From NCBI RefSeq assembly GCF_039831995.1, contig NZ_JBDOIO010000003.1:2728001-2792000 (forward strand): a stretch of 64,000 bases of DNA, read 5' to 3'. The notes beneath the pieces were generated by a model. It ran no database searches, was not told the origin of the DNA, and worked only from the letters and a program-made list of their open reading frames with translations. Origin of the DNA: Paenibacillus pabuli (GTDB lineage Bacteria; Bacillota; Bacilli; Paenibacillales; Paenibacillaceae). The translations under genes were made by a program, and so were the position numbers. Positions 1 through 64,000 of this stretch are shown piece after piece (position 1 is the first letter of the stretch; each line of letters opens with the position of its first letter).

Positions 1-131
1 TCCGTGTCGCGCAATTTTTTGCCATAATACAGATGTACCAAATATCCCGAAGGAAGCACCTGGAATACATAACTTGCCTTGCGGGTTTGTAAATGAAATT
101 GTAGTTTCTCCTGATTGATATAAATGCTCAT
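1..131 (-). CDS. alpha-galactosidase (GH36), N-terminal fragment
   Basis: The last 43 codons before the left edge encode the start of a protein beginning MSIYINQEKLQFHLQ and continuing through a VLPSGYLVHLYYGKKL stretch. This resembles the N-terminal beta-sandwich domain of Bacillales GH36 alpha-galactosidases, which hydrolyse terminal alpha-galactosides of melibiose, raffinose and stachyose in the cytoplasm. The catalytic (beta/alpha)8 domain lies outside the window, so the assignment rests on the N-terminus alone. The ATG is preceded at about 6-8 bases by a GGAGGAG ribosome binding site. A TATAAT -10 box and a CRE-like site lie upstream, as expected for a catabolite-repressed sugar gene. 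It is transcribed away from ndoA, whose terminator lies just upstream. Confidence 0.75.
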   Translation of the reverse strand, partial: MSIYINQEKLQFHLQTRKASYVFQVLPSGYLVHLYYGKKLRDT

Positions 132-162
132 ACGTCTCCTCCACCTCTATATACGTCTTTGG

Positions 163-176
163 CGTAAACGGTTTCT
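163..176 (-). promoter_or_regulatory. candidate CcpA (CRE) operator overlapping the transcription start
   Basis: AGAAACCGTTTACG on the minus strand matches the CRE consensus TGWAANCGNTNWCA at all positions except the first and last. It begins about 8 bases after the -10 box, so it would cover the transcription start. That placement is typical for repression by CcpA in glycosidase genes. Confidence 0.45.
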
Positions 177-184
177 CAGGTTCC

Positions 185-213
185 ATTATAGCGAAAAGCA
201 CGCCAATGTTCTA
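185..213 (-). promoter_or_regulatory. sigma-A type promoter of the alpha-galactosidase gene
   Basis: On the minus strand a perfect TATAAT (185-190) is preceded at 17 bases by TAGAAC (208-213), a weak -35. It lies about 55 bases upstream of the alpha-galactosidase start codon and downstream of the ndoA terminator. Confidence 0.5.
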
Positions 214-232
214 CGCTTTCATTTTAGTTTAA

Positions 233-272
233 TCAAAAGAGCGTACCGCTGCCCTTGGGCCGCGATACGCTC
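233..272 (-). terminator. rho-independent terminator after ndoA
   Basis: On the minus strand an 11-bp stem, GAGCGTATCGC against GCGGTACGCTC, is followed by TTTTGATT. It lies about 90 bases beyond the ndoA stop codon and closes the alr-ndoAI-ndoA segment. Confidence 0.75.
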
Positions 273-363
273 CTCTGATCTGTTGTCTGTAATTGTGTGT
301 TCCCCGCAAGGAACATCCCGCAGCGGACGGATTGCTGGCAGCCCAAACAGACTGCCTTGCAAC

Positions 364-714
364 TTAAAAATCGATCAAACCCAGACTGATCTGTAACGCC
401 TCATTGACCAATTTCATGGTCTCCTCGTCCAGATGGGTAATCTTGTCAGTCAGTCTTTGTTTGTCAATCGTCCGTATTTGTTCGAGCAAAATGACAGAGT
501 CCCGGTCAAAGCCATGAGCCGCAGCATCAATCTCGACATGCGTCGGCAGCTTTGCCTTCTGAATCTGGGCGGTAATAGCCGCCACGATACACGTTGGACT
601 GAACCGGTTGCCGATGTCATTCTGGATGACCAGCACCGGCCTGACTCCACCTTGTTCGGAACCGACAACGGGAGAAAGATCCGCAAAAAAAACGTCACCG
701 CGTTTTACGATCAA
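364..714 (-). CDS. ndoA: endoribonuclease toxin EndoA (MazF family)
   Basis: A 116-residue protein starting [19 protein letters not shown], with the MazF/PemK features RGDVFFADL, the [12 protein letters not shown] strand-turn region and [10 protein letters not shown]. MazF toxins cleave single-stranded mRNA at short motifs (UACAU for Bacillus EndoA) and are neutralised by the partner antitoxin. Length matches B. subtilis EndoA. It starts three bases after the ndoAI stop codon, so the two are co-translated. The order alr-ndoAI-ndoA is conserved in Bacillales, which makes the orthology secure. In Bacillus the sigB regulon genes follow; here a terminator and an alpha-galactosidase gene follow instead. 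Confidence 0.95.
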
Positions 715-717
715 TGT

Positions 718-999
718 CTACACCCCGCTAACTAAGCGGTCCAGAGTGCTGTCCGCATCTTCCTCCGCGTGAAAGGCCTCGGATGCCATGGTCAGATTAA
801 TTTTTGCCATCTCCATGTACCCGCGCTGCATGGACTCACGGATGTAACGCTTCTTCCGTTCGGTCAAATACAGCTTCATGGCCTGCCTAATCAATTCGCT
901 GCGGTTGGAATTCTCCAGCGCTACGATGCCATCCACTTCCTGCAGGAGATGATCAGGCAAACTGATCATAATCCGCTTGGTGTTCTGCAAGTTGGCCAC
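718..999 (-). CDS. ndoAI: antitoxin EndoAI (ribbon-helix-helix)
   Basis: A 93-residue ribbon-helix-helix (CopG/MetJ-like) antitoxin. The N-terminal half, with TKRIMISLPDHLLQEVDGIVALENSNRSELIRQAM, has the beta-strand plus two helices of RHH DNA-binding proteins; the C-terminal half would wrap the EndoA toxin. Translation appears to start at a GTG codon seven bases after GGGGGTGG, with no better ATG. It forms a toxin-antitoxin pair with ndoA immediately downstream and likely autoregulates from the 260-base region between it and alr. In Bacillus it is often annotated as a CopG-family repressor. Confidence 0.92.
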   Translation of the reverse strand: MANLQNTKRIMISLPDHLLQEVDGIVALENSNRSELIRQAMKLYLTERKKRYIRESMQRGYMEMAKINLTMASEAFHAEEDADSTLDRLVSGV

Positions 1000-1261
1000 C
1001 TATCTTCCACCCCCACAAACCTTTCGCCATTGTGAACCAGTATTACGTTTTTCCAGAACTTTTATACAAAGGAATATATATGCCCCGAGTATATCAAGTA
1101 TGCTGTACTCCATTATAAACATGGGGGGCAATATTCGTACAGACCAAACATCTCTTTTCAGGATTTTTCATCCTCGTCAATATAACAACATTCGAGATGC
1201 TCCGACAGTTTTCCTTCTGTTCCGAAAAAAAGTTTATTGGTAATAGCGTCCAGTTGACTTG

Positions 1262-2449
1262 TCAGGATGTCAAAAGAGGATTGATCTTGGCGACTTCCAT
1301 ACCGTTCCGGAAATAGATTCGCGGAATCCGGTGAGCCATCATGCAGATCACCTCATAGGCAATCGTACCAAGCTGAGAGGCCACTTCATCTGCGGTAATG
1401 ACACCATCAGATTGATGACCGATGAGGACAACCTCTTCGCCGGCTTGAATTTCTTCCGCCTCCTCAGCGAAAGATTGCAGCGACACCATACACTGATCCA
1501 TGCAGATCGTACCGACGACGGGAACGCGGCGGCCACGTACAAGCACTTGAGCTTTACCTGTCAGCATTCTTGAATATCCGTCTGCATAGCCGATAGGCAG
1601 GGTCGCAATTCGTTCGTTCCCTTGTGTCACATAACGGGTTCCGTAGCTGACGCCCCAATGAGGCGGCAGCGTCTTGACCAGAACCGCCTTCGTCTTCAGT
1701 GTCAATACCGGGACCAGTTTCACTACCTGATGATTCACCTCGGCTGAAGGGTACAGCCCATACAGACTGATACCCACTCGAACCATGTTATAGGATAATT
1801 CCGGTGTATCAATGGCAGCGGCACTGTTCGCCGTATGTATAATCGGGATGACACATCCCTGATCCCGCAGCGCTTCAACCACGCTTCGAAACCGTCGATA
1901 CTGCTCCAGTGTATAGGTCTTATCTTCTTCATCCGCCTTGGCATAATGGGTAAACATACCTTCGAGCAGGATCTGATCCATTGATGCTGCTTGCTGTATG
2001 AAAGCAAGAGCTTCATCACCGGGCAGCAGCCCCAGGCGACCCATACCACTGTCAATTTTGATATGAACCTTCAGTTGTTTCCGGGACGATCCTGTATCCA
2101 GATCACGAATGGCTTCAAGCACTTCCCTGCTGAACAGGGTTATGGTCACATCATGTTCTCTGGCCACAGCAATGCCTTCAGGCGGTGTATAACCCAATAC
2201 CAAAATCGGAGCCTTGATTCCGTTTTGTCGCAGTTCAAGCGCTTCGTCCAGAAAAGCGACACTCAGATAATCCACTCCGATTCGTTCCAATTCTCTGGCC
2301 GTCTCCACAGCTCCATGTCCATAAGCGTTCGCCTTGACACAAGCTAGAAACTTCATGCCTTGCGGCAGGGCTGAGCGGAAAGCGTCTACGTTGCTACTCA
2401 AATGATCCAAGTTGATTTCCACTTGGGTCGGCCGATATTGTCCTTGCAC
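1262..2449 (-). CDS. alr: alanine racemase
   Basis: A 395-residue PLP-dependent fold-type III alanine racemase, converting L-alanine to D-alanine for peptidoglycan synthesis. The PLP-lysine motif is visible near residue 40 (FLACVKANAYGHGAVE), the substrate/PLP region HIKIDSGMGRLG near residue 130, and the second catalytic tyrosine in the WGVSYGTRY and PIGYADGYSR region, followed by the C-terminal beta domain with GTICMDQCMV. It starts with GTG behind AGAAGGTGA. Gene order lipoprotein-alr-ndoAI-ndoA matches B. subtilis ydcC-alr-ndoAI-ndoA. The stop lies 260 bases before ndoAI, so the toxin-antitoxin pair probably has a promoter of its own as well. Confidence 0.96.
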   Translation of the reverse strand: MQGQYRPTQVEINLDHLSSNVDAFRSALPQGMKFLACVKANAYGHGAVETARELERIGVDYLSVAFLDEALELRQNGIKAPILVLGYTPPEGIAVAREHDVTITLFSREVLEAIRDLDTGSSRKQLKVHIKIDSGMGRLGLLPGDEALAFIQQAASMDQILLEGMFTHYAKADEEDKTYTLEQYRRFRSVVEALRDQGCVIPIIHTANSAAAIDTPELSYNMVRVGISLYGLYPSAEVNHQVVKLVPVLTLKTKAVLVKTLPPHWGVSYGTRYVTQGNERIATLPIGYADGYSRMLTGKAQVLVRGRRVPVVGTICMDQCMVSLQSFAEEAEEIQAGEEVVLIGHQSDGVITADEVASQLGTIAYEVICMMAHRIPRIYFRNGMEVAKINPLLTS

Positions 2450-2888
2450 GTTCTGTCACCTTCTCTAGTCATCTTAATCCGGCTCACATATCAGACTCCA
2501 TCGTAATGCTCAAGCATGTGACTGTCAAATGAGCAGAAGAACAGTGACTCCAAAAGCGTGCCCAGCATAATTCGAGGCCGGAAGCGGATGAAGAAACAGG
2601 CTGATAAGCGATACTGGCATGAGTCACTACATGCAGCTTCACGCCATCTCTATCTGCCTATACCGATTACTTACCCGGTTCATCCCGCATATAAGCGTGT
2701 TTTGTATTTATTGGTTCAACCTGCCCATTTCACTGCTCACTTCTCAAGCAATACCTATTACGAAACGTCCTGTTTTTACTCTCCATAATATGCTGCGCCA
2801 ACCTAACTGTGTACATCAAAAAGCACCGGAGAACAAGTCCCCGATGCTCCTTAGCATTCCTAATGCCCTAGCGACTATACCTTTTACA
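2450..2888. other. intergenic region upstream of alr
   Basis: About 440 bases without a convincing gene. It holds the terminator of the upstream lipoprotein gene at its right end and presumably the alr promoter. I could not assign -35/-10 boxes with confidence. Short open frames here lack ribosome binding sites. Confidence 0.5.
2813..2848 (-). terminator. terminator after the LolA-like lipoprotein gene
   Basis: On the minus strand AGCATCGGGGA pairs with TCTCCGGTGCT, allowing two G-U pairs, with a five-base loop, followed by TTTTTGA. It lies 41 bases past the lipoprotein stop codon. Confidence 0.7.
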
Positions 2889-4103
2889 TCATTTACCTGA
2901 CTGCTCCTGCATGGATGTTGCAATTTGGACCATTTCACTCTCCGGCAGATCTGCACTCGTGATTCTGTATTCAATTCCATCGGTCATCCATGTTAACGTT
3001 TGTAAAGCGTCTCCACTAATCATGCCCAATGTGAATCCGAGATCCACAACGCGAGATGGCGCGAGTGATACGGCTCTGTCCTGCGGTCTGGCTTCGAAAA
3101 TCGTATAGTTATATGTTCCTTCGTAGCGGAGCATGACCGAGTAATCGCCGGATTCCTCCACAATTTGATCATCCTTCAGCTTGACGCCTTCCGGAGCGTA
3201 AGTCGGTTCGATCACTCCAAAACTGCCGGCTCCTTCCGGTTCGGTCATGGTAGGCTCCTCTGTGCCTGGTTCAACACTCGCCGGATCCTGAGCTTCTTGC
3301 TGTTCCGGATTCTCGCTCACACCGGTTTGTCCATCACTGACTCCTTCTGCAGAGCCTGTTGTCGGTTCTTGACCAGGGGCAGTCTCGGAGCTTGCCGGCT
3401 CCTTGGAGCCACTCTCTCCTGCCTGTTCGGCCGGATTCGTACCTGTATCCGTTCCGCTGTTTCCGTCTGTCCCTGCTGTCATGTTGCGCTGCATATCGAA
3501 TGCATCCTTGCCGAATTCTGCACCGAATTTGAAGCTGTCAAATTTCACGTCAACGACCACGTTTGCATTGGAGTCTGATACCTCCACCTGTTTGGGAGCA
3601 TAATCACTTTTGTTCAGCCAGATTTTCTGTCTGACCAGTGCATGCGTATTATAATTGGCAGCTACATCGAATACGTAGCTTTCCTTCTCATCTGCGAACT
3701 GACGTGTCGTATCGCCCGTAATGCTGCGGATCAATGTCTCATAGAGATAAACTTGACCCTGATTATCCGGCCAGTTGCTTTGGAACCGGAAGCTTTTATT
3801 CTGGCTTGGCGTCAGGACGAATACGCCCTCATCGTTCCGGAGTACAATCTGGGTGACATCCTTTTTGGCATTGGTAAGCGCGATTCGGTAATATGAAGGC
3901 TTCTGATGCCATACCTCGACCTTATACTGCTGCGGCGTATCTCCGGTATGCAGCGTCATGACGCCTGCTCCCTGGTAACTCTCCATCTCTCCTACGACTT
4001 CGTTCAGATCTTTGACCACGGCTGCCGCATCCTTCTTCCCGCAGGCGGCAAGTAAGGCCGATAAGACCAATACCATGGCAAGCATCCATGATATTCGGCG
4101 CAT
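2889..4103 (-). CDS. LolA/RseB-like outer-surface lipoprotein (YdcC-type)
   Basis: A 404-residue predicted lipoprotein. The chosen ATG gives MRRISWMLAMVLVLSALLAAC, a signal peptide ending in an LAAC lipobox, and it follows AAAGGGGATGATGTC; a longer frame begins ten codons earlier without a good site. The first ~190 residues (YQGAGVMTLHTGDTPQQYKVEVWHQ, IWLNKSDYAPKQVEV) resemble the LolA/RseB fold that binds acyl or peptide ligands. A low-complexity Gly/Ser/Glu/Pro/Thr linker follows (about residues 215-290), then a C-terminal domain of the DUF4367 type. Its place directly upstream of alr matches B. subtilis ydcC. Its function in Gram-positive bacteria is not established; extracytoplasmic membrane anchoring is the safe inference. 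Confidence 0.8.
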   Translation of the reverse strand: MRRISWMLAMVLVLSALLAACGKKDAAAVVKDLNEVVGEMESYQGAGVMTLHTGDTPQQYKVEVWHQKPSYYRIALTNAKKDVTQIVLRNDEGVFVLTPSQNKSFRFQSNWPDNQGQVYLYETLIRSITGDTTRQFADEKESYVFDVAANYNTHALVRQKIWLNKSDYAPKQVEVSDSNANVVVDVKFDSFKFGAEFGKDAFDMQRNMTAGTDGNSGTDTGTNPAEQAGESGSKEPASSETAPGQEPTTGSAEGVSDGQTGVSENPEQQEAQDPASVEPGTEEPTMTEPEGAGSFGVIEPTYAPEGVKLKDDQIVEESGDYSVMLRYEGTYNYTIFEARPQDRAVSLAPSRVVDLGFTLGMISGDALQTLTWMTDGIEYRITSADLPESEMVQIATSMQEQSGK

Positions 4104-4393
4104 GACATCATCCCCTTTAGCACATGTTTTCACTTCAGGATTGTGCGTACTGCAGAACCCCTACTTGATTAGTACATGTCTATGAGGGACTTGTTCGATT
4201 TATGCGGACTGGTTTGACAAGCTTTCTGTTCCCTTGTTAGGACAAGCGCTGACAGGTAAATCAGTCTCGGGTCGGATGTTAACTTTATCCAAAAAAGGCA
4301 TAGTTGATAATGAACACCTCATGCATGACAACTACATACGAGTTTTGTTTTCTTGGTTTGATCTCACTTTATATTTACATTGGAGGGATAATA

Positions 4394-5890
4394 ATGACTA
4401 CAACCAAACATCGCTCATTACTGGACGGATTGGATGAATTTGTAGCCGGACAGCTGCAAACCTGGAAGGGTGTTGGAGCAGCTGTCGCTGTTATTCACAA
4501 GAACGAGGTCATTTGGCAAAAGGGCTACGGGTATCGCGACCTGGAATCCAAACTCGAAGTGACTCCAAGCACCCTCTTTGCCATCGGATCAAGTACGAAA
4601 GCTTTTACGGCAACAACGGCTGCCATGTTAGTTGATCAAGACCTGCTGAAATGGGATATGCCCGTAAAAACGTATATGGAAGAATTTAAAATGTTCGATC
4701 CTGTAGCTACGGAACGCCTGACCATTCGTGATATGTTATGTCACCGCTCGGGACTACCCAGGCATGAGATGGTATGGTACAACTCTGAACGGACCAGAGA
4801 GCAACTCGTAAACGCTCTACAGTATCTTGAACCAAATGAGGATTTCAGGAATAAGTGGCAATATCAAAACCTGATGTACATGACTGCGGGATATCTGGTC
4901 GGGAACTTAAAGGAGACTACCTGGGAGAAGCTCGTTCAGGATCACCTGTTTAAGCCATTGGGGATGACATCCAGTCTGTTCTCTGTGGAGGAAATGCAAA
5001 CCCAGCCTGATTATGCCGTTCCGTATATGGAAAAAGACGACGAGAATGTACGAATTCCTTATCGAAACATCGATGCTGTTGGCCCGGCAGGCTCCATTAA
5101 CAGCAATCTGGAAGACATGATCGCCTGGCTGCGATTGCAATTGAATCAGGGACAGTATGATGGACAGCAACTCGTCTCCAAGGAACAAATGGAAGTATTG
5201 CACAGTCCGCAAATGCCATGTGATTCTCCGTTTCATGGTCCAGAGATGCCTATCAGCACGTACGGACTGGGCTGGATCATCGAACCTTACCGTGGACATT
5301 CGTTGATTCATCATGGGGGCGCCATTGATGGTTTTAGTTCACAGGTTGCCTTTTTGCCAGAGGAAGAGATCGGGATCGTAGTACTCTGCAATACCCATGG
5401 AAGCATTATCCCTTATACCGTTACATTTAACATCATAGACCGATTGCTTGGAATGGAACCTGTGGATTGGAGCGAGAAGATGGCCAAGTTAATGAGTGGC
5501 GGCGAATCAGCGGAATCTGCAGTTCCGGATACGCCAGAAGCGCTAGACCCCGCAGCAGTACCCGTGGCCGATACAGAGGAAAAAACGGATAATGCAAACG
5601 TCGTCTCCCTTGACCGACCTGTAACTACCTACGCAGGTATCTATTATCATGCCGGTTACGGAGAATTGTCCATTCAACTGAAAGATGACGGCTTACAAGC
5701 GATATTCAACGAAATTGATATGCCCATGGAATACACGGGAAATGACACCTTTTCCGTCCTGCTAGTTTTATTTGGACTCAAAATCACGTTTACTTTCCAA
5801 GTTGATCAAGAAAATAACGCTCATTCCATTTCCATTCCGTTTCTGATGGAACCAGGTACGAAACCTATCGAGTTCATCAAGAAAAGCTAG
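4394..5890 (+). CDS. beta-lactamase-family serine hydrolase (class C/PBP-like)
   Basis: A 498-residue serine hydrolase of the beta-lactamase class C / penicillin-binding-protein-like superfamily. The SxxK nucleophile motif is S66-S-T-K69 in FAIGSSTKAFTA, the YxN motif is YQN in KWQYQNLMYMTAGY, and an HHGG segment near residue 308 stands in for the KTG box, as in esterase-like members. A C-terminal beta domain of about 100 residues follows a variable Glu/Ala-rich linker. The ATG was chosen because TGGAGGG lies 6 bases upstream; an earlier in-frame ATG at 4304 has no such site. No signal peptide is visible, so the enzyme may be cytoplasmic. Substrate is unknown. A second, larger member lies 3.4 kb downstream. 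Confidence 0.85.
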   Translation: MTTTKHRSLLDGLDEFVAGQLQTWKGVGAAVAVIHKNEVIWQKGYGYRDLESKLEVTPSTLFAIGSSTKAFTATTAAMLVDQDLLKWDMPVKTYMEEFKMFDPVATERLTIRDMLCHRSGLPRHEMVWYNSERTREQLVNALQYLEPNEDFRNKWQYQNLMYMTAGYLVGNLKETTWEKLVQDHLFKPLGMTSSLFSVEEMQTQPDYAVPYMEKDDENVRIPYRNIDAVGPAGSINSNLEDMIAWLRLQLNQGQYDGQQLVSKEQMEVLHSPQMPCDSPFHGPEMPISTYGLGWIIEPYRGHSLIHHGGAIDGFSSQVAFLPEEEIGIVVLCNTHGSIIPYTVTFNIIDRLLGMEPVDWSEKMAKLMSGGESAESAVPDTPEALDPAAVPVADTEEKTDNANVVSLDRPVTTYAGIYYHAGYGELSIQLKDDGLQAIFNEIDMPMEYTGNDTFSVLLVLFGLKITFTFQVDQENNAHSISIPFLMEPGTKPIEFIKKS

Positions 5891-5931
5891 ATTAACTGCC
5901 CACTACAAGGCTCATCCCGCCTGTGTCTTAC

Positions 5932-7794
5932 TTACCACAGCGGGATGTAAGCCGGATAGCTCGCTTCCTTATGATCAGCGTCTGGTTTGCGTTTTACCCA
6001 TAAACGTCGCAGATCGGGCATCCCATACCCCACCACATTGTAATCACGAAGGGAGGCATGATGGGCATGCTCCTCTCTGAAACTATAGGCGGGAAGCAGC
6101 AATGCCTCTTCAATAAGTTTCGCCTCCACGCCCAGCAGCGCTGCCAGTCGTTCTCCTCCATCGCGAATTCCCACGATGCGCCTGCATTCCTTGTCCAATT
6201 CCCTCTTCCGATCATCATCCATGGCAACCAGAAACAAGGTATTCTGAAAAGTAAACATGGTGACCAGGCTCAGCATGATATGATCATCGAACACTTCCCC
6301 GGTGTACACGAGATCACATGAGCTGAATTCATCATGGTACACCGCACGAACAGGGTCACCTGGAACGATATCGATATGCACTCCAATCCGTTCACAGCGC
6401 TGCACGAACCAGAGCATGTCTGTCTCCATTTTCTTCCCATCCTCCACCCATAACCGCAGCGTCTGCCCCGCATAGCAGCTTCGCTTAAGCAGTTCTTCCG
6501 CTTGGGCCACTGAGGGTTCCCTAGTGGATTCCAACACTCCTGTCCGTTTCTCTCGTATAGAGGAGCTTCTTCGAGTCCCTCCCCCCGTTGTTTCCCCGCA
6601 ATTATCCCGAACCAGACTGTATGCAGGCTGAGTAGATGTACCCGGGAACGCATGGATCAACTCCTGCTGATTCAGCAGCTGCTGCACAGCCCGGCGGAAA
6701 TACAGATCCTGCTGCGGGCCTTCTTTTCGCATATTAAACGTCATATACACTCCGCCCTGAACTTCATGCTGTACCGCATGAGGCGGTCCATCCGAAAACA
6801 AATCCTGCTTGATCACCGACTCTACGAGTTCGGACTGCGGGAGCTGCCACACCTCAACCCGATCAATGTAGGCACGCCCTCTGAAATAGGAAGGAAATAC
6901 GTCCAGCACCAACAGTCTGGGGTGATTCCTCGTTAAACGATAAGGTCCTGTCCCAACCGGATGCATCCGGTCAGGTTCAACATCCCGCGGCAAAATCGAT
7001 GCACACATGCTGCTCATCAGATCCGGGAACATGAAGTTCGGGCTATATAAGGTAAAACGTACCGTCAGCTCATCAAATGTCTCGATCTTCGCAATGGTAC
7101 CAAATAGCGGACGGCAGGGATTATTGATATCCTCAATAATTCGTTCAAATGTGAACTTCACATCCACTGCATCCAGTATTTTTCCATGATGGAATAGAAC
7201 ACCTTTGTGCAGATAAAATGTCCATTCCGTCCCTTCAGGATTACTCTCCCATGCCACGGCAAGACTCGGCTCACAGCTGCGACGCTCAGCATTATAACGG
7301 ACCAGGCGATCGAATACCTCTGCCACAATGCCCACTTCTCCCCACATGGCAGCCTGGGTCGGGTCCAATGTCTCAAACGGAAAGTTTTGTGGTATCCGCA
7401 GCGTATCTATCCTTCCCTTGGCACTCTGGTCTGAACGTAGACCAAACGGATCCTGCAAACCATGCATTAACATTTCCCGTAACGAAAACGGAAGACTCGC
7501 AGCCAACTCATAGGCCTCTTCCAGCCTGTTGCCCTGCAGGAGGCGATCAAAACGCTCACGGGCTACATCAACTAGCGGTGCATGAAAAATAAGCACGGAC
7601 TTTTTGCCTCTGCCACGCTTCGGGCTCCACCGAATCCAGTTGTTATCCATGAACTTGTTCATGATTAAATTCATGTTGCGCATCGTGCAGCACAAATGCT
7701 GCGCCAGCTCTCCAATCGTCGTTTGCCATTCTTCATCGTCATGAACGTGCGGAAATGCCGTACGCAATTGAATATAATGGTCAGCTGCTTCCAT
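5932..7794 (-). CDS. SgrR-family transcriptional regulator with solute-binding domain
   Basis: About 620 residues. The N-terminal ~110 residues form a winged-helix DNA-binding domain of the SgrR type (TTIGELAQHLCCTMRNMNLIMNKFMDNNWIRW). The remainder is an SBP_bac_5 oligopeptide/solute-binding domain (IPQNFPFETLDPTQAAMWGEVGIVAEVFDRLVRY, then AWESNPEGTEWTFYLHKGVLFHHG) fused without a signal peptide, so ligand sensing is cytoplasmic. An ATG at 7794 preceded by AGGGCAGGGA is preferred; the frame is open to an ATG at 7815. It is divergent from an MFS transporter gene 120 bases away, a pairing that suggests it controls that exporter. The ligand cannot be predicted. Confidence 0.85.
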   Translation of the reverse strand: MEAADHYIQLRTAFPHVHDDEEWQTTIGELAQHLCCTMRNMNLIMNKFMDNNWIRWSPKRGRGKKSVLIFHAPLVDVARERFDRLLQGNRLEEAYELAASLPFSLREMLMHGLQDPFGLRSDQSAKGRIDTLRIPQNFPFETLDPTQAAMWGEVGIVAEVFDRLVRYNAERRSCEPSLAVAWESNPEGTEWTFYLHKGVLFHHGKILDAVDVKFTFERIIEDINNPCRPLFGTIAKIETFDELTVRFTLYSPNFMFPDLMSSMCASILPRDVEPDRMHPVGTGPYRLTRNHPRLLVLDVFPSYFRGRAYIDRVEVWQLPQSELVESVIKQDLFSDGPPHAVQHEVQGGVYMTFNMRKEGPQQDLYFRRAVQQLLNQQELIHAFPGTSTQPAYSLVRDNCGETTGGGTRRSSSIREKRTGVLESTREPSVAQAEELLKRSCYAGQTLRLWVEDGKKMETDMLWFVQRCERIGVHIDIVPGDPVRAVYHDEFSSCDLVYTGEVFDDHIMLSLVTMFTFQNTLFLVAMDDDRKRELDKECRRIVGIRDGGERLAALLGVEAKLIEEALLLPAYSFREEHAHHASLRDYNVVGYGMPDLRRLWVKRKPDADHKEASYPAYIPLW

Positions 7795-7917
7795 GACATT
7801 CCCTGCCCTTCTCATCCTGCTAAAATACGAAATCCATTCATTCGCTTCTACAGTTTTTCTTCAGGTTTTTCTCCATTATACTCAGTAACATCCACATGAC
7901 AAAGCGGGAAGGAAGAA

Positions 7918-9186
7918 ATGCAACCGATGAAATATGCCGATTTGCACCGCAACATTAAAATTCGTATTATCACTGATTTTTTTACAGACTTGACTCAGAA
8001 ATCAATCATTCCGTTCATGGCGATCTATCTGAGCGTCCAGATGGGAGATGGTTGGGCCGGTTTGCTGCTGACGGTTAACATTGTCTCCTCCATGATCGCT
8101 GGCTTGGGCGCAGGATACTGGTCTGACCGGATTGGTCGTAAAAAAATGATGGTTACCGCTCAATGTGTGCAAGTGTTCGCCTTGTTCTGGCTGGCTGCGG
8201 CGAATTCGCCCTGGCTGGACTCGGTAGAACTGACTTGCATCATGTTTTTTCTTAGCAGTCTAAGCTCGGGCATTACCATCCCGATCGCGGGTGCGATGAT
8301 CGTGGACGTTAGCAGTGAACAGGAACGACATTATGTATACGGATTACAGTATTGGACGACCAATGTAGCCATTACGTTTGGCGCGTTGATGGGCGGGTTG
8401 TTATTCGACTCTTTCCGATTCATCCTGTTCAGTCTGGTGTGCGTGGAGAGCCTGGTAACCTTATTCATTCTATTGTTTTTCATTCAGGAAACCATGGAAA
8501 GAACAGAAAGAACGGGCTCTGCTCAGACCGTGGCTCCTGTCAGGAAAAACATGCTGAAAACCTATGGAGGTGTACTCCGGGACAAAAAGTTCATGGTCTT
8601 TTTCACTGCCACGGTTCTGGCCGTCTCTCTCGAATTCCAACTGGATAAATACATCGCTGTCCGTCTGAAAAGCGAGTTCAGTGCACAGCTATTTCATTGG
8701 AACATTTCGGGGCTGCAGATGTTCAGCCTAATCCTGGCGATCAACACGGTACTGGTTGCCTTGGTCGCTATTCCATTCTCCAAATGGATGGCACGGTTTC
8801 AATCCAGATCCATCATGACGGTAGGCATGTGCCTCTACACCGCCGGGTTCACCGTACTTGCATTCAGCAACTGGGCATTCCTCCTCATCGGGTCTGCTGT
8901 CCTGCTGACGATTGGCGAATTGATGTACTCTCCAGTACGTCAGGTGCTTCTTGCCGGGATGATTCCCGATTCGGATCGTGCGGCATACATGGCCGCAGAT
9001 GGTATGAGTTATAATGTCGCTGCCCTGCTCGGCAGTTTAGGGCTGACGATTGGAGCTGTGCTGCCTTCATACGCCATGGCCGGCCTGTATGTCCTCATCG
9101 GCGTCTCTGCACTCGTATTTTTCCGTCAATCGCTCAGGCCTTCAGCCGAACCGAGCGAGTCCCAGCGATGTGCGGATGCTTCATAA
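7918..9186 (+). CDS. MFS transporter (multidrug/sugar efflux type)
   Basis: A 422-residue major facilitator with about 12 hydrophobic segments. The MFS signature between helices 2 and 3 is visible as GAGYWSDRIGRKKMMV. The start ATG follows GGAAGGAAGAA. The protein is probably a proton-driven exporter of a small molecule. It is divergently transcribed from the SgrR-type regulator, whose solute-binding domain may sense the exported compound or an inducer. By analogy, E. coli SgrR controls a sugar efflux transporter gene (setA) during sugar-phosphate stress; whether that applies here is inference. Confidence 0.85.
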   Translation: MQPMKYADLHRNIKIRIITDFFTDLTQKSIIPFMAIYLSVQMGDGWAGLLLTVNIVSSMIAGLGAGYWSDRIGRKKMMVTAQCVQVFALFWLAAANSPWLDSVELTCIMFFLSSLSSGITIPIAGAMIVDVSSEQERHYVYGLQYWTTNVAITFGALMGGLLFDSFRFILFSLVCVESLVTLFILLFFIQETMERTERTGSAQTVAPVRKNMLKTYGGVLRDKKFMVFFTATVLAVSLEFQLDKYIAVRLKSEFSAQLFHWNISGLQMFSLILAINTVLVALVAIPFSKWMARFQSRSIMTVGMCLYTAGFTVLAFSNWAFLLIGSAVLLTIGELMYSPVRQVLLAGMIPDSDRAAYMAADGMSYNVAALLGSLGLTIGAVLPSYAMAGLYVLIGVSALVFFRQSLRPSAEPSESQRCADAS

Positions 9187-9311
9187 GCTCATCATTGGTA
9201 GAAAACCTTTCAAATTTCGTAATCTAACTATCGTGAAACCTATCGCACCAATTGGGAGTAATACACAGTGAACAGGCTTTATTGCCAAAATTTGCGCAAG
9301 GGAGTGTTTAC

Positions 9312-11486
9312 ATGCATTTATTCAATCGAAGGAGCCGCTTCAGATCCACCTCGCTAACGGGAGCATTTATGGCTTTCGTCCTTTCGTTAAGTCTCTGGGC
9401 ACCAGCGGTTCATGCGGAAACCCCATCCATTCAGGTCAATGAAAAGGAACAAGCCCAAGCACTGACCACCGAATCAGTAACATCATTTCTGGATACGTTT
9501 TTTGATTCAGCTGAAGCTAAGGCACAATATGTCGGTGCTTCCGTTGTTGTTGTCAAGGATGGCAAAGTCCTGGCAGAGAAAGGCTACGGCTATGCCGATC
9601 AGGAGAGCAAAACGCCCGTCGATCCGAAGAGCACGGCTTTCCGCGTAGCCTCTGTCTCCAAAACATTTACGGCTGCAGCCGTCATGCAATTGGTGGAGCA
9701 GGGCAAGGTTGATCTGCAAGCGGACTTTCAAACGTATGTGAAGGGACTTGAGTTTGATAACCCTTTTGACAAACCCGTCACTGTGGAAAACCTGCTTACA
9801 CACACCACTGGATTCGAGATTCGCGATCCGCAGCAGGAAGATATTCACGCCGACTTCAACAAAACCGTCTCCATGGAGGAATATGCACAGCAGCACATGC
9901 CTCCTGTCATCAGAGAACCAGGCAGTGCCTACATGTACGACAACTTCTCATTCCTGCTGCTTGGCATGATTGTGGAGAATGTCAGCGGCGAACCGTTTGA
10001 GGCTTACATGCAGCAGCATATTTTTAAACCACTTGGTATGGCTAACAGCAGTTTCGTGCTGAACGACAAGTTCAAGGATCAGCTCGCGACAGCGTATGAT
10101 GCGGTACATAACCCGCTCGATCTGTACACCATCGCTCCAACTCCGATGCCTCAAGGAGGCATGTTGTCCACAGCTGAGGACATCGGGAACTTCATGATCG
10201 CTTTCCTGAATGATGGTGTGAAGGACAATGAGCGTATTCTGAAGGAATCCACCGTAAAAAGCATGGAGCAATATCGCTCTTCCATTCATCCGACACTCCC
10301 GGACACTACGTATGGATTTGAAGCAGCATTTCAGCTGCCTGGTGCGGGCAGCAGTCCCGAGATTATTACCAAGGCAGGCGACCTGATCGGTTTCAGCTCT
10401 TATCTCTTCCTTATTCCGGAGCAAAATACAGGCGTCTTCCTTACGTACAACCAAGCGGGTGCTCTTCGTAATCTGTTCTACCCGGCTTTCATTCAGACCT
10501 TCTTCCCGCAATATGCGGAACCGGTCGAATTCAAGGGTTTTACGCCCCAATCCACCAATGAACTGCAGCGCTTCGCCGGGCTATATGCTGACTTAAGACT
10601 TAGCACAATTGTCAGTTCTCTCCAAAACGGGGGCACGGAACCCGGGAAATTGAGCATTTCAGATGCCTTCCTGGGCCCACGTACCCTGATCCAGGTTGAT
10701 GAGAATCTGTTCAAGGATGAGTTAACGGGTCAATTTACAGCCTTTAAGGAACAAGCAGATGGAACGATCTATATGAAAGAACCCTACCTCAATCCACTTG
10801 GATATGAGAAAAAAGGGCAGCAGCCTCAGGGATTCCGGGATGTTCGTCCGGAGAGCCCTTATGCCAAGGCCATCTATGGATTACAGTCGCTCGGTCACTA
10901 TGACAATGATGCAACCGAAGCATTTCAGCCCAAGTCGGCCGTTACACGTGCTGAATTCATTGAAGATGTACTGAAAATGAGCGGACTCAAACCAAGTAAA
11001 ACAACACCGCCCGCTGATAGCGATTGGGCCAGTCACTCTGCAGCTGGCTACATTCAGCTCGGCTACGAGTCCGGCATGATCACAGGTGCGGATTCGGAAC
11101 AGTTCAAGCCGGATCAAGTCATTACTCGCCAGGAAGCAATGGTCATGATCTGGAGATCACTGCAGCTGCAGTATCCGAATGAGCTGTTCCAGGATGTGAA
11201 GCTTGCAGGCCAAGCGGATAAGTGGGCTGTACCTGCAATCCAGATGATGGTTAAGCTCGGAATCCATGGTCCGGAAGTGAAAGTACTCGAGGATGGATCT
11301 GTCGATGTCCTCGCTCGCAAACCGCTTATTCGCCAAGAAGAGGCTGCCATCATGTATCAATTGTTTACTCAGCCAACGGATATGATTGTGGCTGAACTTA
11401 TGGCTAAGCAGCCTAAATCGGAAACCTCCAATGCTAGTGAAGCTGTTGAGGAGCAGCCATCATCTGCCAATACTGAAACACCTTAA
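9312..11486 (+). CDS. secreted serine hydrolase with SLH-type C-terminus
   Basis: A 724-residue exported protein. The ATG at 9312 follows AAGGGAGTG and gives a signal peptide (MHLFNRRSRFRSTSLTG, hydrophobic core, cleavage after VHA near residue 35). A beta-lactamase/PBP-like domain follows, with SxxK as SVSK near residue 115 and YxN as YDN in AYMYDNFSFLLLG, plus a beta-barrel extension. From about residue 525 the chain has two S-layer-homology-like repeats (SPYAKAIYGLQSLGHYDNDATEAFQPKSAVTRAEF and AAGYIQLGYESGMITGADSEQFKPDQVITRQEAM) and a weaker third, consistent with binding pyruvylated cell-wall polymer. It is likely a cell-surface D-Ala-D-Ala peptidase or esterase. It is a distant paralogue of the hydrolase at 4.4 kb. 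Confidence 0.88.
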   Translation: MHLFNRRSRFRSTSLTGAFMAFVLSLSLWAPAVHAETPSIQVNEKEQAQALTTESVTSFLDTFFDSAEAKAQYVGASVVVVKDGKVLAEKGYGYADQESKTPVDPKSTAFRVASVSKTFTAAAVMQLVEQGKVDLQADFQTYVKGLEFDNPFDKPVTVENLLTHTTGFEIRDPQQEDIHADFNKTVSMEEYAQQHMPPVIREPGSAYMYDNFSFLLLGMIVENVSGEPFEAYMQQHIFKPLGMANSSFVLNDKFKDQLATAYDAVHNPLDLYTIAPTPMPQGGMLSTAEDIGNFMIAFLNDGVKDNERILKESTVKSMEQYRSSIHPTLPDTTYGFEAAFQLPGAGSSPEIITKAGDLIGFSSYLFLIPEQNTGVFLTYNQAGALRNLFYPAFIQTFFPQYAEPVEFKGFTPQSTNELQRFAGLYADLRLSTIVSSLQNGGTEPGKLSISDAFLGPRTLIQVDENLFKDELTGQFTAFKEQADGTIYMKEPYLNPLGYEKKGQQPQGFRDVRPESPYAKAIYGLQSLGHYDNDATEAFQPKSAVTRAEFIEDVLKMSGLKPSKTTPPADSDWASHSAAGYIQLGYESGMITGADSEQFKPDQVITRQEAMVMIWRSLQLQYPNELFQDVKLAGQADKWAVPAIQMMVKLGIHGPEVKVLEDGSVDVLARKPLIRQEEAAIMYQLFTQPTDMIVAELMAKQPKSETSNASEAVEEQPSSANTETP

Positions 11487-11519
11487 ATGACCAAAGTGTA
11501 ACGCATCTCTAGAGACGTC

Positions 11520-11572
11520 AAACAGGCTTGTTCGGAAGGTTCATACCTTCGTTGAACAAGCCTGTTTTCTTA
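11520..11572. terminator. bidirectional terminator between two convergent genes
   Basis: A 13-bp perfect stem, AACAGGCTTGTTC with GAACAAGCCTGTT, is followed by TTCTTATT on the plus strand. It separates the SLH serine hydrolase from the convergent helical-repeat gene and probably serves mainly the former. Confidence 0.75.
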
Positions 11573-11582
11573 TTGTGTCCGG

Positions 11583-12638
11583 TTATACTCCGGCAAGCAA
11601 CGTAGAAACATGATGATTGCCATTCCGTTGATCGTATTTCTCTGCAGCCGCCTTAGCATATTCCGCAAAATAATCAGCCAATGCAAGCAAGTCTCCAGGG
11701 TCTCCTTCATACGGGAATGAAGCAGGGAGCCGCAATCGGTATCCTGGTGATTCGTCCGCCCAGCGGCGAAGCAGCTGGGCTGCTCTGGCGTAGAACATCA
11801 TTTTGGCAAAAGGATCCTCATGATCGAAGGCCATTACCAGCGTTTCTTCCAACACATCGATTCCCTTCGACGGGTTGGTTCGTGCCAAATAATCCATCTG
11901 CTCCGCAAAGCTCTGCACAAAATCATTTTGGCCCTTGATCATCCGGTAACCCTTCTGCTGATGCTTGTCCGCTTCTTCAATCCGTCCAAGCCGATATAGC
12001 GGCATCAGGACTTCGGATAACGTCAGGTGCGGAATCTCAGCGCAGCTCATACGTCCCTTCAAGATCGGCTTGGCCTCTTCCAGGACCTTCTCGTCATCTC
12101 CCACAAGAATCCAGTAACGCATGATTTCATCCTGTTCACAGGCTTCACAATCACTCATAAAGTCACGGTCCATCGTTCTGAACTTGGCATAACTGTTTCC
12201 TGCTTCCTCCAGATCGCCAAGATCCATGAATATGCGGAAACGGTAATACCAGTATGAACGCTCACTGTAACCAAAGGATTTGAAACGTCGTCCGAAGTCT
12301 TCCAGCAGCTCCATCATCTTATCGCGAGAGACCTCAGGGAAACTCGAGAGTTCGCCCAAGATCCATTTGTACGACCACATTAATGTCTCTTCGTCATATC
12401 GTTCAGGCTGCTGATCAAACTTGCCGAGCTGCCAGGAAAAGGCAATCAGAGCTTTCATCGGATATCCGCAGAATGTGGCTGTTTCTACAATCTCGGACCG
12501 TGCTTCGTATGCCTCTTCCTCCATGCCATTTACGTCAGCCACTCTGGCTGCTTCTTCAAGCATGCCCAGCTTCGCTGTTCCATTAGGCAAGCCATAGGCC
12601 TCATCCATCAAATCCTCAAAATCCATCTCTGTATTCAT
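11583..12638 (-). CDS. helical (TPR-like) repeat protein coupled to HSP90
   Basis: A 351-residue acidic, almost entirely helical protein. Repeated pairs of helices (AKLGMLEEAARVADVNGMEEEAYEARSEIVETA, KVLEEAKPILKGRM, LMPLYRLGRIEEADKHQQKGYRMI) look like degenerate tetratricopeptide units. No signal peptide, membrane segment or catalytic motif is seen. The ATG overlaps the stop codon of the HSP90-family gene as TGATG, so the two are translationally coupled; AAGGGGGATG provides the ribosome site. TPR proteins commonly serve as HSP90 co-chaperones in eukaryotes, so a client or co-chaperone role is a reasonable inference, but I do not recognise a named family. Confidence 0.6.
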   Translation of the reverse strand: MNTEMDFEDLMDEAYGLPNGTAKLGMLEEAARVADVNGMEEEAYEARSEIVETATFCGYPMKALIAFSWQLGKFDQQPERYDEETLMWSYKWILGELSSFPEVSRDKMMELLEDFGRRFKSFGYSERSYWYYRFRIFMDLGDLEEAGNSYAKFRTMDRDFMSDCEACEQDEIMRYWILVGDDEKVLEEAKPILKGRMSCAEIPHLTLSEVLMPLYRLGRIEEADKHQQKGYRMIKGQNDFVQSFAEQMDYLARTNPSKGIDVLEETLVMAFDHEDPFAKMMFYARAAQLLRRWADESPGYRLRLPASFPYEGDPGDLLALADYFAEYAKAAAEKYDQRNGNHHVSTLLAGV

Positions 12639-14473
12639 CAAGCATCCCCCTTACGATCCGTATTAGCGCGTAAACCCCAATCAATAAAACGAACGATGCC
12701 CTGATTCAGCACCTCAAGCTCCTGCCGGTTCATGGCATAGTGCCCCATCATCAGCGCATTCACATAAAGCATTTCAATAGCAATCGGCGTCATTTGGGGA
12801 TCCGGCGTCGTTAACACGCGCTGAATGATTGGATTATTCACATTCAGATACAAGGTTGAGTAGCCAGCAGAACTGATACCAGCGGATAATGAGCCAAGTA
12901 CGGAAGAGAACAGTTCTGTACTCTCCTCACTCGCTTTTTCCAATGCACGAAGCGTAGAAGATTCCTGTGATAGCGTGAACAGTACGGGCAGATCTTTCGG
13001 TTTGAATCCTTTTACCTCGGCACGGCAGCGAAAGCGTTGAAGTGCAGAATCGGCCAGACGCAGCGCATCATAATAATCATTGCGCTCGGCTGGAGGAACA
13101 TCGGTGAAGCTAAGCGAAACCTGATCCGGCTGAAGTCGCTCTGTATGCACACCCTGTACCGCAAGCGGCAAGGTCGCCATTAATTCGTTGTCATAGATAT
13201 ACCCGCCATTAATAACGAGCAGGGACTGTGCAGAAGCGACATGATGAATCTGACGATACTCATCGACCGTAGTCGTGAAGTATAATGTTTCTCCTTCATC
13301 CATTAACTCTCCAAGTTCCCGGTGGCCCCGGGTACTTTCAAATGGCAGCCAGCGATATATCATCGCGTAAAAACCCTGATCCTGCACAGCCAGTGCTTTC
13401 ATGGAGAGTGCATGCAGGCGTATGAGCTTCTTCAGACGTTCCGTCTGATTCTCTGCCATGTCGGACAGTCCTTGACGAAGTGCGTCACCAAGTTCGGAAC
13501 GTACTTCTTCCAGCTGTTCATTTTCATAAAAATGTTCACGCGAAGCCGTCGGTTGAAGCTCATCGGTCCAGATCAGACACTTCACAAAGAAAGCCCAATC
13601 CGGCAAAATATTCTCTGCTTTCTCCGAGATCAGCATCCGCTTCAGATATACCCGGTGGGAACGCTTGGCATTCAGATTCACGGCGTGTGGAAGGACAAAT
13701 GCAATTCCTCCGGTACGACCTGAGGCTGTCGTCAATGGGATGAAATCTTCAAATGTCTCCCCAAGCAGGCGCCCACCAAACGCAAGCACCTCCGCTTTGC
13801 GACCTTTGGCAAGCTCCGGATGTGTGAGCCACACAGGCGACTCGGCATTGACAATGTCCTGTACACCTCCGCTCTGCAGCGTCACGGGATAAGGTAACAA
13901 GGCTCCGTAGTAGAACAGAGCTTCCTTCACATATTCCGGTTCAAAATAATGGGCGGCATCCGGTGTACAACGCAAATACACTTTGGTCCCCGGGGATAAC
14001 TGGGTCTCCAGCTGCCGAATGGTATAGGTTCCATCGGGCTTGCCGCGCCATTCCATCGAAGGTCCGCCCTTCGCGGATTGGGTCAGCATGACAATCTCAT
14101 TGCTCACCATGAAACAGGACAACAGCCCGATTCCGAATCGTCCAATAAAAGAAGTCTCTCCATCCAGCAGGGCTTGCTGTCCACGCTTCGAGGATTGTCC
14201 GATCATGGCCAAGAATTCGTGAATATCCGCTTCGGTTAATCCGATGCCATTATCCTCCACCATCATCGTTAACTGCTCACCCGTGCCTGTCAGCTCAACG
14301 CGCACTTCACCCTGAAACCCGGGCTCTGCCTCGCTTCGTGCTGTAATGGCATCGGTCGCGTTCTGCATCAGCTCACGCAAGAAAACTTTGGGACTGCTGT
14401 AGAGATGGTTCGATAAGATCTGAATCATGCCACTCAGGTTGACCTGAAAACGATACTCATTAGATGCTGCCAT
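12638..14473 (-). CDS. HSP90-family (HtpG-like) chaperone ATPase
   Basis: A 611-residue GHKL-type HSP90 protein. Motifs of the N-terminal nucleotide-binding domain are clear: ELMQNATDAI (Mg/ATP asparagine), VEDNGIGLT (DxGxG), IGQSSKRG and FIGRFGIGLLSCFMVS. The middle domain includes LYLKRMLISEKAENILPDWAFFVKCLIWTDELQPTASRE, close to the HtpG RRVFI...LP.YL.F.KGVVDS.DLPLN.SRE region but divergent. It is somewhat shorter and more divergent than canonical HtpG, so no gene symbol is given. The ATG of MAASNEYRFQV follows GAGGAAGGTGAG; the upstream in-frame TTG is less likely. It is coupled to the helical-repeat gene. Confidence 0.88.
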   Translation of the reverse strand: MAASNEYRFQVNLSGMIQILSNHLYSSPKVFLRELMQNATDAITARSEAEPGFQGEVRVELTGTGEQLTMMVEDNGIGLTEADIHEFLAMIGQSSKRGQQALLDGETSFIGRFGIGLLSCFMVSNEIVMLTQSAKGGPSMEWRGKPDGTYTIRQLETQLSPGTKVYLRCTPDAAHYFEPEYVKEALFYYGALLPYPVTLQSGGVQDIVNAESPVWLTHPELAKGRKAEVLAFGGRLLGETFEDFIPLTTASGRTGGIAFVLPHAVNLNAKRSHRVYLKRMLISEKAENILPDWAFFVKCLIWTDELQPTASREHFYENEQLEEVRSELGDALRQGLSDMAENQTERLKKLIRLHALSMKALAVQDQGFYAMIYRWLPFESTRGHRELGELMDEGETLYFTTTVDEYRQIHHVASAQSLLVINGGYIYDNELMATLPLAVQGVHTERLQPDQVSLSFTDVPPAERNDYYDALRLADSALQRFRCRAEVKGFKPKDLPVLFTLSQESSTLRALEKASEESTELFSSVLGSLSAGISSAGYSTLYLNVNNPIIQRVLTTPDPQMTPIAIEMLYVNALMMGHYAMNRQELEVLNQGIVRFIDWGLRANTDRKGDA

Positions 14474-14961
14474 TTTGCTCACCTTCCTCTGGTCCAACAC
14501 ACCGAAACTTCGACTTCATATCAGCATTTTGCATTATTTCAGAAGGCTTCATATGTGTACGTACAATGTGTTAGACGAATTATAAATTATCAGATATGTA
14601 ATTCTATGACATCGGCATTTCATATCACAACATGCCAAACGACCACGCCAAGCCGGCCCTGGTGGTAACCAAGACCGGCGTTAGATGAATATTCAGGCTT
14701 ACATCATATGTATAAGGCCTTCCTTCTCATTACCTCATTATCGATGGCAATGAAACGGAATATTGCATCCTTTTAACCACAATACAATGAACAAGAGAAT
14801 GAGAAAACACACCTGAGACCCGATTTTCCCGGACTTTAGGGTGGAAATGAATTTTTTCCCGTGGGACTTTTGACGGAATCATATTTTTTTTGCAATCCAT
14901 TTGAACGATTTTGTCCAGCTAAACGTATCATCTTCAAATTCAGAACGGATGGTGAAAGCAT
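14474..14961. other. divergent intergenic region
   Basis: About 490 bases between the divergent HSP90 and ABC transporter genes. It must hold both promoters. An imperfect GC-rich inverted repeat lies at about 14645-14682 (CCGG...CCGGCG arms), without a T-tract on either strand. I see no CIRCE, so the HSP90 gene is probably not under HrcA. Confidence 0.45.
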
Positions 14962-15867
14962 ATGATTGAAGTTCGCAGCATATCCAAACAATTCAAGGAG
15001 CATCAGGCCCTGCGTGATGTCAGCTTCACGATTGAACAAGGCAGTGTTACCGGGTTAATTGGCCCCAACGGCTCGGGCAAAACCACACTGATCCGCATTA
15101 TGAACGGTGTCCTTGGGGCTACAAGCGGATCCGTAACGATTAACGGATTGGATCCCTCCACCCATGCGGAGAAGGTGCTGGCCATGTGCGGCACACTCAC
15201 GGAACAGAGTGGACTGTATGAGAATATGAGCGGACGTGACAATCTCATGTTCTTCGCAGAGGCTTTTGGTGTACAGCAGCATACCGCACGAATTGACGAG
15301 CTTGCAGAGCTGTTCGAACTACAGGAGTACCAGCACCGCAAAGTGGGCACCTACAGCACAGGCATGAAGAAACGGCTTGGCCTTGCCAGAGTTCTGCTTC
15401 ATCGCCCGTCCATTCTATTTCTGGATGAACCGACCAATGGTCTGGACCCTGACGGGATTCAGATGGTACTCCGTATCATTCGCCGGTTGAACCAAGAGGA
15501 AAAGATGACCATTCTGGTCTCCTCGCACGTCCTGTCCCAACTCTCAGCCGTATGTGATCGATATATTTTTATGGAAAAGGGACGCAAGGTTGAGGAAGGT
15601 TCGGAGCAGGAGATCGTGAATCGTTATCTTACTGCGCCACGGCTTGAGATAGAGGCCGTCTTGACTGATGGATGGAGTGCGGCATCTGAATTTAATCCGG
15701 AGATCATCTCCACGGACAAAGCCATATTCCAGCTCCAGTCCCGTGAGGAAATCCCCATGCTGCTCAGACAATTAACCACGAAGGGACAAGTCTATCAGGC
15801 TCGCATGATCGGCAGTGATCTGGAAAGCATCTATTTTGCCATCAGGGAGGCACACCATTATGAATAA
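14962..15867 (+). CDS. ABC transporter ATP-binding protein
   Basis: A 301-residue ABC ATPase. Walker A is GPNGSGKTT near residue 34, the ABC signature is the YSTGMKKRL segment near residue 130, Walker B is ILFLDEP, and the H-loop histidine follows VSSH. The closest general type is the CcmA/DRR-like ATPase of ABC-2 exporters, with a C-terminal extension of ~80 residues. The start ATG follows GGATGGTG. Its last 8 bases overlap the permease start, so the two are translated together. The complex is probably an exporter of a peptide, lipid or antibiotic; the substrate is not evident. Confidence 0.9.
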   Translation: MIEVRSISKQFKEHQALRDVSFTIEQGSVTGLIGPNGSGKTTLIRIMNGVLGATSGSVTINGLDPSTHAEKVLAMCGTLTEQSGLYENMSGRDNLMFFAEAFGVQQHTARIDELAELFELQEYQHRKVGTYSTGMKKRLGLARVLLHRPSILFLDEPTNGLDPDGIQMVLRIIRRLNQEEKMTILVSSHVLSQLSAVCDRYIFMEKGRKVEEGSEQEIVNRYLTAPRLEIEAVLTDGWSAASEFNPEIISTDKAIFQLQSREEIPMLLRQLTTKGQVYQARMIGSDLESIYFAIREAHHYE

Positions 15868-16693
15868 TCATCAAGCTATAAAGGCACTTGTTCGCAAAGA
15901 TATCCGGGCCATCACAGCCAGCATTCAGCTATGGCTTCCCATGTTGATCGTTCCGCTTATAGTCGGGGTTATCATGCCCGCCTTACTCATATGGATGGCC
16001 TCCAGAGTCGAAATCCGTTCCATTGGCAATCTCGGGTTCCTGCTCGACAGTCTTGATCTATTAAGCAGCTCGGGACAGATTCCGGAACTGGCCTCTATGC
16101 CAACAGACAACCATCGAATTATCTATTATCTGGCCTTATATATGTTCGCACCACTGTTTCTGATTATTCCAGTGATGGCCTCCAGTATTCTTACTGCGAA
16201 CAGCTTCGCAGGCGAGAAGGAACGTAAGACGCTTGAAGGCCTTCTGTTCACACCGATCAGCATGGATACGCTGTTCAAAGGCAAAGTACTGGCTGCTCTG
16301 ATTCCTTCCATTATGCTGTCCTGGATTACCTTTCTCATCTATGGGGTCATTGCCAATATTCTGATGTACCCCATGTTCGGAGCCATCATGTTCCCCAACT
16401 GGAATTGGATCATTCTCGTGCTGTGGGTGGTTCCGTCCTGCAGTCTTATGGTCATCCTGCTCAATGTGCTGATCTCGGCCAAGGTTCGTGGATTTCAGGA
16501 AGCTTACCAGCTGGGAGGCCTTGTCGTTATTCCACTGCTTGCACTAATTGCCGGTCAGGCAAGCGGAATGTTGCTGATCAGTCCCGTATTGCTGCTTCTG
16601 ATCGGAGCTGCACTTCTACTCATCAGCCTGGTCTTGCTTCGTCTGGTTGCGCTCTGGAACAGCCGCCAGCAGCTGGCCGAGAGTCAGATCTGA
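15860..16693 (+). CDS. ABC-2 type permease
   Basis: A 277-residue membrane protein with about six transmembrane helices. The segment FAGEKERKTLEGLLFTPISMDTLFKGKVLAALIPS is characteristic of ABC-2/NatB-like permeases. The ATG at 15860 follows CAGGGAGG and overlaps the last codons of the ATPase gene. It partners the preceding ATPase. A promoter for the next gene begins about 40 bases after its stop, and no terminator is evident between them, so read-through is possible. Confidence 0.87.
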   Translation: MNNHQAIKALVRKDIRAITASIQLWLPMLIVPLIVGVIMPALLIWMASRVEIRSIGNLGFLLDSLDLLSSSGQIPELASMPTDNHRIIYYLALYMFAPLFLIIPVMASSILTANSFAGEKERKTLEGLLFTPISMDTLFKGKVLAALIPSIMLSWITFLIYGVIANILMYPMFGAIMFPNWNWIILVLWVVPSCSLMVILLNVLISAKVRGFQEAYQLGGLVVIPLLALIAGQASGMLLISPVLLLLIGAALLLISLVLLRLVALWNSRQQLAESQI

Positions 16694-16734
16694 TTATGGG
16701 ACAGCAAGAACAAGTCTTTCAGATGGTGGACAGA

Positions 16735-16763
16735 TTGAGAAAACAAAACCAACGGGTTATGAT
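16735..16763 (+). promoter_or_regulatory. sigma-A promoter of the RpiR-family gene
   Basis: TTGAGA (16735-16740), a 17-base spacer and TATGAT (16758-16763), each one mismatch from consensus, lie about 50 bases before the regulator gene. Confidence 0.6.
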
Positions 16764-16771
16764 AGGAGGAC

Positions 16772-16915
16772 ATGCACTTGGGAATGACCGCAGAGAGGAA
16801 TGGAAATAACGATGGAACACAGTCTGCTTCAAAAAATGAAATATGCACAGCAATTAACGGCACAGGAGAAGCATATTGTGGACTACATTCTGAACAATCC
16901 CGAAGTCGTTTTTGA
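16772..16915 (+). CDS. possible overlapping leader ORF with strong Shine-Dalgarno
   Basis: An ATG at 16772 directly follows AGGAGGAC and opens a 47-codon frame that overlaps the first ~100 bases of the RpiR gene in another frame. The strong ribosome site belongs to this frame rather than to the regulator, whose own site is weaker. Coding of a functional peptide is doubtful; it may tune translation of the regulator. Confidence 0.25.
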   Translation: MHLGMTAERNGNNDGTQSASKNEICTAINGTGEAYCGLHSEQSRSRF

Positions 16916-17606
16916 ATCCACGGCTCATGAACTGGCTCAAGCCACGTATACAAGCTCTTCAACCGTTGTTCGTTTATGCAAAAAGCTGGGTACCCAAGGG
17001 TACCCAGACTTCCAGTTGAAGCTTGCCCTCGATTATCAGCGGGCTCCTGCCACGATCACACCTCTGGATCATCCCTACACCGAATTGGATGATGTGCGTT
17101 CTGCAATGGATTCCGTACCTTACCTTTATCATCAGGCATTGCAAGAAACACGCCGTCTGCTGAACACTTCTGTCATGCAGCGAATTGCAAACTGGGTGAA
17201 GGAATCCGGCCGGATTGATATCTATGGCAGTAATATGAATTACTATCTTGCACAGCAAGCCTGCACCAAGTGGAATGAACTCGGCATATCCGCCATTGCA
17301 CACAACAGTCCGAATATGCATTATCTGAACACGATGAACCCCAACATATCCACACTTTCCTTTGTCATCTCTTATACCGGGGAGAATCAATCGATGATTG
17401 ATGCCGCCAGAATTCTGAACGAGAAAAAAATGAACGTCGTTGCAGTCACGGGCAATAACCATTCGGGCCTGTCCAGACTAGCTACTGAAACCCTGCTCAC
17501 CTATGGCTACAATGAACAAATGAGACTTTCCAAGATGTCCTCCATGGTTTCTGTACTCTATATCTTCGATATCTTGTACATGAGCAGTATTCGTGACAAA
17601 TATTAA
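16812..17606 (+). CDS. MurR/RpiR-family transcriptional regulator
   Basis: A 264-residue regulator. The N-terminal HTH_6 domain is clear (TAQEKHIVDYILNNPEVVFESTAHELAQATYTSSSTVVRLCKKLGTQGYPDFQLKLA), followed by a SIS sugar-phosphate-binding domain (RIDIYGSNMNYYLAQQ, LSFVISYTGENQSMIDAARILNEKKMNVVAVTGN). RpiR proteins usually sense phosphosugars. The ATG at 16812 is used here; an in-frame ATG at 16800 has its AGAGG only two bases away. Its 3' end overlaps by 4 bases the end of the convergent Gfo/Idh/MocA gene, so the two transcripts are mutually antisense at their ends. That oxidoreductase is a plausible target. Confidence 0.88.
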   Translation: MEHSLLQKMKYAQQLTAQEKHIVDYILNNPEVVFESTAHELAQATYTSSSTVVRLCKKLGTQGYPDFQLKLALDYQRAPATITPLDHPYTELDDVRSAMDSVPYLYHQALQETRRLLNTSVMQRIANWVKESGRIDIYGSNMNYYLAQQACTKWNELGISAIAHNSPNMHYLNTMNPNISTLSFVISYTGENQSMIDAARILNEKKMNVVAVTGNNHSGLSRLATETLLTYGYNEQMRLSKMSSMVSVLYIFDILYMSSIRDKY

Positions 17607-18589
17607 ACCTGATCAGCCGTAAACACAACCCCTGCATCCTTGCGTGCTTCTGCCAATACATTCATTACAGAGTGACTGTGGCTCAGCAGCTCATCACACC
17701 TCATATTATCCTGATTGGAATAGATATCCCTAAAGGCTTCCCACTCATAATAAAGCCAGTTTGACTGTGTCTGCACATTGATGATCTCCGGTGGCTCCTG
17801 TCCAATCTGGACCTTGATTTCCCTGCACCCGTTGGCTCCTCCCACGACATGAATATATCCCTTCTCTCCCTGGATCAGGACAAAATTCATGCTGCTGGTA
17901 TCCTTGCATCCTACGCACTCCGCAATAAACTCGGGGTATTTCAGAACCACAACCCCTGATGTATCAATTCCATTGGCGTGTCGGTTGGCCGTATAGGATA
18001 CGGTATCCGGGCTGCCAAACATTTTCATGACAAAATGAAGGTTGTATATGTTGATATCCATCAGCGCACCACCGGAGAATTCAGGGTTAAATACATTTGG
18101 CGTTTCCCCGGCAAGCAGCTGATTGTATTTACTCGAATACTGGCTGTAATTGCATTGAATAAACCGGATATTCCCCAGTTTGGACAGCTGCTCCTTCACC
18201 TTGTTGTAGTTAGGGAGATGGATGTTGGAGATCGCCTCAAACAGGAACAGATTTTTTTCCCGGGCCAGTTCGATGAGCGTTTGTGCTTCCAATGCCGTTG
18301 ATGTGAAAGGTTTCTCACAGACGACATGTTTGCCATGCTGAAGTGCCTGATAGGCCTGCTCATAATGCATGCTATTAGGTGATGCGATATAAATAAAGTC
18401 CACCTTTGGATCAACGTAGAGTTCGTTCAGATCCGTGTAGATCGTTTGTACCCCATATTTGTCCGCAAGCGGCTCTGCTGTTTCCCTTTTCCGGGAGTAT
18501 ATTGCGGTACATTTCACTCCATCCACTTCATCTATTGCCGATAATATGGCATCTACAATAAATCCTGTTCCAATGGTTGCTATATTCAT
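17603..18589 (-). CDS. Gfo/Idh/MocA-family NAD(P)-dependent oxidoreductase
   Basis: A 328-residue oxidoreductase. An N-terminal Rossmann fold is seen in MNIATIGTGFIVDAILSAI, the conserved EKP motif in GKHVVCEKPFTS, and the C-terminal alpha/beta domain in GGALMDINIYNLHFVMKMFG, with the GALxDxGxY-like segment of the family. Members oxidise or reduce sugars, inositols or related polyols using NAD(P). The ATG follows GAGGAGCGG. It is monocistronic, convergent with the RpiR regulator, and has a palindromic operator candidate about 165 bases upstream. The substrate cannot be named from the sequence. Confidence 0.88.
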   Translation of the reverse strand: MNIATIGTGFIVDAILSAIDEVDGVKCTAIYSRKRETAEPLADKYGVQTIYTDLNELYVDPKVDFIYIASPNSMHYEQAYQALQHGKHVVCEKPFTSTALEAQTLIELAREKNLFLFEAISNIHLPNYNKVKEQLSKLGNIRFIQCNYSQYSSKYNQLLAGETPNVFNPEFSGGALMDINIYNLHFVMKMFGSPDTVSYTANRHANGIDTSGVVVLKYPEFIAECVGCKDTSSMNFVLIQGEKGYIHVVGGANGCREIKVQIGQEPPEIINVQTQSNWLYYEWEAFRDIYSNQDNMRCDELLSHSHSVMNVLAEARKDAGVVFTADQV

Positions 18590-18724
18590 GGTTGTTCCGC
18601 TCCTCTTTTTCTACAGTCCATTACTTGATTGATTATTTATAATACTAAGCTCCCTATCTAAGCGCTATGTTATCATGCAGCTGACCCACGGTGAACGCTT
18701 TGGAGAAGGAATGGCCGCATCATG

Positions 18725-18768
18725 CGAAATTCAATTCTTGGCATGGGGTAATGTGAAATTCAATTTCA
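18725..18768. promoter_or_regulatory. palindromic operator candidate with a second half-copy
   Basis: TGAAATTCAATTTCA (18754-18768) is a perfect 7-1-7 palindrome. The related CGAAATTCAATTCTT (18725-18739) lies 29 bases to the left in the same orientation. Both sit between the divergent oxidoreductase and DUF5050-like genes. RpiR-type regulators often bind TGAAA...TTTCA-like sites, so the nearby RpiR protein is a candidate. Confidence 0.4.
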
Positions 18769-18852
18769 TGCTTCCAGCATCAGGCAGCGGAGATATAACA
18801 TTATTTCCCTTGTTTACCGATATAACTTAAGGAATGAACTACATACATATGG

Positions 18853-20160
18853 ATGAAGGGTGTCGATGGATTTATGAGCAAATGGTTTACAGGCATGCAG
18901 CGCAAGATCAGTACCTTCCTGTTGTTTACACTGGTCACTGCAGCAATATTGGGTGGAGGAACTGCAGTACAGGCAGCCTCCCTCAATCAATCTACCGTGT
19001 ATTATGATTCGGATGGTGTATTGTACAAAGTATCCGGGGATGGCAGCAATACGACAGAAGTTTTGCTTGATTTTCAGGGTGTTGACCTTGTAGCAGCAGG
19101 TTCTCACCTCTACTACACTTCATCCGAAACGTCCACCACACTGCTTCGGGTCCCGAATGACGGATCGCGCGATACCGCCGAGACGTTTGCAACGGACGTT
19201 CTGCGTTACGATACGGATAACGGATTCATTTATTACATGGATGCCAAAGGTTCGATCTATCGTGCGAGTGGTGATGGTGAACCATCTTCCGTCAAAAAGA
19301 TCGCGGACAAAGCGGATACAGATTTTCCGCTGCTCGCTGTCATCAAGGGCCGTGTCTATTACAACGCGCTTCTTAACGGCAATACCTGGGTCGTCTCCAA
19401 AGCCACAAATGGCAGCGGAACGGTACAACGGATTGCTGAAGGCGCGGTGGAGAGCAGTTATTTTATGAACCCGGCCAAAAACAAACTGCAACTGATGGTT
19501 AACACCAACCCTTATGAAACGTACTACTCCACCAATGCGGTGGTCATGTACTCCGTTAACTACAGTACAGGCAAGGCGAGTGCTGTGAATCCAAAAGCCA
19601 AGCTGGATGTTAATGCAGTATATTCCGGTGGCTGGAGCAGCTCGTTTTACGTGTATAACAAAGGAATTAGCCTAGACAGCAACAAGGATTATAACTACGC
19701 AACAGGTAAAGCTTTTGCCCTTACGACTTCAGGCAAGACATTCCAGCTTCATAGCAAGAGCATCAGAGAAGTAGGTGCACTTGGCACAGACAAGGCAGTC
19801 ATCATTGATGCAGCGAAAAAAGCGTACGCAAAAACCGTATCTGGTAGCAAGGTCACCAAAACGACCAATCTGAATTTGAGCAATGTGAATTACGTTGCGG
19901 ATCAGCTGACCAATGGCACAGCAACACTTGCCTACATTTCCGGGGACAATGGTCTCTACGCTGTAAATTCGGCGCTCAAAGTAACTAAACTCGTCGGAGA
20001 TGAATGGGACACCTTCCATTTCAGAGATGACGTACCCGGCATGTTCTACATTAACGCCAAAGACCTCTATCGTTTGTATCATATCCAGGCAAATGGATCG
20101 AGCAACAATGTGTTAAGTGAAGTCTTCCTGGACGACATTCTGTTGATAACACCAAACTAA
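18853..20160 (+). CDS. secreted DUF5050-like beta-propeller protein
   Basis: A 435-residue exported protein with a signal peptide (KISTFLLFTLVTAAILGGGTAVQA, cleavage near residue 39). The mature part is built of repeats such as TVYYDSDGVLYKVSGDGSNTTEVLLD, HLYYTSSETSTTLLRVPNDGS and GFIYYMDAKGSIYRASGDGEP, a YY...LYR/K...GDG pattern typical of DUF5050/YncE-like beta-propellers. No catalytic or anchoring motif is visible. The start is uncertain between 18853 and an in-frame ATG at 18874; neither has a strong ribosome site. A terminator follows directly. The role at the cell surface is unknown. Confidence 0.65.
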   Translation: MKGVDGFMSKWFTGMQRKISTFLLFTLVTAAILGGGTAVQAASLNQSTVYYDSDGVLYKVSGDGSNTTEVLLDFQGVDLVAAGSHLYYTSSETSTTLLRVPNDGSRDTAETFATDVLRYDTDNGFIYYMDAKGSIYRASGDGEPSSVKKIADKADTDFPLLAVIKGRVYYNALLNGNTWVVSKATNGSGTVQRIAEGAVESSYFMNPAKNKLQLMVNTNPYETYYSTNAVVMYSVNYSTGKASAVNPKAKLDVNAVYSGGWSSSFYVYNKGISLDSNKDYNYATGKAFALTTSGKTFQLHSKSIREVGALGTDKAVIIDAAKKAYAKTVSGSKVTKTTNLNLSNVNYVADQLTNGTATLAYISGDNGLYAVNSALKVTKLVGDEWDTFHFRDDVPGMFYINAKDLYRLYHIQANGSSNNVLSEVFLDDILLITPN

Positions 20161-20177
20161 ACCTTTTACAAAGATAA

Positions 20178-20223
20178 AGAGGATTACCCTGCAGCCCTGC
20201 GGCTCCTGGTATCCTCTTTTTTT
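20178..20223 (+). terminator. terminator after the DUF5050-like gene
   Basis: AGAGGATTACC pairs with GGTATCCTCT (one bulge) around a 19-base loop and is followed by seven or more T. Confidence 0.8.
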
Positions 20224-20266
20224 ATATGTTTATAACTATTTTTGAAAAACGTCTTCCATATGAGAA

Positions 20267-20281
20267 TGATAATTGTTATCA
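20267..20281 (+). promoter_or_regulatory. Fur box upstream of the Btr-like regulator
   Basis: TGATAATTGTTATCA matches the 7-1-7 Fur consensus TGATAATNATTATCA at 14 of 15 positions. The extended 19-mer beginning at 20261 matches the classic Fur box at about 16 of 19. It lies 30 bases before the start codon, so iron-replete Fur would block transcription. Confidence 0.85.
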
Positions 20282-20311
20282 TTAAGAAAATAAGACAAAA
20301 GGATGGTCCGT

Positions 20312-21940
20312 ATGAATGAACAGCTCCCCTTCATTTCTGAAACCTCAACTCTACCACTCCTCTCTTCCATGTGCCGTGTGCGCCGTGGGGAGAATTTCCG
20401 TGTGCATGGCAAGACGGTTTCCCGGCCTATGCTGTGTCTTGTTTTGCAAGGAGAAGGTGTCCTGATCCTTAATGATCAAATACATAAAGCGCGCGCCCAT
20501 CAACTATTTGTGCTAGAAAAAGGAACCACAATTGAGGCTGCCTCACGGTCCGGAATAACAGAATGTATTCTCCTATCCATGGATACGGTCCATTTAAAGC
20601 AAGTGCGTGGTGAATGGAAGATGAATTCAGATTCCTGTCTACCCTTCCAATGGTCCACCGGTCCAATGCCTGTTCGCCATGAGCAGCAGATGGTCTCGCG
20701 CATTGAACAATTATATACAGCCTACCAAGGCATTCAGCAGGAACATTTTATCAATATACACACCCAGCTCCACGAATTGCTGCAGTACATTTCCGAGAAT
20801 CGTCTAGAAGCTAATCAAGAGAAGGTCGACCCTGCGCTGGAGCGTAGCATTAGGTATATGCACCGATTCATGGGTGAAGGGATAAGTATGGACCAGCTGG
20901 CCAAGATCGCCGGACTCACTCCGAGCTCATACTCCCGCAGCTTCAAAAAGGCCAAAGACATGTCACCAACGGACTACCTGAATCGACTACGGATTAACGA
21001 AGCCAAACAACAACTGCAGCAGGAGCATTGTTCGATCAAAGATGTCGCTGAATCCGTAGGTTATGGCAACGAATATTACTTTAACCGCAAATTTAAACAG
21101 GCCGTAGGCATTGCACCCAGTATATATATGAAGAGAGAGCAATTACGAATAGCGACGGCATCCGTACTGGGCCTGGAGAATAATTTATCCTCACTAGGGC
21201 TGGAAGCGATCGCGACTCTGAACGGATTCAATGATCAGGAACTGAGCGATAAGGATCACCAGCGTAGGCTAACAATGCAATTCAACAAGCTCCGTCAATC
21301 GAAGCCTGATCTGATTATTGCCGACACACACCATGAACCTTATTACGATAAACTGAAAAGTATTGCGCCAACCGTCCTACTTGAACCTGTTCAGGACTGG
21401 AAACAAATTCATGCCCGTATTGCCGAGCTGGTTGGGCGGGAGAAACAAGCCATGGATCATTTCAAACAGCTTGAATTCCGAACGCTGGATGTGGGCAAAC
21501 GTCTGCAACAGTTTTTTGATCATGAACGGGTTACACTTGTCGAGGTTAAGCCCCCAATGATTCGGCTTCAGGGTTCCATCAATCATCCCCTGAGTGATTT
21601 GTTGTATACCGAATTGAGGCTGCAGCCTGCACAGATCGCTCCGCCAGAACACCAGTGGGTGGATTACCCCACCGAGCACATTCCTTTGCTGGATACGGAT
21701 CACTTGTTCATTCACCGTCTCTCCATGCATCCGGCCAGCGAAAAACTGCTGCGACGACTGAAACAAACGTCCTCATGGAATCGTTCGCCTGCTGTACTTG
21801 GTGGCAATGTGCATGATATTTCAAGTTGGCTGATGATGAGCTGGACGCCTTCGGGACGCCACCGAATTATGGATGAACTAGTGCACATTGCAGAACAGCA
21901 TGCAGCCCTCTCTCATGCCGGACTCATCGGACAATTGTAA
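20312..21940 (+). CDS. AraC-family regulator with siderophore-binding-like domain (Btr type)
   Basis: A 542-residue three-part regulator. A cupin-like N-terminal domain (residues ~15-150) is followed by an AraC HTH (~170-275: ISMDQLAKIAGLTPSSYSRSFKKAKDMSPTDYLNRLRINEAKQQLQ, then IKDVAESVGYGNEYYFNRKFKQAVG) and a TroA/FecB-like periplasmic-binding fold (~285-535: VLGLENNLSSLGLEAIATLNG, KPDLIIADTHHEPYYDKLKSIAPTVLLEP). This layout matches B. subtilis Btr, which activates ferri-bacillibactin uptake on binding its siderophore. The ATG at 20312 follows AAAGGATGG. A Fur box overlaps its promoter region. No siderophore transporter genes adjoin it, so it must act elsewhere, or its targets have moved. 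Confidence 0.88.
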   Translation: MNEQLPFISETSTLPLLSSMCRVRRGENFRVHGKTVSRPMLCLVLQGEGVLILNDQIHKARAHQLFVLEKGTTIEAASRSGITECILLSMDTVHLKQVRGEWKMNSDSCLPFQWSTGPMPVRHEQQMVSRIEQLYTAYQGIQQEHFINIHTQLHELLQYISENRLEANQEKVDPALERSIRYMHRFMGEGISMDQLAKIAGLTPSSYSRSFKKAKDMSPTDYLNRLRINEAKQQLQQEHCSIKDVAESVGYGNEYYFNRKFKQAVGIAPSIYMKREQLRIATASVLGLENNLSSLGLEAIATLNGFNDQELSDKDHQRRLTMQFNKLRQSKPDLIIADTHHEPYYDKLKSIAPTVLLEPVQDWKQIHARIAELVGREKQAMDHFKQLEFRTLDVGKRLQQFFDHERVTLVEVKPPMIRLQGSINHPLSDLLYTELRLQPAQIAPPEHQWVDYPTEHIPLLDTDHLFIHRLSMHPASEKLLRRLKQTSSWNRSPAVLGGNVHDISSWLMMSWTPSGRHRIMDELVHIAEQHAALSHAGLIGQL

Positions 21941-21989
21941 TCCATCCGGGAACGAAATCAAATTAGTTTCTTCATTAATAAATAGACAA

Positions 21990-22025
21990 CAAAAAGGCGC
22001 CTCCATTCAGGAGAGCGCCTTCTTG
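21990..22025. terminator. terminator between convergent btr-like and gbsR-like genes
   Basis: The hairpin AAGGCGC-CTCC / GGAG-A-GCGCCTT ends in TTTTTG on the minus strand, so it mainly serves the GbsR-type gene. Next to it is a tandem duplication, TTGGTTCTACTTA twice (22023-22048), which runs into the GbsR stop codon. Confidence 0.7.
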
Positions 22026-22045
22026 GTTCTACTTATTGGTTCTAC

Positions 22046-22621
22046 TTAAGAGTGATCTTGAATCTCTTCCCGCGGAACCAGTTTATAGATTTCTTCATTT
22101 TCCATGGTGTCGATCAGTCGGTCCAGCCATTTGTAATATGCTTCCGCTTGCAACACTTTATTTTTGTCTTCCTTTAGAATGTGAAGAAGTTCGGCATCTG
22201 CATGTTCGTCCAGGTCCTTAATCAATCGATTCAGCTCCTCAACGGACTTGCGCAGCACCTGCAGGTTACTCTCCACAGCTTTTCTCCATTTAATCGCAAA
22301 ATAATCCGTAAACGTTTGGTGCCAGTCATACTCCACTTCATATAGGTCTTTCCGTGAGCCTTTGTTCCATACCTTATTCACCATTTTCAGATCCAGCAGT
22401 GTACGTACGCCGGTACTCATGCTCGTTTTGCTCATTTCCATTTCCCGGCCCATATCGTCAAGGGTCATTGGTTTGTCTGCAAAAAAAAGCAATCCATATA
22501 AGTGTCCCGTGGACAGCGTAACACCGTATAGATCCATATTACGCCCGATAGCTTCAATGACGCGTTTACGGATTCTAAGCACGGTTGCCTGCTGTTCTTC
22601 TTGTAAATGGTCCAAGCCCAT
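22046..22621 (-). CDS. GbsR/OpcR-type MarR-fold repressor of osmoprotectant genes
   Basis: A 191-residue GbsR-family regulator: a winged helix with GVTLSTGHLYGLLFFADKPMTLDDMGREMEMSKTSMSTGVRTLLDLKMVNKVWNKGSRKDLYEVE, then a long helical dimerisation region. GbsR proteins in Bacillus repress betaine-synthesis or choline-uptake genes and respond to choline; OpcR relatives control Opu importers. The ATG at 22621 was chosen for GGAGG eight bases upstream, shortening the open frame by 17 codons. It is divergent from opuAA across a region with a strong inverted repeat, so it very likely represses that operon. Confidence 0.9.
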   Translation of the reverse strand: MGLDHLQEEQQATVLRIRKRVIEAIGRNMDLYGVTLSTGHLYGLLFFADKPMTLDDMGREMEMSKTSMSTGVRTLLDLKMVNKVWNKGSRKDLYEVEYDWHQTFTDYFAIKWRKAVESNLQVLRKSVEELNRLIKDLDEHADAELLHILKEDKNKVLQAEAYYKWLDRLIDTMENEEIYKLVPREEIQDHS

Positions 22622-22910
22622 GCTTGCAACCTCCATTCTGAACATTCCCAGTCTTGGCACAAATAATTGCAACCATACAAGATCCTGCTTACATGGGAAA
22701 GCATCCGGCCGGACATCCTATATGCCAGAGGGCTTTCATTCACCCAATGTATGAAAATGGAACCTTACCAGGTTGCATCTGCCTACGACTAACTTTTAAC
22801 CAAAAACAGCTTAAATTAGCTCATTTTCTATTGTAGGAAAAGCAAAATCAAATGTAAAGGCGACTTATTAGCCAGAATAAGGAGAAAGATAGAGCATTCG
22901 GAAGGAAAAC

Positions 22911-22950
22911 TTTGTACAGTTTTTACTGTACAAACATTATGTACTGTTTA
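22911..22950 (+). promoter_or_regulatory. GbsR-type operator: perfect inverted repeat plus a third half-site
   Basis: TTTGTACAGT and ACTGTACAAA form a perfect 10-bp inverted repeat around four T (22911-22934). A third half-site, GTACTGTTTA (22941-22950), follows. The array ends five bases before the -35 box of opuAA and sits between it and the divergent GbsR-type repressor gene. Confidence 0.7.
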
Positions 22951-22955
22951 TTCGG

Positions 22956-22984
22956 TTGATATACTGGTTAAGTATTGATACAAT
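22956..22984 (+). promoter_or_regulatory. sigma-A promoter of the opuA operon
   Basis: TTGATA (22956-22961), a 17-base spacer and TACAAT (22979-22984), each one mismatch from consensus, lie immediately after the operator array. The leader before opuAA is about 120 bases. Confidence 0.75.
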
Positions 22985-23115
22985 ACAAAACGTTACCCAG
23001 AAAGACGGGAAGCGAAGCAACAATTACCGGATTTCGTGGCTGGGCGCACAAGTGTATGGGCTTGTGGATGCTGAAAGCCGTTCGAAGTGCACAACACATC
23101 AGAAGGGGTGAAAAC

Positions 23116-24345
23116 ATGACCATACTTGAAGTAAAGAATGTAAGTAAACTGTTTGGCCCCCAAACCGAGCAAGGTCTACAATTACTAGAGCAAGGTTGGG
23201 GAAAAGAAAAGTTGGCCAAAGAAAAACAGATAACGGTTGGTGTCAACCGGGTCAACATGGAAATTAAGCAAGGTGAGATTTTTGTCATCATGGGACTTTC
23301 GGGGAGTGGTAAATCCACACTGGTTCGGATGTTCAATCGACTGATTGAACCAACGTCCGGCGAAATTCTCGTTCATGGCAAGGATCTACGTAAAATGAAC
23401 AAAGAACAATTGCGCGAAGTACGTCGGAAAACAATCAGCATGGTATTCCAGAAATTTGCGTTGTTCCCGCACCGTACCGTTCTTGATAATGTGGAGTATG
23501 GACTTGAAATCCAAAAGGTAGACAAAGCTGTTCGCCGGGAGAAAGCAAAAACCTCACTTGAGCTGGTTGGCCTTAAAGGCTGGGAAGATAAGATGCCAGA
23601 TGAACTGAGTGGTGGTATGCAGCAGCGTGTCGGCTTGGCTCGTGCGCTTGCCAATGACCCGGAAGTACTCTTAATGGATGAAGCGTTCAGTGCGCTTGAC
23701 CCACTGATCCGCCGGGATATGCAGGATGAACTGATTGAGCTTCAGGATAAAATGAAAAAGACGATTATTTTCATTACCCATGACTTGGACGAAGCGCTGC
23801 GCATCGGCGATCGTATTGCCCTCATGAAGGACGGCGCTGTCGTGCAGATCGGTACTCCGGAAGAAATTATGATTCAACCGGCCAACTCATATGTGGCCCG
23901 CTTCGTCGAAGACGTGGACTTGTCCAAAGTCCTCACTGCATCACATGTTATGCGGCGCCCTGAAACGATTACGCTTGACCGTGGTCCTCGTGTTGCCCTC
24001 GAATTAATGCGCGAACGTGGTATTTCCAACCTGTTTGTCATTGACCGTTCGAAGAAATTGCTTGGTGTCATCACTGCAGAAGATGCGTCCCGTGCGATGC
24101 GTGAAAGCAAAAAATTGAATGACATTCTGATTACAGATGGACCAACGGTTCCACCTGAAACTCTGATTCACGAATTGTTTGAGATTACAAGTTCAGCCCA
24201 TGTGCCTCTCGCTGTCGTCGGTGAGAATGGCCGTCTGCAAGGTGTTATCGTCCGCGGTGCCCTGCTGGGTGCACTTAGCGGTGAAGTTGCAGTAAAGGAG
24301 GAACTCGTGAATGATTCCCAAAATACCACTAGCGTCGTGGATTGA
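23116..24345 (+). CDS. opuAA: glycine betaine ABC importer ATPase (OpuAA type)
   Basis: A 409-residue ATPase of the ProV/OpuAA family. Walker A is GLSGSGKST near residue 62, the signature is LSGGMQQRVGLARAL, Walker B is VLLMDEAFSALDPLIRRDM, and the H-loop is ITHDLDEAL. The leading helical extension and the two C-terminal CBS domains (VMRRPETITLDRGPRVALELMRERGISNLFVI and PPETLIHELFEITSSAHVPLAVV) are family traits; in OpuA the CBS pair senses ionic strength and c-di-AMP. The ATG follows GAAGGGGTG. The 3' end overlaps the permease gene by 35 bases. The operon should be repressed by the GbsR-type protein and used in osmotic stress. Confidence 0.95.
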   Translation: MTILEVKNVSKLFGPQTEQGLQLLEQGWGKEKLAKEKQITVGVNRVNMEIKQGEIFVIMGLSGSGKSTLVRMFNRLIEPTSGEILVHGKDLRKMNKEQLREVRRKTISMVFQKFALFPHRTVLDNVEYGLEIQKVDKAVRREKAKTSLELVGLKGWEDKMPDELSGGMQQRVGLARALANDPEVLLMDEAFSALDPLIRRDMQDELIELQDKMKKTIIFITHDLDEALRIGDRIALMKDGAVVQIGTPEEIMIQPANSYVARFVEDVDLSKVLTASHVMRRPETITLDRGPRVALELMRERGISNLFVIDRSKKLLGVITAEDASRAMRESKKLNDILITDGPTVPPETLIHELFEITSSAHVPLAVVGENGRLQGVIVRGALLGALSGEVAVKEELVNDSQNTTSVVD

Positions 24346-26899
24346 AGCCATCGTTGACTGGATGAGCTCCTCGCTCTCCGGATTGTTTAACGTCATTTCT
24401 GTTGTTATTCAGGAGGTTGTCGGATTTTTCTCAGGGCTGTTCATGCTCCCCCATCCACTCCTGTTTATTGCGATACTTGGTGTACTCGCGTTTCTTCTTG
24501 GCCGGTTGCCACTTACGCTATTTACGGTGATCGGGTTCTTGCTCGTAGATAACCTGGGATATTGGGCCCAATCCATGGATACACTCGGCCTGGTTATCAC
24601 ATCAGGATTGATCTCGATCCTGCTTGGTGTACCGGTCGGAATATGGCTGGCTTACAGCAAAACCGCAGCACGCATTATTACGCCTTTGCTTGATTTCATG
24701 CAGACGATGCCTGCCTTTGTGTATTTGCTGCCAGCTGTAACCTTCTTTAGTCTTGGTGTCGTTCCGGGTGTTATCGCATCGGTTATCTTCGCGATTCCGC
24801 CAACCATTCGTCTGACCCATCTGGGTATTAAACAGGTTTCTGGCGAACTGGTTGAAGCGGCCGATGCATTTGGTTCGACTTCCATGCAAAAACTGTTCAA
24901 AGTACAGCTTCCTCTCGCCTTGCCTACCGTGATGTCGGGTATCAACCAAACCATTATGCTGTCGCTGTCCATGGTTGTCATTGCATCCATGATCGGTGCA
25001 CAGGGTATTGGTGCGGAAGTATATCGTGCGGTAACGCAGCTTCAGATCGGTAAAGGTTTTGAAGCGGGTCTGGCTGTCGTGGTACTCGCGATTGTACTCG
25101 ACCGTTTCACGCAAAACCTGTTTATGCCAGGTCGTAAAAAGACCTCCCGCGTATCTTCCAAACAGAAAGCGTGGATTGCTGCAGCAGCTGCACTCGTTGT
25201 ACTCGTTGCCGGATTCTCTCAATACTTCACTGGCAGCAGTACTTCTGCCGGCGGCAACAACTCCGCAGCAAATGCTGTAGGCGAAGAAGTCAATTATCAG
25301 ATCATTGGTATTGACCCAGGTGCAGGGATCATGAAATCTGCTGCCAAAGCCATTGATGATTATAATCTGTCTGACTGGACTCTGATCGAAGGATCTGGTG
25401 CAGCCATGACAGCCACATTGGACAAAGCACTTAAAGCGGAAGAACCAATTATTATTACAGGCTGGACTCCGCACTGGATGTTCAACAAATATGATCTGAA
25501 ATATCTGGAAGATCCTCAGAAATCCTTCGGTGATGCCGAAGAGATTCATACCATTGGACGTAAAGGTTTGAAGGAAGATCATCCTGTAGCTTATGAGTTC
25601 CTGTCCCGCTTCGAGTGGTCTTCGGAAGATATGGGCGAAATGATGATTGCCATTCAGGATGGTACGTCTCCTGAACAAGCTGCCGTAGACTACGCTGAGA
25701 AACATGCGGATCAGATTAACGAATGGACCAAAGGTCTGACTCCTGTTAACGGCGATGCATTTAAACTTAGCTATGTTGCTTGGGATTCCGAAATTGCCAG
25801 CACCAACTTGCTGAAATATGTGATGGAGAACAAACTGGGCTATAAAGTAAACGCCCTTCAGGTTGAAGCTGGACCGATGTGGACTGGCGTTGCCTCAGGT
25901 GACGTAGACGCTTCTCCAGCAGCTTGGCTGCCACTCACGCATGCTGACTACTGGGAACGTTACAAAGACCAAGTGGAAGATCTGGGAGCCAATATGACCG
26001 GTGTACGCACAGGTCTCGTTGTTCCTTCATACATGACGGACGTGAATTCGATCGAAGATCTGGAAACAGGTGCTGCTTCCTCCGCGCCAACGGCTAATGC
26101 CAAAGTAGGCGATGAAGTGAACCATCAGATCATCGGTATCGATCCAGGCGCCGGCATCATGAAATCCACAGCAAATGCAATTGAACATTACGGTCTGTCC
26201 AACTGGAACCTCGTTGAAGGTTCCGGTGCGGCCATGACAGCTACACTCGATAAAGCCTTCAAAAATGAAGAGCCCATTATCATTACGGGATGGACACCCC
26301 ACTGGATGTTCAATCAATATGACCTGAAGTATCTGGATGATCCCGACAAAGTGTACGGTGATGCTGAAGAGATTCACACCATTGCACGCAAGGGACTGAA
26401 AGAAGATCAACCTGTTGCCTATGAATTCCTGTCCCGATTCCAATGGACCTCGGAAGAAATGGGCGAGATGATGATCGCCATCCAAGGTGGCACTTCACCA
26501 GAACAGGCAGCTAAGGATTATGCCGAAAAACATGCAGATCAAATTAGCGAATGGACCAAAGGTTTAACGCCGGTTAGTGGTAAAACCCTGCGTCTCGGTT
26601 ATGTTGCATGGGACTCTGAAATTGCAAGCACCAACCTCCTGAAGTACGTGCTTGAGACGGAACTGGGTTATACTGTCAACGCCCTGCAAGTCGAAGCTGG
26701 TCCAATGTGGACCGGGGTAGCCACAGGTGATGTCGATGCTTCACCAGCTGCCTGGCTTCCGCTCACACATGCAGACTACTGGGATAAATACAAAGATCAG
26801 ATCGATGATCTGGGTGCCAACATGACAGGTGTCAAAACCGGACTTGTTGTCCCGGCGTATATGGATATTCAATCCATTAACGATTTAAAAGATAATTAA
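24311..26899 (+). CDS. OpuA permease fused to two tandem glycine-betaine-binding domains
   Basis: An 862-residue fusion. Residues ~1-285 are a ProW/OpuAB permease with the EAA-type loop (ELVEAADAFGSTSMQKLFKVQLPLALPTVMSG). A further helix (~295-312) leads to two OpuAC-type binding domains, at ~322-585 and ~599-862. Each has GWTPHWMF, EAGPMWTG and AWLPLTHADYW with the tryptophans of the aromatic betaine cage. In both copies the half starting IIGIDPGAGIMKS comes before the half starting GYVAWDSEIAS, the reverse of B. subtilis OpuAC, so they are circularly permuted as in Lactococcus OpuA. A dimeric importer would carry four receptors. GGAGG nine bases upstream drives translation inside the opuAA end. 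Confidence 0.93.
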   Translation: MIPKIPLASWIEAIVDWMSSSLSGLFNVISVVIQEVVGFFSGLFMLPHPLLFIAILGVLAFLLGRLPLTLFTVIGFLLVDNLGYWAQSMDTLGLVITSGLISILLGVPVGIWLAYSKTAARIITPLLDFMQTMPAFVYLLPAVTFFSLGVVPGVIASVIFAIPPTIRLTHLGIKQVSGELVEAADAFGSTSMQKLFKVQLPLALPTVMSGINQTIMLSLSMVVIASMIGAQGIGAEVYRAVTQLQIGKGFEAGLAVVVLAIVLDRFTQNLFMPGRKKTSRVSSKQKAWIAAAAALVVLVAGFSQYFTGSSTSAGGNNSAANAVGEEVNYQIIGIDPGAGIMKSAAKAIDDYNLSDWTLIEGSGAAMTATLDKALKAEEPIIITGWTPHWMFNKYDLKYLEDPQKSFGDAEEIHTIGRKGLKEDHPVAYEFLSRFEWSSEDMGEMMIAIQDGTSPEQAAVDYAEKHADQINEWTKGLTPVNGDAFKLSYVAWDSEIASTNLLKYVMENKLGYKVNALQVEAGPMWTGVASGDVDASPAAWLPLTHADYWERYKDQVEDLGANMTGVRTGLVVPSYMTDVNSIEDLETGAASSAPTANAKVGDEVNHQIIGIDPGAGIMKSTANAIEHYGLSNWNLVEGSGAAMTATLDKAFKNEEPIIITGWTPHWMFNQYDLKYLDDPDKVYGDAEEIHTIARKGLKEDQPVAYEFLSRFQWTSEEMGEMMIAIQGGTSPEQAAKDYAEKHADQISEWTKGLTPVSGKTLRLGYVAWDSEIASTNLLKYVLETELGYTVNALQVEAGPMWTGVATGDVDASPAAWLPLTHADYWDKYKDQIDDLGANMTGVKTGLVVPAYMDIQSINDLKDN

Positions 26900-26936
26900 A
26901 CCAGATCGAGTTGAATCAACCTCAATTTGGAAAAAA

Positions 26937-26962
26937 GACCACCGAATTCGGTGGTCTTTTTT
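26937..26962 (+). terminator. terminator of the opuA operon
   Basis: A 20-base perfect palindrome with arms GACCACCGAA and TTCGGTGGTC is followed by six T and preceded by A-rich sequence. Confidence 0.9.
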
Positions 26963-27080
26963 ATGGGCTACTTTTTCACCATCGGATAAACGGGTTTGTT
27001 TCGAGCCTAATCTCGATCTCCTAATCTTCACAGTGCGTTTCTAATGGAGCTATGTAAGTATACGTAAACTTTCTAATTTC

Positions 27081-27293
27081 TTATCCAATCATGAACAATA
27101 ACACGCCAATGGCAATGAGTACTACTCCCAAAATGCTATAGACAACTCTCGCTGCCTGACGCCCGATCGTTTTCACGAAAATTCCAGCCTGAAAGGTATT
27201 CATAAACCAATCCCAATTTTTCATACCGCCCACCATACTGAAAATCCCTGCGATGATCGCTACCAAAGCAAGCAAAACGGGCTGATCCTGCAT
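27081..27293 (-). CDS. small membrane protein, immunity-17 (Imm17)-like
   Basis: A 70-residue protein with two transmembrane helices (VLLALVAIIAGIFSMVGG and VVYSILGVVLIAIGVLLFMIG) joined by a loop with NWDWFMNTFQAGIFVKTIGRQAAR. The KDWFF...FVK..GR.GAR.FY pattern is that of the Imm17 family, annotated as immunity proteins of polymorphic toxin systems. The ATG follows GGAGTGACGGG. No toxin gene is next to it, and it is not in an obvious operon. The family also occurs as stand-alone membrane proteins, so an immunity role is not demonstrated. Confidence 0.65.
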   Translation of the reverse strand: MQDQPVLLALVAIIAGIFSMVGGMKNWDWFMNTFQAGIFVKTIGRQAARVVYSILGVVLIAIGVLLFMIG

Positions 27294-27368
27294 GCTATCC
27301 CGTCACTCCTTCCATTATAATCCTGTCTACTATACGCGCTCACGGCGAAATTGGACAGTAATTAAATA

Positions 27369-27407
27369 GAAAAAAACGGCTTACAGATTGTGATCTGCAA
27401 ACCGTTT
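27369..27407 (-). terminator. terminator of the giant nuclease gene
   Basis: On the minus strand AAACGGTTTGCAGAT pairs with the facing ATCTGTAAGCCGTTT arm and is followed by further T. It lies about 105 bases beyond the nuclease stop. Confidence 0.8.
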
Positions 27408-27510
27408 CAATCGAGCGCTAGAAGTCAAACTCATTAAAACACATTAGAGGTTAGAACAACCCTGATTTGTTTTTTGTTTGTAAACAAGATTTCTTCGATT
27501 ACGGATTCAA

Positions 27511-30500
27511 TTAAAGATCACTTGCCGAGATTAGCAATGTAACCACTTCCGCACGAGTTGCCTCCACAAGCGGATTAAACATGTTATTGCCTGATCCTTT
27601 AACCAATCCGGCTTCATAAGCTGCCGCAATGTAAGGAACTGCCCAAGCCGGAACTTTATTTGCATCAGCGAAGCTTAGCGTTGCATTTGATTCAATCGGA
27701 AGTCCCAGTGCCCTTACCAGCATGACTGTCATTTCCACGCGTGATACTTTGCCTGATGCACGGAATGTCTCATCGGTGTATCCGCTGATAATGCCTTGCT
27801 CAACCGCCTGAGCTATAAACGATTGTGCCCAAGCCGGGATTTGTTCAGCATCTTTGAACGTTAACGCCTTGTTGCTGGCTGGAAGTTCGAATGCTCTCGC
27901 AAGCATTACTGCAAATTCAGCACGTGTTGCCGGAGCATTAGGACGGAAATTACCGTCTGCATATCCGTTTACAATTCCCCGGGAAATGGCCTGCTCGATT
28001 GCAGCAGCTGCCCAGTGATTGCCGATATCCTTGAGAATGACGCCCGGATTCGGTGTTGTTGTTCCACCGCCGTTTTCATTACCCGGAACAGTTGGCGTTG
28101 TTGGTGTTGTTGGCTTGGTTGGTGTTACCGGTGTTGTTGGTGTTGTTGTACCTCCACCACTGTTGCCACTGCCCGGATTGCTACCGTTGTTGCCCCCACC
28201 ATTACCAGGATTGCTTCCGTTTCCGTCACCCGGAAGCGGAGATCCTTTCAGATCCGTACTGCGGCCTTCTGTTGTCTGATTAACTGCACCTACTCGATCC
28301 AAATGCTCATGGAATATCTCATAGTCTACCAAATTCAGTTCATAGAATCGGTTATCATCCTTCGCTGCTCTCATGGAGCGGTAGAAGTCTCCGCCATTTG
28401 CCATAAAAGAGTTGGTCGCCACGATGTAGTATCCGTTTGGATCCATATCCGTGTACGTTCCATCCGCATTCTTGATTTGCACTTTCACCACGCGTTGACC
28501 TTCTTGTGTCACAGTGTTGGTCGTAGAATCAATCTTCTCGCCCGGTTTTGTGGAGTCGTAGTAGAAGCGCATGCCCGACACTTGCGGGAAGCGTCCTTCT
28601 CCCGTTTCCACACCGCTCACGCCATTTTCCAGAGCTGCCGTAATTTCCTCTCCTGTCATTTTCAGTGCAGACAGATTGTTACCGAATGGCATGACAGTGA
28701 GCAGATCACCCAAGGTAATGTCACCCTTCTGGAACGATGCCCGAATACCACCACTGTTTTGGATGGCTACGTATCCCTTCACATCGTTTTCCTTGACGAT
28801 GGATTTCACTTTCTCCAGCATGCCGTCTGTCATCAGGTTCCCAAGGTTGGTTTCCTGCTTGCGCACGTTACCACGTTCTCCATCAAGGAATACGTTCGTT
28901 TTGCCGATGACTTCTTTCTTGAACTCTTCCAGCTGTGGCGCATACTCTGCCAGCTTTTCTTTTGCAGCCAGATCATCTTCATATACATAGTTACCAGCGG
29001 AATCTTTCGCGTCCAGACTCAGTAATTTGCCATTCCACGATTTCAATACGCCTTCTGCATCGAATGTGACATCCAATTGACCCAGGGAAACATCATATTC
29101 TCCCGTTTGTACAACCAGCGTTGGGTCTGTGTGAGTATCCACCACAACCGGCTTGTTCAGAATCGTGTGTGAATGACCACCCACTACAATGTCGATACCA
29201 GCTACAGCTTCTGCCAGCTTCAGGTCCTCCGAATAGCCCAGATGGGTCAGTGCAATAATTTTGTTAATGTCTTCTTCTTGCAGCATTGCAACTGTTGCCT
29301 GTGCACTTGCAATGTAATTCTCAAATTTCAGGTCATCTCCTGGTGAAGACAGGGATACGGTATCCGCAGTCGTCAAGCCGAAAATCCCTACCTTCTCACC
29401 GCCCACTTCCGTGATTATTGCCGGATAGATCTCGGCTGCCTCACCCGGTTGACCAATGGTATCTTTGTACAGGCTGCCCAGGTTGGCATCCTTTGTGAAA
29501 TCGATATTGGCACTCACGAATGGGAACTCCGCTTTTTCAATGAATTCCTTCAGCACGCCCGTCCCTTTATCAAACTCATGGTTACCAAAGGTCATCGCAT
29601 CGTATCCGATCATGTTCATGAACTCCAGATCCGCTTGACCGTTGAAGAGATTGAAGTACAAGGTTCCGGAGAACACGTCCCCAGCATCCAAAACCAAAGT
29701 ATTATCATTGCGAGTTTCCTTGATTGCCGTTACGCGGCGCGGAATGTTATCCAGGTGCGCATGCGTGTCATTCGTATGCAATACACGAAGATCGAAGTCA
29801 CCTTCTTCCGCACTGCTGCCAATGCTCAACTGTGCAAGCAGTGGATCATGGTCACTCACTCGTCCGTCAGCTGTTTCAAAATCCGCATTTACATGGACCA
29901 CTTCGATGGCTGCCGTTTCGGACAGATTCTTGCTCACCAAGATGTGATCCAGCGTTTGTGAATTACCATCGTAGATGTAGGAATAGCGTTTATTTTCTGG
30001 CAGTTTATTCACCAGATTGTCCATTTCATTACCTTCAATAATATTCAAAGTCTTGGAGAACTGGAAGTCATTGAAATCCCCAAGCACCGCTACATTTACG
30101 TTAGGATCTTTGTCTAAGAGTTCCTTCACAAAACCATTCACTGCCGTTGCCTGTCTAGCACGCTGTATTTCACTGCTTCGTGTCGCAGGCTGAATGCTAC
30201 CATAAGGCTTCAGATCTCCACCTTTGGAGTTAAGGTGATTCGCAATCACGACCACTCGTTCCCCGCCAAATTCGAACTCAGCCGCAAGAGGTTTACGTGA
30301 GCTGGCAAATGCATCGTTTGTTGGATCAATACGCCCTGGATTCAGGGACAGTGTTCCATCCGATTTCACTTGGATTGCTGTTGTAGCATCCCCTTTCGTT
30401 CCTTCTTTCAAAGAAACACGTGCCTCGTTGTACAGAAATCCCACACGAATGTTGGCACCCGGAGCGCCACCATCCAGGTTGTTTACCGGAGCAATATCCG

Positions 30501-33066
30501 TGTACTTATAAGTTGGACCACCATTATTGGCAATGGCATCAATTAAAGTCTGAAAACTTGCATCCGCAGCAGTTGTCCCGCTGTCGGTAGCTCCATCGTT
30601 ATCCTGTACTTCCATAATGCCAATAATATCTGGATTTTTGAGATTGTTGACTACAATACCACCGATTTTGATAGCTCTTGCAGCATCCTTCTGACTGAAA
30701 TTCTCCACGTTGAAAGTTGCAATGGTCAGCTTATCTTCGGAGTGCTGAATTGTTGTTGTCGCTTGTTTGAGGTCACTCGAAATGATTGTCGGCAGATTCC
30801 CCTCCGGAGCTACCTTAAAATTTCCATTAGCATAAGTCATCACACCTTTGACTGAATCAGCGAGCTTGTCTCCGGTTTTAACCGCCTGAGATGGCTTTTT
30901 ATTGATAAACAGCCGCTGTGGATTCAGGGAACTCTCGAATGGTTCCGCACCATCACCTGTCAGAATGACGCCTCCTGCAGGCGTTCGTAACAGATTATTT
31001 TCACCATTATCTACTACGACTGCCAATCCTGGCTCACTGGAATACGGACCAATAATCGTGGCTTGATCAAGCTGTATTCTCATGCCTTCCAAACTCTCAT
31101 AAAAGTCGATTGCATCCACATCCGGATTAAATTCACCAAACTGATCCGAATCAATTACGGTAGGGATCATTCGCCCATTCTTCCCAAGGATAACAGGTTC
31201 AGGCAGTGTCTGATTTTCACCTTCAACCGTAATGGCTGTAGCAACAATTTCAGTTGTCGCCAGCTCGGTCATTGCTGACGCATATTCCTTCACTTGACCA
31301 GATACGGTGACTTTGTTGCCTATCGCCATTCCATGCGTAGATTTATAAATAAGGATACCCTCAGACGTTTTTTCGTCGTCATCTTCCATGCCAGGAATCT
31401 CCTGCATGTAGAACGAACTTGCATTTACAACATGAGTCACGATACCTTCCACATTTTGGACAGCCAGACCATTATACAGGGAGTTATGAGATCCTCCTTG
31501 AATATCGTGGATTCTCAAGTTGTCCAGTTCCTGAAGAACGGTGTACGAAAAGCTATATACACCACTTGTGTTTCCAGCTGATACGGCAATCGCTTTAACA
31601 ACCGTATCTTCGTCTATTGTGAGCGGGCCACTATAGCGTGTAGATGTTTGGGTTGGTTCTGTTCCATCAATCGTATAGTAAATTTCTGCTCCTGCTGTTG
31701 GTGAGGATAACGTCACGGCTGATCCTTTGACGATACCGCCGGACGGAGCGCTAGCTGTTACTGAGAGCAGATTTTCGACAACATCTGCTGCCGTACGTGG
31801 AATCAGCTCCAGGCCATAGCTTGTGTGATACGTCATGACGCCTGTCACTTTTTCGTATGTTTTGCCTGTTGCCAGTGCAGTTGGACTATTTTTTGCATAG
31901 ATCGTGATTTCTGCACCATCGGCATCTGTCGCAAAAAAGGTAGAACTGCTGCTTCTTGTCACTGTAACTGCATTTACTTCGACAAGCATCCCCTCAAAAA
32001 TACCGCCTGCACCCTTGCCTCCGCCCTCAGCAGGCGCGAAGTCTTTGGACGTGAGTGTGATCGGTTCAGGGATTTCTTGATTCTTATCCAGGATTTTGAT
32101 GTAACCGCCTGGGAACCCTGTTTTGTCTTTCTCTATCTGAAGCAAACCGTTATAAATAGTCAGTGGACCATACGCTTCAATACGGTCTCCCGGCTCTACT
32201 GTGGAATCCGTTCCGCGAACGACGATTCCGGCATTCTCATCCTGAATATACAGATTCGCTAGGCCTCCGGACTCTTCTCGGTAGGTTACAATCCCTTGAA
32301 CGGTAACCGGGGTATTCTCCGATTGGTTTCTGGCATTGGAGATGGAGATTGGAGTATTGTCCACGATCGTGTAATCGAAATTCGTAACATCGCTATTTTC
32401 CAGACCATCTCTTGCCGCAAAAGCTTCAATATGAGTTGCATCATTTACTGTGATCGGTATGGTGTAAGGGAGATAGTCGGTGTCTCCATTCTGCTTGTAG
32501 TAAACAGCTGCACCAACTGTAGTCGTTCCCAAAGTAACCTTTGTTCCAGCCGGAACAGCACCAGAGGAGGGATTTGCGGTGACGGTTGCCACCTTGGTTT
32601 CAGGCGTTTCATCAATTAGTTGGAAGGTGGTTGAAGAGGTGCTTTTAATTCCATTAACCGTGAAATAGGTTTCCAGCGAAGCGCTGTTAATACGGACTTT
32701 GGAATGATACAAGGAAGTATTACTTTGTAAACCAAAAGTACTACGAGGAGCATTGGTTGGGACTTGAACTGGCATCATTTTGCTTACATCCGTTTCTTCA
32801 GGACGATCTGCCAATGCAAAATTGGTGTCTGAAGTAAACGGAGGATTTAACTGGATAGAAGATCCACTGTTGTAGTAACCAACAACATAGCCCTCGACAG
32901 TTGCTATTGATTTGTCAGAATTTTTAGCCTGTGCCTGAGCAACTGTTAATGGCTCGTCCGCTGCAGCTGCCTTGCTAGTAAATAACCCAGCCGGTATTGC
33001 CCCTGTTATCAGCAGGACCATGGCTAAGAATAACCTGAGCCAACTCTTTATTTGCTTACTGTGCAT
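27511..33066 (-). CDS. SLH-anchored extracellular nuclease/5'-nucleotidase (YhcR-like)
   Basis: A predicted 1851-residue surface protein. The ATG at 33066 follows GGGGGTAGGAA and gives a signal peptide ending at SKAAAA; the frame continues 19 codons further upstream. In order: OB-fold-like segments alternating with two chitobiase C-terminal-type domains (SSGAVPAGTKVTLG, AEIYYTIDGTEPTQTS); an ExeM-type endonuclease/exonuclease/phosphatase domain at ~775-1082 (ATFNVENFS, IMEVQDND, GDFNDFQ, SDHDPLL); a calcineurin-like 5'-nucleotidase at ~1088-1600 (LHTNDTHAHLDN, DAGDVFSG, GNHEFDKG, GGHSHT); a Gly/Asn/Pro/Thr linker; and three SLH domains at ~1677-1851. B. subtilis YhcR combines the same two enzymes, degrading nucleic acid and dephosphorylating the nucleotides. 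It likely scavenges phosphate and nucleosides at the wall. Confidence 0.93.
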   Translation of the reverse strand: MHSKQIKSWLRLFLAMVLLITGAIPAGLFTSKAAAADEPLTVAQAQAKNSDKSIATVEGYVVGYYNSGSSIQLNPPFTSDTNFALADRPEETDVSKMMPVQVPTNAPRSTFGLQSNTSLYHSKVRINSASLETYFTVNGIKSTSSTTFQLIDETPETKVATVTANPSSGAVPAGTKVTLGTTTVGAAVYYKQNGDTDYLPYTIPITVNDATHIEAFAARDGLENSDVTNFDYTIVDNTPISISNARNQSENTPVTVQGIVTYREESGGLANLYIQDENAGIVVRGTDSTVEPGDRIEAYGPLTIYNGLLQIEKDKTGFPGGYIKILDKNQEIPEPITLTSKDFAPAEGGGKGAGGIFEGMLVEVNAVTVTRSSSSTFFATDADGAEITIYAKNSPTALATGKTYEKVTGVMTYHTSYGLELIPRTAADVVENLLSVTASAPSGGIVKGSAVTLSSPTAGAEIYYTIDGTEPTQTSTRYSGPLTIDEDTVVKAIAVSAGNTSGVYSFSYTVLQELDNLRIHDIQGGSHNSLYNGLAVQNVEGIVTHVVNASSFYMQEIPGMEDDDEKTSEGILIYKSTHGMAIGNKVTVSGQVKEYASAMTELATTEIVATAITVEGENQTLPEPVILGKNGRMIPTVIDSDQFGEFNPDVDAIDFYESLEGMRIQLDQATIIGPYSSEPGLAVVVDNGENNLLRTPAGGVILTGDGAEPFESSLNPQRLFINKKPSQAVKTGDKLADSVKGVMTYANGNFKVAPEGNLPTIISSDLKQATTTIQHSEDKLTIATFNVENFSQKDAARAIKIGGIVVNNLKNPDIIGIMEVQDNDGATDSGTTAADASFQTLIDAIANNGGPTYKYTDIAPVNNLDGGAPGANIRVGFLYNEARVSLKEGTKGDATTAIQVKSDGTLSLNPGRIDPTNDAFASSRKPLAAEFEFGGERVVVIANHLNSKGGDLKPYGSIQPATRSSEIQRARQATAVNGFVKELLDKDPNVNVAVLGDFNDFQFSKTLNIIEGNEMDNLVNKLPENKRYSYIYDGNSQTLDHILVSKNLSETAAIEVVHVNADFETADGRVSDHDPLLAQLSIGSSAEEGDFDLRVLHTNDTHAHLDNIPRRVTAIKETRNDNTLVLDAGDVFSGTLYFNLFNGQADLEFMNMIGYDAMTFGNHEFDKGTGVLKEFIEKAEFPFVSANIDFTKDANLGSLYKDTIGQPGEAAEIYPAIITEVGGEKVGIFGLTTADTVSLSSPGDDLKFENYIASAQATVAMLQEEDINKIIALTHLGYSEDLKLAEAVAGIDIVVGGHSHTILNKPVVVDTHTDPTLVVQTGEYDVSLGQLDVTFDAEGVLKSWNGKLLSLDAKDSAGNYVYEDDLAAKEKLAEYAPQLEEFKKEVIGKTNVFLDGERGNVRKQETNLGNLMTDGMLEKVKSIVKENDVKGYVAIQNSGGIRASFQKGDITLGDLLTVMPFGNNLSALKMTGEEITAALENGVSGVETGEGRFPQVSGMRFYYDSTKPGEKIDSTTNTVTQEGQRVVKVQIKNADGTYTDMDPNGYYIVATNSFMANGGDFYRSMRAAKDDNRFYELNLVDYEIFHEHLDRVGAVNQTTEGRSTDLKGSPLPGDGNGSNPGNGGGNNGSNPGSGNSGGGTTTPTTPVTPTKPTTPTTPTVPGNENGGGTTTPNPGVILKDIGNHWAAAAIEQAISRGIVNGYADGNFRPNAPATRAEFAVMLARAFELPASNKALTFKDAEQIPAWAQSFIAQAVEQGIISGYTDETFRASGKVSRVEMTVMLVRALGLPIESNATLSFADANKVPAWAVPYIAAAYEAGLVKGSGNNMFNPLVEATRAEVVTLLISASDL

Positions 33067-33667
33067 CTTTTTCCTACCCCCATGTTTTGGATTTCCAATC
33101 ATTTGTTCAATGAGCTTGTACATTAGTTCAAATATAAGATAACTGAACCATTAGCTGATGTAAACATTATTTTTATGAAACGATATAAAATAGAACATAT
33201 ACATTACACAATTTGAATTAAACTTATAAAAAATCGATAAATAGGACTAATTCCTGATTAGAAATATGTCATTTTGTTCTTTCGAGGTCACATTTATGTG
33301 CGAATCAAACTAATTACGTCATTAAAATTAACATACAAATAATCCTCTCCATTAAAATTTCGACATATGATGACAAGTATTTCTTCCTTAAATCCACTTG
33401 GAACCAGGACTTAAGTCATGTTTTTCACATGACAAAACGATATGACGATCAAGTTGGACCACCACATTTCACTATTCTAAAGTTGAAATATTAAAAACAT
33501 AGTCAAACCTAATTAATGGAATGTTAATTTTGGAGCAGGTATGTAAAAAGTTAATATCTACAATAAAGAAAACCACAAGATAACCTCCGAATTCAGAGAG
33601 TTTCTTGTGGTTTAGAATATAAATTAAAGCTCACTATTAATACTTCCTAGTTACTAACACACTTTTG
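33067..33667. other. AT-rich intergenic region
   Basis: About 600 bases, markedly AT-rich compared with the neighbours. It should hold the promoter of the nuclease gene, and it holds the terminator of nothing upstream except the stalk-domain gene's terminator at its right end. I see no Pho box or coding frame that I can defend. Confidence 0.4.
33567..33614 (-). terminator. terminator of the stalk-domain gene
   Basis: On the minus strand AAACCACAAGA pairs with TCTTGTGGTTT, the inner arms GAAACTCTC and GGAGGTTA extend it, and TTCTTTATT follows. It lies 54 bases past the stop codon. Confidence 0.75.
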
Positions 33668-34825
33668 CTAATAAACTTCGGTTTCAGGTAACAACGTAAT
33701 ATTACTCCCTGGTGATTCGATTAATCCTTTTTGTTCCAAATACTGATCAACATATCTTTCTGCATTTACTGAAGATGCAAAAATCCAGTCGGAATAGGTT
33801 TTCCCAAACATCTTGTATAGTATCTCACTTGTATATTCGTTGCTTAACTTCCCGAAAACAACATACAACTGCTTTATAGTGTTTGTGTGTTTTTTACCAT
33901 CCAGATCTGTCCATGTTACTTTTTTATTTAGGTCGACCTTACGAATATCTTTAGTATGGATTTGAACACTCGATCCGCTCACTTTAAAGTAAACACGTAT
34001 ACTCTTCTCATAGGGATGCCCCTTAAGAATGCTCCATCCCATCATATCCCCAGTAGCCGCAACTGCATAAAGTTTTCCCTTAGTTGAAGTCACTGATGTT
34101 CCACTGTTTTGTTTTTGAGATGGTTCGATATTAACAGCCATTTTTCCTTTATCTATAGATATTTCCATCTTCTTGGCATTGGCATTATAGACTAATATTC
34201 CATCCAAAGCATCCGAGAGAAGAGAAGCAGGAAACAAAGTTACGCCATTCTGAATAAGAAGTGGTGACTTGAGCGTTAATGGCTCCCCATCTAAAGTTGC
34301 CTTTGTTCCGCTTTTCGGAAGGGTTATTAAGGTAGTACCAACTTTTATCGTAAAGCTATCCTGTTGAGCTACGTATGTAACACTCCCTCCTAAGGCCTTG
34401 AATACCTCTTTCATCGGAAGAAGAGTAACACCATTTTTTATATATCCCCCATCAACGGCATCGTCCAAGCTGCCTGATATGATAACCGATTTCTCAATAT
34501 TTCCTACCTTAACTGTGACTTTTGATGAACCCACCCCCGTCACTTTTAACATCCCATTACTCAAGAGATTGAGTAAATGAGGTTTGGTTATCGTGTAGTC
34601 TGTTTTGGAGAGTGCTATATGATTACCTAGAAAGGGATAATCCACGCTGGTCATCATATTCTTTTCGTCATAAATCAAAGCAACATCAAAATCAATTTTG
34701 TCGCCAACTTTCGCTTCGATTTTACTAGGCATAAGCTGAATATCTTTAATTTCGCGCTCCTGGGCATATGCAACCGATACAAGTGAAAACATAAAAAACA
34801 TTAATAAAACGGTTATTCTCTTCAT
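33668..34825 (-). CDS. secreted copper-amine-oxidase-like (stalk) domain protein
   Basis: A 385-residue exported protein with a signal peptide (MKRITVLLMFFMFSLVSVAYA). An Ig-like/BIG domain (~25-120) is followed by the stalk domain of copper amine oxidase N-terminal type (~135-230): KNGVTLLPMKEVFKALGGSVTYVAQQDSFTIKVGTTLITLPKSGTKATLDG and QNGVTLFPASLLSDALDGILVYNANAKKMEI. The C-terminal ~130 residues (KGHPYEKSIRVYFKVSGSSVQIHTKDIRKVD) are not recognised. Stalk-domain proteins are abundant in Paenibacillus and act outside the cell, with no enzymatic activity implied. The ATG follows AAAGGAGAAAAG. The gene and its surroundings are more AT-rich than the window average. Confidence 0.75.
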   Translation of the reverse strand: MKRITVLLMFFMFSLVSVAYAQEREIKDIQLMPSKIEAKVGDKIDFDVALIYDEKNMMTSVDYPFLGNHIALSKTDYTITKPHLLNLLSNGMLKVTGVGSSKVTVKVGNIEKSVIISGSLDDAVDGGYIKNGVTLLPMKEVFKALGGSVTYVAQQDSFTIKVGTTLITLPKSGTKATLDGEPLTLKSPLLIQNGVTLFPASLLSDALDGILVYNANAKKMEISIDKGKMAVNIEPSQKQNSGTSVTSTKGKLYAVAATGDMMGWSILKGHPYEKSIRVYFKVSGSSVQIHTKDIRKVDLNKKVTWTDLDGKKHTNTIKQLYVVFGKLSNEYTSEILYKMFGKTYSDWIFASSVNAERYVDQYLEQKGLIESPGSNITLLPETEVY

Positions 34826-35161
34826 TTTACTTTTCTCCTTTTCATAGTGTTGCTGGTAATTCAGTTACAGAACCAGTATCCATTCAACCCGATCTAATGG
34901 TCTTGGCTTACTTATGTATTAGACTAAATTAATAAATCTCTAATTCAGGAAATCCCCCTCTCTATTTTCATGTCTTTCATGAAGATCATAATTCTATTTT
35001 GGAGAAATTAATACATATTTTTTTGTTCATTTCTTTTTATTATTTTTCTTCTAAATTGCCATCTAACTGGTTTTAATACATTCTCAATTTCTTCATGAAA
35101 GTAAAAAAAGTGGATACAGCCTAATTGCTGTACCCACTCTTCCAAACTATAAAATAATACC
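34826..35161. other. AT-rich intergenic region
   Basis: About 335 bases between the stalk-domain gene and the end of the sugar ABC operon. Apart from the ABC operon terminator at 35103-35138, no gene or clear promoter was recognised. Confidence 0.4.
35103..35138 (-). terminator. terminator of the sugar ABC operon
   Basis: On the minus strand AGTGGGTACAGC pairs with GCTGTATCCACT around a six-base loop and is followed by seven T. Confidence 0.88.
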
Positions 35162-36526
35162 TTACTTCTTCACCGTGCTGTTATACTGTGCAATCTTGTC
35201 TGTAATTTGCTTCGCAGCTGCATCCAGCGCTTCTTGCGGTGTACCTTGTCCGTTCAGTACCGTCTCGATCGCTCCTTCGACAAGTTGTCTGGCTTCCGGG
35301 AATACGCCCATTACAGCCCCGGATGTTGCTGTCGAATCAGCGGAAGCGTGCAATTGGTCGACTGCTGTCTGGAATTGCGGGTACTTCGCCATATTATCCT
35401 TTAATACTTGCTGATCGTAGGCTGCTGTCGTAATTGGGAAGTATCCTGTCGCAACACTCCAGTTGGCTTGTACTTCAGGTGTAGCCAAGTACTTGATGAA
35501 TTCCCAAGCAGCTTGCTGCTGTGCTTTCGATTTGTTGTTCATGATGTACAAGCTTGCGCCACCTACAACCACGCCGCCTTCTTTGGCATCTGCCGGACGA
35601 GGCAGGAAGCCTGTTCCCAGTTCAAACTTGTCACCAGCGCCCTCCACGATTTTACGCAGCCCAGCGGTGGAATCCAGTGTCATGCCGATTTGCTCTGCGG
35701 TAAACGCTGCCGTTGTATCGTCTGTGCTGCGACCCAGATTGGAGAGGGTCTTCTCGTCAATCATCTTTTTCCACCATGTCAGCGTCTTTACACCCGCTTC
35801 GGAGTTCAAGAGAGATTCCGTTGCAGCTCCGTCTCTTCCGTTACCATTGTTTACATAATCTGCATTCTGGTTTGCGAAGAACTGCTCCATAAACCAGCCG
35901 TAAATCGCCATGGATGCACCTGGCTTGCCGTCTTTTGCCAGCGCTTTGGCCGCTTGTTCAAACTCTTCATATGTCTTCGGCGGGTTTTCCGGATCAAGAC
36001 CTGCTGCCTTAAACATATCCTTGTTGTAGTACAGAATCGGGTTCGATGTGTTAAAAGGCATCGCGTTCAGTTTGCCATCAATCGTGTAATAACGGATGAT
36101 ATTCGGCTCCAGTTGGGACAGGTCGAACTTGTCCTTATCGATGAAATTCTGTACTGGTGTGATCATGCCCGAATCGATCATGAACTTACTGCCGATCTCG
36201 TATACCTGGATGATGTCCGGACCGCTGTCCGATCCCATGGATGCTTTCAGCTTGTTCAGACTCTCATCGTATTTCCCTTGATAGATTGCTTTCACCTGAA
36301 TATCCGGATGACTTGCATTGAAATCGGAAGCGAGCTGGTTAATGGCTTTCTCCCCTGCTCCGGACATGGAATGCCACCACGTCAGTTGAGTTGGTTCAGC
36401 AGATGCCGCATCCGCTTGAGCTCCACTTACCGGACTGCTTGTCTCTGTTTTGCCGCCGCAGGCGGATATCACCAACATGAGTGCAGCCAACATCAATGCA
36501 AATGTGCCTCTTTTTTTCAAACGCAT
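35162..36526 (-). CDS. carbohydrate ABC transporter substrate-binding lipoprotein (UgpB type)
   Basis: A 454-residue family 1 solute-binding protein. The ATG at 36526 follows AGGAGAGAG; the frame opens 13 codons earlier without a site. The signal peptide MRLKKRGTFALMLAALMLVISAC ends in a lipobox (VISAC), so it is lipid-anchored. Family features include TQLTWWHSMSGAGEKAINQLASDFNASHPDIQVKAIYQGKYDES, PFNTSNPILYYNKDMFKAAGLDPENPPKTYEEFE and GVVVGGASLYIMNNKSKAQQQAAWEFIKYLATPEVQ. The similarity to UgpB suggests glycerol-3-phosphate or a related glycoside, but substrate inference from this family is weak. It is the last gene after two permease genes. No ATPase is encoded here; a shared MsmX-type ATPase elsewhere would serve, as is usual in Bacillales. 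Confidence 0.88.
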   Translation of the reverse strand: MRLKKRGTFALMLAALMLVISACGGKTETSSPVSGAQADAASAEPTQLTWWHSMSGAGEKAINQLASDFNASHPDIQVKAIYQGKYDESLNKLKASMGSDSGPDIIQVYEIGSKFMIDSGMITPVQNFIDKDKFDLSQLEPNIIRYYTIDGKLNAMPFNTSNPILYYNKDMFKAAGLDPENPPKTYEEFEQAAKALAKDGKPGASMAIYGWFMEQFFANQNADYVNNGNGRDGAATESLLNSEAGVKTLTWWKKMIDEKTLSNLGRSTDDTTAAFTAEQIGMTLDSTAGLRKIVEGAGDKFELGTGFLPRPADAKEGGVVVGGASLYIMNNKSKAQQQAAWEFIKYLATPEVQANWSVATGYFPITTAAYDQQVLKDNMAKYPQFQTAVDQLHASADSTATSGAVMGVFPEARQLVEGAIETVLNGQGTPQEALDAAAKQITDKIAQYNSTVKK

Positions 36527-36817
36527 AATCTCTCTCCTTTTTTTGTGGCTCATTTCAAAAATCAATCTTGGGAATTCTGCAAGGTGGCCGTTGCGGTCAC
36601 GAATCGTTCTTCAGATTGCTGTTATCCCCGGATTCTTTTATCCACTCTTTAGAGGGATAATCCGGTGCTAAACGCAAACGCTTCGCTTCTTCAGAATCGA
36701 CTTCGTCCCCTCCACTACTTTCGCAGTTTCTCCAAAAATGATTTTAAGAGTGCGCCTTATTTATTCGCTCCTGGGTAACAAAACCCGCCAACCTGAATGC
36801 ACAACATATTTACTTAA

Positions 36818-37639
36818 CTAGCCCTTCAGTGCGCCTGCAGCCATCCCCCGGACAAGCTGTTTCAACCCGAAAACGAGCAGCAGCAACGAAGGCAGGATAA
36901 CCAGTGCCGTTCCGGCAAACACCAGGTTCCATGCCGTGGATTCCTGAAACTCCAGCATTGAAATTCCGATCTGCACCGTTCTCATCTCTGGCGTGTTTGT
37001 TACAAGCAGTGGCCACAGATAGGAGTTGTACATATTCAGGAATGAATAGATCGCAAGCGTTCCTAATGCAGGACGGGACAGCGGCAGAACATGCGATACA
37101 AAATAGCGGATATGTCCACATCCATCGATCTTCGCTGCCTCGAACAGCTCCTTCGGCAGCTGCATGAAGAACTGCCTTAACAGGAATGTGCCGAATGCCG
37201 TTGCCAGAAACGGCACGGTAAGCCCTTGGTAACTATCCAGCCATCCCCAACTGCGGATCGTCAGATAATTGGGAATCATGGTGACTTCCCATGGGATCAT
37301 CATCGTTGCAACGAACATGCTGAAGATGACGTTTTTGCCTTTAAACTGCATTTTGGCAAAAGCATACGCAGCCATACTCGCTGTTATCAGCTGTCCAAGC
37401 ATCGTAAGACCTGCAACCAGGAACGTATTTCCGATGAAGGAGCCGATGGGAACAATATCGAACACTTCGGTAAAATTGGATAGATCGATCGACTGTGGAA
37501 TGATATGCGGCGGATAGGCGCTGGCATCCTCAGGTGTCATGACTGCCATGAAAAAGGTGTACAGCACCGGATAGAGCACAAGCGCCGCACAGATGGTAAG
37601 CAATGCATACAACAGTGTTTTCGTCCATGGTGTTTTCAT
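36818..37639 (-). CDS. carbohydrate ABC transporter permease (UgpE type)
   Basis: A 273-residue permease with six predicted helices and the EAA motif ELFEAAKIDGCGHIRYFVSHVLPLSRPALG. Its ATG overlaps the stop of the upstream permease as ATGA, so translation is coupled; an earlier in-frame GTG is less likely. It pairs with the UgpA-type protein to form the membrane channel. The binding-protein gene follows after 290 bases of non-coding sequence, in which I see no strong terminator. Confidence 0.88.
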   Translation of the reverse strand: MKTPWTKTLLYALLTICAALVLYPVLYTFFMAVMTPEDASAYPPHIIPQSIDLSNFTEVFDIVPIGSFIGNTFLVAGLTMLGQLITASMAAYAFAKMQFKGKNVIFSMFVATMMIPWEVTMIPNYLTIRSWGWLDSYQGLTVPFLATAFGTFLLRQFFMQLPKELFEAAKIDGCGHIRYFVSHVLPLSRPALGTLAIYSFLNMYNSYLWPLLVTNTPEMRTVQIGISMLEFQESTAWNLVFAGTALVILPSLLLLVFGLKQLVRGMAAGALKG

Positions 37640-38598
37640 TGGTAGTGTACTTTCCTTTCCACCCACTTGAACTGAATCAGGGTCAGCAGCATAATAACCG
37701 CGAATAGGATGAGTGCCTGTGCACTTCCCGTTCCGAAGCGGAAATTAACGAAGGCTTCCTGATAGATGGAATAGACGAATACATTGGTACTGTCCATCGG
37801 GCCACCACGGGTTAATATGTTAATCTGTCCAAACGACTGAAAAGCACCGATGATCGAAACGACTGTTACAAAAAACAGGGTCGGTGAAAGCAGTGGCATG
37901 GAGATTTTGCGAAACGTAAGCAGCGGACCTGCACCATCAATCTTCGCACTTTCATAAATCTCATCCGGGATGCCCTGCAATCCGCTGGACAAGATGATGT
38001 AATTGAATCCGAGATTCATCCAGATCGTCATGATGGAGATGGAGACTAGCGCCCAATCCGGACTGGTCAGCCAAGGAATTGGATCGATGCCCACCTTGCT
38101 AAGCAGATAATTCAACATGCCTAGAGTCGGGTGGAACAGGAACTTCCAGATGACGGCCGACGAACCCACCGATAATACAACCGGGAGAGAGAATACAAAC
38201 TGGAACAAGCGCATGCCCTTGAAACGGTTGTGAGTCAATGCTGCCAGAATCAAGGCAGCCAGTATGCCGGTTGGCACAGTGAACAGGACAAACAGCAGCG
38301 TTACTTTCATTCCCTGCAAAAACAGCCCCGACTGAAACACAGCCTTGAAGTTGTCCAGTCCCACGTAAGCCGCGATTTGACCGGTAGGATCTGTGGAGTG
38401 CAAACTCAGATAAACAGACTTAAACATTGGGTAAAACAGAAACACTGCAAACAAAAGCAGCGATGGTGCCAGGAAACCATAGGCCAGCAAATTCTCCCGC
38501 ATCCGCTGCACTCGCAGCGAAGCTGTCCGGCGCTCTTGGGTACCGGATACGCGCCGTCTGGCGGCGGGCAAGCTGATCCGGTTGTCAAGCTCACTCAT
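37636..38598 (-). CDS. carbohydrate ABC transporter permease (UgpA type)
   Basis: A 320-residue permease. An Arg-rich cytoplasmic tail of ~40 residues precedes six predicted helices (LLAYGFLAPSLLLFAVFLFYPMFKSVYLSL marks the first). The EAA motif is EIYESAKIDGAGPLLTFRKISMPLLSPTLF. First gene of the operon ugpA-ugpE-ugpB-like; the ATG follows AAGGGGGAAG. Partner, sugar specificity and ATPase are as noted for the neighbouring genes. Confidence 0.88.
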   Translation of the reverse strand: MSELDNRISLPAARRRVSGTQERRTASLRVQRMRENLLAYGFLAPSLLLFAVFLFYPMFKSVYLSLHSTDPTGQIAAYVGLDNFKAVFQSGLFLQGMKVTLLFVLFTVPTGILAALILAALTHNRFKGMRLFQFVFSLPVVLSVGSSAVIWKFLFHPTLGMLNYLLSKVGIDPIPWLTSPDWALVSISIMTIWMNLGFNYIILSSGLQGIPDEIYESAKIDGAGPLLTFRKISMPLLSPTLFFVTVVSIIGAFQSFGQINILTRGGPMDSTNVFVYSIYQEAFVNFRFGTGSAQALILFAVIMLLTLIQFKWVERKVHYQ

Positions 38599-38950
38599 CG
38601 GATTTTCTTCCCCCTTGGTCTACGCATTCGGTGTGTGAACGTTACTTAAACTTCAACACCACGTTATCTAGTGTAAAAGTCGAATGTCACAGCAGAATTC
38701 ACTCAGAATCAACGCAGCGTTAATCGTGGACAAGAGGCTTTACCATTTGAACAAGCTTTCACATAGCCAGGTTAAGTGCTTATAAACGAACGGAAAAACC
38801 GCAAGAACCCCCATTCCGGGGTTTTCCTGCGGTTCGTTGTGTAATCAAAATATAAACAGGAATGCCGTAATATCCTCATCCTTTTTTTACAATTATCTAC
38901 AATAAGTCCAATGAACTTGTCGATTCGGTTAAGTCTCCGGTAAAAGCAAT
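38599..38950. other. intergenic region upstream of the sugar ABC operon
   Basis: About 350 bases that hold the operon promoter and, nearer kimA, the kimA terminator. I could not identify a convincing CRE or -35/-10 pair. Confidence 0.4.
38794..38834 (-). terminator. terminator of kimA
   Basis: On the minus strand AACCGCAGGAAAACCCC pairs with GGGGGTTCTTGCGGTT and is followed by TTTCC. It lies about 115 bases beyond the kimA stop. Confidence 0.8.
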
Positions 38951-40774
38951 CTACCGATTAAGATGATACGGCACCGTCGTCACGATCACGTCTTTATAAT
39001 TAATTAAATAGGCCCGGATCATGAAGCTGGTCTGGTTATGCAGTACATTTTGCCACCAATGCTTGGTGATGAATTGCGGAATCAAAATCGTGATATGATC
39101 GGTCTCGGCCGTTTTCCATTCCACGGTATCGATGAATCTCTTCAACGGGCCCATAATGCTGCGATATCTCGATTTAATAACAACCAGCCGCACACCTGGA
39201 TTCCATTCCTCCCACTTCTGCTCCATTTTGCGAATGGACTCATCATCGAATCCGATATACAGGGCAACCACATGATCCGACATCGTCTGCGCATAACTGA
39301 TTGTGTTCATCACCACCCGCGTGATCCCAGCTACCGGAATGACTATCGTGTTGCCTTTGTGGGCCGGCTTATCGAGCTTGATATCAATGCGCAGCTCATC
39401 TGCAATGTTGCAGTAATGGCGGTGAATACGCATGAAGACATATACGACGAGTGGCAAAAAGATAAAGATGACCCACGTTTGCGTGAACTTGGTGAAAATA
39501 AAAATCAAAGTGATCGACAGTGTGGTTAGCATACCGACTGTGTTCACCAGCAGCTTCATCTGCCAGCCAGACGGCTTAACCTTGATCCAGCGAATCATCA
39601 TGCCGAGCTGCGACAGGGTGAATGGGATAAACACGCCTACCGCGTAGAGCGGAATCAGACTTTCCGTATTTCCTTTGAATCCAACAACCAGTAAGGCAGA
39701 CATGACACTGAGAAAAATAATGCCGTTCGAGAAGCCCAGCCGGTCTCCCCTAACCATAAACATATGAGGCATATATTTGTCCTTGGCCATCATGAAGGAC
39801 AGCAGCGGGAATGCGGAATAGGCCGTATTCGCTGCCAGGAACAAGATCAGTGCCGTTACACCCTGAATGATAAAATACATCCAGCCTCTGCCGAAGGTTG
39901 CTTCGGCAATCTGTGAAATGACCGTAGCATGGGGATCCGGTTTCACTCCGTATCCGAAGGCCAGCAAGGTGATCCCGATAAACATGACCCCGAGAATACA
40001 TCCCATGAGCATTAATGTCCCGGCTGCATTTTTCTCCGCAGGCTGCTTGAAGTTCGGAATGGCATTACTGACTGCCTCCACGCCGGTCAGAGCGGAACAG
40101 CCTGAGCTGAATGCCTTCAGCAGCAGAAACATGCTCACATGAGACAGACTTGTTCCGAATTCAGGCGCTGCCGCTTCCATGCCACCCGTCAGAAACTTAA
40201 TGCTGCCTGATATAATCAAAACCGCAATCGAAAAGATAAACAGGTAGATCGGGATCGCCAGCACTGAAGCTGATTCCGTAACTCCCCGCAAATTCATAAT
40301 CGTCAGAAAAACAATCATCATCAGTGCAATCACTACGCTGTAATCATGAAGCACTGGAAAAGCAGATGTAATAGCATCCGTCCCTGCAGATGAACTTACA
40401 GCAACCGTTAGAATATAATCGACCAGCAAAGATCCTCCAGCGATCAGGCTGGATGTTGTCCCCAGATTATCCTTGGCTACGATGTACGCACCGCCACCTG
40501 TAGGATAAGCAAATATCGTCTGGCGATAGGAAAAAATTAAAATGACGAGTAATCCCAGCACAGCAATGGAGATCGGCACAGAATACCACAAGGCGGCAAA
40601 TCCGGCCGCAACGAGCACCAATAAGATCTGTTCCGTACCATAGGCCACGGAGGACAGCGCATCGGAGGATAGGATGGCGAGCGCCTTCCATTTCCCCAAT
40701 TTTTCTGCGTCCAGTTCAGCCGATTTCATCGGTCTGCCGATTAAGATTCTCTTCATTTTGCCAAGCATCATCAT
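38951..40774 (-). CDS. kimA: KimA-type high-affinity potassium transporter (APC superfamily)
   Basis: A 607-residue protein, the same length as B. subtilis KimA (YdaO) and closely similar along its length: ALAILSSDALSSVAYGTEQILL, YRQTIFAYPTGGGAYIVAKDNLG, FSSGCSALTGVEAVSNAIPNFK, TPLYAVGVFIPFTLSQ-like region and the C-terminal TVPYHLNR. Twelve membrane helices are followed by a cytoplasmic USP-like domain (~450-607). KimA is a proton-coupled potassium importer that is inhibited by c-di-AMP binding at the protein level. In B. subtilis its mRNA also has a c-di-AMP riboswitch, which I could not find in the leader here. The ATG follows GGAAGGAAG. Confidence 0.92.
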   Translation of the reverse strand: MMMLGKMKRILIGRPMKSAELDAEKLGKWKALAILSSDALSSVAYGTEQILLVLVAAGFAALWYSVPISIAVLGLLVILIFSYRQTIFAYPTGGGAYIVAKDNLGTTSSLIAGGSLLVDYILTVAVSSSAGTDAITSAFPVLHDYSVVIALMMIVFLTIMNLRGVTESASVLAIPIYLFIFSIAVLIISGSIKFLTGGMEAAAPEFGTSLSHVSMFLLLKAFSSGCSALTGVEAVSNAIPNFKQPAEKNAAGTLMLMGCILGVMFIGITLLAFGYGVKPDPHATVISQIAEATFGRGWMYFIIQGVTALILFLAANTAYSAFPLLSFMMAKDKYMPHMFMVRGDRLGFSNGIIFLSVMSALLVVGFKGNTESLIPLYAVGVFIPFTLSQLGMMIRWIKVKPSGWQMKLLVNTVGMLTTLSITLIFIFTKFTQTWVIFIFLPLVVYVFMRIHRHYCNIADELRIDIKLDKPAHKGNTIVIPVAGITRVVMNTISYAQTMSDHVVALYIGFDDESIRKMEQKWEEWNPGVRLVVIKSRYRSIMGPLKRFIDTVEWKTAETDHITILIPQFITKHWWQNVLHNQTSFMIRAYLINYKDVIVTTVPYHLNR

Positions 40775-41199
40775 TACTTCCTTCCATCTCTCATCTGTGA
40801 AGCATTGTTATTATGCAAAATCCAAGGCTACCTGACAATACGTCATTTCACCCGAAAATCGCCAGCGTGTGATAATGCATTCTACGATTCAATAATGGAT
40901 AACAAAGCGGTTCTTTATCAGTGATTTGAACTTTTTTGAACCAAAATGACGTTTGTTCGCCGAAAAATAAGAAATGGCCCTCGGTTCATCGAACCAAAGG
41001 CCATTTATGTTATGGAAGGTGAATACATGTATTTACATTGTATCACTGCAAGGTGCTATCGTTTCAAATGACTCCTATTGTGACTTAACCATAAGTTTGC
41101 CCATGTATTTATTAAGTAACTTACAGCAGTGGCTACAAAATTCGAAAGCCATTCCCTCACAAACACAATAATGGTTTGAATAGTGAAGTTTTTTGTAGT
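40775..41199. other. intergenic region upstream of kimA
   Basis: About 425 bases. The kimA-proximal ~190 bases are the leader and show no ydaO-type riboswitch core. The distal part holds the terminator of bglP at 40965-41006. No gene was seen. Confidence 0.5.
40965..41006 (-). terminator. terminator of the bgl locus after bglP
   Basis: On the minus strand AAATGGCC pairs with GGCCATTT, and the inner arms TTGGTTCG and CGAGG/GAACC extend the hairpin; CTTATTTTTC follows. It lies about 200 bases beyond the bglP stop. Confidence 0.78.
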
Positions 41200-43218
<2,019 letters not shown>

Positions 43219-43289
43219 AGTTAAATCTTATTTATTTCCTGTTAATCTCATAATATAATTATAAAACCATATTTGTCAACATTTATTTA

Positions 43290-44120
43290 TTAACGATTAA
43301 CCACTCTTTCAATGTGCACCGTCAGATACAGTTTTTCCTCGTTCGTCAGGTCGTGATTGTATTCCTTTTTGACGAACATTTGGATTTTTTCCGTGCATGC
43401 TGCTGCTTCTTGATGTTTCTCTTTAATCATGTCGTAGATATGGTCATAGTTGTTGTTATAGTGCGTTCCATTTAATACTCGTTGCGAGAAGAACTTCAGA
43501 TGGGTAATGAATCGAAAATAACTAAGGGACTCCTCGTCAAATTCCATCTTGAAATGATATTTCGCAATGTTGATGATTTGCTGAATGAATTTGGTCATGT
43601 TCATCGTGGTCACGACCTCTTCATTCATTTCGGCATTGACGACATGCAACGCGATGAAGGCCGCCTCATCTTCGGGAAGTTCGTATCCAAGCCTGGATTT
43701 GATCTGTTCCAGCGTGTTCAATCCTAGGGTAAATTCAGACTTATAGAGTTGCTTGATCTCCCATAACATCACGTTTTTGATCTCGACGCCTTCGCGATAT
43801 CGCTCGATCGCAAAATTAATATGATCCGTCAAGGACACGTAGATATTTTCATTCAGGTTTCTACCCATGTTATCCTTAGCATGGGTGATGACCTCTTCGA
43901 CAATTTCAATCAGCTCGATCTGAACCTCACGCAGCAGCATTTTGAAATTATCAGAAGTCTGCTTGTTCTTAAGGGTAAATACCTTCTGGATACGGGTCTC
44001 GTCTACTTTGTCTCCCGGTTTCTTCTTGAAGGCAATTCCTCGTCCCATCACGACAAGCTCAGCCCCATCAGTCTGATATGTGCTGATCACATTGTTGTTA
44101 ATGACCTTGGCTATTTTCAC
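43290..44120 (-). CDS. licT: transcription antiterminator LicT (BglG family)
   Basis: A 276-residue antiterminator: an N-terminal co-antiterminator RNA-binding domain (KIAKVINNNVISTYQTDGAELVVMGRGIAFKKKPGD, ~1-56) and two PRD domains (~65-170 and ~175-276) with conserved histidines in SLTDHINFAIER, AFIALHVVNAEM, RFITHLKFFSQRV and YLTVHIERVV. Phosphorylation of these by HPr and the sugar EII tunes its activity. A GTG start at 44120 fits best: GGGGG lies six bases upstream and the protein then begins as canonical LicT (277 residues in B. subtilis). The ATG two codons earlier abuts GGGGG. Its own leader carries a RAT, so it is autoregulated. Confidence 0.93.
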   Translation of the reverse strand: MKIAKVINNNVISTYQTDGAELVVMGRGIAFKKKPGDKVDETRIQKVFTLKNKQTSDNFKMLLREVQIELIEIVEEVITHAKDNMGRNLNENIYVSLTDHINFAIERYREGVEIKNVMLWEIKQLYKSEFTLGLNTLEQIKSRLGYELPEDEAAFIALHVVNAEMNEEVVTTMNMTKFIQQIINIAKYHFKMEFDEESLSYFRFITHLKFFSQRVLNGTHYNNNYDHIYDMIKEKHQEAAACTEKIQMFVKKEYNHDLTNEEKLYLTVHIERVVNR

Positions 44121-44177
44121 TTCCATCCCCCATTCACGATCCACTCGTAACTGCAACCTATCGCCTTTTGGAAATGC

Positions 44178-44367
44178 AAAAAAAACCTGAAGCATCACAA
44201 AACGGAAAAACGTCCTTAAACGTTATTCTCGGAAGACGGACAGTTTTTTGTCGTAAGGCAGCAAGTAACGCCCATGGGAGCGTGACTAGCCGGTACGACC
44301 GACAAATAAACCGACGCCTACTTTTGCATGCTTAGGTTTTGCCTACATTTTATGTAGTAACAATCCC
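44178..44367 (-). promoter_or_regulatory. LicT antiterminator and terminator upstream of licT
   Basis: On the minus strand GGGATTGTTACTACAT, a short A-rich loop and GTAGGCAAAACC (44332-44367) form a RAT. Its 3' side AAACCTAAGCA can pair with TGCTTCAGGTTT followed by a long T-tract (44178-44194). The loop of this terminator is unusually long, about 135 bases. Confidence 0.85.
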
Positions 44368-44436
44368 AAAACGATATAATTGCGTAAAGTATATCGCGAA
44401 CTCACAGATATGTCAACGCTTTCACAGGAACCATGT

Positions 44437-44475
44437 TACGCAGAAGATCCACCAGGCTTGGTGGACCTTCCTAAA
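44437..44475 (-). other. stable hairpin after bglH without a T-tract
   Basis: On the minus strand GAAGGTCCACCA and TGGTGGATCTTC form a 12-bp stem with a short loop just past the bglH stop codon. No run of T follows, so it is more likely an mRNA-stabilising or processing hairpin than a strong terminator. Confidence 0.5.
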
Positions 44476-44490
44476 TAACAAACGATGGTC

Positions 44491-46071
<1,581 letters not shown>

Positions 46072-46096
46072 AGAATGCATTATGCGGTTTTATAGA

Positions 46097-46125
46097 ACTT
46101 TACCAAGATTTAGGACGGTTGTCAA
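46097..46125 (-). promoter_or_regulatory. sigma-A promoter of the bgl operon
   Basis: On the minus strand a perfect TTGACA (46120-46125), a 17-base spacer and TAAAGT (46097-46102) lie about 25 bases upstream of the first LicT antiterminator. Confidence 0.7.
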
Positions 46126-46238
46126 TTCCATTAATTTAGATGTTTTCCTTATGCTTTTCTCACCAATTTAGAAGCTTCTTAGGTGTTTCTTGAGGATAGC
46201 CCTTTCCACAAGAATCGCAATCTCTATTGATCTATTCG

Positions 46239-47090
46239 TTAAATATTCGAGTTCAGTATACCTGCACGCGGGGTAACTCCAAATGCCTGCGCCAACGTTG
46301 TCAGCTGTTCGTCCGTAATTCGCTGCCGAATCTCTTGACCCGCAACCAACATGTAAACTTGGGCTGCTTTCTCAATCGTCTCAATGAGACCAAAGGCCTC
46401 ATCGATGGTTGTTCCAGTTCCGAAGATCCCGTGCTGCGGCCAGATGACCGCATGATATTCCTTCATTTTCTCCGCCGTCTCACGGCCGATCTCATTCGAT
46501 CCAGGCACCATCCACGGGATGATGCCAACGCCGTCAGGGAAAACGACCACACATTCCGTACACATCTGCCACAGGGTTTTCGTGAATTTGGCTTCATCCA
46601 GTTCGTGGATAAACGTCATCGCCAGTACGTTAGTGGCATGGTTATGCATGACCACCCGGTGGTTCGGGTCCACTTTCAGACGCTCGATGTGACTCATAAA
46701 ATGCGTAGGCAGCTCACTCGTTGGATTGGCTCCATTCTTCAACCCCCAGAGCACTTCCAGTTCCTCACCATCGTTCGAGACACGCAGCAATCCCAGATTG
46801 CTCTCTGGATCGGCGAGTACATTTTTGAAATATTTACCCGAAGCGGTCACGATAACATATTTGCCTGCCAGTTCATGTACCGAAAATGCCGGTTTAATCC
46901 GCCTTGTAACCTGATGGACATCAATATATCTCGCAACTTCCTCTTCTTCCAGCAGATAACTGACATTCCCCCCGTTACGCTCATCCCAGCCATTTTTCCA
47001 CATATGCTGTGTAATCTCCGCCATCTCACGGATAAAGGGAATATTCCAACCTGCTACTTGCGCCGCTTCGTTTCTAAGGGTCACGTTCAT
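46239..47090 (-). CDS. rhaD: rhamnulose-1-phosphate aldolase
   Basis: A 283-residue class II aldolase of the RhaD type, splitting L-rhamnulose 1-phosphate into dihydroxyacetone phosphate and L-lactaldehyde. Features: [18 protein letters not shown] near residue 33, [11 protein letters not shown], the zinc histidines in [13 protein letters not shown], and the third in [10 protein letters not shown]. The ATG at 47090 follows AAGGAGAG; the open frame extends 37 codons upstream through the promoter. No rhaA, rhaB or rhaM is adjacent, so either these lie elsewhere or this is a lone fuculose/rhamnulose aldolase. It has a strong promoter of its own. Confidence 0.9.
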
Positions 47091-47159
47091 GATGATTCTC
47101 TCCTTATTTGGGAAATATTGATACGGTTCACGTACTAGTAAGTTCCTTTTTTCACATTC

Positions 47160-47189
47160 ATTATACCTTTGTTTATCTTTATTAGTCAA
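47160..47189 (-). promoter_or_regulatory. sigma-A promoter of rhaD with flanking repeats
   Basis: On the minus strand TTGACT (47184-47189), an 18-base spacer and a perfect TATAAT (47160-47165). The spacer and the upstream region contain the repeated words AATAAAGAT and ATAAACAAA, compatible with a regulator binding site such as a DeoR- or AraC-type operator. Confidence 0.65.
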
Positions 47190-47257
47190 TGATATAACCA
47201 TAAATGATCTTTATTTATTTTTGTTTATATTTGATTACCCTTATTTTGAAACAACAC

Positions 47258-47365
47258 AAAAAAAATACCCTGCCGGAGTCCGGCAGGGCTAGTCACACAT
47301 CTATCTAACACGAGAAGGGGTTTACAAGAAATATCTTACCCCTTGTACCTTAATAGAAGCTGAAA
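47258..47365 (-). ncRNA. candidate small RNA / repeated terminator element, copy A
   Basis: Downstream of the GNAT gene, a 37-base core (47293-47329) is 36/37 identical to one at 50196-50232. On the minus strand it contains TTGTAAACCCCTTCTCGTG, then about 20 bases, then a 9-bp terminator stem (CCCTGCCGG/CCGGCAGGG) and eight T. The upstream ~35 bases are also partly conserved between copies. The structure, a C-rich single-stranded stretch followed by a terminator, resembles Firmicute small RNAs such as RoxS/RsaE. It could equally be only the terminator of the GNAT gene with a repeated flank. No clear promoter. Confidence 0.4.
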
Positions 47366-47414
47366 ATCGCATAAAAAAACAATGAAAAACGGAAAGTCGG
47401 CCGTATAAGTAAGA

Positions 47415-47972
47415 CTACTTCATGTCTGATCTCGATAAAAAGTAGGACGGATGCATCTTGCCTGTCGGCTCGTAAAATTCATCTTTTTTATACGTAAATC
47501 CGAGCTTCAGCAGCAGTCTTCTTGAAGCACCATTCTCGGGATGATGTCCTGCGAAGATCGCCTTAACGCCCAAATGCTCAAATGCATAGCGAATAACGGC
47601 CTTTGCCGCTTCGAGTGCATACCCTTTACCCCAGTGATCCCTGGTCAGGTGGACACCCAATTCATAGATTTTCTCATCTGGTGCATATGGACGCAATCCG
47701 CAGCACCCTAAGAACACACCTGTTTCCTTATCAAAAATGGGCCAGTACTGTACTTCCATTTCCCGCTGTCGTTCCATTTCCTGCGCAAGTCTGGCTTCGA
47801 TCTCATCCTCACTCAAAAAACCTTTGCTGCTAATCCACTTCGTCACCTCGTGATCTCCCCAGAGCGCAGAAGCCAAAGGCCGATCCTCTTCGCTCCAGGT
47901 GGAGAATTCAAGGCGTTCCGTTTCCAGAAATGAATCTCTGCTCTTCATACCTATTTTATTGGTTTGTTCCAT
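47415..47972 (-). CDS. GNAT N-acetyltransferase (RimJ/RimL type)
   Basis: A 185-residue acetyltransferase of the GCN5 superfamily. ETERLEFSTWSEEDRPLASALWGDHEVTKWIS is the usual start of RimJ/RimL-like proteins; the acetyl-CoA pyrophosphate loop is LTRDHWGKGYALEAAKAVIRYAFEHLGVKAIFAGHHPENGASRRLLLKLGF. Such proteins acetylate N-terminal amino groups of proteins or small molecules; the target is unknown. The ATG follows GGAGGGG. It is probably monocistronic, ending in the element at 47258-47365. Confidence 0.85.
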   Translation of the reverse strand: MEQTNKIGMKSRDSFLETERLEFSTWSEEDRPLASALWGDHEVTKWISSKGFLSEDEIEARLAQEMERQREMEVQYWPIFDKETGVFLGCCGLRPYAPDEKIYELGVHLTRDHWGKGYALEAAKAVIRYAFEHLGVKAIFAGHHPENGASRRLLLKLGFTYKKDEFYEPTGKMHPSYFLSRSDMK

Positions 47973-48124
47973 ATCTTAACCCCTCCTGTCTCTATGCATA
48001 GCCTACTGGATGCCTCTACTATAAATTACTCGAATAGCTCTCCTCATAAACAGAACGATGCAATAAAAGAACTAGCAGGCTGTGACTCTATTGATACATA
48101 TGACTAAGATTCTCTCAATAAACA

Positions 48125-48163
48125 AGAAAAGCCCCTGTCGACATCAAGTCCGACAAGGGCTCA
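48125..48163 (-). terminator. terminator of the 95-residue protein gene
   Basis: On the minus strand GAGCCCTTGTCGGAC pairs with GTCGACAGGGGCTT and is followed by TTCTTGT. It begins 20 bases past the stop codon. Confidence 0.8.
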
Positions 48164-48182
48164 TCAAAGCATGCTACGTTCA

Positions 48183-48470
48183 TTAGAAATCAGCTGTTGC
48201 GATTTGGATCGTACCGGATGCAGCTCCTGCAGCCGTAGTCAACAAGGCAGCAACGAGCAGCAAATGAACCGACAACGTAAGGCTGTTACCCGCAGGAATC
48301 GTATACGTGATCACGGGTGCATTGACACGAGTGACAACCAGATCTACCGGAGCAGGTCCGAAGTTGTTCACCGTGATGCTGGCATTGGTACCTCCAAACA
48401 GATTCTCGTAATACGATTTCCCTACGCCAGCAGCCAGGTTGTAAAACTGTTGTGGTAAAAGGATGGCCAT
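48183..48470 (-). CDS. small hydrophobic hypothetical protein with near-ideal ribosome site
   Basis: A 95-residue protein not recognised as a named family. It begins MAILLPQQFYNLAAGVGKSYYENLFGG and continues as a beta-rich, uncharged chain (ASITVNNFGPAPVDLVVTRVNAPVITYTIPAGNSLTLSVHLLLVAAL) with a hydrophobic C-terminal third, TIQIATADF at the end. There is no classical signal peptide. The composition (Ala/Val/Thr/Asn rich, few charges) is like spore-surface or exosporium-associated proteins. The ATG follows AAAGGAGGTGA, an essentially perfect match to the 16S 3' end, and a strong terminator follows, so it is probably made at high level, possibly in sporulation. Monocistronic. Confidence 0.7.
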   Translation of the reverse strand: MAILLPQQFYNLAAGVGKSYYENLFGGTNASITVNNFGPAPVDLVVTRVNAPVITYTIPAGNSLTLSVHLLLVAALLTTAAGAASGTIQIATADF

Positions 48471-48595
48471 TGAAATCACCTCCTTTTGCTTTGATACGGT
48501 ATTCTATGTTTGAAATCTAGTATTGTAACGGTAAATTGACCGAGGAATTATGTCTATTTTTGATAGACTTCATAGTTTGTATGGGCGACTTACTC

Positions 48596-48646
48596 AAAAA
48601 GGCCCCAAAGGGAGCGACACAAGATGTGTCTGCCTTCGGGGCCTCA
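48596..48646 (-). terminator. terminator of the DinB-family gene
   Basis: On the minus strand AGGCCCCGAAGG pairs with CCCTTTGGGGCCT, with an inner GACACA/TGTGTC hairpin, and is followed by TTTTTGAG. It begins directly after the stop codon. Confidence 0.85.
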
Positions 48647-48649
48647 TTA

Positions 48650-49138
48650 TTATGCGTATAACATGAAAAAGTTTAGTTCATGGCCTTGCTGCTTAAGATA
48701 GTTGTACAACTGGGAACGATGATGGAATACATGGGTTACCGTCTCAATTTGCCATTTAACCTGTACATGTCCATGTTCCATATAAAATGCTGTGGTCGAT
48801 CGATTCAACAGATCTTCTTCACTCAGTGATACGATGTATGCTTTGTACGTTTCAAAATTACGCCACAGGACTGCTTCCAGCTGTTCAATATCCTCGATAC
48901 CAGATAGGCTATTCTCTATCGTTCCAACTTCCGCTTCACTTTTCTCCTGCATGATGGCAAGGTCTGATGCCGTAATCTGGATCCAGTGGTGAACCAGTTC
49001 CACCAGTGAACGCATGTTTTCCTGAGGGCGATAAGCCCAGTCTTCCGGACGAATCAGGCGAATCAGAGAAGCTCCGGTCCTTACGCCTGTCTCTAATTCA
49101 TTCAACAAATGATCCCGAATTTGCATTGTTCCATTCAT
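48650..49138 (-). CDS. DinB-family (YfiT/DinB) four-helix protein
   Basis: A 162-residue DinB-superfamily protein. The metal-binding histidine pattern is visible: one in LVELVHHWIQIT and two in VTHVFHHRSQLYNYLKQQG, placing three histidines on a four-helix bundle. Many members are metal-dependent enzymes that use bacillithiol or mycothiol, but some have unknown roles; the name reflects damage-inducible DinB of B. subtilis. The ATG follows AAAGGAGATT. It is 27 bases downstream of the AraC-family regulator gene, so they probably form an operon. Confidence 0.85.
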   Translation of the reverse strand: MNGTMQIRDHLLNELETGVRTGASLIRLIRPEDWAYRPQENMRSLVELVHHWIQITASDLAIMQEKSEAEVGTIENSLSGIEDIEQLEAVLWRNFETYKAYIVSLSEEDLLNRSTTAFYMEHGHVQVKWQIETVTHVFHHRSQLYNYLKQQGHELNFFMLYA

Positions 49139-49165
49139 GGATTAAATCTCCTTTATTTTAAATTC

Positions 49166-50071
49166 TCACGTATCCAGTATAAACGAAGGCTCGTCTGTTC
49201 TATTGTACAATTCGGACAACATCCGGCGATGCTCGTTGGCAGCGGTCAGCGGCGTTTCTCCATACAACTTGCGAAATTGCCGAATCAGATGCGCCTGGTC
49301 GAAGAATCCATGATTCTGAGCCAGTGCCGCCCAGTCTGTACGATGCTCCTGATGAATATCTCTCAGAACACGATGAAATCGAACCACCTCGCTAAACCGT
49401 TTGGGGCTGATCCCAACCCATTCACCGAACTTGCGATGCAGCTGCCGTTCACTGACAACCTCACAGCTGGCCAGTTCTTTCACACTCATTTGTCCACCAT
49501 TAACAAAGATCCGGTGCATGGCGTTTTTCATCAAATCTTTCTCGTATGTACTTCCATCACCGGATAATAGGCACAAATACGTCTCCATGACTTGTACCCT
49601 CTCTTCAAAATGTTCCGTCCCAGCCATCCGTTCGCGAAGCTCGTCAATCTTTACCGGCCAACATTCCTCCAAGGGGATGCGTCTGTCCGTGAAGGATTCT
49701 AGCGGCAAACCATGAAAGTGGCGTGCTCCACCGGGGAAAAATCGAACACCAAAGGTGTAGTCTGCGGGCGGATGGACATCCATACACACAGGAATGGCAA
49801 ACGGCTCCGTATAATTGCCACAGTAGGCAAAAGAATGCTGCTGACGAAATGCATCGTATGTTATCAGGATATCCGTACAACCATCAGGTAATACTCTGCC
49901 GGGTACACTCTCTACGAGGTTACAACCAGCATAAGAAGTCGTTCCCGATTCCCAGAAGCAAGCGATATAGGCTGTCATCGGGTGAGACGGTGGTTGTTCT
50001 ATGTAATAGGTGTGTACATCGGTCCCATTCATCTGGATCGGCCTGAATAACGGGTGCAGCCTGGCGTCCAC
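49166..50071 (-). CDS. AraC-family transcriptional regulator (DUF6597 N-terminus)
   Basis: A 301-residue regulator. The N-terminal ligand-binding domain (YYIEQPPSHPMTAYIACFWES, RVLPDGCTDILITYD, FGVRFFPGGARHFHGLPLESFTDRRIPLEECW) is of the DUF6597 type. The C-terminal HTH_18 (~200-290) has SVKELASCEVVSERQLHRKFGEWVGISPKRFSEVVRFHRVL and the second motif WAALAQNHGFFDQAHLIRQFRKLYGETP. A GTG start at 50071 fits best, because GGGAGGGGAG lies six bases ahead; the open frame starts with a TTG that is inside this site. It lies upstream of the DinB-family gene and probably regulates it. Confidence 0.87.
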   Translation of the reverse strand: MDARLHPLFRPIQMNGTDVHTYYIEQPPSHPMTAYIACFWESGTTSYAGCNLVESVPGRVLPDGCTDILITYDAFRQQHSFAYCGNYTEPFAIPVCMDVHPPADYTFGVRFFPGGARHFHGLPLESFTDRRIPLEECWPVKIDELRERMAGTEHFEERVQVMETYLCLLSGDGSTYEKDLMKNAMHRIFVNGGQMSVKELASCEVVSERQLHRKFGEWVGISPKRFSEVVRFHRVLRDIHQEHRTDWAALAQNHGFFDQAHLIRQFRKLYGETPLTAANEHRRMLSELYNRTDEPSFILDT

Positions 50072-50155
50072 CGAAAACTCCCCTCCCAAACGTAAGGATA
50101 ACTATTTCAATCATCTATTTCTTTCTATATCATATCATCTGTAGAATAATTTAGG

Positions 50156-50275
50156 AAAAAAAGTGCCCTACCGGAGGAGAATCCGATAGGACCAATCACA
50201 CATCTATTTAACACGAGAAGGGGTTTACAAGATTGATATTACCTTCGCCACCTTAAATGAATCTGAAATTGAGAT
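50156..50275 (-). ncRNA. candidate small RNA / repeated terminator element, copy B
   Basis: Second copy of the element at 47258-47365. The 37-base core (50196-50232) differs at one position. On the minus strand the sequence runs from TTTCAGATTCATTTAAGGT through CTTGTAAACCCCTTCTCG to a terminator stem (TCCTATCGGA with TCCGGTAGGG) and seven T. Here the element stands alone between the groEL terminator and the start of the AraC regulator gene, with no gene just upstream for which it would be a terminator, which favours an independent RNA. Confidence 0.45.
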
Positions 50276-50343
50276 GAAAGGTATATCAAATTTCTAGAAT
50301 GAACCGTAAGCAACCTCCCCATCCTGATGTTATAGAACGAAAC

Positions 50344-50396
50344 AAAAAGACCCCAAAAGAAGTCACTTGTTCAAGTGCACATCTCTCGGGGCCTTC
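50344..50396 (-). terminator. terminator of groESL
   Basis: On the minus strand GGCCCCGAGAGA pairs with TTTTGGGGTC, with an inner GCACTTGAACAAGTG hairpin, followed by TTTTTGTTT. It lies about 60 bases past the groEL stop. Confidence 0.85.
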
Positions 50397-50451
50397 TTCT
50401 ACTCATGGATATGAGTTGCTAGATGTATGACAAAGGTTGTTAAACCTTAGC

Positions 50452-52098
<1,647 letters not shown>

Positions 52099-52154
52099 CT
52101 AGTATATTGTAAATTGATATTCCTATATGGTTCGGTTAACCGATTAAATTTGAA

Positions 52155-52436
52155 TTAGTCGAGAATCGCGTGGATATCGCTCTCTTTCATAATCAAATAT
52201 TCTTTACCTTCGAATTTGATTTCTGTTCCGGCATATTTGGAGAAGATTACGCGATCTCCTTCTTTCACTTCCAGAGCTACACGTACGCCGTCTTTCAGTG
52301 CGCCCGCTCCAACGGCAATAATTTTGCCCTCTTGCGGTTTTTCTTTAGCAGAGTCCGGAAGTACGATCCCGAAAGAAGTTGTTTGCTCTTGCTCCAGTGG
52401 TTCTACCAATACGCGTTCACCTAAAGGTCTGATCAT
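52155..52436 (-). CDS. groES: co-chaperonin GroES
   Basis: A 93-residue co-chaperonin starting [37 protein letters not shown], with the mobile loop ([12 protein letters not shown]) and dome segment intact. The ATG at 52436 follows AAAGGAGG; the open frame continues 42 codons upstream through the CIRCE leader and is not coding there. First gene of the bicistronic groESL operon. Confidence 0.99.
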
Positions 52437-52495
52437 GAAAAATAGCCTCCTTTTGAAATTATATAACGTTGCTTTGTAGGTTGTAGCCATATGTA

Positions 52496-52522
52496 TTAGC
52501 ACTCGACAGTGTTCAGTGCTAA
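52496..52522 (-). promoter_or_regulatory. CIRCE operator (HrcA) of groESL
   Basis: TTAGCACTC, nine bases and CAGTGCTAA: 17 of 18 arm positions match the CIRCE consensus TTAGCACTC-N9-GAGTGCTAA. It is about 10 bases downstream of the -10 box, in the transcribed leader, as usual for HrcA repression. Confidence 0.95.
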
Positions 52523-52533
52523 CAACCAACTTT

Positions 52534-52562
52534 ATGATACTCAACTTGAAGCATGATTTCAA
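52534..52562 (-). promoter_or_regulatory. sigma-A promoter of groESL
   Basis: On the minus strand TTGAAA (52557-52562), a 17-base spacer and TATCAT (52534-52539), each one mismatch from consensus, directly upstream of CIRCE. Confidence 0.85.
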
Positions 52563-52627
52563 GTCCTTTTGAAGAATTCATGCGAGAATTTACGCTGCAT
52601 TAACATCTGGACACCGAAATGACGCGC

Positions 52628-52795
52628 TCAGCACCGGATCGCATGCTGAACAACCTTTTTTCCAAGCAACCCATGAGCTCTAGCCGCATCCCTAAACAGC
52701 CCTTCACCATTGTATCCATTGCTGGACAAAATATGCCTGCCTGTCCAGTAGGTCTCTCCATAATCCGGTACACCGATGAAATCTTTTTTTGAAAC
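52628..52795 (-). pseudogene. possible gene remnant between tatC and groES
   Basis: An open stretch of 55 codons between two stops reads DFIGVPDYGETYWTGRHILSS and later GLFRDAARAHGLLGKKVVQHAIRC. The composition is protein-like but there is no ATG and no ribosome site, so it could be the decayed 3' end of a gene. In B. subtilis two small membrane-protein genes (ydiK, ydiL) occupy this position, and this text does not obviously match either. It may also be chance. Confidence 0.2.
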
Positions 52796-52825
52796 CTATA
52801 AGAATAAGAGCACAGGAAGGTCCTT

Positions 52826-53608
52826 TTAACCTGCGCTCTGCTCATTCTCTGCACGTACATATCTGGCCTCTGCCGCTTCATCGGCCGCAAGCTGCTTGCG
52901 GTATACAATGGCAGACAGAAACACACTGATTTCATATAACAGGAGTAAAGGAATCATGACAAGCAGATCGGATATGAAATCCGGCGGCGTCACGACAACT
53001 GCGATGAAGATCAGGACAAAATAAGCAACCCGCCGCATCTTCCGAAGACGAATCGGATTCAATATCCGGAGCCCTGTCAGAAACATGATGAGCAGCGGAA
53101 GCTCGAATAACAGCGATACCGGCAGCACAATTCCAAACAGAAAACTGAAATACTGTTTCATCCCATAGGTCTCCACAAGCCCCATCTTCTCCGTGATTGT
53201 GGTGGTGAAGGCGAGTGCCATCGGAAATACAACATAGTACGCAAAGGCCAGTCCAACCAAAAATAACAGAAATACATAAGGTACATACTTCAGTGTCGCT
53301 TTCCGTTCACGGGGCCGCAGGCCTGGACTCACAAACTTCCAGATCTGAAACACCGTAAAGGGCAGCGTAATAATTAATGAAAACAGACCGGCAATCTTCA
53401 TATAGATCCCTATTCCATCCCAGAAGGAAAAGGCATGCAGCACAAACCCCTGAGCCGATTCCGCCTTCGTCAAATACCGGTACACCGGATCTGCTACGAA
53501 GAATCCTGCCACCAGGCCCAGCACAAAAACGCTCAACACATAGATCAGCCGCTTGCGCAGCTCACTCAAATGTTCCGTAATGGTCATTTCTTCATTCTGC
53601 TGCGTCAT
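52826..53608 (-). CDS. tatC: Sec-independent protein translocase TatC
   Basis: A 260-residue TatC with six predicted helices. Characteristic segments: MTITEHLSELRKRLIYVLSVF at the N-terminus (conserved HLxELRxRL), FVSPGLRPRERK in the first loop and FELPLLIMFLTGLRIL with the conserved glutamate. TatC recognises twin-arginine signal peptides and works with TatA to move folded proteins across the membrane. The ATG at 53608 follows TGGAGGG; the frame opens 21 codons earlier. It lies 78 bases after tatA, presumably in one operon. The cytoplasmic C-terminal tail (LAADEAAEARYVRAENEQSAG) is acidic. Confidence 0.96.
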   Translation of the reverse strand: MTQQNEEMTITEHLSELRKRLIYVLSVFVLGLVAGFFVADPVYRYLTKAESAQGFVLHAFSFWDGIGIYMKIAGLFSLIITLPFTVFQIWKFVSPGLRPRERKATLKYVPYVFLLFLVGLAFAYYVVFPMALAFTTTITEKMGLVETYGMKQYFSFLFGIVLPVSLLFELPLLIMFLTGLRILNPIRLRKMRRVAYFVLIFIAVVVTPPDFISDLLVMIPLLLLYEISVFLSAIVYRKQLAADEAAEARYVRAENEQSAG

Positions 53609-53685
53609 TCCTGCCCTCCATTGTTGCCAGCTTAAAATACAAAACCCTTCCGGCAGGAAGGGATTTCTCATTCGTTGCCGTCAGG

Positions 53686-53940
53686 TTACTCCGGCAGACG
53701 CTTGTCTGCAGGCTTGTGGGCGGACTCAGGCTCACTATCCACTGCCAGCGGCTTGGCTTTCTCCTGCTCTTTGCGTTTGGACGAATCATCCTCAGAGATG
53801 ATTTCACGTGCGCCTTCTTTGAATTCACGGAAGGTACGTCCGACAGCACGTCCCAGTTCCGGCAGCTTGTTGGGTCCAAACAACAACAAAGCGATCACGG
53901 CCAGCAATATAAAACCTGTTGGTCCAATGGAACTTAACAT
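53686..53940 (-). CDS. tatA: Sec-independent protein translocase TatA
   Basis: An 84-residue TatA: a single N-terminal membrane helix (GPTGFILLAVIALLLFGPNKLPELG) with the FGPNKLPELGRAVG hinge, then an amphipathic helix (RTFREFKEGAREI) and a charged soluble tail. The ATG at 53940 follows GAGGAGG. It forms the pore-forming partner of TatC encoded just downstream. In Bacillus this pair corresponds to tatAy-tatCy. Upstream on the same strand are mogA and moaC; molybdoenzymes are classical Tat cargos. Confidence 0.95.
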   Translation of the reverse strand: MLSSIGPTGFILLAVIALLLFGPNKLPELGRAVGRTFREFKEGAREIISEDDSSKRKEQEKAKPLAVDSEPESAHKPADKRLPE

Positions 53941-54127
53941 TGATATTCCTCCTCGTCTCAAGCTTCGAAGATGCGTACACTTGGCCCTACACTCATAGAT
54001 GCCTCTGCTGTATTTTACAATTAAGTCCATCATACCACAGATGTAACCACTTACATAACCCGCAAAATCAACTAAGGAGTATAAAAGAACCGATTTTAAA
54101 TTCTGCTGCTTTTCTGGTGCATTGCCG

Positions 54128-54613
54128 TTATTGCTTGAATTGTCCAGTAACCATCAGGAGCGCTTCGGGAAGCTGATCCATGATCGCCGCCAGATGCTCA
54201 TGCACACCCTTCGGCGTACCCGGCAAATTAACAATCAGCGTACGTCCACGAATACCGCACACGCCGCGGAACAGCATGGCGGAACGATTCCTGCTCATGA
54301 CGCTGTATCTCATTGCTTCTGCCATTCCTGGAACTTCACGTTCAATAACCCGACGCGTGGCTTCCGGCGTAATATCGCGAATCGCCAGCTCCGTACCCCC
54401 GGTCGTTAATACCAGGTCTGCATGAAAATAGTCTGTCATCTCAATCAAGGCCGCAATAATCTCATCGGGTTCATCCGGAACGATGCGGTATTCCACGATC
54501 TCCCCACCCAGTTCTTCTTCCACTAGCTCCCGGATTACTTGTGCACTCGTATCCTCACGTTCCCCGCGGGCCCCTTTGTCGCTGGCTGTCAGGATTGCTG
54601 TTCTCCACACCAT
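54128..54613 (-). CDS. mogA: molybdopterin adenylyltransferase (MogA/MoaB type)
   Basis: A 161-residue molybdopterin-binding protein of the MogA/MoaB group. Motifs: VLTTGGTELAIRDITPEAT near residue 68, RSAMLFRGVCGIRGRTLIVNLPGTPKGVHEHL near residue 108. The TGGT motif and LPGxP segment bind molybdopterin, which is adenylated before molybdenum insertion. The ATG at 54613 follows AAGGGTGATC. It is 38 bases after moaC and 187 bases before tatA, all on the same strand. Confidence 0.88.
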   Translation of the reverse strand: MVWRTAILTASDKGARGEREDTSAQVIRELVEEELGGEIVEYRIVPDEPDEIIAALIEMTDYFHADLVLTTGGTELAIRDITPEATRRVIEREVPGMAEAMRYSVMSRNRSAMLFRGVCGIRGRTLIVNLPGTPKGVHEHLAAIMDQLPEALLMVTGQFKQ

Positions 54614-54650
54614 AAAGATCACCCTTCTCCTCTATGAAAATAAATGTCCC

Positions 54651-55163
54651 TTATCGGTTGAAATCACCATTTTTGCCACCACTTTTGGATTGCAGCATCG
54701 TTGGTCCGATAATCATGTCTTTTTGCAATGCTTTGCACATGTCATAGATCGTCAGTGCCGCTGCCGAAGCCGCCGTGAGCGCCTCCATCTCGACACCGGT
54801 TTTGCCTTCTGTTTTGACAGTGACCTGAATTGATAATTCATCCAGGCCGTTATCCTCAAAACGAATATCCACACCATTCAGTGCCAGCGGATGGCACATC
54901 GGAATCCAATCAGACGTTTTCTTGGCGCCTTGGATTCCCGCAATTTGAGCCACGGCGAGGACATCGCCCTTCCCGATCCGCCCCTCCCGAATCGCTTCCA
55001 GCGTGGAGGGGTTCATCGTTACTTTGGATACGGCCACTGCCGTACGTACTGTCACTTCCTTGCCCGAAATATCCACCATACGGGCACGTCCCTGCTCGTT
55101 AAAATGTGTCAGCTTGCCTTCACTGGAATCCGATCCATTCCTCGCATTGGAGTTCAATACCAT
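54651..55163 (-). CDS. moaC: cyclic pyranopterin monophosphate synthase MoaC
   Basis: A 170-residue MoaC. The family signature is complete: [27 protein letters not shown] at the N-terminus, [29 protein letters not shown] in the centre and [31 protein letters not shown] near the C-terminus, with catalytic lysine and histidine in [11 protein letters not shown]. It makes cPMP from the MoaA product in molybdenum cofactor synthesis. The ATG at 55163 follows AAAGGG that overlaps the stop codon of the preceding cyclo-ligase, so it is co-translated. moaA itself is not in the window. Confidence 0.95.
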
Positions 55164-55172
55164 CACAACCCT

Positions 55173-55796
55173 TTATTCGATATGTAGTATACCTTCGGTT
55201 GTCATCAACAGATCCATACGCAGATCAAACGGGTCCATCGGAATTTCAGCCTGCAGTTGTCCCGGCAAGACGAGCGCAGCGAGAAGCGGCCTTTTCCCCG
55301 CCTTGTGACACTCCGCTTCAAGCATTTCAGCAAATCGGTCATAATAACCGCCACCATAACCGATTCGTCCGCCATGAAGATCATATCCAAGGCCTGGTAC
55401 AATGACGAGATCAATATCCGGCCATTCCTCACGCTGAAGCACCTCACAGGTGTCTTTGGGTTCAGGGATTCCCCATACGCCAGGCTCTATATCCTGCTCT
55501 CCGGCCACCCGTCTTAATTCCATACGGGCCGGATTCGCCAGTACCTTTGGTGCGAACATCCTGTCGCCGTGTTTCCAACCATCCTCAAACAGAAAGGTCG
55601 TGGAGGCTTCGCTTCTATAAGACAAGTAGCTGAAGATTGTCAATCTCTGCTTGTCCTGCCGAAGTCGCTGCAGCTCCTGTTTAGCCACAAGGCTAACTTC
55701 CCTCATGGCATGCTGACGAATTGCCTCATCCATCAGATCACGACTCTTCATCAGTCTGGAACGAAGCTGGCTTTTGGGTTCCGTCCGGTCCTGCAT
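55173..55796 (-). CDS. 5-formyltetrahydrofolate cyclo-ligase
   Basis: A 207-residue cyclo-ligase (5-FCL, YqgN type) that converts 5-formyl-THF with ATP to 5,10-methenyl-THF. Visible motifs: KSQLRSRLMKSRDLMDE near the start, TIFSYLSYRSEASTTFL, KDTCEVLQREEWPDIDLVIVPGLGYDLHGGRIGYGGGYYDRFAEML, the last with the phosphate-binding GYGGGYYDRF. The ATG at 55796 is used, with AGGA just upstream and GGAGG twelve bases away; the open frame extends 18 codons further. It is the first gene of the cyclo-ligase-moaC-mogA set, divergent from the ABC-F gene. Confidence 0.93.
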   Translation of the reverse strand: MQDRTEPKSQLRSRLMKSRDLMDEAIRQHAMREVSLVAKQELQRLRQDKQRLTIFSYLSYRSEASTTFLFEDGWKHGDRMFAPKVLANPARMELRRVAGEQDIEPGVWGIPEPKDTCEVLQREEWPDIDLVIVPGLGYDLHGGRIGYGGGYYDRFAEMLEAECHKAGKRPLLAALVLPGQLQAEIPMDPFDLRMDLLMTTEGILHIE

Positions 55797-56075
55797 GTTC
55801 CTGAATAACCTCCTGTTGATGTGGAAGGTAGTAAAAAAGCGTCCATTCAAAACAAATTATATGTTAAGACCAGTTGTCGTCTCGTTGAAAAAAATAAAAT
55901 GAGTGATTTTCTGCAAAATCCTCATATATTCACATGTCTTCTTTCAGTTTATCATTGATTGAGCAAAAAGACTACACGCCGGGGCGCTCGTTATCGGTGC
56001 ATTTGATCAGTATTTCATGTAAACTGGAATGTAGTTGAGTAATCAAGAACTGGACCTATGGAGGAACTTAATTAT

Positions 56076-58031
56076 ATGCTGCTGCAAGTATCCGGAATTA
56101 TTAAACGTTATGGTGTCGATCCGATTCTGGACGGCGTGAACCTACAAATATTAGAACGTGAGCGCATCGGACTCGTGGGCGTGAACGGTGCGGGGAAATC
56201 CACCCTGCTCAAAATCATTGCGGGCGAAATGTCCTATGACGGCGGACAAATTTTCAAATCCAAAGAGACAACCCTAGGTTATCTCGCCCAGAACAGTGGT
56301 CTGCAATCCGACCGCTCCATCTGGGAGGAGATGATGCATGTTTTCTCTCACCTGACCCAGACTGAGGCTGAACTGCGGAAGATGGAACAGGATATTGCCG
56401 ATCCGGCCCAGATGGAGGACGAGAAAAAGTATGCGGACCTGCTTGAACGCTACGCGCAGCGATCGGACTGGTTCAAGGACCATGGCGGTTATGCGATGGA
56501 AACACGCATCCGCAGCGTCCTGCACGGAATGGGCTTTGGCGAGTTTTCACCCGATACTCCGATTGCTACCCTAAGCGGCGGACAAAAGACACGTCTTGCA
56601 CTTGCCCGCATCCTACTTCAGGCACCTGACCTGCTCATGCTGGATGAGCCTACCAACTATCTAGACATTCCGACCCTAACCTGGCTGGAAGATTATCTAA
56701 GAGGTTATTCAGGGGCACTGCTCGTTGTATCCCATGACCGGTATTTCCTTGATCGGCTGGTGACCACCATTGTGGAGATCGAACGGCACCGCTCCAAAAA
56801 GTACACAGGGAACTACAGCCGTTATATGGAGCTGAAGGCTGCCGAGTATGAGAGTCAGATGAAACAGTATGAGAAACAGCAGGATGAGATCGCCAAGATG
56901 GAGGACTTTGTACAGAAAAACATTGTACGTGCATCCACGACAAAGCGTGCCCAGAGCCGCCGTAAAGCGCTGGACAAGATGGAACGTTTGGACAAGCCGA
57001 TGGGTGACTTGAAGAAAGCTCACTTTTCTTTTGAGACAGCTGTCATGTCGGGTAAGGAAGTGCTTCGTGTGGACGATCTTTCCGTCGCATACGATGAAGC
57101 TTCGCCATTATTTCGCAATGTCTCCTTTGATCTTAGACGCGGGGAAACGGTAGCCTTGATCGGACCGAACGGGATCGGGAAATCCACAATGCTGAAGTGT
57201 CTCACCGGAAGCCTGCGTCCGGTAAGCGGCCAGATCCAGTGGGGAACCAAGGTGCAGATCGGGTATTATGATCAGGAGCAAACGGGACTAAACCCCAACA
57301 ATACGGTTCTGGAAGAGCTCTGGAGCGCATATCCCGGCATGGAGGAAGCAAGAATTCGCACCGTGCTTGGCAACTTCTTATTCAGCGGAGACGATGTACT
57401 CAAAAAGATCTCCTCGCTGAGCGGCGGTGAGAAGGCTCGTGTCTCCCTCTCCAAGCTCATGCTGAAGGAAGCCAATATGCTGATTCTTGATGAGCCTACC
57501 AACCATCTCGACCTTTTCGCCAAAGAAGTGCTGGAAGCTGCACTAATGGACTATGAGGGCACACTGCTGTTCATCTCTCATGACCGGTATTTCCTGAACA
57601 AGATGGCTGAACGTATCGTGGAGCTGCATCCTGGAGGAACAGAGCATTATCTCGGTAACTATGATGATTATATTGAGAAGAAGCAGGAGCTTGAGGACAT
57701 CGCACGCGAAGCCGCAGAAGCAGCTCTCTCTTCCTCTAAACGGTCTGTGAAACCGGATCAGGAACCAACCGAAAAATCCGGAGCCGCTTCATTCGAAGCA
57801 GACAAACAGGCCAAGCGTGAAGAGCGTAACCGGCAGCGGAAACAGGAAGCACTGGAACAGCAAATTGCCAAGCTGGAAACGGAAATTACAGAACTTGAAG
57901 CCCAGATGGCCCTGCCAGAGGTGTATCAGGATTACATGAGGCTGCAGGAGCTTCAGGAAGACACGGAAGCGCGGAAGCTGCAGCTGTCCAAAGCGTACGA
58001 AGATTGGGAAGTCCTCGCGCTGGAATCTTGA
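56076..58031 (+). CDS. ABC-F family ATPase (YdiF-like)
   Basis: A 651-residue soluble protein with two ABC domains and no membrane helices. First domain: GVNGAGKSTLLK, LSGGQKTRLALARIL, LLMLDEPTNYLDI. Linker (~250-310) with the ABC-F helical arm. Second domain: GPNGIGKSTMLK, LSGGEKARVSLSKLM, MLILDEPTNHLD. A charged coiled-coil C-terminal extension (~565-651: KREERNRQRKQEALEQQIAKLETEITELEAQM) is like YdiF/Uup types. ABC-F proteins act on the ribosome, in translation or antibiotic relief. The ATG is chosen for homology; GGAGG is 11 bases away. In B. subtilis ydiF also lies between tsaD and moaC. Confidence 0.92.
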   Translation: MLLQVSGIIKRYGVDPILDGVNLQILERERIGLVGVNGAGKSTLLKIIAGEMSYDGGQIFKSKETTLGYLAQNSGLQSDRSIWEEMMHVFSHLTQTEAELRKMEQDIADPAQMEDEKKYADLLERYAQRSDWFKDHGGYAMETRIRSVLHGMGFGEFSPDTPIATLSGGQKTRLALARILLQAPDLLMLDEPTNYLDIPTLTWLEDYLRGYSGALLVVSHDRYFLDRLVTTIVEIERHRSKKYTGNYSRYMELKAAEYESQMKQYEKQQDEIAKMEDFVQKNIVRASTTKRAQSRRKALDKMERLDKPMGDLKKAHFSFETAVMSGKEVLRVDDLSVAYDEASPLFRNVSFDLRRGETVALIGPNGIGKSTMLKCLTGSLRPVSGQIQWGTKVQIGYYDQEQTGLNPNNTVLEELWSAYPGMEEARIRTVLGNFLFSGDDVLKKISSLSGGEKARVSLSKLMLKEANMLILDEPTNHLDLFAKEVLEAALMDYEGTLLFISHDRYFLNKMAERIVELHPGGTEHYLGNYDDYIEKKQELEDIAREAAEAALSSSKRSVKPDQEPTEKSGAASFEADKQAKREERNRQRKQEALEQQIAKLETEITELEAQMALPEVYQDYMRLQELQEDTEARKLQLSKAYEDWEVLALES

Positions 58032-58096
58032 CCTCTCGTTCACCAGCACACGTTTCAAACCACAAGTGCAAGCCAAGATAATAAAAAGCAAATTAG

Positions 58097-58132
58097 TAAA
58101 AGCCGATTCCTTGACGGAACCGGCTTTTTTGT
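58097..58132 (+). terminator. terminator of the ABC-F gene
   Basis: AAAGCCGATTCC pairs with GGAACCGGCTTT around TTGAC and is followed by TTTTTGTTG. Confidence 0.88.
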
Positions 58133-58228
58133 TGAATTTGAATCACATCAGGGATTAATTTAGAGTTTTCGCATTTGTCAAATTTACTCGAATTGCGAAA
58201 AATATTTTTGCTCTACTCCTTTTCACAT

Positions 58229-58455
58229 TTATCCACAGAAAAGCAAGATAGCAAGCAGTACACTTAAGTTAATTATACAGCGGTAGAATCGCATTTTATA
58301 GGAAAAACCATATTTATCCACCAAGTTATCCACGTTATCCACAAGTTTGTGGATATAACACCTGTACACTATCCCCTAAAACCTTTTATTTTCGAAAACA
58401 TTGCTGGATTGGCTTTGGTATAGTTACCCACAAATTATCCTGAATATGTGTATAA
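58229..58455. other. DnaA-box cluster outside oriC
   Basis: Seven DnaA boxes lie in 227 AT-rich bases. Perfect TTATCCACA occurs at 58229-58237 and 58335-58343 (plus strand). One-mismatch boxes are TTATCCACC (58314), TTATCCACG (58326), the reverse ATATCCACA (58348-58356), TTACCCACA (58424) and the reverse TTATACACA (58447-58455). Four are packed at 12-, 9- and 13-base intervals. There is no dnaA or dnaN nearby, so this is not oriC; it resembles the DnaA-titrating clusters known in B. subtilis. Confidence 0.85.
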
Positions 58456-58514
58456 CTATAATCACATCTTGACAGATCGCTTTTTACTCCTTTAGATTAT
58501 CTCACATAATCAGA

Positions 58515-58548
58515 CAAAAGCAGACCCTCAGAACTAAGGTCTGCTTTT
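58515..58548 (-). terminator. terminator of leuA
   Basis: On the minus strand AAAAGCAGACCTTAG pairs with TGAGGGTCTGCTTTT and ends in the T-run and GTCTG. It lies about 50 bases past the leuA stop codon. Confidence 0.82.
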
Positions 58549-58597
58549 CGAATTCCGATGAGCCACTTCATTCTTTGTCTTGCGCATTCACCCTTTT

Positions 58598-60154
58598 CTA
58601 TACGTGTACCGATTTGTCGCTTTCCGCGGACTCTGCCTTGAGTCCCGCAGCATTACATGCCGCCACATAAGCAAGACCTGCAGCCATAACAATATCATTG
58701 TGCGTAGCTGTCCCTCTGAATTCTCGTCCTGCACGTTCCACCGCAACAGCCGCCTCGGCTGTCGCCTCTTCTCCTCCGCTCAGCGCATGGATTTCCATGT
58801 CCACGAAGGTGATATCATCCGAGATGCTTTGACCAATCGCACGAATGGCCGCTTCTACCGGTCCGCTGCCAACTGCAGAATACGTCTGTTCACCCGTACC
58901 TGTCCGGATCCGAACAGCTGCCATCCGATCCGTCATGCTGCCTGCCGTTACCTGCAGTTCAACCAGCTCATAATCCTGCGCAGGGATGTTCATCGTCTGG
59001 CTGACCATTTGCAGCAACTGATCGTCACTGACCACTTTTTGCTTGTCGGCCGTTTCCTTGAATACTTCGTACAACTGTTCCATTTGCTGCTCATCCGGTT
59101 CGAAGCCGTATTTGCGAACACGGTCTTTCAGAGCATGACGACCGGAATGCTTACCCAGAATAATCATGCTGCGCGGGATACCCAGTGCTTCAGGATCCAT
59201 GATTTCATAAGTGTTCCGATTCTTCAGCAGTCCATCCTGATGAATTCCCGATTCATGCTGAAACGCATTGCGTCCAACAACCGGCTTGTTATAGGCAATC
59301 GGGAAGTGCATGGCCCGGCTGATCTGGCGAGAAGTCTCGTATAGCTGATTCAGTTTGATATTGGTTGTGGCACCGATGGCATCCCCGCGTGTCTCCAGTG
59401 CCATGATCAGCTCCTCCAATGCACAGTTTCCTGTACGCTCGCCGATTCCGTTGATTGTTACTTCGATCTGGGAAGCCCCATTCGCGATCGCAGCCAAACT
59501 GTTGGCCACCGCAAGTCCCAGATCATTATGACAGTGAGCACTATACCTTACTTGATCGCCGCCTCTTGCACCCTCGCGGACACGACGGAACATCTCTCCG
59601 TATTCATGCGGCAGCGCGTAACCGACGGTATCCGGCAGATTGATGATGCTGGCCCCGGCTTCAATAGCCACCTCAATCATCTCGATCAGGTTATCCATCT
59701 TCGTCCGGGCTGCATCCATCGCAGTGAATTCCACAATATCGGTAAACTGGCGTGCATAGGACACCATCTCCCGTGCAGTAGCGACAACCTCGCTGCGCGG
59801 ACGACGTAATTGGTGCTCAATATGGATATCCGACGATGAGATGAACAGGTGAATCCGGCGGCGAGCAGCATCAGCGGTTGCTTTTACTGCGGCGTCAATG
59901 TCTCCTTTGACCGCACGGGCAAATCCGCAGATTTCCACGTTTTGCAGTTGTCTGGATATCGCCTGAACCGCCGCGAACTCACCTGGGCTGGAGATCGGGA
60001 ATCCAGGCTCAATGACGTCAATACCAAGCGCAGCCAGTTGGTGAGCCAGTTCAATTTTTTGTTCCGGCTGCAGACTGGCTCCCGGAGCCTGTTCTCCATC
60101 ACGCAGCGTAGTATCAAAAATCTCAATCTTCCGTTTATTTATTTCCGTTGTCAT
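58598..60154 (-). CDS. leuA: 2-isopropylmalate synthase
   Basis: A 518-residue alpha-isopropylmalate synthase, the first committed step of leucine synthesis (acetyl-CoA plus 2-ketoisovalerate). Signature 1 is IFDTTLRDGEQAPGASL, and the metal-binding part is YSAHCHNDLGLAVANSLAAIANGASQIEVTINGIGERTGNCALEELIMAL. The C-terminal ~120 residues are the LeuA allosteric domain that binds leucine (VAVSQTMNIPAQDYELVELQVTAGS-like region). The ATG at 60154 follows GGAGG by nine bases; the codon three earlier sits too near. It stands alone, with no leuB, leuC or leuD, and is controlled by two T-boxes. Confidence 0.95.
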   Translation of the reverse strand: MTTEINKRKIEIFDTTLRDGEQAPGASLQPEQKIELAHQLAALGIDVIEPGFPISSPGEFAAVQAISRQLQNVEICGFARAVKGDIDAAVKATADAARRRIHLFISSSDIHIEHQLRRPRSEVVATAREMVSYARQFTDIVEFTAMDAARTKMDNLIEMIEVAIEAGASIINLPDTVGYALPHEYGEMFRRVREGARGGDQVRYSAHCHNDLGLAVANSLAAIANGASQIEVTINGIGERTGNCALEELIMALETRGDAIGATTNIKLNQLYETSRQISRAMHFPIAYNKPVVGRNAFQHESGIHQDGLLKNRNTYEIMDPEALGIPRSMIILGKHSGRHALKDRVRKYGFEPDEQQMEQLYEVFKETADKQKVVSDDQLLQMVSQTMNIPAQDYELVELQVTAGSMTDRMAAVRIRTGTGEQTYSAVGSGPVEAAIRAIGQSISDDITFVDMEIHALSGGEEATAEAAVAVERAGREFRGTATHNDIVMAAGLAYVAACNAAGLKAESAESDKSVHV

Positions 60155-60317
60155 TATACTCATCCTCCATCAATTTCAATGTATGTGTATTCCGTGATAA
60201 ACATTATCTATGCTGTTTTTTTCTTGCCTGGGTGCACGTCGACTTGCACTCCTGGATTCAATACCTACTCATATTCCAAATCGATGCTCTACCCTACCCT
60301 TTTGCTGCCGGCAGCAA

Positions 60318-60650
60318 AACAAATAACCCGCCATCTCATCTAAGAGACGGCGGGTTATATCCCCTCCGCGGTACCACTCTCGCTTGACGATCCCGGCTTG
60401 CGCCGTCATCATCCACCTCGTCGTCTCCAGGCTCACCACCGCTACGCTGTTCATGGCGCTGCTTAGTGGAGCATTCTGGAGAAACACCCGATAACGGGGG
60501 TCAACCGTTGCTGTGTACACAGGACTTCTTGTTTCCACAGCTCCGTTCCCGGGCGAGATTCAAACGATTCCACCCACTGCGTCGCACCACCCCGCAGCTC
60601 TCTGAGCGCTTCATCGTTTTACTGCTCCCGTTCATTACATTTATCGTATG
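60318..60650 (-). promoter_or_regulatory. T-box leader, gene-proximal copy (leucine)
   Basis: On the minus strand the elements occur in order: stem I with AGAGAGCTGCGGGGTGGTG-type conserved loop (near 60595), the specifier region GAATCTCGCC with CTC as the probable Leu codon (near 60555), the T-box core AGAGTGGTACCGCG (60366-60380) and a terminator stem (AACCCGCC...GGCGGGTT, 60320-60358) with a short T-rich tail. Uncharged tRNA-Leu would base-pair with the T-box and permit read-through into leuA. Confidence 0.88.
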
Positions 60651-60661
60651 TACCTTTTTTT

Positions 60662-61050
60662 CAATCAAAAAAGCCTGCCATCTCTCGCAATATTGCAAGA
60701 GACGACAGGCTGTAACCATCGCGGTACCACTCTTGTTGACTTTCCATTCTCCTAAGACAGCTTCCGTAATGCGTCCACACGGATCTGTTTCCTCAAGGAT
60801 GAAAAATCCCCTTAGTTATTGCCGAGCTCTGACCTAACATTCAGGTCATCCACACGACAACGGCCCAATCACGGAGGCAACCCGTAACGATGTACTTTCT
60901 CACGACCTGTTCGGTCTTCGGACCTCCTGGGGAGTTTCCGCGTTCCATCGTTCCGCTTCCAGGCGAGTTTCAGGTTTCCTTCGACTGCGTTGCACCACCC
61001 CACAGCTCTCTATGACCCGGATTTACCTTACTATTCCTGTTCATTGCGTT
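60662..61050 (-). promoter_or_regulatory. T-box leader, gene-distal copy (leucine)
   Basis: A second, upstream T-box on the same strand: stem I with AGAGAGCTGTGGGGTGGTG (near 61010), the specifier region GAAACTCGCC with CTC (near 60965), the T-box core AGAGTGGTACCGC (60721-60733), and a terminator stem GCCTGTCGTCTCTTGC / GCGAGAGATGGCAGGC with TTTTTT (60664-60710). Since both copies read CTC, the two act in series on the same amino acid signal. Confidence 0.88.
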
Positions 61051-61091
61051 TTTCAGTTCAGGACTTCAATATCCTGTTTAAATTTGTAACT

Positions 61092-61120
61092 AATATACAT
61101 TCTTCACATGCTGCTGTCAA
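61092..61120 (-). promoter_or_regulatory. sigma-A promoter of the leuA T-box leader
   Basis: On the minus strand a perfect TTGACA (61115-61120), a 17-base spacer and TATATT (61092-61097). It starts 21 bases after the tsaD stop codon, so leuA is a separate unit from the tsa operon. Confidence 0.8.
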
Positions 61121-61141
61121 CTCTTAAATTCAAACGTCTGA

Positions 61142-62197
61142 CTAAACAGATTGAACAGACCACGCCTCCAAGGATAACCCTGGATCTGCCTTGGCATCAA
61201 ATTCCGAGATTTCACCCCGCTGCCATTTCAGATAAGCGGCAGCTCCGATCATCGCTGCATTATCCGTGCAGTACTCCATCGGAGGAATCAGCAATTCGAG
61301 CCCTTCCTTGGCACAACGCTCCTGCAATGCCGAGCGTAAACCGCGGTTAGCCGCAACGCCTCCGCACAGAAGCAGCTGGCGTGATCCGTATTCGCGAACG
61401 GCCCGTACGGCTTTCTCCACCAACACTTCCACAACAGCTTCCTGGAAGCCGCGTGCAACAGCAGATGGTTCCAGCGTTTCTCCACGCATTTTGGCCTGAT
61501 TGAGCGCATTCAGTACAGCAGATTTCAATCCACTGAGACTAAAATCGTAAGAACCGGCTTCCAGCCATACCCGAGGTAACGGCACAACCTGCTCTGCTTC
61601 AGATGCCATCCGGTCCACATGAGGCCCCCCCGGATACGGGCACCCCAGGGCACGTGCTACCTTGTCATATGCTTCGCCTACGGCATCATCCCGCGTACGG
61701 CCAATCAGTTTGAACTTACCCTCGGATTCCATATGCACAAGCTCCGTGTGTCCGCCAGACACAACCAGAGCCATCGCAGGATATTGCAATTCATGTGTAA
61801 GCCGGTTGGCATAGATATGGCCAGCAATATGATGCGTGCCAATCAGCGGTTTGCCCAGAGCCATGGCAAGCGTTTTGGCCGCAACGATACCCACCAGCAA
61901 TGCACCCACCAGTCCGGGTCCCTGCGTCACGGCGATCGCGCTCAGGTCTCTTGGACGGATACCGGATTGTTCAATCGCCTGCTCCATCATCAAGGTGATC
62001 ACCTCAACATGCTTACGCGAAGCGACCTCTGGCACAACTCCGCCAAACGCCTTATGTGTCTCAATCTGGCTCGAGATCAGGTTGGACAGCACTTCTTGTC
62101 CATCCTTGACCACAGCAACCGATGTTTCATCACAGCTTGTCTCCACCGCCAAAATATAGGATGGAGCCGATTGTTGTTGTTCACTCAGTTCGTTCAT
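61142..62197 (-). CDS. tsaD: tRNA N6-adenosine threonylcarbamoyltransferase TsaD (Gcp/YdiE)
   Basis: A 351-residue TsaD/Kae1. ASKHA motifs: ILAVETSCDETSVAVV at the N-terminus, VTQGPGLVGALLVGI, GTHHIAGHIYANRL (metal histidines), ALVVSGGHTELV, GRTRDDAVGEAYDKVARALGCPYPGG and LLCGGVAANRGLR. With TsaB and TsaE it transfers threonylcarbamoyl from TC-AMP to A37 of ANN-decoding tRNAs (t6A). The ATG at 62197 overlaps the stop of rimI as ATGA, so translation is coupled. Last gene of tsaE-tsaB-rimI-tsaD; the gene order is the B. subtilis ydiB-ydiC-ydiD-ydiE order. Confidence 0.97.
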   Translation of the reverse strand: MNELSEQQQSAPSYILAVETSCDETSVAVVKDGQEVLSNLISSQIETHKAFGGVVPEVASRKHVEVITLMMEQAIEQSGIRPRDLSAIAVTQGPGLVGALLVGIVAAKTLAMALGKPLIGTHHIAGHIYANRLTHELQYPAMALVVSGGHTELVHMESEGKFKLIGRTRDDAVGEAYDKVARALGCPYPGGPHVDRMASEAEQVVPLPRVWLEAGSYDFSLSGLKSAVLNALNQAKMRGETLEPSAVARGFQEAVVEVLVEKAVRAVREYGSRQLLLCGGVAANRGLRSALQERCAKEGLELLIPPMEYCTDNAAMIGAAAYLKWQRGEISEFDAKADPGLSLEAWSVQSV

Positions 62198-62715
62198 GAA
62201 TCCGTTACGCTTCCTTCCTCTTCGCCGCTCCGGCCTGCAGGCGGCAAATTCGCCCACATAATCATCGCATCCTCCTGATTGTCGGAGTAATACCCTTTGC
62301 GAAGACCTGCCGATTCAAACCCTTTTTTCTCATACAAACGCTGGGCAACCAGGTTCGATACCCTCACTTCCAGCGTCATTCGCTCCATGCCAAGATATGC
62401 CGCTGTTCTCATAAGCTCATCCAGCAGCTTTTCGCCAAGCTTGCGACCCCGGTAGGCCTCTCTTACCGCGATGTTTGTAATATGAGCCTCATCCATAATG
62501 GTCCACATCCCGGCATACCCAATAGCCTTGCCTTCCAGTTCCATGACCATATATTTGGCAAAATGATTATTCGTTAATTCGTTTCGAAATGCTTCTTCCG
62601 TCCAGGGCATCGTAAATGCCTCATGTTCAATAACCATGACATCCGGAATATCATTCAATGTCATAAGTCTGAACTGAAGTGCTGCATCCTGTCCGTAACC
62701 TTCCATATCGTCCAT
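62194..62715 (-). CDS. rimI: ribosomal protein S18-alanine N-acetyltransferase RimI
   Basis: A 173-residue GNAT acetyltransferase of the RimI type. LRLMTLNDIPDVMVIEHEAFTMPW-like start, then the acetyl-CoA loop VREAYRGRKLGEKLLDELMRTAAYLGMERMTLEVRVSNLVAQRLYEKKGF with the Q/RxxGxG/A variant. RimI acetylates the N-terminal alanine of ribosomal protein S18. The ATG follows GGAAGGGTGGC. It stands 18 bases after tsaB and overlaps tsaD by 4 bases, as in the Bacillus ydiD position. Confidence 0.93.
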   Translation of the reverse strand: MDDMEGYGQDAALQFRLMTLNDIPDVMVIEHEAFTMPWTEEAFRNELTNNHFAKYMVMELEGKAIGYAGMWTIMDEAHITNIAVREAYRGRKLGEKLLDELMRTAAYLGMERMTLEVRVSNLVAQRLYEKKGFESAGLRKGYYSDNQEDAMIMWANLPPAGRSGEEEGSVTDS

Positions 62716-62733
62716 CCGCTCGCCACCCTTCCA

Positions 62734-63588
62734 TCAGCCTTTGCGCAGTAGATTGGCTTCCGCCTCGGCAAGCTGGGTGTAGTTCGGCACCAGCGCGTGC
62801 ACATCGTCGCGCTGCCCTGCAAGCAGCGCTTCGGCGCCAAGGCGCCCGATCCAGCGGCCCTCCAGCTCATAGGGAACGAGCTGGAGCGCCGTTCCTTCAG
62901 GGCAGCGGAACTCAGCCGCTGCTGCCGCGTGTGGGCCCGTCTCGCCGACGATCCAGACGGCTGCGGGCCGCTCTTCCGGCGCCGCCTCTGCCACGCGGGC
63001 GGCGAGGGCTTCCAGCCATCCGTCCATCAGGCGGATGGCGTCTGGCGCAAGCCGCCGGGGCGCATCGCTCCCGGCGGAGGCAAACAGCGCGGTGTAAGCC
63101 TGACCGCGCCGTGCATCCACGAGCGGAACGATCCAGTGGACAGGGGCAGCACCTGTGCCGCCCTGGTCCGCGGATGGCGTTCCGCCAGCCCCACCTGCGG
63201 TAGGTTCATCTGCCGCAGCTTCAGCCTTGGCCGCGAGGCCGCGGTGCCAGCCGCCCCAGGCCATCGCCTGCAGGCTGGACACCCCGGCAACGGGGATGTC
63301 CCATGCCCAGGCGAGTGTCTTCGCCGCCGTTACCGCAATGCGGATACCTGTGTATGAGCCTGGGCCGATCCCTACGGCAATGCCGTCCAGCTGGCCAGGC
63401 GCCGTGCCGCTGGCTGCCAGCAGCTGCTCCATTACAGGCACCACGTGCACGGAGTGGTTCCGTTCGGCACGTTCATTACGCTCCTCCAGCAAGGCGTGAT
63501 CTTCCATCACCGAGGCTGCCATCACCGCGGTGGACGTATCCAACGCCAAAAACCGCTGACGCGGCTTATTTTGCAAATCTTCCATCAT
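62734..63588 (-). CDS. tsaB: tRNA threonylcarbamoyladenosine biosynthesis protein TsaB
   Basis: A 284-residue TsaB (YeaZ/YdiC), the dimeric scaffold of TsaD. The N-terminal ASKHA part is clear: FLALDTSTAVMAASVM, RNHSVHVVPVMEQLLAASG, GIAVGIGPGSYTGIRIAVTAAKTLAWA. The central stretch (~125-230: AAKAEAAADEPTAGGAGG, PRRLAPDAIRLMDGWLEALAARVAEAAPEERPAAV) is an Ala/Gly/Pro/Arg-rich region, and the gene is far more GC-rich between ~62800 and 63470 than its neighbours. ATGATGG overlaps the tsaE stop codon, so translation is coupled; the start could be either of the two adjacent ATGs (63588 or 63585). The reading frame is intact. Confidence 0.93.
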   Translation of the reverse strand: MMEDLQNKPRQRFLALDTSTAVMAASVMEDHALLEERNERAERNHSVHVVPVMEQLLAASGTAPGQLDGIAVGIGPGSYTGIRIAVTAAKTLAWAWDIPVAGVSSLQAMAWGGWHRGLAAKAEAAADEPTAGGAGGTPSADQGGTGAAPVHWIVPLVDARRGQAYTALFASAGSDAPRRLAPDAIRLMDGWLEALAARVAEAAPEERPAAVWIVGETGPHAAAAAEFRCPEGTALQLVPYELEGRWIGRLGAEALLAGQRDDVHALVPNYTQLAEAEANLLRKG

Positions 63589-64000
63589 CCATTGACTCCA
63601 TTCTGTCTGAACTGCCGGCACATGGCGGCATAAGTCTCACCGTATCCATCCAGCGTAATCATGCGATCCTCCGGACCGGTTGTTTCGATCTGTACATGCA
63701 AATGGTCTTCGGGCAACAGCTCGGGAATGATACTGGACCATTCCACCAGACTGACTCCCGCTCCATAGAAGTATTCATCCAGTCCAAGCTCGTCCGCTTC
63801 TTCCAGTGAAATACGATACACATCCATGTGATATAAAGGCAAACGCCCTTCATATTCCTTGATTAACGTAAACGTGGGACTGTTCACCACTTCACGTATA
63901 CCCAAATGCCAGGCAAACTTCTGTGAAAATGCCGTTTTGCCCGCGCCCAAATCACCGTCAAGTGCAATCACCATTCCGGCAATTGCCTGTTCAGCAAGTG
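63585..64000 (-). CDS. tsaE: tRNA threonylcarbamoyladenosine biosynthesis ATPase TsaE, partial
   Basis: The C-terminal 137 codons of TsaE (YjeE/YdiB), cut by the right edge. The frame is open to the edge and reads LAEQAIAGMVIALDGDLGAGKTAF, so the Walker A GDLGAGKT is inside and the ATG at 63974 is internal, not the start. Other motifs: VVNSPTFTLIKEYEGRLPLYHMDVYR and GVSLVEWS. TsaE hydrolyses ATP to reset the TsaB-TsaD complex in t6A synthesis. First gene of the coupled tsaE-tsaB-rimI-tsaD set in this view. Confidence 0.95.
   Translation of the reverse strand, partial: LAEQAIAGMVIALDGDLGAGKTAFSQKFAWHLGIREVVNSPTFTLIKEYEGRLPLYHMDVYRISLEEADELGLDEYFYGAGVSLVEWSSIIPELLPEDHLHVQIETTGPEDRMITLDGYGETYAAMCRQFRQNGVNG

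Follow-up and report, generated by a model that had tools for sequence, protein, structure and literature searches.

A conserved, ordered array of predicted DnaA boxes between ydiF and leuA in Paenibacillus pabuli, with counterparts across the phylum

DnaA-box clusters outside oriC

In Bacillus subtilis, the region listed as "downstream of gcp; downstream of ydiF" is number 4 of 269 DnaA-binding regions in vitro and carries 10 sites; it belongs to the eight strongest regions in vitro, and these eight were also bound in vivo (PMC4447404). Its Kd was 0.15 uM for ATP-DnaA and 0.33 uM for ADP-DnaA, and its recovery at 55 nM was 16-fold greater with ATP, against a largest difference of 3-4-fold at oriC, which depends little on nucleotide state in this species (PMC4447404). 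Removal of six clusters outside oriC resulted in early initiation, partly relieved by re-adding one of them (PMC5295017). Early initiation after this removal is reported across PMC5295017, PMC13220808, PMC5742627, PMC11019786 and PMC4585315, several of which liken the clusters to Escherichia coli datA. Such clusters are generally regarded as sinks that individually matter little, and a passage of the review PMC5295017 states that none with a significant role has been identified in B. subtilis. A ten-fold excess of DnaA did not cause over-initiation in this species, according to a 2026 review that also describes the existence of B. subtilis regulators balancing DnaA-ATP and DnaA-ADP as unknown (PMC13220808).

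The array described here resembles E. coli datA, which combines same-direction boxes at set intervals, ATP-DnaA and a location nearer oriC than the terminus, and whose box direction has been linked to head-to-tail interaction of ATP-DnaA (PMC5742627). The likeness would be one of function: datA contains an IHF site and its hydrolysis of DnaA-ATP is proven, whereas hydrolysis at the array is hypothetical, and the gene context of datA differs. E. coli DARS1 and DARS2 are likewise compact box clusters outside oriC; however, DARS elements have an opposed box I and prefer ADP-DnaA (PMC5742627), whereas the B. subtilis counterpart of the array prefers ATP-DnaA.

The array in Paenibacillus pabuli and its surroundings

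The window analyzed is a stretch of 64,000 nucleotides of Paenibacillus pabuli DNA. A reading made from the letters alone (the sequence-only reading) had pointed to seven boxes, two of them perfect, in 227 AT-rich bases between an ABC-F gene and leuA. Box counting confirmed this: between ydiF and leuA there are seven matches to TTATCCACA with no more than one mismatch, the perfect ones at 58229 and 58335, and an eighth, with two mismatches, is at 58435(+). Five of the seven are on the plus strand, pointing to tsaD, and two are on the minus strand; four fall inside the 43 bp of 58314-58356. G+C makes up 34% of the cluster, 36% of the intergenic region and 48% of the window. The element is read as a row of predicted DnaA-binding sites in non-coding DNA.

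Table 1. Features of the array and its neighborhood (window coordinates).
Feature	Coordinates	Strand	Basis or remark
ABC-F ATPase, ydiF-type, 3' end facing array	56058..58031	+	NCBIfam
Terminator-like hairpin with T-run, after ydiF, ahead of array	58098..58128	+	folding z -3.7
DnaA-box array, 7 boxes with at most 1 mismatch	58229..58455	.	box count; starts 58229(+), 58314(+), 58326(+), 58335(+), 58348(-), 58424(+), 58447(-)
Outer left DnaA box, perfect TTATCCACA	58229..58237	+	
Core box TTATCCACC, 3 bp ahead of abutting pair	58314..58322	+	same-offset box in 63/79 arrays
Abutting head-to-tail pair, TTATCCACG then perfect TTATCCACA, no gap	58326..58343	+	at most 2 mismatches in 79/79 arrays
Inverted box ATATCCACA, 4 bp past pair	58348..58356	-	same offset in only 21/79 arrays
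Outer right box TTACCCACA	58424..58432	+	
Outer right inverted box TTATACACA	58447..58455	-	
Terminator-like hairpin after leuA, array's other side	58516..58548	-	folding z -3.9
leuA, 3' end facing array	58598..60163	-	NCBIfam
tsaD (gcp), array's neighbor in most other lineages examined	61142..62257	-	NCBIfam

The gene context also stood as first described, with the ABC-F gene, leuA and tsaD nearby and no replication gene near; dnaA lies on a separate contig (C5:804832). NCBIfam families additionally name rimI and tsaB and, beyond ydiF, 5-formyltetrahydrofolate cyclo-ligase and moaC; the name ydiF is our own label for the ABC-F gene, given from its position and likeness. The two flanking hairpins were spotted by eye and then folded, and are absent from a stricter terminator scan, which returned one terminator-like site in 57900-58700 against 0.7 expected. 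Tandem T-box leaders lie between leuA and tsaD on the leuA (minus) strand (60340-60644 and 60695-61053), scoring 108.7 and 96.6 bits against a gathering score of 93.

The precedent near gcp that the sequence-only reading had named is correct: it is region 4 of PMC4447404, and the array is its Paenibacillus counterpart by location and box type. Both lie between the 3' ends of ydiF and tsaD (gcp), and both carry several TTATNCACA-type boxes (here seven, far above chance, with 0 of 5,000 simulations reaching that number). A place in the origin-side half of a chromosome arm, as in B. subtilis, would follow for the array from its position in congeneric genomes. Box numbers are 7-8 in P. pabuli and 10 sites in B. 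subtilis. Unlike its counterpart, the P. pabuli array is separated from tsaD, 2.7 kb away, by leuA; relatives without leuA have the direct arrangement. The binding and genetic data belong to the B. subtilis cluster, whereas the Paenibacillus array is known from sequence.

The density had been called very unlikely by chance, and simulation bore this out. First-order Markov sequences of 227 bp reached maxima of 2, 2 and 3 boxes for three background compositions, and none of 5,000 simulations for each composition reached seven. Chance or AT-richness as the cause is excluded by these simulations, by the box-poor 5' side of tsaD and by the box-poor 5 kb upstream of ydiF (both below).

The rest of the genome (6.95 Mb in five contigs, with the window on C3 and dnaA on C5) was checked by three whole-genome scans for two close boxes, followed by box counts in eight fetched stretches, one of them the window's own; such scans could miss clusters of widely spaced or degenerate boxes. 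In these counts a single group besides the array reached seven boxes per 300 bp, immediately upstream of dnaA; the other groups held three or four. The sequence-only reading would have been refuted by many similar windows elsewhere; among the stretches counted, only the group at dnaA matched the array, with these close-box scans taking the place of the full ranking of 300-bp windows that had been proposed.

Several smaller groups are recorded as observations in their own right. Two four-box groups within 4.5 kb of each other (L001:7001-7133 and L001:11045-11319; G000:C3 at about 3.683 and 3.687 Mb) adjoin a chemotaxis-receptor-like gene and unnamed genes. Four boxes at L003:5617-5744, about 5 kb before dnaA and past jag and a yidC-like gene, may match the B. 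subtilis trmE/jag cluster. Further four-box groups lie about 17 kb (L004:10168-10252) and 99 kb (L005:9089-9162) past dnaA on the same contig; neither reading frame at the former matched an NCBIfam family. Directly ahead of the dnaA-upstream box region, P. pabuli carries gntP-type and gluconokinase genes (L003:7097-10065).

Retention, geometry and position across the phylum

A protein search for ydiF among named genomes yielded at least 587 loci, of which the best 80 were analyzed, two of them from one strain. The closest ydiF proteins among the matches listed were those of Paenibacillus sp. ACRRY, P. illinoisensis and P. xylanilyticus (97-99%). Of these best 80 loci, 78 carried 5-10 boxes per 300 bp in the 5 kb that follow ydiF. 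The remaining two had one box (L100) and none (L103), and absence is not demonstrated there because their contigs end 653 bp and 134 bp after ydiF. The 5 kb upstream of ydiF reached three boxes per 300 bp at 2 of the 80 named loci and never exceeded that number.

The 78 cluster-bearing loci take in Paenibacillus, Saccharibacillus, Gorillibacterium, Aneurinibacillus, Aquibacillus, Paraliobacillus and Halobacillus. The order was ydiF-cluster-leuA-tsaD in 46 and ydiF-cluster-tsaD in 23; four others had ydiF-cluster-leuA without tsaD in reach, and five had neither gene in reach. The adjacent leuA noted by the sequence-only reading thus recurs: it separates the cluster from tsaD at 46 of the 78 loci and is absent from that interval in 23.

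The class survey drew on 200 Bacilli genomes, 184 of them with a ydiF match, from which 80 downstream stretches were hand-chosen to spread over families, named here by codes such as f10, f16 and f17. The stretches came from families with listed places; families such as f9, f18 and f42 lay outside the sample. At least four boxes per 300 bp were found in 53 of the 80 stretches (24 of 34 families), rising to 50 of 58 (23 of 25 families) where both ydiF and tsaD were present, and in 44 of these 58 tsaD-containing stretches no more than 1 kb separated the end of the cluster from the 3' end of tsaD. The eight tsaD stretches without a cluster comprise four from f16, three from f17 and one from f10 (L174-L178, L180, L182 and L159). 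These array-less stretches of f16, f10 and part of f17 are possible secondary losses.

A tie of the array to ydiF as such was rejected: 19 of the 22 class-survey stretches without tsaD also lacked a cluster, as counted downstream of ydiF. At named Paenibacillaceae loci, the array remains with ydiF where tsaD lies elsewhere. Neither gene is indispensable for the array.

Outside Bacilli, a tsaD search of 149 genomes of the phylum matched 146, of which 141 lay outside the class. We examined 85 of these 141 genomes from 61 families, comprising the 25 best-scoring and 60 hand-picked down the listing. Within 1 kb on the tsaD 3' side, at least four boxes per 300 bp occurred in 47 of the 85 genomes (34 of 61 families) and at least three in 59, and an abutting pair with at most two mismatches was present in the tsaD 3' flank of 51. 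None of the 85 had as many as three boxes on the 5' side, or a pair there with three mismatches or fewer. In E. coli K-12, the 1 kb on the tsaD 3' side contained no box with at most one mismatch. Reading frames past the array vary among the ten non-Bacilli loci inspected.

The sequence-only reading had proposed retention of the cluster at the same locus across Bacillales, to be checked in the tsaD-ydiF interval of relatives. The cluster is there at 78 of the 80 named loci and in 50 of 58 Bacilli stretches, and its reach extends to other classes of the phylum. It is not universal, because 38 of the 85 non-Bacilli genomes had fewer than four boxes (28 of them without the pair as well) and 8 of the 58 Bacilli tsaD stretches had no cluster. 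Since many distant bacteria have a similar row of boxes beside the same gene, the array is probably an element of great age that controls chromosome copying. The B. subtilis counterpart was known already; for the box grammar, the phylum-wide reach or conservation beyond B. subtilis we found no report in the open-licence literature, although an earlier mention in Okumura 2012 or Ishikawa 2007 is possible.

Box content, place and direction, the abutting pair, phase and the survival of the array through neighbor-gene changes were computed directly. The pair occurs with at most two mismatches in 18 bp in all 79 arrays (78 relatives and the window), with at most one mismatch in 74, and a third box 3 bp ahead of it in 63; none of 1,000 simulated stretches held a pair with fewer than four mismatches. 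Perfect pairs TTATNCACNTTATNCACA numbered 29 in 40 genomes, of which 25 lay within 2.6 kb of the ydiF 3' end; the off-locus pairs, in G204, G238, G248 and G110, were 0.3-4.2 Mb away from ydiF. Separately, genome G151 contains a minisatellite-like run in which the nine-letter unit TTATACACG, a near-DnaA box, is repeated head to tail (C1:2674285-2674347).

The shared direction seen at datA is also found here. In addition to the five of seven window boxes, 251 boxes outside Bacilli point to tsaD and 25 away; the class survey gave 250 to tsaD and 79 away, and the named loci 434 with ydiF and 106 against. Gaps recur as well. Outside Bacilli, gaps of 0 bp were seen in 26 families and of 3 bp in 19, and the most frequent long gap measured 33-36 bp; the Bacilli sets had gaps of 0 bp (19 families), 3 bp (16), 13 bp (10), 33 bp (11), 34 bp (10) and 45 bp (9). 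Among 29 arrays sharing the right-hand spacing, many of them close relatives, the core and outer right boxes were 0.91-1.00 conserved per column, compared with 0.76 for the inverted box and 0.70 for the 67-bp spacer. A DARS-like core of three boxes, the first opposed, was rejected, as an opposed box stands beside the core in only 21 of 79 arrays.

The dnaA-upstream regions of the same phylum, taken as oriC, resemble the array in box number and differ in grammar. Box directions were mixed in the 20 regions, whose best 300 bp held no same-direction abutting boxes, and a pair with at most two mismatches occurred in one of the 20 upstream stretches and two of the 20 downstream ones, against the 51 of 85 tsaD 3' flanks.

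Periodicity was tested on same-direction box distances of 20-200 bp. Drawing a single representative at random from each of 26 family groups gave a mean resultant of 0.53 at 10.75 bp, and no more than 0.17 at periods of 9.5 bp or less and of 11.75 bp or more; a null in which long gaps were jittered by up to 5 bp gave a mean of 0.21 and a maximum of 0.40, with 0 of 200 draws matching. The 524 distinct family-distance values gave 0.38 (null maximum 0.19, 0 of 300), and the non-Bacilli set repeated the phase with 0.39 at 11.0 bp, a value that none of 200 null draws matched (maximum 0.24). The dnaA-upstream regions gave 0.31 at 10.5 bp, which exceeded all 300 jittered sets (maximum 0.25), together with 0.29 at 8.25 bp, five of the 20 being from one genus and unthinned. 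Helical phase as a unique mark of the array was therefore rejected, because oriC carries a weaker phase signal too; as far as these box patterns indicate, it is the combination of direction, pair and phase that is special to the array.

Chromosome position was taken from 35 of 50 and 17 of 32 genomes, with some lengths rounded. In all 20 congeneric genomes placed, the locus is on the right arm, at a distance from dnaA of 0.21-0.25 of the genome; in 15 other Bacilli this distance is 0.08-0.25, and in 13 of them the locus is again on the right arm. Among 13 non-Bacilli genomes with a cluster, 12 had it within 0.27 of dnaA on either arm. Position as a property of the cluster itself was rejected: it follows tsaD, because in four non-Bacilli genomes without a cluster tsaD occupies the same range.

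Candidate functions and significance

The array is probably an ancient regulatory site outside oriC, at which an ordered head-to-tail ATP-DnaA complex would withhold DnaA and restrain re-initiation in a datA-like manner. DnaA, mainly ATP-DnaA, would assemble head-to-tail on the abutting pair and the adjacent tight boxes; outer boxes on about the same helix face would join a single ordered nucleoprotein complex, and their phasing would suit one bent or coiled complex. ATP-DnaA would thus be kept from oriC, and with the array presumably copied in the first half of its arm's replication, re-initiation would be restrained. Points that weigh against this reading are the incomplete conservation, the statement on cluster roles in PMC5295017, the lack of over-initiation under ten-fold DnaA excess in B. 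subtilis (PMC13220808), a position that goes with tsaD, the phase signal shared with oriC and the promoter-like matches around the array. DnaA binding in P. pabuli, the shape of the complex and the effect on initiation are what we infer by analogy. The direct data are from B. subtilis: DnaA binding and ATP preference at the corresponding site (PMC4447404), and the joint effect of six clusters on initiation (PMC5295017).

Two other accounts are each unlikely, though worth weighing. If the array were a passive sink, it would titrate DnaA, and box number and affinity would matter while order and spacing would not. The high box count fits, as does the B. subtilis effect, which became strong only when none of the six clusters was left and was eased in part by one re-added at various locations (PMC5295017); one-way direction, the recurring abutting pair and helical phase are unpredicted by a sink. 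The sequence-only reading had proposed a regulatory DnaA reservoir, and its many boxes and conserved locus stand, whereas a plain reservoir leaves order, direction and phase unpredicted. The role itself is putative because of the statement in PMC5295017 that no clusters with significant roles have been identified in B. subtilis.

An active inactivator, in which the ordered complex would stimulate hydrolysis of DnaA-bound ATP as at E. coli datA and act as an ATP/ADP switch, is similarly doubtful. Same-direction boxes and ATP preference resemble datA (PMC5742627, PMC4447404), the geometry is conserved, and the existence of regulators of the DnaA-ATP/ADP balance in B. subtilis is given as unknown in PMC13220808. 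However, datA requires IHF, which according to the same review is absent from B. subtilis (PMC13220808), and B. subtilis oriC depends little on nucleotide state (PMC4447404). We regard as equally speculative the broader proposal that the tsaD-side array is one homologous element older than the class split of the phylum, whose phased ATP-DnaA complex would actively reset DnaA as a datA-like switch.

Transcriptional control, with DnaA at the array regulating a neighboring gene, is improbable. Other B. subtilis clusters do regulate genes (PMC4447404), the next reading frame runs away from tsaD with the array before its start at several non-Bacilli loci, and 57900-58700 holds five promoter-like matches against 1.7 expected. 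However, the array lies between 3' ends in both the window and B. subtilis, terminator-like hairpins flank it in the window, and its neighbors differ, being leuA or tsaD in Paenibacillaceae and other frames elsewhere; survival through such changes speaks against control of one adjacent gene.

An anchor for chromosome architecture, in which a DnaA complex, possibly together with a nucleoid protein, would assist in folding or positioning the chromosome, is very improbable. Phased boxes would suit a bent or looped complex, and DnaA and Rok co-localize at some B. subtilis sites (PMC11841835), but Rok-dependent sites mostly have no recognizable boxes and DnaA at the box-rich dnaA promoter showed no significant need for Rok (PMC4447404).

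A dormant or relic replication origin is extremely improbable: although the array has as many boxes as the region upstream of dnaA, the dnaA gene itself is on a different contig, 58001-58650 contains no DnaA-trio-like repeat whereas dnaA-dnaN of the same genome has one, the box grammar is unlike that of the 20 dnaA-upstream regions, and a B. subtilis study calls alternative-origin use unlikely (PMC11019786). A second origin was rejected on account of the missing repeat, which speaks against an origin, and the other grammar.

The array has been retained beside one gene in many families and several classes, with direction, pair and phase, and the retention of these three suggests that selection sees the shape of the complex, beyond box count. 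If true, a datA-like activity would represent a DnaA-ATP/ADP switch so far not found in these bacteria. The array geometry makes the question of the B. subtilis DnaA-ATP/DnaA-ADP balance testable, and the box grammar offers a simple guide by which the element can be sought in further genomes of this phylum.
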